From: a virus
IMG/VR virus record: IMGVR_UViG_3300042554_002446
Span: 1 to 20,290 of that record
Length of the DNA: 20,290 nucleotides
Reading direction: 5' to 3' (one strand)
A program made the position numbers and the translations under genes. The notes under the pieces were generated by a model. That model made no database searches, was not told the DNA's origin, and was given only the letters and a program-made list of their open reading frames with translations. This document shows, in pieces, positions 1 to 20,290 of the stretch (position 1 is the first letter of the stretch; each line of letters begins with the position of its first letter).

Positions 1-47
1 CGTAGTCTCGACGCTCAACCCCCCCACGGTAAAGCAACGGAGTCGCA

Positions 48-668
48 ATGAGCAGTGAAGCCCCCGATCGTGAGGCTGTGCGCGCGCACCTCATCGCCAC
101 GGGCTGCACCGGGCAGGAGGCGATCGCCGCGCTGGCCCCGGACATGCCCCCATCGGAGCACCGGCTGCGAGTGGTTCGTGCTGCGACTGCCCTGCGTCGG
201 GCGCTGGTCGACGAGGGGCTGCTCAAGCCGTTGACGCGAGGCCGCAAGCCGGGGCAGGGCCCTGTCTTGCCGGTGGTGGAGTCGCCTGCCCCGGTGGTGC
301 GCGCGCCCGAGGCTCGGTCTGAGGCGGTGGACCTGCTCAGCCTGAGCCCGGCGGCCGCGGCGGCGTGGACGGTGGAGCGCCTGCGCCGGACCCTTGACGA
401 GGCCGACCCCGCCAGCAACGCCTACGTGGCGGCGGCCAAGCAGATGACCTCGGCGCTGGACAGGTTCCACGAGCTGCGCCGCGCCGAGGAGAAGCCCGCG
501 CCCGGCCCCGCGGATCTGTCCCCGGCCGAGTGGCGCGAGCAGCTCGGAGCGTCGGCCCGCGAGCTGGTCGACGTCGACCTCGAAGTGTACGTCGCCGAGT
601 GGCTCGGCCGGAAGCGGCTGCGGCTGATGGCCCGGTCGGATGGGACGCTGGTGCTGGAGCGCGCGTGA
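48..668 (+). CDS. Probable terminase small subunit
   Basis: This 206-residue protein sits directly before the large terminase and overlaps it by four bases (GTGA), the classic position of the small subunit that recognises phage DNA and hands it to the packaging motor. The N-terminal 60 residues are helical, with an alternation (REAVRAHLIATG..GQEAIAAL) that could be a helix-turn-helix. A Pro/Arg-rich linker follows around residues 60-90, then a longer helical region (about 95-150) suitable for oligomerisation, and an acidic/basic C-terminal tail. The ATG at 48 has GGAG at 39-42, spacing five. I do not recognise a specific family, so the call rests mainly on position, size and the DNA-binding-like N terminus. 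An unrelated small DNA-binding protein is the alternative. Confidence 0.6.
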   Translation: MSSEAPDREAVRAHLIATGCTGQEAIAALAPDMPPSEHRLRVVRAATALRRALVDEGLLKPLTRGRKPGQGPVLPVVESPAPVVRAPEARSEAVDLLSLSPAAAAAWTVERLRRTLDEADPASNAYVAAAKQMTSALDRFHELRRAEEKPAPGPADLSPAEWREQLGASARELVDVDLEVYVAEWLGRKRLRLMARSDGTLVLERA

Positions 669-2068
669 TCGACGCCTCAGCCATCGCCGCCCGGGCCGCG
701 GTCCACGGCCGCGCGCCCGCGCACTGGACGAGGCCGCAGCTCGACCTGTTCGACAGCCCCTACCGGCTCACGGTCTGGTGGGGTGCGAACGGCATCGGCA
801 AGTCGGTGGCGCTGGCCGAGGTGACGCGCCGGGCGCTGGGCGGGCTCCTGCCGTGGCAGACCAGCCGGAAGCGCACGGTCATGCTGGTGGGGAACACCTA
901 CAAGCAACTGGGCGTAACCCTTGAGTACCTGTTCTCGATGGTCCCGCCGAGCTGGTTCGGGCCGCGCATCCGCTTCAACTCGGGCATGGTCCGGGGCCAG
1001 CGGATGCCGGTCTACGACGTGGTCGGCGGGCCGGGCGCTGGCTCGACGCTGGTCCTCGGTGTCTTCGACGCCGAGAACTTGGCCGGGCCGCGCGCCGAGG
1101 TCGTGGTGTCAGACGAGCCGTTGCCCGAGCCTGTCCACAATGAGCTGTGGCCCCGTCTGCTCGGGCGCGGGGGCCGGATGTACGTCGGCTTCACCCCGAC
1201 CCTCGGCACCGCGGCGGACGTCCAGTACCTCTGGAAGCTCGTCGACGACCCGGCCCTGCCGCATGTCGGCGAGCTGCACACCCCGCTCACGCTCGACGCC
1301 GTGACCCCGCGCGGCGGCCTCGTCGACCTCCCCTGGCTGACGGCGCGCGACATCGCCGAGCACGAGGCTGGGCTGTCGGCGCTGGAGGCGGACATGCGGA
1401 TGGGCCGCAGCCGGACCCCGCGGCGCGAGACGGCCTACTTCTCGTCGTGGGGCCCGCACTTGGTTCGCGACGAGGCCCCGCCTGTGGGCGCTGTGGTCGG
1501 CGTTGGGATCGACCACGGCCCGAAGCCCGGGACCCAGCGGGCGATCCTCGTCGCGTCTGCGCGGCGAGGTCTGCACGCGCACCTCTGGGTTCTCGACGAG
1601 TACGCGAGCACCGACCGGACGACCCCGCGGGGCGCGGCGCGGGGCGTGTTGGACATGTTGGCCCGGTCTGGCCTTGAGCCCGGCGACGTGGACCGGTGGA
1701 TCGGCGACCGTGCGCACCACGGCGACCATCGAGGCGGCGCGATGAGCAACCGGGCCTTTCTTGAGGCGATGGCTTCCGAGCTGGGCATCCCGACCGAGCG
1801 ACGGGGCTGGACCGAGCAGCTACCCGAGGGGCTGCGACGCATCGCGACCCCGCGCAAGTACGAGGGCTCGGTCTGGGAGGGCAGCCTGATGCTGCACCGG
1901 CTGATGGTGGACGACCCGCCGCGGCTGACGGTGTCGGCGCGCTGCTCGCTCCTGCACGCCGACCTCGCTGGGTGGCAGGGCTCGACGTCGCCCTCGGACC
2001 CGCACAAACACGGGCTCGACGGTCTGCGCTACATCGCGGTCCCGTTGCTTGAGGGCCGCGCTCGGTGA
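665..2068 (+). CDS. terL: Terminase large subunit (packaging ATPase/nuclease)
   Basis: This is the motor that pumps phage DNA into the prohead and cuts it. The 467-residue protein carries a Walker A motif GANGIGKS at residues 40-47 and a Walker B run VVVSDE ending at D150-E151. A GRMYVGFTPT stretch after it resembles the ATPase coupling motif. The C-terminal half fits an RNase H-like nuclease: GVGIDHG with D283, then GDRAHHGD with D348, and HGLDGLRY with D452 as candidate metal ligands. The chosen start is GTG at 665, which overlaps the TGA of the upstream gene and has GGAG at 656-659. The frame is open further upstream to an ATG at 530, but that would overlap the previous gene by 139 bases. 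The length is normal for the family. Confidence 0.92.
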   Translation: MIDASAIAARAAVHGRAPAHWTRPQLDLFDSPYRLTVWWGANGIGKSVALAEVTRRALGGLLPWQTSRKRTVMLVGNTYKQLGVTLEYLFSMVPPSWFGPRIRFNSGMVRGQRMPVYDVVGGPGAGSTLVLGVFDAENLAGPRAEVVVSDEPLPEPVHNELWPRLLGRGGRMYVGFTPTLGTAADVQYLWKLVDDPALPHVGELHTPLTLDAVTPRGGLVDLPWLTARDIAEHEAGLSALEADMRMGRSRTPRRETAYFSSWGPHLVRDEAPPVGAVVGVGIDHGPKPGTQRAILVASARRGLHAHLWVLDEYASTDRTTPRGAARGVLDMLARSGLEPGDVDRWIGDRAHHGDHRGGAMSNRAFLEAMASELGIPTERRGWTEQLPEGLRRIATPRKYEGSVWEGSLMLHRLMVDDPPRLTVSARCSLLHADLAGWQGSTSPSDPHKHGLDGLRYIAVPLLEGRAR

Positions 2069-2090
2069 TACCTTGCATGTGGGGGCGTCT

Positions 2091-3497
2091 ATGATCTCGG
2101 TTCTCGGCTACGGCTATCAGCCCGCGGTGAAGCGCACCCCCCGCGAGGAGGCCGCGCTGCGCATCCGCATCCTGCGCGGCATGCACGTCGAGGATGTCCG
2201 AGTACGGACGCGGCAGGAGATGGGCGACCGGGCGCGCGAGCTGGGGCCGGTCGACCTGAGCATGAACCCCCTGCGGAGTTACGTCGAGCGGCGGGGCACG
2301 GCGTACCGGACACCCCCGGCCGTCTTCGGGCTGCCCGAGGAGCTGGCTGTCGCGCTCGGCGACGCGTCCGCTCGCACGACGGTCGCGCGGTACGCCAGGA
2401 TCGGGGCGCGGCCGATGCCGACGCGGATGTCGGCGGTCTCGGCCGAGGCGCTTCGGTACCGGCTGGCGGCGAACTGGGCCGGAACCTTGATCGGGTGGTC
2501 GGCCGCGGGCGAGCGCCCGTTCCTTGAGGCCCTGTCCCCGGAGCACTTGACCGTCGAGTATCTCTCGGACGACCCGACGGCCCCGACGGTCATCCGGCAT
2601 CGGCGGCTGCGCCGGCTCGGCCGCGATCTCGTCGAGGTCGAGGACCTCTACGACCTGTCGGACCTCGATGCGCCGGTCTTCGCGGTGCTGCGCGGCGAGC
2701 AGGACGTCACCGACGAGGCCCTCGGCGACCTTGCCCCGGACGCTCGCGCCTACCCCTGGCGGTACGCGGACGGTCGGCCGTTCCATCGGATCGTGATCTC
2801 GGGCGACCCTCGCGCGCCCTACGAGGGGATCGAGATCGTGGAGGGCACCCTGCGGACCTGCGCGCTCTACACCCACTGGGGCGCGGCGGTGCGCGATGCG
2901 GGCTGGCCTCAGCGGAACGCGATCGGCCTGGAGCTTGACGGCCTCGACACCCGGTCGGAGACGATGCAGGCTGGGATCTCGGTCGGCCCTGAGTCGGTGC
3001 TGCGCTGGCGGCACATCGACCCGGAGCGACCCGGGATGCTTCACCAGTTCGGCCCGGGCTTCGACCCCTTGCCCCTGCACACCGCGATCCGGCAGTACGC
3101 CGAGCAGCTCGTCTCGGCGATGGGGCTGCCCGTCTCGATGGCCGCGACGGGCGGCGAGCCCTCGGAGACCGAGCGGCGGGCGCTGGCCGAGGCCGTCGCG
3201 GCGACCTACCCGGACTGCCGCGCGCACGATGGCCTCGTCCTGCGGCGGGTCTCGGCGCTGATCAATCGCGAGACCGGCTCGACACTGCCCGAGCAGGCCT
3301 ACCCGGTCCTCTACGGGTCCGAGGTCGAGCAGGAGTTCGAGGCCGTGGCGGCCGGCGACGGCGCAGCCGAGGACGCGCGGGCCGAGCTGGAAGGGGCCCG
3401 GTCTGCGCTGGAGGATGCCCTGGCCGGCGACGCGAGCCCGGACGTCCTGCGGGCGGCGCTCGGGGCGGTCGTCGAGGCGATGGGGATGCTCGACTGA
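2091..3497 (+). CDS. Portal protein
   Basis: The portal is the dodecameric ring at the packaging vertex through which DNA enters and leaves. The 468-residue protein follows the large terminase, as portals usually do. It has a mixed alpha/beta N-terminal body with a RLAANWAGTLIGWS segment near residues 124-137. A beta-rich section follows, then a helix with EQLVSAMGLPVSMAATGG near 338-355, the helix plus G-L-P pattern common in portals. The acidic, alanine-rich tail looks helical. The start is uncertain. ATG 2091 has a G-rich stretch five to six bases upstream and clears the terminase gene; GTG 2079 or TTG 2049 would add 4 or 14 residues, and TTG 2049 would overlap the terminase gene. The exact portal family is not recognised. 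Confidence 0.82.
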   Translation: MISVLGYGYQPAVKRTPREEAALRIRILRGMHVEDVRVRTRQEMGDRARELGPVDLSMNPLRSYVERRGTAYRTPPAVFGLPEELAVALGDASARTTVARYARIGARPMPTRMSAVSAEALRYRLAANWAGTLIGWSAAGERPFLEALSPEHLTVEYLSDDPTAPTVIRHRRLRRLGRDLVEVEDLYDLSDLDAPVFAVLRGEQDVTDEALGDLAPDARAYPWRYADGRPFHRIVISGDPRAPYEGIEIVEGTLRTCALYTHWGAAVRDAGWPQRNAIGLELDGLDTRSETMQAGISVGPESVLRWRHIDPERPGMLHQFGPGFDPLPLHTAIRQYAEQLVSAMGLPVSMAATGGEPSETERRALAEAVAATYPDCRAHDGLVLRRVSALINRETGSTLPEQAYPVLYGSEVEQEFEAVAAGDGAAEDARAELEGARSALEDALAGDASPDVLRAALGAVVEAMGMLD

Positions 3498-3877
3498 TGC
3501 CGATCCGGCCGCCGCTTGGTGTCGCCCGGGCCGCGCAGCGGGGGCTCGACGTGCGCGCGGGCAAGCCCCCGTCGCAGCGGGGCGGGACCGCGGTCGGTCT
3601 GGCCCGGGCGCGCGACCTGGCCAACCGGCGCACCCTGAGCCTCGACACGATCTTGCGGATGCTCAGGTACTTCGCGCGCCACTACGTCGATCGCGAGGGC
3701 GCGACGTGGGATGAGCAGGGCCCCGGCTGGCAAGCGTGGCAGCTCTGGGGCGGCGACCCGGGTGTGCGGTGGGCCCTGTCCGTGGCCCGGCGCGAGGCCC
3801 CGGAGTGGTACGCGCGGTTTGTCCGGTCGCCGACGGGTGGCCGGCTGCTGAGAGAGTTCACTGAGAGAGGAGGGTAG
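3497..3877 (+). CDS. Small conserved-motif phage head-region protein, function unknown
   Basis: This 126-residue basic protein begins in the TGATG overlap with the portal stop. It contains a GGTAVGLARARDLANRRTLS stretch, then a helix with RMLRYFARH, then WQAWQLWGGDPGVRWA. As I recall, this order (RA..L.NR..LS..T...M..YF.RH, then an aromatic WGGD.G..WA) recurs in tailed-phage proteins of the portal, protease and prohead region, sometimes as an N-terminal domain of larger proteins. Here it stands alone. The place between portal and scaffold suggests a role in prohead assembly, but no catalytic residues for a maturation protease are evident. The C terminus (residues 95-126) is helical and basic, and the last codons carry the Shine-Dalgarno sequence of the scaffold gene. 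Confidence 0.7.
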   Translation: MPIRPPLGVARAAQRGLDVRAGKPPSQRGGTAVGLARARDLANRRTLSLDTILRMLRYFARHYVDREGATWDEQGPGWQAWQLWGGDPGVRWALSVARREAPEWYARFVRSPTGGRLLREFTERGG

Positions 3878-3882
3878 GTGAC

Positions 3883-4470
3883 ATGTCCGACGATCTGATC
3901 GAGAAGATCAAGGCGGCGCTGGGCGGTCGGCAGACGACCGAGGACGACGACGACGAGCCCAGCGGCAACAAGGTGCCGGTCGACCGGTTCCGCGCGGTCG
4001 TGCGCGAGAAGAACGAGATCAAGCGCCAGCTCGCGGACCTCGCGAGCGCGGTGGAGGCCGAGCGCAAGAGCGCGGCGAAGTCGATCGAGGAGGTCAAGGC
4101 CGCGGCGGCGCGCGAGGTTGCGAGCCTTGCGGCGCAGCATCAGGAGCACCTGGCGGCGCGTGACCTCGGCTTCGACGAAGACGGCCTCGTCGCGCTTCGG
4201 ACGGCGTACCAGCGCCTGCCCGAGCAGGGACGCCCGAAGTCGGCGGTCGAGTGGTGGAAGGCCGCGACCTCCGACGAGAAGGCGCGCGAGACGCTTCCGA
4301 AGACGCTCCAGGCCTACATCCCCGCAGCGAAAGACGAGGCCCCGGCACCGAAGACCCGCTCGGCAGGTCTCGACACGGGGGCCCGGCCGGCGGGCGTGAA
4401 GACCAAGATCGAGGACGTCAACGGGGCCAAGTCGATGGCAGACCTTGCCAAGCTCCTCGGCGCACGGTAG
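3883..4470 (+). CDS. Probable scaffolding protein
   Basis: The 195-residue, highly charged, cysteine-free protein precedes the major capsid gene, the usual place for the scaffold that directs prohead assembly and is then removed. An acidic run (EDDDDEPS, residues 20-27) is followed by a long predicted coiled coil at about 34-92 with heptad-like E/K/A spacing. A compact region (about 95-150) follows, then a Pro/Ala-rich linker and a short C-terminal helix ending MADLAKLLGAR, which could be the capsid-binding end as in other scaffolds (inference). ATG 3883 has GGAGG at 3869-3873 inside the preceding gene. The last codons contain a candidate promoter for the capsid gene. Confidence 0.75.
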   Translation: MSDDLIEKIKAALGGRQTTEDDDDEPSGNKVPVDRFRAVVREKNEIKRQLADLASAVEAERKSAAKSIEEVKAAAAREVASLAAQHQEHLAARDLGFDEDGLVALRTAYQRLPEQGRPKSAVEWWKAATSDEKARETLPKTLQAYIPAAKDEAPAPKTRSAGLDTGARPAGVKTKIEDVNGAKSMADLAKLLGAR

Positions 4471-4473
4471 CAT
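4445..4473 (+). promoter_or_regulatory. Candidate sigma-70-type promoter for the major capsid gene
   Basis: TTGCCA at 4445-4450 (five of six to TTGACA) and TAGCAT at 4468-4473 (four of six to TATAAT) are separated by exactly 17 bases. The elements lie in the last codons and stop of the scaffold gene, giving a leader of roughly 65 bases before the capsid start. Such a pair is uncommon in sequence this GC-rich, and a private promoter would fit the high demand for capsid. It is a sequence match only; the host sigma factor is unknown. Confidence 0.35.
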
Positions 4474-4546
4474 CGGGGTACATTCCAGGCCGCGGGTCGC
4501 TCCGGTATCAGCGTAGGCCACCATCCGAGCTTTCTGGAGGTCTACC
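4471..4546 (+). promoter_or_regulatory. Capsid gene leader with strong ribosome binding site
   Basis: This is one of the longest intergenic gaps in the late operon. It ends in a near-perfect Shine-Dalgarno sequence (TCTGGAGGT, GGAGGT at 4536-4541) five bases before the GTG start. Inside, CGCT and AGCG flank the bases CCGGTATC, and outer GGCC copies on either side can also pair, so a two-part stem-loop is possible upstream of the ribosome site. No U-run terminator is present. Confidence 0.45.
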
Positions 4547-5476
4547 GTGGGCGATCCGATCCGTACTGGCACCACTCCGATGTCCGACATCCTCGTTGCG
4601 GCGATCACCCGTTCCATCGGGTTGACGCTGGGCGACCGTTCTGGCGGCGGTCTGCTCGCCAACCCCGTCCTGGCCTCGCAGTTCTTGGGCGCGACCCGTC
4701 TCGGCGCCGCCCTCGGGACTAAGATGGTCGACGTCGGCTGGGGCCTCAACAAGTTCACCGCGACCAGCCAGGGCTCTGACTTCACTGTCGAGACCCTGTC
4801 CAGCGCGGCCGCGACGGTCACCCCGGCGCGCCGCGGCATGGCGCGTCAGGTCTCCGACATGGCCCGCGCGCTCCAGTCGATGGACGAGCTGGCCTTCGTG
4901 CAGTTCGTGACCGATCAGACGATCGCTTGGCAGCAGTCGGTCGTCTCCCTGATCGCCTCCCTGTTCCCGAGCTTCTCGGCGAGCGGCGGCGTGTCCGGCG
5001 GCACCGCGACCTGGGCCTCGATCCTCTCGGCGTACCAGACCCTCGGCATCGCCAACAGCGCCGGCCCCTACGTCCTCGTCCTGCGGCCGAAGGACTGGGC
5101 GAACGTCGCCTCGGACGCCTTCGCGCTCGGTGGTCGGGTGCAGATGCAGGCCGAGACCGACGGGTACCTGAACACGGTCAACCCGGGCTTCAAGGGGCAA
5201 TACCTCAACGGCAACCTCTGGGTCTACACCTCCAGCGAACTGCCGACCAGCGCAGGCGACACGGTCTGCGGCATGTTCGGCCCCGAGGCGCTCGCCTGGG
5301 ACGCCTTCATGCCCGAGCCCTCGCCGGCCACGCAGGTCCTTCTCTGGACCCCGCTTTACGGCGTCGAGATCAACCGCGACTCGCTCAAGAGCGAGGATCA
5401 GGTCGTCGGCTCGACGCACCTCGGCGCGAGCATCCGGCAGAACGCGGGCGGCATCAAGCTCCTGTTCGCGACCTGA
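4547..5476 (+). CDS. Major capsid protein (HK97-fold type likely)
   Basis: The 309-residue product forms the icosahedral shell. The call rests on position after the scaffold, size, the strong ribosome site and low charge with many Ala, Ser, Gly and Thr. The N-terminal part has short helices (residues 10-60), followed by an extended-loop-like beta section (VGWGLNKFTATSQGSDFTVETL) and a long helix with MARQVSDMARALQSMDELAFVQF. The C-terminal half has PYVLVLRPKDWANVASD and VEINRDSLKSEDQVVGSTHLGASI, like the A-domain and P-domain strands of HK97-type capsids. The GTG start is supported by GGAGGT spacing. No N-terminal propeptide or cleavage site is obvious and no upstream protease was found, so the scaffold may leave uncleaved (inference). 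Confidence 0.85.
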   Translation: MGDPIRTGTTPMSDILVAAITRSIGLTLGDRSGGGLLANPVLASQFLGATRLGAALGTKMVDVGWGLNKFTATSQGSDFTVETLSSAAATVTPARRGMARQVSDMARALQSMDELAFVQFVTDQTIAWQQSVVSLIASLFPSFSASGGVSGGTATWASILSAYQTLGIANSAGPYVLVLRPKDWANVASDAFALGGRVQMQAETDGYLNTVNPGFKGQYLNGNLWVYTSSELPTSAGDTVCGMFGPEALAWDAFMPEPSPATQVLLWTPLYGVEINRDSLKSEDQVVGSTHLGASIRQNAGGIKLLFAT

Positions 5477-5491
5477 TCTGATCCCACCCGG

Positions 5492-5514
5492 TACACGTCG
5501 AGGAGGACGTCATG
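5492..5514 (+). repeat. Hairpin ribosome-binding-site repeat, copy 1
   Basis: This is a 23-base segment ending in the ATG of the gene at 5512 and repeated exactly at 8812-8834. Its core ACGTCGAGGAGGACGT is a perfect inverted repeat (ACGTC 5495-5499, GACGT 5506-5510) with the Shine-Dalgarno sequence GAGGAG as the six-base loop. The stem ends one base before the start codon. Confidence 0.8.
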
Positions 5515-6174
5515 CCGATCCCCGGAAAGTCCGCTACTTCCTCTGGCCCTGTCGCCGCCCCTCTGGGTACCCGTCCTGCATCGTCCCCCGTGACGGTGCT
5601 CGGCGGTCTGCCCGAGGTCGCGCGCGGGGACCAGTATCCCCCGCTCCCTGAGACCCCGATCTTCGCCTACTTCGCAGACGCGACCTCGGTCACGTTCGTG
5701 GACGGCGAACCGCTGTACCTCCCCATCAAGGTGGGCTTCGAGGCGGGCATCCAGGGCGTGCGAGATGGGTCGATGCTCGCGGCATCGATCGAGTACGAGC
5801 AGCGGACCAACCGGCGCATGATGATCCCTCTCGACTCGCGGGTGATCGCGTTCGGCGCCGAGCACGGCGGGTATGTCCAGCGGATCGAGCTGGCCCCCGA
5901 TCGGCGCGGCAAGCCGCGGCACCATCACGCCGACGTCTGGACCCGCTACGACGTCGTCGGCGCCGAGGCGATCCCGACCTTCGACGCCGAGGGCTTCATC
6001 GCGTTCCGCCGCAGCCTCGTCGACATCTTGGGCCCCGTCCATCCGGGCGTGATCCAGGCCACGCGGTCGAAGACTCTCCAGCTCGCCGAGGCGCATCGTC
6101 GCATCGGCCACGCGTCCCCGGGGATGGCCCGGATCGCAGACTCCATCGAGGCGCAGCTCGCGCCCCGCACCTGA
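5512..6174 (+). CDS. Virion-region protein downstream of capsid, function unknown
   Basis: I do not recognise this 220-residue protein. It starts with a low-complexity Ser/Pro/Ala/Gly segment (residues 1-35), followed by a mixed alpha/beta domain with FAYFADATSVTFVDGEPLYL and a RMMIPLDSRVIAFGAEHGGYV segment. A His/Arg-rich turn (RGKPRHHHADVWTRYDVVG) and a helical C terminus end it. There is no signal peptide or membrane segment. Its place straight after the major capsid gene and its strong ribosome site suggest a structural role such as a minor head or decoration protein, but that is inference only. It is translated from one of the two copies of the duplicated hairpin ribosome site. Confidence 0.75.
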   Translation: MPIPGKSATSSGPVAAPLGTRPASSPVTVLGGLPEVARGDQYPPLPETPIFAYFADATSVTFVDGEPLYLPIKVGFEAGIQGVRDGSMLAASIEYEQRTNRRMMIPLDSRVIAFGAEHGGYVQRIELAPDRRGKPRHHHADVWTRYDVVGAEAIPTFDAEGFIAFRRSLVDILGPVHPGVIQATRSKTLQLAEAHRRIGHASPGMARIADSIEAQLAPRT

Positions 6175-6182
6175 TCTCGTCC

Positions 6183-6195
6183 CTCTCTCGGAGAG
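6183..6195 (+). promoter_or_regulatory. Inverted repeat covering the ribosome binding site of the next gene
   Basis: CTCTC at 6183-6187 and GAGAG at 6191-6195 form a perfect five-base stem with the loop TCG. The Shine-Dalgarno sequence GGAGAG (6190-6195), six bases before the ATG at 6202, lies almost wholly in the right arm, so folding would hide it. Confidence 0.45.
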
Positions 6196-6201
6196 TGTCC
6201 G

Positions 6202-6654
6202 ATGCCCGTCGCCTCTGCTGCCGTCTATGAAGTCCTGCGCCGCGCCCTGGTCGGCGTCGGCGTCATCATCCGCCCGAGCGGGACCACTGCGCTGACGGCG
6301 TCCCCGTCGATCACGGCCGGGGCCGGCGCGGCCTCCGAGGCCGAACCCAATGGGAGCGTGTACCTGCGGACCAACGGCGACCTCGTCCAGCGCATCTCGG
6401 GCGCGTGGTCGGTCGTCCTCTCTGGCGGCCGCGCCGCCCGCGTCACGGCGCCGTTCAAGTCGACGTTGCAGACCGGCACCGGCAGCGCCCAGAACGTCGC
6501 GCACGGCCTGGGCGTGACCCCTTCGCTCGTCGTGGTCGTCCCCTACGACCTGACCGGTGGCGCCTACGTCGTGACCGAGGGCACCCACACCTCGACCAAC
6601 GTCGTCGTGACCGTGACCAACGGCGAGAAGTTCATCGTCCTGGCCTACGCGTGA
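6202..6654 (+). CDS. Head fibre or decoration-like protein
   Basis: The 150-residue product has an N-terminal helix (residues 5-18), then a Gly/Ala/Ser-rich region with GSVYLRTNGDLVQRISGAWSV, a phrasing typical of phage fibre proteins. The C-terminal beta domain begins with QNVAHGLGVTPSLVVVVPYD (residues 97-116) and ends NGEKFIVLAYA. That His-Gly-Leu-Gly-x-x-Pro pattern is common in phage tail-fibre and head-fibre tips. Lying between the capsid and the head-tail adaptor, it more likely decorates the head than the tail (inference). A trimeric fibre is plausible. The start at 6202 is supported by GGAGAG, spacing six. Confidence 0.7.
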   Translation: MPVASAAVYEVLRRALVGVGVIIRPSGTTALTASPSITAGAGAASEAEPNGSVYLRTNGDLVQRISGAWSVVLSGGRAARVTAPFKSTLQTGTGSAQNVAHGLGVTPSLVVVVPYDLTGGAYVVTEGTHTSTNVVVTVTNGEKFIVLAYA

Positions 6655-7391
6655 CGATCCGCGCCGCCACCTACGCCTTCGGGCGGCCGATCCCGTACCT
6701 CCTCCAGCGAGGGGCTACGCAGACGATCGACTGCCCGGTGCGCTACGGGGCCGGCGGCGCGCTCGTCGCCCCGACGGGCGGGACGTACTCCGTCCTGCGC
6801 CCTGGCGGGACAGCCTTGGTCTCGGCGGCACCGGTTACGCTTTCCTCCTCGATCGCGACCGGGACGGTCACCCCGTCTGCCGCCGAGACTCTCGGCTCGG
6901 GCTGGACCGTCGAGTGGGCCCTGTCCATCGGCGGGCTCAGCTACCCGGCCCGCATCGAGGCCTATCTCTGCGACTGGGTCCCGCTCAACCCGGTCTCGGA
7001 GGCCGACCTGTACCTGCGTCTGCCCGAGCTGCGGCATCGGGTGCCGCAGAGCCAGGGAGAGCGCGGGACCGGCGAGGGCTGGCAGCCGCAGATCGACGCG
7101 GCCTGGTACGAGCTGGTACGCAAGCTCCTGTCCGACGGCAAGCGGCCGTGGACCATCCGGGGCATCCACGGGTCCTACGACTGGGTCCTCACGCGGGCGC
7201 TCCAGCTCTGCGTCGATGCGATCTCGGTGGGCCTCGACGAAAGTCTCGCCGAGCGCAAGCGGCAACTGCACTTCGACATGAACCGGGTCGCGTCTGACCT
7301 TCGGTTCCAGTTCGACGAGGACGCGGCCGAGCTGCGACGGGGCCACGGTCCGGTCATGCGGCTGGCGCCGGTCGGGCGGCCGACGTGGTAG
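6651..7391 (+). CDS. Head-tail adaptor (HK97 gp6-like C-terminal domain)
   Basis: The 246-residue protein starts at a GTG overlapping the previous stop (GTGA); the frame is open further upstream, but only as a shadow of the preceding gene. The N-terminal half (about 1-115) is beta-rich, with CPVRYGAGG and TVEWALSIGGLSYPARIEAYL, and looks like a small sandwich domain. The C-terminal half is helical: LYLRLPELRHRVP, IDAAWYELVRKLLSDGKRP (DAAWYELV from residue 149), WVLTRALQLCVDAIS and RVASDLRFQFDED. This helical layout matches the gp6/gp15-type adaptor ring that sits below the portal. Position in the neck cluster agrees. The beta domain fused in front is less usual. Confidence 0.7.
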   Translation: MTIRAATYAFGRPIPYLLQRGATQTIDCPVRYGAGGALVAPTGGTYSVLRPGGTALVSAAPVTLSSSIATGTVTPSAAETLGSGWTVEWALSIGGLSYPARIEAYLCDWVPLNPVSEADLYLRLPELRHRVPQSQGERGTGEGWQPQIDAAWYELVRKLLSDGKRPWTIRGIHGSYDWVLTRALQLCVDAISVGLDESLAERKRQLHFDMNRVASDLRFQFDEDAAELRRGHGPVMRLAPVGRPTW

Positions 7392-7819
7392 CCCGCGGCG
7401 ACGGCGCGTCGCTCGGCGAGTCGACGTGGCTCGCCGCGATCGAGGGCGTGTACCAGCGCATCGAGGGCCTCGACGCGGCCGGCTACCGGTCCTCGGAGTC
7501 GGACGGCTGGACCCGGGCGCGGGGCCCGGTCCCGACGACGCATCTCTCGTTCTGGGTCTTCGCTGGCGACGAGGTCGTAGCGGGCGCGGGCGGCACGCTC
7601 GTTATGCGCTCCCGCGTGTTGTTCGCGGCGCGCTACGTCGCCGAGGAGCACCCCGCGCACCTGGCCCGAGCGCACGCGGCGGCCTACGCGGTGCGCTGCG
7701 CGCTCCAGTCGAGACAGGACCCCCGCTGTCTGGTCGGGGGCTGGACCCCGGATTACTCTCTCGTCGAGGCCGGCTGGGTCCTCGTCGATCTCGCCTTCGA
7801 CCTGCACCTCCCCTGGTAG
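7385..7819 (+). CDS. Probable tail terminator / tail completion protein
   Basis: This 144-residue product starts at GTG 7385, overlapping the adaptor gene by seven bases. It has an N-terminal helix (WLAAIEGVYQRIEGLDAAGY), a strand pair around SFWVFAGDEVVAGAGGTLVMRSRVLFAARYVAEE, a central helix HLARAHAAAYAVRCAL and a last strand VEAGWVLVDLAFDLHL. This helix-strand-strand-helix-strand order, and the place between adaptor and tail-tube genes, fit the tail terminator that caps the growing tail tube. There is no clear motif, so the call is structural and positional. No good Shine-Dalgarno sequence is seen; translation is probably coupled. Confidence 0.6.
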   Translation: MVARGDGASLGESTWLAAIEGVYQRIEGLDAAGYRSSESDGWTRARGPVPTTHLSFWVFAGDEVVAGAGGTLVMRSRVLFAARYVAEEHPAHLARAHAAAYAVRCALQSRQDPRCLVGGWTPDYSLVEAGWVLVDLAFDLHLPW

Positions 7820-7828
7820 GAGTCCCCC

Positions 7829-8317
7829 GTGGCCACGTCCCTCGCGTCCCTCGTCTCCATCCGCTCGCTTGCCGAGCTGACCCCCGACTCCCCTCAGACC
7901 GGCGCTGTGAAGGGCGAGATCTCGGTCGACACTCGGACCTCGCAGGGCATCGGCTCCGGGCAGGCCGATCGGGCGTACTTCGCTGAGCGTTCGCTGTCCT
8001 CGGGCGCGACTCACACCTACAACGTGCTGGCAGCCGGCTCGCTGACCGACATGCTCGGGCAGGCGATCGATCTTGACGAGGTCAAGGCCATCACGGTGCA
8101 GTGCCTCACGGGCGCGATCAAGGTCGAGGGTGGCGCGGCGAACGTGCTGGCGGCCTTCACCGGGGCTAACGAGGGCCTGAACCTCGGCGCCGGGCAGAGC
8201 TTCGCGCTGGACCTTGGCCCGGCCGGTGTGTCGGTCGGCAGCAACGGCACCTTCGTCGTGACCGAGACGGCCGCGAGCACCGCGTCCTACCGCATCCTCA
8301 TCGTCGGCGCGCAGTGA
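7829..8317 (+). CDS. Beta-rich virion protein next to the tail tube gene
   Basis: The 162-residue product starts at GTG 7829 with GGAG at 7819-7822. Residues 55-162 are almost all predicted beta: LTDMLGQAIDLDEVKAITVQ, then GAIKVEGGAANVLAAF, LNLGAGQSFALDLGP and TASYRILIVGAQ. I recall this arrangement (L.D..G....V.AI.V, then a G.GAAN motif, then GG..F.L.., ending in Y.I.I.G) in small virion proteins of many phages, often beside coat or tail-tube genes, without a firm function. It could be a minor tail or decoration protein, or even the tail tube, with the next gene in the other role; I prefer the next gene as tube. Confidence 0.6.
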   Translation: MATSLASLVSIRSLAELTPDSPQTGAVKGEISVDTRTSQGIGSGQADRAYFAERSLSSGATHTYNVLAAGSLTDMLGQAIDLDEVKAITVQCLTGAIKVEGGAANVLAAFTGANEGLNLGAGQSFALDLGPAGVSVGSNGTFVVTETAASTASYRILIVGAQ

Positions 8318-8324
8318 GGTCCGC

Positions 8325-8804
8325 ATGTCCCTGATCCCTTCCTCATTCAGCGACGGGCAGCTCGTCATCACCGACAACGGCGGCAACTCCGCGACCCTCC
8401 AGCTCTCGCAGGGCGATACCTCGGTGTCGGGCCTGATCCCTGGCGGCCGCACGGTCACCGAAGTGCAGTCCCGCGGCGCGTTCGTCGGGCTTCGCTTGGG
8501 CCAGCGCGTGGCCCCGACGATCACGATCAACGCGGTGCTTTCGTCGCCGACCGATGCCTTCTATCGGCTCGCGATGGGTACCACGAGCGGCTTTGTCTCG
8601 ACGTCTGCCGACATCGGGGATGCCCGCACGGTCGATGGCACGTTCAGCTTCAACTACGGCGCCGAGAGCCGCAGCATCACCTTCGACGACGCCTACCTCC
8701 AGGCCTTCGACGTGAGCGAGGGCGACCCGTCGACGGTCTCGCTCACGCTCGCGATCGTGGGCCCGGTGGAGCTGGACGGCGTGACGCTGATCGCTCAACG
8801 CTGA
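8325..8804 (+). CDS. Probable major tail tube protein
   Basis: The 159-residue product lies two genes after the tail terminator and directly before the tail chaperone pair, which is where the tail tube gene almost always sits. It is beta-rich, with GGRTVTEVQSRGAFVGLRLG, APTITINAVL, TVDGTFSFNYGAESRSITFDDAYL and a final STVSLTLAIVGPVEL strand. This matches the tube fold of strands around a single helix (here around PTDAFYRLAMG). ATG 8325 has GAGGT at 8316-8320, spacing four, overlapping the previous stop. The size is normal for a small tube protein. Confidence 0.68.
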   Translation: MSLIPSSFSDGQLVITDNGGNSATLQLSQGDTSVSGLIPGGRTVTEVQSRGAFVGLRLGQRVAPTITINAVLSSPTDAFYRLAMGTTSGFVSTSADIGDARTVDGTFSFNYGAESRSITFDDAYLQAFDVSEGDPSTVSLTLAIVGPVELDGVTLIAQR

Positions 8805-8811
8805 GTCTGCC

Positions 8812-8834
8812 TACACGTCGAGGAGGACGTCATG
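8812..8834 (+). repeat. Hairpin ribosome-binding-site repeat, copy 2
   Basis: This is an exact copy of 5492-5514, ending in the ATG of the tail chaperone gene. The stem arms are 8815-8819 and 8826-8830, with loop GAGGAG at 8820-8825. The sequences outside the 23 bases differ, so the repeat is confined to the ribosome binding region. Confidence 0.8.
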
Positions 8835-9239
8835 GCCCTGTCTCCTGTCTCTGAGGTGACCGTCGAGGTGAACGGTCACCGAGTCACCCTCCGCAAGCTG
8901 GGGGCTACGGCGCAGGTCGCAGTCGCCTCGGCGCAGCAGCGGGTCGGCGGCGAGCCCGTCGCCGTCCTTGCGCTGGGCGCGGCCGTGCTGGCCCTGTCGT
9001 GGCCCGAGGGCGCGGCCTGGCCGACTCGGTCGCGCCCGCGGCCCTGGCGGCTGACCGATCCGCTGCTCGACTACGGATCGCGCGTCTTCGACGACCTCGG
9101 CGACGCGCTCGGTCTCGACGAGGCCGCGCGCATCTCGCAAGAGGGGTTCTGGTGGGGCCTAGGCGCGCGGGTCACCGAGGACGAGGTCGTAGCCGCCGAG
9201 GGTTTCTCCGCGGCCCCGGTGGCGGGTACGGACGGCTAA
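8832..9239 (+). CDS. Tail assembly chaperone (gpG-type)
   Basis: The 135-residue product lies between the tail tube and tape measure genes, the invariant place of the lambda gpG-like chaperone that coats the tape measure during tail assembly. It has a short N-terminal beta region (VTVEVNGHRVTLRKL), a helical middle and an acidic, flexible C terminus. Codons 124-125 (GGT TTC) sit in a perfect slippery heptamer, and the -1 frame stays open past the stop for 128 more bases. A fraction of ribosomes should therefore make a 178-residue gpGT-like fusion. ATG 8832 follows the second copy of the hairpin ribosome site. Confidence 0.75.
   Translation: MALSPVSEVTVEVNGHRVTLRKLGATAQVAVASAQQRVGGEPVAVLALGAAVLALSWPEGAAWPTRSRPRPWRLTDPLLDYGSRVFDDLGDALGLDEAARISQEGFWWGLGARVTEDEVVAAEGFSAAPVAGTDG
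9200..9206 (+). other. Slippery heptamer GGGTTTC for -1 ribosomal frameshift
   Basis: The bases G GGT TTC are in the zero frame as X XXY YYZ, so both tRNAs can re-pair after slipping back one base (GGG, TTT). The new frame runs LRGPGGGYGRLMLAVCRDWG and on to the TAA at 9365-9367. A weak stem (CCGC 9208-9211 with GCGG 9222-9225) begins two bases downstream, and a stronger one lies at 9229-9252. Confidence 0.65.
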
Positions 9240-9252
9240 TGCTGGCCGTCTG
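9229..9252 (+). promoter_or_regulatory. Hairpin enclosing the TAATG stop-start overlap
   Basis: GACGGC 9231-9236 pairs with GCCGTC 9245-9250. A G-U pair and a C-G pair extend the stem to 9229 and 9252. The eight-base loop TAATGCTG holds the stop of the chaperone gene and the ATG of the downstream frame. Confidence 0.45.
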
Positions 9253-9367
9253 CCGCGACTGGGGCCAGCCCTTGAGCTGGTGGGCGGCGCTCGATCCGGC
9301 GGACCGGGCCCTCGTCGTGGCCGACTACCGGATGCGCCAGCGCGAGGCCGCCCGTGCCCAGAGGTAA
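9239..9367 (+). CDS. Tail chaperone T-part (made mainly as -1 frameshift extension)
   Basis: This frame encodes MLAVCRDWGQPLSWWAALDP then a basic helix ending RQREAARAQR. An ATG at 9239 overlaps the previous stop (TAATG), so a free 42-residue protein is possible. The frame is open upstream through the slippery site at 9200-9206, and the expected main product is a fusion of chaperone residues 1-125 to 53 residues encoded from 9206. The W-rich helix followed by an LDPADRALVVADYR segment is the kind of short domain that recruits the tape measure in gpGT proteins. No Shine-Dalgarno sequence is seen before 9239, which favours frameshifting over independent initiation. Confidence 0.6.
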   Translation: MLAVCRDWGQPLSWWAALDPADRALVVADYRMRQREAARAQR

Positions 9368-9914
9368 GACGACCGAGAAGTCGGGCGCAGCCGCGATCGT
9401 CGTCGACCAGACGGCGCTGCTGAAGCTGCTCGACAAGACGGCCGACGGGGCCGCGAGCAACTTCGTCCGCGTCGTGACGGCCGAGCTGGAGGAGCGGCAG
9501 GTCGAGGCGATCCGCGTCTGGCCCGTGCGCTCGGGCCGGTCGCGTAAATCGTTCGGGGTTCAGACCCGGATCCGCGAGGACGTGATCGAGGTCGCGATCA
9601 CGAACGACGCAAAGTCCAACTGGGGCTTCTACGCCTACAAGATCCGCAACAGCGTCAGGACCCGCGAGAGCCTGGAGCGCGAGGCGATGCAGTGGAGCCA
9701 GCGCGGGGACACTCCCGAGGCCCGGGCCCGCATCTTCGACTTCCGCTGGCGCCAGCTCCGGCGCATCCACGGTGAGGGGGCCCGGTCCGCGGCCGAGGCG
9801 GGCAAGAACGTCTGGAGCGTCTACGTCCGCAAGCCGGCAGAGAAGCGGCGGGCCGAGATAGTGGCTACCTTGCAGGCGGACCTCGCGAAACTGGCCCAGC
9901 CGGTAGGAGTGTGA
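9354..9914 (+). CDS. HK97 gp10-like tail/neck protein
   Basis: The 186-residue product starts at GTG 9354, overlapping the chaperone extension by 14 bases. It contains WPVRSGRSRKSFGV (residues 56-69) followed by strands and NDAKSNWGFYAYKIRN. In HK97 gp10-like proteins the same order, Pro-x-(S/T)-G-x-(S/L)-x-x-S then strands then N....Y...., marks a small neck or tail-completion protein. The insert EREAMQWSQRGDTPEARARIFDF and the long basic C-terminal helix make it larger than most members. Its place between chaperone and tape measure is unusual, since this family normally precedes the tail terminator. It may act at the tail tip or neck; that is unresolved. Confidence 0.6.
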   Translation: MPRGKTTEKSGAAAIVVDQTALLKLLDKTADGAASNFVRVVTAELEERQVEAIRVWPVRSGRSRKSFGVQTRIREDVIEVAITNDAKSNWGFYAYKIRNSVRTRESLEREAMQWSQRGDTPEARARIFDFRWRQLRRIHGEGARSAAEAGKNVWSVYVRKPAEKRRAEIVATLQADLAKLAQPVGV

Positions 9915-9915
9915 C

Positions 9916-11925
9916 ATGGCCGGCGCTGTCGTCAGTCTCACGTATCAGGCTCAGGTCGACGACCTCAGAAAGAAGCTGTCCTCGATCCCGGACATCACGG
10001 CGGCCGAGGCCAGGAAAGCCGTCAGGGAGCTGGACAAGGCCATCAAGGCGAGCAGCCGGGCGGCCTCGTCGGCGGGCGATGCGGGGGCCAAGGCGGCGAA
10101 GTCGGCCGCGGCGGCGTCCAAGGAGGTCCGGGATGGGCTGCTCGAACTGGGCGACTTGGCCGGCATCCCGAAGGATAGGATCGACAAGCTGTCGAAGGGC
10201 ATGGCGGCCCTGTCCTCGCCGATCGGCCTCGCGGTCGCGGGCGTGGGCGCGCTGGCCGTGGGGCTGGGCGCGGCCGCTGTCGGCGCGGTCAAGCTCGTGC
10301 GCGAGGCCGCGGCTGTCGGCCCGGCCTTGGAGCCCTTCCGCGAGCTGACGGGGTTCGGCGGGCTGTCGCCGTCGGCTGTCTCCTCGCTGTCGGCCGCGGG
10401 CGCGGCGCTCGACGCGGTCGCGACGGTCGGTCGGCGGGTCGTCGAGGTCCTCGGCGCCGATCTCGCGCCGACCGTCGAGCGCGCGGCGCTGGTGGTGGTG
10501 CAGCTCGGGCTCGCGCTGGTGGACTCGGCCAACGCGGCAGCGGACGGGCAAGGCATCTTCCGGGCGCTCGCGGACCAGCTCGGCGTCGCCTTCGTGCGCT
10601 CGGCCTTCCGGGTGGCAGACGTCCTCACGCGGCTCGTCGGCGGGCTCGGCGACCTCGCCGCGGCCGCGGGGCTCGGCTCAGTGGGCGATGCGCTGCGCTC
10701 GGTGCGCTCCGGCTTCGAGGGGGTCACCGAGTCTGCGGGCAAGGCCCTGTCCTCGGCGGCGCTCGGTGGTTTCGGGGCGACGCTGGAGCGGATCGAGATC
10801 GGAACCGCGGACTACGCGGGCCGGGCGCGCGAGCTGGTGGCCGTGCAGGGGCAGGTCTCGTCATCGGCCGAGAAGCAGGCGACGGCGACCGGAAAGGCGG
10901 CGGCGGCGACCGACGAGGCCGCGGCCGCAGCGAAGCGGGCGGCGGCCGAGTACCGGGCGGCAGAGGCGGCGCGGCGAGGGCAGATCGCCGTCGAGGGCCT
11001 CGCGTTGCAGGTCATCGAGGAGCAGGCGCGGCTCACCGGGACCGAGGCCGACAAGATCGCGGCGATCGACGCGAGGGCGCAGGCGGAGAAGGCCGCGGTC
11101 GACGAGCAGGTACGCGACCTCACCAAGCTCGGGCAGGGCGAGGAGGCGCGGCGGCTCGCCGATCAGCGGTACGCCCAGATCGCGATCCAGAAGGAGCAGG
11201 AGCTTCAGGGCGTCCAAGCCGAGACGGCGGCGCAGGCAGATCAAGCGCGGCAGAAGGCAAAGGCGGCGACGGCTGCGCTGGTCGCGGACGTCGTCGGCGT
11301 GACCTCGGCGGCGGCGCAGGCTGCCGCGGCGATCGGCGACCTCGCGGCGCAGCGGGCGCAGCGGCAGATCGAGGAGGTCCGCGCGGCCCGCGAGCGGCTC
11401 GGTGAAGACATCACCGAAGCCGAGGAGCGCCAACTGGAGAAGCGCGAGAAGGCGGCTGAGAAGGCGGCGCAGCGGGCGTTTCGCATCCAACAGGGCGCGG
11501 CAATCGCGACGGCCGCGGTGCAGGGCGCGCAGGCTGTGATCTCCGCGCTGGCGACGCTTGGGCCGATTGCGGGTCCGATCGCGGCCGGGCTGCTCTCGAC
11601 GGCCATCGCGGCTCAGGTTGCGCTGATCGCGTCGGCGCCGCCACCGAAGTTCGCCGCGGGCGGCATCGTCGAGGCCCAGTCCTACGACGGGCGGCTCATT
11701 GAGGCCGAGCCCGGGGAAGGGGTCCTGACCCGTCGAGGGGTCCGCGCCGTCGGTGGTGAGGCCGGGGTCGCGGCGGCAAACCGTGGGGATGTTTCTGCCG
11801 GCGGGACCGGGCCGCTCGTCGTCGCCTTCCCGTCGATGGCGCGATACCTCGCGGTGGAGGCCGCGCGCCCGTCGGCCTTCGGGCGCGCCGTCCGCGGCCG
11901 CACCCCCGCGACGGGTCGGAGGTAG
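9916..11925 (+). CDS. Tape measure protein
   Basis: The 669-residue product sets tail length and is released on DNA ejection. It is rich in Ala, helical and coiled-coil forming. A helical N terminus leads to a hydrophobic Gly/Ala segment near residues 101-125, then a long alternating K/E/A/R coiled-coil section (about 300-520). A second hydrophobic stretch near 526-575 includes ISALATLGPIAGPIAAGLLS. It closes with FAAGGIVEAQ from residue 579 and GEGVLTRRGVRAVGGEAG, the C-terminal signature typical of tape measures. ATG 9916 has AGGAG at 9905-9909, spacing six. The length implies a short-to-medium tail of about 100 nm. Confidence 0.9.
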   Translation: MAGAVVSLTYQAQVDDLRKKLSSIPDITAAEARKAVRELDKAIKASSRAASSAGDAGAKAAKSAAAASKEVRDGLLELGDLAGIPKDRIDKLSKGMAALSSPIGLAVAGVGALAVGLGAAAVGAVKLVREAAAVGPALEPFRELTGFGGLSPSAVSSLSAAGAALDAVATVGRRVVEVLGADLAPTVERAALVVVQLGLALVDSANAAADGQGIFRALADQLGVAFVRSAFRVADVLTRLVGGLGDLAAAAGLGSVGDALRSVRSGFEGVTESAGKALSSAALGGFGATLERIEIGTADYAGRARELVAVQGQVSSSAEKQATATGKAAAATDEAAAAAKRAAAEYRAAEAARRGQIAVEGLALQVIEEQARLTGTEADKIAAIDARAQAEKAAVDEQVRDLTKLGQGEEARRLADQRYAQIAIQKEQELQGVQAETAAQADQARQKAKAATAALVADVVGVTSAAAQAAAAIGDLAAQRAQRQIEEVRAARERLGEDITEAEERQLEKREKAAEKAAQRAFRIQQGAAIATAAVQGAQAVISALATLGPIAGPIAAGLLSTAIAAQVALIASAPPPKFAAGGIVEAQSYDGRLIEAEPGEGVLTRRGVRAVGGEAGVAAANRGDVSAGGTGPLVVAFPSMARYLAVEAARPSAFGRAVRGRTPATGRR

Positions 11926-11926
11926 G

Positions 11927-14900
11927 ATGGCGGCGATCACTCGGACCCAGTACCAGGCCCTCGTCGAGCCCTTCGGCTGGGCGGCTGACGCGTCGTCGTT
12001 TTGGGCTGCCGAGTCGACCTACGACGAGGCCGGTGTCGTCGCGGGGCAGCCCGTCGCGGCGCAGGCCTCGGCGCTGGTGCTCCGGGCGACGGGCTCGCAG
12101 ACGGGGACCGTGCAGGTCCGGGTGCAGACCGGCGGGCACGCGGGGCCCGGTCTCGGCGACTGCTCGTTGGTGCAGCGGCCGGGGACCTCGGGCGCCTACT
12201 ACGGGTGGGAGGGCCCGGCGACGGTGTCCGGGATGGACGCGCTGAACTGGGCCACGACGAACAACGTGCAGACCTCGCACATCGCGGGGCTGCCCGGCGG
12301 CGGCCTCATCGCGGCGGGCTGCGGGGGCAGCACCCCGACCGACGGCGGCACCCTCTGGGCGTGGCACCGGCTGTCCGCTGCGACGACGTGGACGCGTGTC
12401 ACGGTCTGGGACGCCACGGCGACCGGGCGCGCGGCCTATGCCCCGTGCGTCGTGGCGATCGACTCGCTGCGGGCGGTGCTGTTCGCCTTCGTTGCCTCGC
12501 CGACGACCGGTCTCGGCGCCGCGACGCGCTACTCGATCTCGTCGTGGGAGACCGCCGACGGGGGCGCGACGTGGACGCAGCGCGGCGAGGGCCTCGCGCC
12601 CGAGACCGACATGCGGCTCGGCGGGGCGACGACGAGCAGCGGCACCCCTGGGCGCTCTGTGCGGCGGCTCCGAGGGGCCTACCGGGCGGGGCAGATCCTC
12701 CTCGTCGCACACCTGCGAAACCTGCTTGTCGACGGTACCTACGATCGTCTCGACGTCCTGCGGCAGTGGGCGTCCGACGACCAGGGCCAGACGTTGACCT
12801 CGATCTCGACTGGTGACGGCCTCGCCTCGTCGGGCCGCGACGGCGGGTACCACGACATCGCCGTGCTGGGCGGGCAGTTCGTCGTCTTCCGGCTGCGCTC
12901 GAACGGGGTTCCCGCGCTCCAGCGTCTCGGGAGCGCGTTCGCGCCGCTGACCCAGGCCGACGGCTACGGGCTCGGCGTGCTCGCCACGTTTGCCGACGAC
13001 AACGTCACCACGGCAACTGCGAGCCACGGTTCGCACTCCGCCACCTACATCACTGACGGCGACACGGCCATCGTGGCCGACGACTACGGCGGGGGCTGGC
13101 TGTTCGTTACGCAGGTCGCGGGAACCAACCGCCCGACGACGGTTGCGTGGTCCGCGGACTACGGGCAATCGTGGGCGGGGTACGGGCGCAACCCGGCGAA
13201 CACCGAGGTCTCGACGGACGCGGCGACGGTCGGGCGGGCGGTCGACACGGGCGACTCTCGGCTCTACCGGCTGAGCGCGGCCCCGTCCCTCGGGCGGATC
13301 GTGCTCCTGGCGCAACCCCTCGTCGACACGGCGACATCGACGCAAGACTCGCTCCTCGCAGCGTTCCTCGGCGGGTGGAGCACGCTCACGATGCCCCCCG
13401 TCGGCGACGCGGGCCGCACCCAGGACCGGGCCTGCTGGGATCAGACCTGGCTCCCCATCGAGCGCCCGGACGACGTGTCGGGCTGGACGACGACGGCGAC
13501 GGGCACCTCGTCGTCGACGCTGAGCACTTCGACGGCGCCGTTCCTGACCCTCTCGACGACGGGGATCGGGAGCACGCACTTTTTCGCGCCGACGGCCAGC
13601 TTCCTGAGCAAAACCCACCTGATCGCCGAGTTCAGCGTCGGCAGCATCACGAACGGGGCCAGCGCGACGGCCCTCGTCGCCGTCGAGGCCCGCGTCACGA
13701 ACGGGACCGTGACCCGGACCGTGCGCGTCCATCTCGACGCGACGGCCTACCGGCTCGTCGACGTCAACGGCGGCGCCAACCTCGGCGATGTGACCGGGCT
13801 CGCGAACGAGGCCCGGCAGTACCGGCTGGCGCTCGACCGGGCATCCGGCCGGGTGCGAGTCTGGCACCGGACCTACCAGGGGCAGGCGGGCGCCGAGGTC
13901 CGCGCGTGGACGCTGGGCGCGTCGGGCACCGCGAGCGACTCGGGTGCAGCGACGAACAACACCTACGTCACCTGGGGGCACCTGGCCGCGCCCGCGCTGG
14001 CGACGACCGTCACCTCGGCGTGGGGCCCGGTCCAGCTCTCGCGCGGCCGGCTCGACGAGACGGCGGGCGCCTACGGCAACGCGGGCTCGACAAGGCTCTG
14101 GTCCGCGTCGCTGGCGCCCTCGACGGACGAACTGTGGGGCCGGCCGGTCGGAGCACCGGGGGCCCGGTCCTACGTCGGACTGGGCCTGTACCTGTCGGCG
14201 GTGGACGGCCCGGGGCGGCGCACCGAGACGTGGACCTGCTCGACGGCCTCGACGTACCCGGTGCAGCGGGTGTTCCCAGGCAGCAACCGATCGCCGCGCC
14301 GGCAGTGGCGCAGCGCGACGGCGACGGTCAAGCGGCTGGCGGTGCAGGTCCCGGGCGGCGTCGAGCGCGAGCTGCTGACCGGGTACCTCGCGGTCGTCGT
14401 GCGCGGGGCCAACTGGCGGACGGGGCTCATTGAGAGGCGCTCGGGCGGCGTCTGGTCGACGCTTGCGACGATCGACCTCGCGGCCGGCCGGACCTCGGTC
14501 GCGTTCCAGCGGTACGGCCGCTCGGTGGTGCCTAACGGGACCTCGATCGGGCTTCGCTTCGACGCGCAGGAGCTGGCAGGCTGGACGGTCGATTTCGGGT
14601 CGGGCGTGACCCGGGCGATGCGGATCGGTGCGAACCGCGAGGGCGCGTGGACGAACACGGGCGGCGCCCCCCGCGTCGAGTTCGATGTCACGGCCGATCC
14701 GACGGGCGTCCCCTCCTCGGGCAACTGCTCGCTGTGGAGCCCGTCCGGCGCGTGGATCATCCCGAGCCCGGGCCGGTGCGAGGGGCTGCGGCTGACGGTG
14801 GACGCTCAGACCACGGCCGACGGCGACATTCGGCTCGGGCAAGTCCTGTTCGGCGCGGCGCACATCCTGCCCGTGCCGCCGAGCTGGGGCCAGTCGCAGC

Positions 14901-15310
14901 GGCTCGATCTCGGCTACGACGTCGAGATCTCTCGCTCGGGCGTCGCGCGGCTGGACCGGGCCGCGCCCCCGGCCCGGGCAGTCGACATCGCCTGGACCGA
15001 CGGCGTCGACATGTCGGCCAGCGCGGACCCCGACTACCTCAACCCCGCGACCTCGGGCACGCCGATGTCGCCCGGCACCCTCCGGGGGCAGGTCCGGTCG
15101 CTGGAGGGCATCCTGCGGCGCGTGCAAGGGCTGCCCGTGGCCTACCTGCCGCGCGTCGATCCGGTCTCGGGCGTGCAGTTCCTGAGCCTGCGCGAGCAGA
15201 TCGTGGTCGGGGCCCTGTCCCGCGAGGTCGGCCGCGATCACATCCTCGGCGACGAGCTGTCCGCCGAGCTGGTCCGCGTCCCCGTCCTGACGATCCGGGA
15301 GGAGCTGTGA
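11927..15310 (+). CDS. Large tail protein: Asp-box beta-propeller plus tail-tip-like C-terminal domain
   Basis: This 1127-residue product follows the tape measure. The N-terminal part is beta-rich. Asp-box motifs (S/T-x-D-x-G-x-T/S-W) occur at residues 209-216 (TADGGATW), 283-290 (SDDQGQTL, Leu for Trp), 384-391 (degenerate, ADDYGGGW) and 409-416 (SADYGQSW). They indicate a BNR/sialidase-type propeller spanning about 80-490. A jelly-roll, LamG-like region follows at about 495-670. The C terminus (about 985-1127) has IAWTDGVDMS, EGILRRVQGLPVAYLPRVDP and a VRVPVLTIREE ending, which resembles tail-tip (Dit-type) proteins in other phages. No arginine triad could be assigned, so sialidase activity is unproven; glycan binding is equally likely. 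The start is ATG 11927 with GGAGG at 11918-11922; the frame is open further upstream only inside the tape measure gene. Confidence 0.72.
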   Translation: MAAITRTQYQALVEPFGWAADASSFWAAESTYDEAGVVAGQPVAAQASALVLRATGSQTGTVQVRVQTGGHAGPGLGDCSLVQRPGTSGAYYGWEGPATVSGMDALNWATTNNVQTSHIAGLPGGGLIAAGCGGSTPTDGGTLWAWHRLSAATTWTRVTVWDATATGRAAYAPCVVAIDSLRAVLFAFVASPTTGLGAATRYSISSWETADGGATWTQRGEGLAPETDMRLGGATTSSGTPGRSVRRLRGAYRAGQILLVAHLRNLLVDGTYDRLDVLRQWASDDQGQTLTSISTGDGLASSGRDGGYHDIAVLGGQFVVFRLRSNGVPALQRLGSAFAPLTQADGYGLGVLATFADDNVTTATASHGSHSATYITDGDTAIVADDYGGGWLFVTQVAGTNRPTTVAWSADYGQSWAGYGRNPANTEVSTDAATVGRAVDTGDSRLYRLSAAPSLGRIVLLAQPLVDTATSTQDSLLAAFLGGWSTLTMPPVGDAGRTQDRACWDQTWLPIERPDDVSGWTTTATGTSSSTLSTSTAPFLTLSTTGIGSTHFFAPTASFLSKTHLIAEFSVGSITNGASATALVAVEARVTNGTVTRTVRVHLDATAYRLVDVNGGANLGDVTGLANEARQYRLALDRASGRVRVWHRTYQGQAGAEVRAWTLGASGTASDSGAATNNTYVTWGHLAAPALATTVTSAWGPVQLSRGRLDETAGAYGNAGSTRLWSASLAPSTDELWGRPVGAPGARSYVGLGLYLSAVDGPGRRTETWTCSTASTYPVQRVFPGSNRSPRRQWRSATATVKRLAVQVPGGVERELLTGYLAVVVRGANWRTGLIERRSGGVWSTLATIDLAAGRTSVAFQRYGRSVVPNGTSIGLRFDAQELAGWTVDFGSGVTRAMRIGANREGAWTNTGGAPRVEFDVTADPTGVPSSGNCSLWSPSGAWIIPSPGRCEGLRLTVDAQTTADGDIRLGQVLFGAAHILPVPPSWGQSQRLDLGYDVEISRSGVARLDRAAPPARAVDIAWTDGVDMSASADPDYLNPATSGTPMSPGTLRGQVRSLEGILRRVQGLPVAYLPRVDPVSGVQFLSLREQIVVGALSREVGRDHILGDELSAELVRVPVLTIREEL

Positions 15311-16908
15311 TCGCGTCGTGGGTCTGGACGCTGTCGATCGACTGGCACGGCGGGCCCTATCTGCTGTCGTCGGCGGACTTGCCCGGGTACGAGACCGTGC
15401 TCGATGCGATCGCCTTCGAGGAGCGGCTGGACATCTTGCCCGATGCGCCCTCCGACCAGCAGGTCTCGGTGCGCTTCGACCTCGGCGACCGGCTGCGCAC
15501 GCTCCTGGCGGCCGGCTGCGACCCGCGCACCATGACGGGCGTCCTGCGCTTGGTCCCGGTCGACGCCGAGGGTGAAGTGCTCGACGGGGCCCGGCTGGTC
15601 GCGCTGGGTCCGCTGCGGGGCCTGGTCTGGGGCAGCGTCGAGGCGCCGGGCGTCGTCGAGGGCTCGATCGGCGTCGGCGAGCAGGAGGAGACCCCGCTCC
15701 TGTCGCCGTCCGCTGTGATCTCGGCTGAGCTGTGGCCGACGGCGCCCGAGCAGGCGCACGGCGTCGCCTACCCGCTCGTCTTCGGTCGGCCGGGCGACGT
15801 CGTCGTCGACGACAATCGGCGGCGCGCAGGCAGCCCGGCGACCGTGATCACGACCTCGGGCGGCGGCAATCCGATCCTCGCGCTGGTGGCCGGACATCCG
15901 GTCGACGCGAGCGACGTGGAGGTCTACAACGCGACGACCGACACTTGGACGTCGGGCGTGGACGTGGCCACGACGGCCGACCTCGCTCGCGAGTGGCGCG
16001 AGGCGCTGGCCGACTCGGGCCTCGACTACGCCGTGGCCGAGCAGTTTCAGATCGGCGTTGAGGGCCGCTACGGGGCCGAGCTTGACGGCGCCCTCGGAGG
16101 CCTGTCGGTGATCGACGTTACCGGTCTGGCAGCCGTCGAAGACGAGCTGTTCGTCGCATGGACGTCGGGCCGGGCCCTGTCCGGCATGGCGACGGCCGGG
16201 GACCTCCTGCGGTACCTCCTGCGTCGGAGCGGGTGGGCGGTCGACGCGGGCCGGACCGAGGCCGTCTGCCGGGCACTGGGACACGACGTCGCGGGCTATG
16301 TCGACGATCCGGGCGTCTCGGTGCAGTCCTACCTCCAAGACGTTGTCCTGCCGCTTCTCCCCGTCGCACTGGCCCGCGGCCCGGCGGGCGTCTACCCGGT
16401 TCTGCTCGCGCCCGAGGCCCTCGACGGGGCCCCGACCTTCGCGCTCGTTGAGGGCGAGGACTGCGAGGCCATCGGGGCGGTCGGCGCCGAGGACCTCGTC
16501 GGGCCCCGCGCGGTCCGGGTGTCCTTCGGGTGGGACGCGTCGCGTGAACGGTACGAGGGGCAGGCGGCGACCGGGACCCTACCCGGTGCCCAGTACGGGC
16601 GCTCGACGACGCTCGGCAGCCGACAGCTCGCCACGCGCGGCAGTGGCCCCGTCGAGGACATCGAGGGCATCATCCTGCGCGACGTGCAGACCGCGCAGCA
16701 GGTGGGCGTGGAGCAGCATCGGCTCAGGAACTTCTCGCCGCTGCAACGGTCCTACGCGTGCCCCGCCGATCGCATCCTTGAGCTGGGCGACGTGGGCCGG
16801 GTGACCGACGCGGCGGTCGGCTGGTCGTCCAGGCCGGTGCTCGTCATCGGCCGAGAGTGGGACGGGGCCCGCTGGCTCTACCGTCTCGCGGCGTGGTCTG
16901 TCCCGTGA
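15307..16908 (+). CDS. Probable tail hub / tail-associated baseplate protein
   Basis: The 533-residue product starts at GTG overlapping the previous TGA (GTGA); the reading frame extends upstream only as a shadow. It opens with VWTLSIDWHGGPYLLSSADL, then a beta domain. GVAYPLVFGRPGDVVVDD (about residues 152-169) resembles a motif seen in hub-type tail proteins around where the tube closes. A helix (GDLLRYLLRRSGWAVDAGR) and VLPLLPVALARGPAGVYPVLL follow. The final part is beta-rich with RRSYACPADRILELGDVG-like sequence and ends LYRLAAWSVP. Position between the propeller protein and small tip genes fits the Tal/hub role. No peptidase motif is visible. The precise family is not recognised. Confidence 0.65.
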   Translation: MIASWVWTLSIDWHGGPYLLSSADLPGYETVLDAIAFEERLDILPDAPSDQQVSVRFDLGDRLRTLLAAGCDPRTMTGVLRLVPVDAEGEVLDGARLVALGPLRGLVWGSVEAPGVVEGSIGVGEQEETPLLSPSAVISAELWPTAPEQAHGVAYPLVFGRPGDVVVDDNRRRAGSPATVITTSGGGNPILALVAGHPVDASDVEVYNATTDTWTSGVDVATTADLAREWREALADSGLDYAVAEQFQIGVEGRYGAELDGALGGLSVIDVTGLAAVEDELFVAWTSGRALSGMATAGDLLRYLLRRSGWAVDAGRTEAVCRALGHDVAGYVDDPGVSVQSYLQDVVLPLLPVALARGPAGVYPVLLAPEALDGAPTFALVEGEDCEAIGAVGAEDLVGPRAVRVSFGWDASRERYEGQAATGTLPGAQYGRSTTLGSRQLATRGSGPVEDIEGIILRDVQTAQQVGVEQHRLRNFSPLQRSYACPADRILELGDVGRVTDAAVGWSSRPVLVIGREWDGARWLYRLAAWSVP

Positions 16909-16930
16909 TAGCATCCCTTCGGAGGCTCCG

Positions 16931-17245
16931 ATGGCCGATCTGAACCTAGCGGGCGTTGCTGCCCCGTGGACCTGCTCTTTCGTCCCCGGCGCGTCCGGCC
17001 GACTGACCGTCGACCCGGTCCTCCACGGCGAGATCCACGTCTGGATCGCGTCCGGCATCACGATGGAGTACGGCGTGGCGGCCTCGGACCCGGGCGCCGC
17101 GGTGCTGCCCCTTCCAACCGAGCAATACGTCCGCGTCTGGGAGGCCCCGTCTGGTCTCTCGGCGCCCCTGTCGCGGTGCGAGCTGACCTTCGAGGAGACC
17201 GGCGGCACCTCGGGCATCGTCTACGTCCGCGTGGTCGCCCGATGA
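16931..17245 (+). CDS. Small beta-rich tail-tip protein, function unknown
   Basis: The 104-residue product begins at ATG 16931 with GGAGG at 16921-16925, spacing five. It is all-beta by appearance: APWTCSFVPGASGRLTVDP, GEIHVWIASGITMEYGVA, EQYVRVWEAP and SGIVYVRVVAR. The repeated strand-turn pattern and lack of charged helices suggest a small sandwich or jelly-roll, probably a tail-tip accessory protein that sits between the hub and the receptor-binding protein. No family is recognised. Its ATGA overlap with the next gene suggests the two are made in a fixed ratio. Confidence 0.65.
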   Translation: MADLNLAGVAAPWTCSFVPGASGRLTVDPVLHGEIHVWIASGITMEYGVAASDPGAAVLPLPTEQYVRVWEAPSGLSAPLSRCELTFEETGGTSGIVYVRVVAR

Positions 17246-18321
17246 AGCCCCGCCCGTCCAGTCTCTACTCGATGGGCGCGGCCGCGGGTGGCGGCGGTGG
17301 GAGCGGTCCAGACCTGACCGCCCCCATCCCTCCCGTCCCCGTGTCGCTGGCCTCCGGCACGACCGCCCTGGGGAGCACCTCCATCGGTTCATGGTCGGCC
17401 TCAGTGACCGTCGCGGCAACGGTCACGGCCTCCAGCGGGTCACCCCCGACGGCGACCGTCACCGGCTCGGGCGCGGGTCCGTACTCTGTCTCGATCGCTT
17501 CGGGCCTCGCTGATGGGCGCACCTACGCCGTCACTCTGACGGGCACCGGGGCGGATGGCCAGGTGGCGCGGGTCGGGCTCTCTGTGGCCGTCGGCACGGC
17601 TGTCCCTGCCCCGGCTTGGAACACGCTCGTAGAGTACGACCTCACGACCGTGGACACGGCGACGGCGGTCACGGCGACCGGCGGCGACGTGGCCCTTACC
17701 GTGGGCGGCGCGGCGTTCCTGACGCTCAAAACCATCTTCGGCTCCGGGACTGGCAGCCTGACCCCAACCAACGGCTCCGGCGTCATCTTCTCCGGGTCGG
17801 CGGGCGGCATCCGGGCGGCGTTCGTGAACATCGACTGGGCCACGCTCGGCGCGGTCCTGGACACGGAAACGCTGGCAATCCTGATCGAATTTGGCTTCAC
17901 GAGCATCATCTCAGGCGGCACCATCCTCGCCACTGCTGCGACGGTGAACGCCAACGTCAACGCAAACCACAACTTCGGCGGCCGGTGGTCGCTCAGCGGA
18001 ACCACCTACGCAATCGCCCCAAGGTATTACAACTCCGCCGCTACCATCGGAACGGCGGTATCGTCGGGAACCACGGCCTTTTCGGGCAACTACTCGGCGG
18101 CGATGGTTGTCGGCCCCGGCGGACAGACGACATACATGCACGCCGGGGCGCTCCCAACGGACCCGTCGGGCTTCGGGCTTGGTCCGCGCAGGTACTCGCA
18201 GCCCGTCAGTACGTGGACTTCGGGCAGCCTGACCTACCCGGCCGGGCCGCCCAAACCGGCGTTCTGGGTCGAAGATGCCGTCTGTGTCTGGCGCAAAATC
18301 CGCATCATGCGTTGGAGTTAG
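17242..18321 (+). CDS. Probable receptor-binding / tail fibre protein
   Basis: The 359-residue product starts at ATG 17242 (ATGA overlap, no own ribosome site). A Gly-rich linker (GAAAGGGGGSG, residues 13-23) follows a basic N terminus. An Ig-like, Thr/Ser-rich domain spans about 36-110 (VTVAATVTASSGSPPTATVT). The rest (about 115-359) looks like a LamG or jelly-roll lectin fold, with strands rich in Gly, Ser, Thr, Asn and aromatics, ending WVEDAVCVWRKIRIMRWS. That layout is common in host-recognition proteins at the tail tip. The C-terminal half is markedly less GC-rich than the window and uses more A/T-ending codons, as expected for a recombining host-range gene. Confidence 0.65.
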   Translation: MKPRPSSLYSMGAAAGGGGGSGPDLTAPIPPVPVSLASGTTALGSTSIGSWSASVTVAATVTASSGSPPTATVTGSGAGPYSVSIASGLADGRTYAVTLTGTGADGQVARVGLSVAVGTAVPAPAWNTLVEYDLTTVDTATAVTATGGDVALTVGGAAFLTLKTIFGSGTGSLTPTNGSGVIFSGSAGGIRAAFVNIDWATLGAVLDTETLAILIEFGFTSIISGGTILATAATVNANVNANHNFGGRWSLSGTTYAIAPRYYNSAATIGTAVSSGTTAFSGNYSAAMVVGPGGQTTYMHAGALPTDPSGFGLGPRRYSQPVSTWTSGSLTYPAGPPKPAFWVEDAVCVWRKIRIMRWS

Positions 18322-18324
18322 GCC

Positions 18325-18531
18325 ATGCTCGTCTTCGACATTCAGGACGGCATTTACGACGATTCCGGCGAGGAGCACGTCGAGTATCGGGTTCGGATGC
18401 CGCGGGCTGAGGTGGATGCGCTCCTCGCAGCGCGGCGCCCCGGGCAGACCCCGGAGCTGCTCGCCGGCCCCGCTCAGGCCGTGGCAGAGCCGATCGCCGC
18501 GGCGCTCGACGACGCGCTGAGTGCCCCGTGA
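18325..18531 (+). CDS. Small acidic protein, function unknown
   Basis: The 68-residue product starts at ATG 18325 with GGAG at 18314-18317, three bases after the previous stop. It has an N-terminal beta hairpin (MLVFDIQDGIYDDSG..HVEYRVRMP) and an Ala-rich helical C terminus (VDALLAARRPGQ, then PIAAALDDAL). There is no membrane segment. Its place between the receptor-binding gene and the lysis genes gives no firm role; tail-fibre accessory or chaperone is one possibility. Confidence 0.6.
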   Translation: MLVFDIQDGIYDDSGEEHVEYRVRMPRAEVDALLAARRPGQTPELLAGPAQAVAEPIAAALDDALSAP

Positions 18532-18719
18532 AGCGCCTCAGCCGCACGACGCGCCGCAAGATCGCGCGTTTCCTCGGCCTCGTCGGCGTCTCCCTCGTCG
18601 ACGGGCGCCTCACGCCGGCCGAGATCTCGATGCTGGTCGGCTCGGCCGCGCAGGTGTACGAGGCCCTTCGCGCCGAGCGCGACGGCACGGCCCCGGCCGA
18701 CGAGGCGGACGGCGAGTGA
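18528..18719 (+). CDS. Small basic/helical protein before endolysin, function unknown
   Basis: The 63-residue product starts at GTG overlapping the previous TGA. A basic head (MKRLSRTTRRKIARF) is followed by LGLVGVSLVDGRLTPAEISML, which is too polar for a clear membrane span, then VGSAAQVYEALRAER and an acidic tail. It could be a holin-associated or regulatory peptide, but I see no motif that decides. It again overlaps the next gene by GTGA. Confidence 0.55.
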   Translation: MKRLSRTTRRKIARFLGLVGVSLVDGRLTPAEISMLVGSAAQVYEALRAERDGTAPADEADGE

Positions 18720-19132
18720 CGGGGCCCCGCTACCAGTGGGGGGCCCGGTCCGTGGCTCGCCTCGCGACGGTGCACCCGGCGCTGCGCGAGCTCATGGAGC
18801 GCGTGATCGCGCGGCCCGACCTGCCGCACGACCTGACCGTCCTTTGCGGGCACCGCGGCGAGGCCGAGCAGGCGGCCGCGGTGTCGTCGGGCGCCTCGCG
18901 GCTGCCGTGGCCGCGGTCGAAGCACAACAAGACGCCGTCGCTGGCCGTCGACGTGGCCCCCCTCGTCGGCGGGTCCGTCACCTGGGACTGGGCCGCCTAC
19001 CGGGCGATCGCCCCGCACGTCAAAGCGGAGTGGGCCGAGATGCAGCGCGAGGGCCGATACCCGGGCATGTCCCTGGTGTGGGGCGGCGACTGGGTCCGGT
19101 TCCCCGACGGGCCGCACTGGGAGCTGTCGTGA
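18716..19132 (+). CDS. Endolysin, M15-type L-alanyl-D-glutamate endopeptidase/carboxypeptidase
   Basis: The 138-residue enzyme should cut the peptide part of peptidoglycan at the end of infection. It carries SKHNKTPSLAVDVAP with H70 and D79, and WGGDWVRFPDGPHWEL with H134, the His/Asp/His zinc ligands of the M15 family. GHRGEAEQ near residues 45-52 resembles the family's G-(Y/H)-R-x-x-x-x-Q element. It is a single catalytic domain with no signal peptide or cell-wall-binding domain, like the T5-type endolysin, so it needs a holin. The chosen GTG start overlaps the preceding gene; the frame is open further upstream only as a shadow. Confidence 0.85.
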   Translation: MTGPRYQWGARSVARLATVHPALRELMERVIARPDLPHDLTVLCGHRGEAEQAAAVSSGASRLPWPRSKHNKTPSLAVDVAPLVGGSVTWDWAAYRAIAPHVKAEWAEMQREGRYPGMSLVWGGDWVRFPDGPHWELS

Positions 19133-19476
19133 TCCTTACTCTGGCCCTCGCGTCTGCCCTCGCGCAGGACCCCACTGCGACGACGTCCGCCCCGACGTCT
19201 GACCCGTGGACGTTGATCGGCGTCGGGCTCGGGTCGGCCATCGCGGCCGCGGTCGCCGAGCACCTCCGCTGGCGCCGCAACGCCGCCCCCGCCGACGACC
19301 TCTCGCCGCTGCTCGCGCGGTCCGCGGACGGCGGCATCCTCCTGCTCCAGCGCCTCGCGCGCATCGAGGAGTCGGTTCATGATCTCGCCTCTGCGCTCGC
19401 CGTCCTTGCCCGTGCTGTCTCCGACGACGCCACAATCTCCAGCGTCCGCCGACGGCGCCCGACCGGCGGGAACTGA
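19129..19476 (+). CDS. Holin candidate
   Basis: The 115-residue product starts at GTG overlapping the endolysin TGA. Residues 1-12 (VILTLALASALA) are hydrophobic with an A-L-A end like a signal-anchor segment. Residues 27-43 (WTLIGVGLGSAIAAAVA) form a clear membrane segment flanked by RWRR. The rest is an amphipathic helix with a basic tail (SSVRRRRPTGGN). One or two membrane segments, a basic C terminus and location after the endolysin fit a holin that releases the enzyme to the cell wall. A spanin-like inner-membrane component is the alternative, since the long C-terminal helix could face the periplasm. Confidence 0.6.
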   Translation: MILTLALASALAQDPTATTSAPTSDPWTLIGVGLGSAIAAAVAEHLRWRRNAAPADDLSPLLARSADGGILLLQRLARIEESVHDLASALAVLARAVSDDATISSVRRRRPTGGN

Positions 19477-19591
19477 CCCTCGGCCCGCGGTCCGCTCGGC
19501 GCTCGTCGAGATCGTCGCCGCGGTGCGCGCCCTCTCGGGCGACGACGCAGGCGATCGGCTGGAGCACGCGCTGCGGCTCGTCGGGCCCTGA
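19379..19591 (+). CDS. Small protein overlapping the holin candidate
   Basis: A 70-residue frame begins at ATG 19379 with GAGGAG at 19366-19371, spacing seven, both inside the holin gene, and runs 115 bases past its stop. The first 35 residues are Pro/Ser-rich (MISPLRSPSLPVLSPTTPQS), then a helix (AVRSALVEIVAAVRAL) and DRLEHALRLVGP. The nested placement recalls embedded outer-membrane spanins, but no lipobox cysteine or signal peptide is present. It may be an unrelated late gene. The good ribosome site and its occupation of the space up to the terminator support it as real. Confidence 0.5.
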   Translation: MISPLRSPSLPVLSPTTPQSPASADGARPAGTDPRPAVRSALVEIVAAVRALSGDDAGDRLEHALRLVGP

Positions 19592-19598
19592 CGAGGAA

Positions 19599-19626
19599 CC
19601 CCCACCCGGACCATTCCGGATGGGGG
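19599..19626. terminator. Bidirectional terminator-like hairpin between convergent operons
   Basis: CCCCCACCCGGA (19599-19610) pairs with TCCGGATGGGGG (19615-19626) with one C-A mismatch and a CCAT loop. AGG 19594-19596 and CCT 19627-19629 can extend it around a two-base bulge. It lies between the end of the rightward late operon and the end of the leftward genes. No T-run follows on either strand, so it may work with Rho, or simply as an RNA 3'-end stabiliser. Confidence 0.7.
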
Positions 19627-19668
19627 CCTATCGGATGCGGGGCCCGGCGCAGACCACGCGTGAAGATG

Positions 19669-19875
19669 CTACCCGGCTGACTGGGCCTCGTCCAGTGTCG
19701 CGACGATGCGCTGCGCCGTCTCGATCGCGACCTCGGCAGTGGGCGACTGAGACGAGATCACGACGACGTCTTCGCTCGCGCCGCAGAGCGGCGACCACTG
19801 GAGAGTCCAGCGGACGCAGGTCGGGCGCTGGTGCAGCTCGATCGTGCCCCAGGGGCCGAGATGGTGGGTCGTCAT
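19669..19875 (-). CDS. Small protein of leftward operon, function unknown
   Basis: The 68-residue product starts at the minus-strand ATG ending at 19875, overlapping the stop of the upstream gene by ATGA, with GGGAG eight bases ahead. MTTHHLGPWGTIELHQRP, VRWTLQWSP, EDVVVISSQSP and a final helix EVAIETAQRIVATLDEA suggest a compact strand-strand-strand-helix fold. No family is recognised. Small genes of this kind commonly lie in the early or middle region of phages, opposite to the late operon. Confidence 0.6.
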   Translation of the reverse strand: MTTHHLGPWGTIELHQRPTCVRWTLQWSPLCGASEDVVVISSQSPTAEVAIETAQRIVATLDEAQSAG

Positions 19876-20255
19876 GGGGCGGACTCCCGGTGGCGCCCGG
19901 CCTCGATGGCCTGCGCTGCCTCACAGAGCGCGTAGTCCTCAGGCACAAGGCCTTCGCCGCGGTACTCCACAGCCAGGTCTCGCAGCCACGTAACGATCGC
20001 CTCGCGCTCTCGGATGCGCTCCGCGCGCAGCTCACGTCGCGCGTCAACCGCCGCGCGCTCGGCCCGATCCAGGGCGGCCTCAAGTTCTGCGGCCCGGCGA
20101 CGCGTCGCCGCAGCTCGACGGGCGGCCGGTGTGACCGCCGCGTAGGGCACGGCTGGGGATGCCGAGACGTCCCACCCCGCCCGGTCCTCGCCGTCGCACA
20201 ACCCGTAGCGAAGCGCGGTGCGCCAGCCACGGCGGCCTGCCGAGCTGGCAGCCAT
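19872..20255 (-). CDS. Coiled-coil-rich protein of leftward operon, possibly partial
   Basis: The 127-residue reading from the minus-strand ATG at 20255 has an N-terminal WRTALRYGLCDGEDRAGWD segment. A long Arg/Ala/Glu-rich coiled-coil region follows at about 40-85 (RRRAAELEAALDRAERAAVD), then a C-terminal part with VTWLRDLAVEYRGEG and YALCEAAQAIEAGRH. The frame stays open to the window edge, where it would read LLPEERWWLHT before the methionine. The only good Shine-Dalgarno sequence nearby (GAGGAG) is 18 bases from this ATG. The true start may therefore lie outside the window. The function is unknown. Confidence 0.6.
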   Translation of the reverse strand: MAASSAGRRGWRTALRYGLCDGEDRAGWDVSASPAVPYAAVTPAARRAAATRRRAAELEAALDRAERAAVDARRELRAERIREREAIVTWLRDLAVEYRGEGLVPEDYALCEAAQAIEAGRHRESAP

Positions 20256-20290
20256 CGTGTGCAGCCACCATCGCTCCTCGGGCAGCAGCG

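Follow-up and report, generated by a model that had tools for sequence, protein, structure and literature searches.

The viral DNA analyzed here carries an exactly duplicated element that places the same Shine-Dalgarno (SD) sequence directly in front of two unrelated genes. The window, i.e., the entire 20,290-base IMG/VR record IMGVR_UViG_3300042554_002446, contains TACACGTCGAGGAGGACGTCATG on the plus strand at positions 5492-5514 and 8812-8834, and each copy includes the start codon of the downstream gene (ATG at 5512 and 8832, respectively). The element is real and is kept by close relatives of the phage, and it has the appearance of a strong ribosome-binding site that was copied, not of a proven regulatory switch. 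The interpretation favored here, to which a probability of roughly one half (0.52) is assigned, is a duplicated start-associated cassette providing both genes with strong SD-dependent initiation.

Both copies share one layout. The core is a perfect inverted repeat of five base pairs around GAGGAG, located at 5495-5510 (arms 5495-5499 and 5506-5510, loop 5500-5505) and at 8815-8830 (arms 8815-8819 and 8826-8830, loop 8820-8825). In both copies a single base (C) separates this core from the ATG, in agreement with the identical placement described in the first-pass annotation of this DNA, which had also reported the exact duplication and its differing flanks. That annotation had furthermore located the SD sequence in the loop of a hairpin. 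This applies to GAGGAG, which forms the loop, but the SD sequence GAGGAGG (5500-5506 and 8820-8826) extends further and the last G of GGAGG (5506 and 8826) is part of the stem, so that the SD is mostly, not wholly, contained in the loop.

The duplication exceeds chance expectation, as had been claimed. It is the longest direct repeat of the window and the only exact one of 23 bases; the direct repeat next in length comprises 17 bases, and inverted matches do not exceed 18. Searching the window with the 16-mer core at up to three mismatches yielded seven matches, two of them exact, versus a mean of 0.55 (largest value 3) for dinucleotide-preserving shuffles. Taken by itself, the inverted repeat carries less evidential weight than the duplication. 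Hexaloop stems with at least five Watson-Crick pairs were found at 22 of 6114 GGAG sites (0.36%) from 60 non-kin viral loci, the queried 16-mer being left out, and by our own arithmetic one such hexaloop SD over approximately 20 genes represents roughly a one-in-ten accident. Corresponding counts of 21/2118 and 18/237 are inflated because they derive from a set including kin phage loci and flagellin leaders, and the value of 22/6114 was used instead. Since SD hairpins of some kind were sought over ten loop definitions, only the hexaloop count was considered.

Each copy resides in an intergenic gap of 27-35 nt. Copy 1 is located between the presumed major capsid gene (4547-5476, plus strand) and a gene of 220 amino acids (5512-6174, plus strand), whereas copy 2 is located between the presumed tail tube gene (8325-8804, plus strand) and a gene of 135 amino acids (8832-9239, plus strand) occupying the position of a putative tail-assembly chaperone. 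The designations as major capsid, tail tube and tail chaperone are based on gene order, and family matches were obtained for none of these three proteins. Within the same region, the terminase showed one family match and the gene preceding the presumed capsid gene a weak scaffold match below its cut-off. The product of gene 5512 had no match in PHROGs, Pfam or INPHARED and yielded a poor AlphaFold model (pLDDT 37.5), and that of gene 8832 likewise had no family match, none in INPHARED, and a poor structure model (pLDDT 42.3). Both products are unrelated to each other, and the repeat is therefore not the trace of a gene duplication.

Based on predicted pairing, genes 5512 and 8832 jointly possess the second-strongest SD (-11.6 kcal/mol) among 23 candidate starts, following the presumed scaffold gene (-12.5 kcal/mol). 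These candidates include one alternative start of the capsid gene and a few positions placed a base or two away from the start codon, none of which affects the ranking of the top two SDs. According to the proposed mechanism, a 20-base unit consisting of an arm, GAGGAGG overlapping the loop, the complementary arm, C and ATG would have been copied in an ancestor of the clade and retained upstream of two virion-region genes that are unrelated to each other. Each cassette follows a gene that is expected to be very highly expressed, and it may ensure equally strong, independent ribosome loading of both downstream genes instead of coupling them to the upstream gene. The small hairpin may shield the SD from the surrounding GC-rich mRNA. 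The cassette would act in translation, its arms would matter and the two genes would probably be co-expressed through it.

In order to evaluate conservation, 11 kin contigs were compared, which together with the window represent eight lineages at approximately 93-96% identity. The 20-mer ACGTC-GAGGAG-GACGT-C-ATG is invariant in 11/11 of these contigs for copy 1 and in 7/7 for copy 2, i.e., the arms are unchanged across eight lineages and across the six reaching copy 2. The search of relatives proposed in the first-pass annotation recovered exactly two exact copies in each of five kin records searched over their whole length, two of which comprise approximately 33 kb. Free variation of the arms, named there as the outcome that would speak against the element, did not occur. 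Compensatory changes were likewise absent from the 11 and 7 kin contigs, as the arms never change. Two relatives (L147 and L151) lost the TAC of copy 2; the conserved unit is therefore the 20-mer from ACGTC to ATG and not the 23-mer. The weight of this invariance depends on the baseline. With third codon positions, which vary at approximately 0.2-0.45 per well covered gene, the 20 invariant arm sites have a probability of about 6e-4, but the non-coding gaps of the clade change slowly (5/76 variable sites at 4471-4546 and 3/27 at 6175-6201), and on that baseline the invariance is not remarkable (approximately 0.2). Both values are our own arithmetic and refer to contigs that are not independent.

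This slow change also speaks for a simpler explanation, a plain duplicated SD, which is considered about half as probable as the cassette. A strong ribosome-binding site may have been copied via short-homology recombination, with GAGGAGG and its spacing being sufficient and the 5' arm representing mere baggage. The chance frequency of hexaloop stems given above is in line with this explanation, as is the finding that no other start site of the window or of the kin phage G002 features such a hairpin, the remaining sites of the hexaloop scan being intragenic. It is opposed by the constancy of the arms in all lineages, while parts of neighboring gaps did change: three of ten sites upstream of copy 2 vary among kin, and the SD-flanking repeat at 6175-6201 is altered in three of them.

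Structure predictions provide a mixed picture of the hairpin. The 5-bp stem of the earlier proposal, a hairpin displaying the SD, is predicted only locally (-6.3 kcal/mol); when 121 nt are folded, the minimum-energy structure of copy 1 lacks it and that of copy 2 retains it. Depending on flank length and strain, the predicted stem probability of copy 1 ranges from approximately 0 to 0.99, and many of the longer contexts no longer contain the stem. At 71 and 121 nt, the predicted folds did not exceed those of shuffled sequences in stability (z-scores of +0.14 to +1.04). A possible outer stem of copy 1 at 5489-5517 (plus strand; CGGUA at 5489-5493 with UGCCG at 5513-5517, from the fold of 5465-5535) would cover part of the start codon, and a shorter one is predicted for copy 2 at 8809-8836 (plus strand; GCC at 8809-8811 with GGC at 8834-8836, from the fold of 8785-8855). 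An Rfam scan of 4300-9300 yielded nothing above the gathering score and one sub-threshold match located away from both copies. Moreover, displaying the SD need not mean raising translation, since CsrA-type hairpins of the same shape usually repress.

A further explanation, considered unlikely, is one in which CsrA of the host, or a different RNA-binding protein, would recognize the GGA hexaloop at both sites, block the SD and thereby link the two genes. Excerpts of the relevant literature describe CsrA/RsmE targets as hexaloops with a C-G closing pair and GGA at loop positions 3-5, and A at loop position 1 as 100% conserved in SELEX (PMC7652899, PMC4894983). The phage hairpins share this geometry with SD operators such as flaA SL2 of Campylobacter and flagellin leaders of Thermoleophilia, including the short stem and the in-loop SD just before the ATG, but their loop, C[GAGGAG]G, starts with G (5500 and 8820) instead of the A of ANGGAN, and no second GGA hexaloop hairpin was found near either copy as an upstream companion. 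The only cellular relative found is located in a Gaiellales metagenome-assembled genome (MAG) of the class Thermoleophilia, and csrA is encoded in 47 of 149 genomes of this class. Among 29 distinct flagellin leaders of csrA-bearing members, ten place the SD in the hexaloop of a hairpin whose stem of 4-6 bp lies near the start, e.g., gattc[AAGGAG]gaatc-ATG, and the arms of these ten covary. The 29 leaders represent 30 loci, minus one duplicate, drawn from a larger list of matches in 46 of the 47 csrA-positive genomes, G141 being omitted due to a weak match. Several leaders have the gattc arm in common and are not independent. All ten hexaloop leaders feature A at loop position 1. Furthermore, csrA is absent from the six phage records searched (E<=1) and from the Gaiellales MAG, and occurs in only 2/16 members of the family of this MAG. 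Less probable still is a more far-reaching version, according to which the cassettes would be translational operators that the phage patterned on, or obtained from, CsrA-type flagellin hairpins of the putative host class, a G-tolerant host or phage protein holding back and then co-releasing the genes that follow those of capsid and tail tube.

Independently of the phage, the hairpins with an in-loop SD and covarying arms that precede flagellin genes in csrA-bearing Thermoleophilia suggest that CsrA control of flagellin may reach into this actinobacterial class.

A DNA-level role, i.e., an operator for a dimeric protein or a promoter element preceding the ATG by coincidence, would explain the perfect dyad ACGTC-N6-GACGT but is highly improbable given that both copies lie on one strand at the same 1-base distance to ATG, that the 33-kb kin records hold no further exact copy, and that neither copy has a promoter-like match, the only one within 4300-9300 being located at 4445-4473.

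Queries with the presumed capsid, the terminase, gene 5512 and a portal alignment returned the same 11 contigs and none more distant, and INPHARED provided no match by DNA, portal, terminase, gene 8832, gene 5512 or presumed capsid, apart from one weak Bradyrhizobium phage match for gene 7829. In IMG/VR, 58 of 60 matches to the 16-mer core outside the clade lie in long open frames, where the core is a chance coding string. The cellular relative is a 5.3-kb contig (L121) of the Gaiellales MAG showing 81% DNA identity from the terminase to the start of the scaffold gene; it stops before the capsid gene, and the remainder of the MAG contained no capsid or tube match. A portal model matched two of 399 class genomes, namely this MAG and a marginal case (E 9.7e-4). 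Furthermore, GAGGAGGACGTCATG occurs 16 times in 15/299 class genomes and is preceded by ACGTC in none of these occurrences. The exact 20-mer is absent from 396 Actinomycetota genomes, which contain three one-mismatch matches; one of these (L205) resembles, by eye, a start site that carries the stem in a 4-bp form.

Small hairpins at phage start sites are known from RNA phages such as MS2, whose coat-protein operator includes the start codon and holds the SD in its stem, whereas the cassette described here holds it in the loop. The closest known kind of element is represented by the Start-Associated Sequences (SAS) of cluster K mycobacteriophages. In the available portions of their description, SAS are short repeats a few bases before the ATG with AGGAG and symmetric outer bases (GGGNNNNNNNCCC), are phage-specific and nearly absent from hosts, and number 11-19 per genome, where they precede non-structural genes (Pope et al. 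2011, PMC3203893). The cassette resembles them as a repeated short unit close upstream of start codons (1 base), but it has longer arms and occurs in two exact copies per 33-kb kin record, in the virion region, and 17-bp repeats of the ESAS type were not noticed alongside it. Compared by eye with the SAS consensus GGGATAGGAGCCC, as given in the same portions (PMC3203893), only the AGGAG core is common to both. The listings returned by literature searches, some of them near-empty, did not include a description of the SD-hairpin element itself.

If the arms matter, the cassette would provide a compact, conserved test case for a short SD hairpin setting translation in a GC-rich phage, and it would be a further example of start-associated repeats outside the mycobacteriophages. 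Should the version with a G-tolerant protein prove true, the two hairpins would constitute a switch acting post-transcriptionally on late genes of an actinobacterial double-stranded DNA phage.

The 23-base sequence TACACGTCGAGGAGGACGTCATG is present twice on the plus strand, at 5492-5514 (copy 1) and 8812-8834 (copy 2), and represents the sole exact repeat of this length within the window, the second-longest direct repeat in the repeat scan comprising 17 bases. At its core, ACGTC-GAGGAG-GACGT forms a perfect inverted repeat, with C and ATG directly behind it. The duplication before two genes described in the first-pass annotation was confirmed, as were, at both copies, the GAGGAG loop and the end of the inverted repeat one base before ATG. 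The ATG of copy 1 starts a 220-aa gene (gene 5512, 5512-6174) downstream of the presumed capsid gene, and that of copy 2 a 135-aa gene (gene 8832, 8832-9239) downstream of the presumed tail tube gene. Since the two encoded proteins are unrelated to each other in protein comparison, the duplication is restricted to the start region. The names capsid, tail tube and chaperone are presumed from gene order, these three proteins having given no family match. Among ten window proteins scanned against PHROGs and Pfam, the terminase matched phrog_2 (1.1e-5), and a weak tape-measure match, one PHROG of function not known and two sub-cut-off Pfam matches (scaffold and DUF7483) were observed; no family matches beyond these five were found.

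With its 20,290 bases, the window covers a whole IMG/VR record, which is classed there as linear and lacking end repeats. Protein searches with different queries returned an identical set of 11 related viral contigs (kin) every time. Two of these are approximately 33 kb in size, including G002, which encodes endolysin, primase-polymerase, helicase, exonuclease and MazG. The sole cellular contig with a relative was a 5.3-kb piece (L121) of a MAG of the order Gaiellales, class Thermoleophilia, and a host within Thermoleophilia is therefore plausible. On L121, an additional ORF (633-1769), DNA adenine methylase-like as judged by eye, separates the small terminase gene from the large one; it is absent there in the window.

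Scanned for exact occurrences of the 16-base core, IMG/VR yielded 71 stretches, of which 11 were kin with together 18 sites. Of the 60 non-kin sites, 58 lay entirely within open frames of 150 codons or more, and the six with an ATG at most 10 bases away were all inside frames no shorter than 161 codons. In one reading the core translates as D-V-E-E-D-V, readable in GC-rich coding DNA, which accounts for the non-kin occurrences. The element was found in exactly two exact copies in each of five kin records searched whole, the next-best matches having two or three mismatches. Thus, the element is a two-copy property of this phage clade.

Window and kin fall into eight groups ({window, L075, L071}, {L031, L150}, {L148, L149}, L076, L026, L080, L147 and L151) with approximately 93-96% identity between groups. 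Over the 20-mer from core to ATG, copy 1 was unchanged in 11/11 contigs and copy 2 in 7/7, the remaining four contigs ending upstream of it; with arms invariant throughout, no base pair was altered on both sides. Upstream flanks varied at 1/18 (copy 1) and 3/10 sites (copy 2), and the TAC of copy 2 was missing in two kin. In genes with good coverage, the variable share of third codon positions was approximately 0.2-0.45. Other gaps, however, vary little (5/76 sites before the presumed capsid gene, 3/27 before gene 6202), so that the arms are conserved, yet hardly above other non-coding DNA of the clade. The Shine-Dalgarno sequence (SD) of gene 6202 lies within a CTCT-CGG-AGAG repeat (6175-6201) that is altered in three kin, whereas the arms of the duplicated cassette are unchanged. 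A sigma-70-like site (TTGCCA-17-TAGCAT) leads into the 76-nt gap upstream of the presumed capsid gene, in which five sites vary among 11 kin; this region (4445-4546) is a candidate capsid promoter or leader.

A single SD hairpin may be a chance product, because hexaloop stems of at least five Watson-Crick pairs occurred at 22/6114 GGAG sites in 60 non-kin viral loci, and three plus-strand sites in the window (both copies and 2417) compare with 1.17 expected from its Markov copies. The exact duplication of the hairpin before a second gene is no accident. The site at 2417-2434 is a GGA hexaloop hairpin, gccgac[GCGGAT]gtcggc, within the portal gene, and is likewise present in G002.

The proposed SD-displaying hairpin was predicted for the isolated 23-mer (-6.3 kcal/mol, SD in the loop; 9/200 shuffled sequences folded equally well) and at both copies in 71-nt context, where weak outer pairs (CGGUA/UGCCG at copy 1, GCC/GGC at copy 2) extend into the start codon. 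Such outer pairing despite different flanks is suggestive in these models, with three pairs only. In the 121-nt minimum-energy fold, however, the stem was kept at copy 2 and lost at copy 1. Among kin, copy-1 stem probability ranged from approximately 0 to 0.99 depending on flank length, and that of copy 2 was at least 0.62 wherever the contig was long enough. Compared with shuffled sequences, the 71- and 121-nt folds showed no gain in stability (z +0.14 to +1.04).

CsrA/RsmE targets are described as ANGGAN hexaloops with a C-G closing pair, in which the SD can be covered (PMC7652899, PMC4894983), and a few phages are reported to carry csrA themselves (PMC7366521). In Thermoleophilia, csrA was present in 47/149 genomes, and flagellin genes in 19/46 csrA-positive genomes searched. 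Among the matches listed (L173-L202, flagellin loci of csrA-bearing Thermoleophilia), 10/29 distinct leaders place the SD within an A[A/C]GGAG hexaloop near the start codon on a stem of 4-6 pairs. Their arms covary, with sequences that vary from leader to leader while pairing is maintained (gattc/gaatc, tccatc/gatgga, gagatc/gatctc, tcttc/gaaga, cttc/gaag). A second GGA hairpin is located upstream in many leaders. CsrA control of flagellin in Thermoleophilia is predicted from these sequences. The phage cassette is built alike and, by analogy, could work like a CsrA site. However, its first loop position is G instead of A, and it is without a second hexaloop hairpin nearby. It was not classed as a CsrA site because it lacks a defining feature. 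Moreover, csrA was not found in the six phage records searched, is absent from the Gaiellales MAG, and occurs in 2/16 genomes of the MAG's family.

Predicted 16S-tail pairing, calculated with the anti-SD sequence, was -11.6 kcal/mol for genes 5512 and 8832 alike, joint second strongest among 23 candidate start positions behind the presumed scaffold gene (-12.5). The cassette is a real, clade-specific, duplicated start-associated unit. Its most likely role is that of a strong ribosome-binding site, perhaps aided by the small hairpin.

The nearest known kind is represented by the Start-Associated Sequences (SAS) of cluster K mycobacteriophages, described as short repeats just upstream of ATG with AGGAG inside, symmetric outer bases and a function not known (PMC3203893, PMC12699233). 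The cassette is the same kind of element, but sequence, copy number and gene set all differ. For SAS, a role in translation initiation was proposed and protein or RNA as binder left undecided in the original description (PMC3203893); this question extends to the phage cassette.
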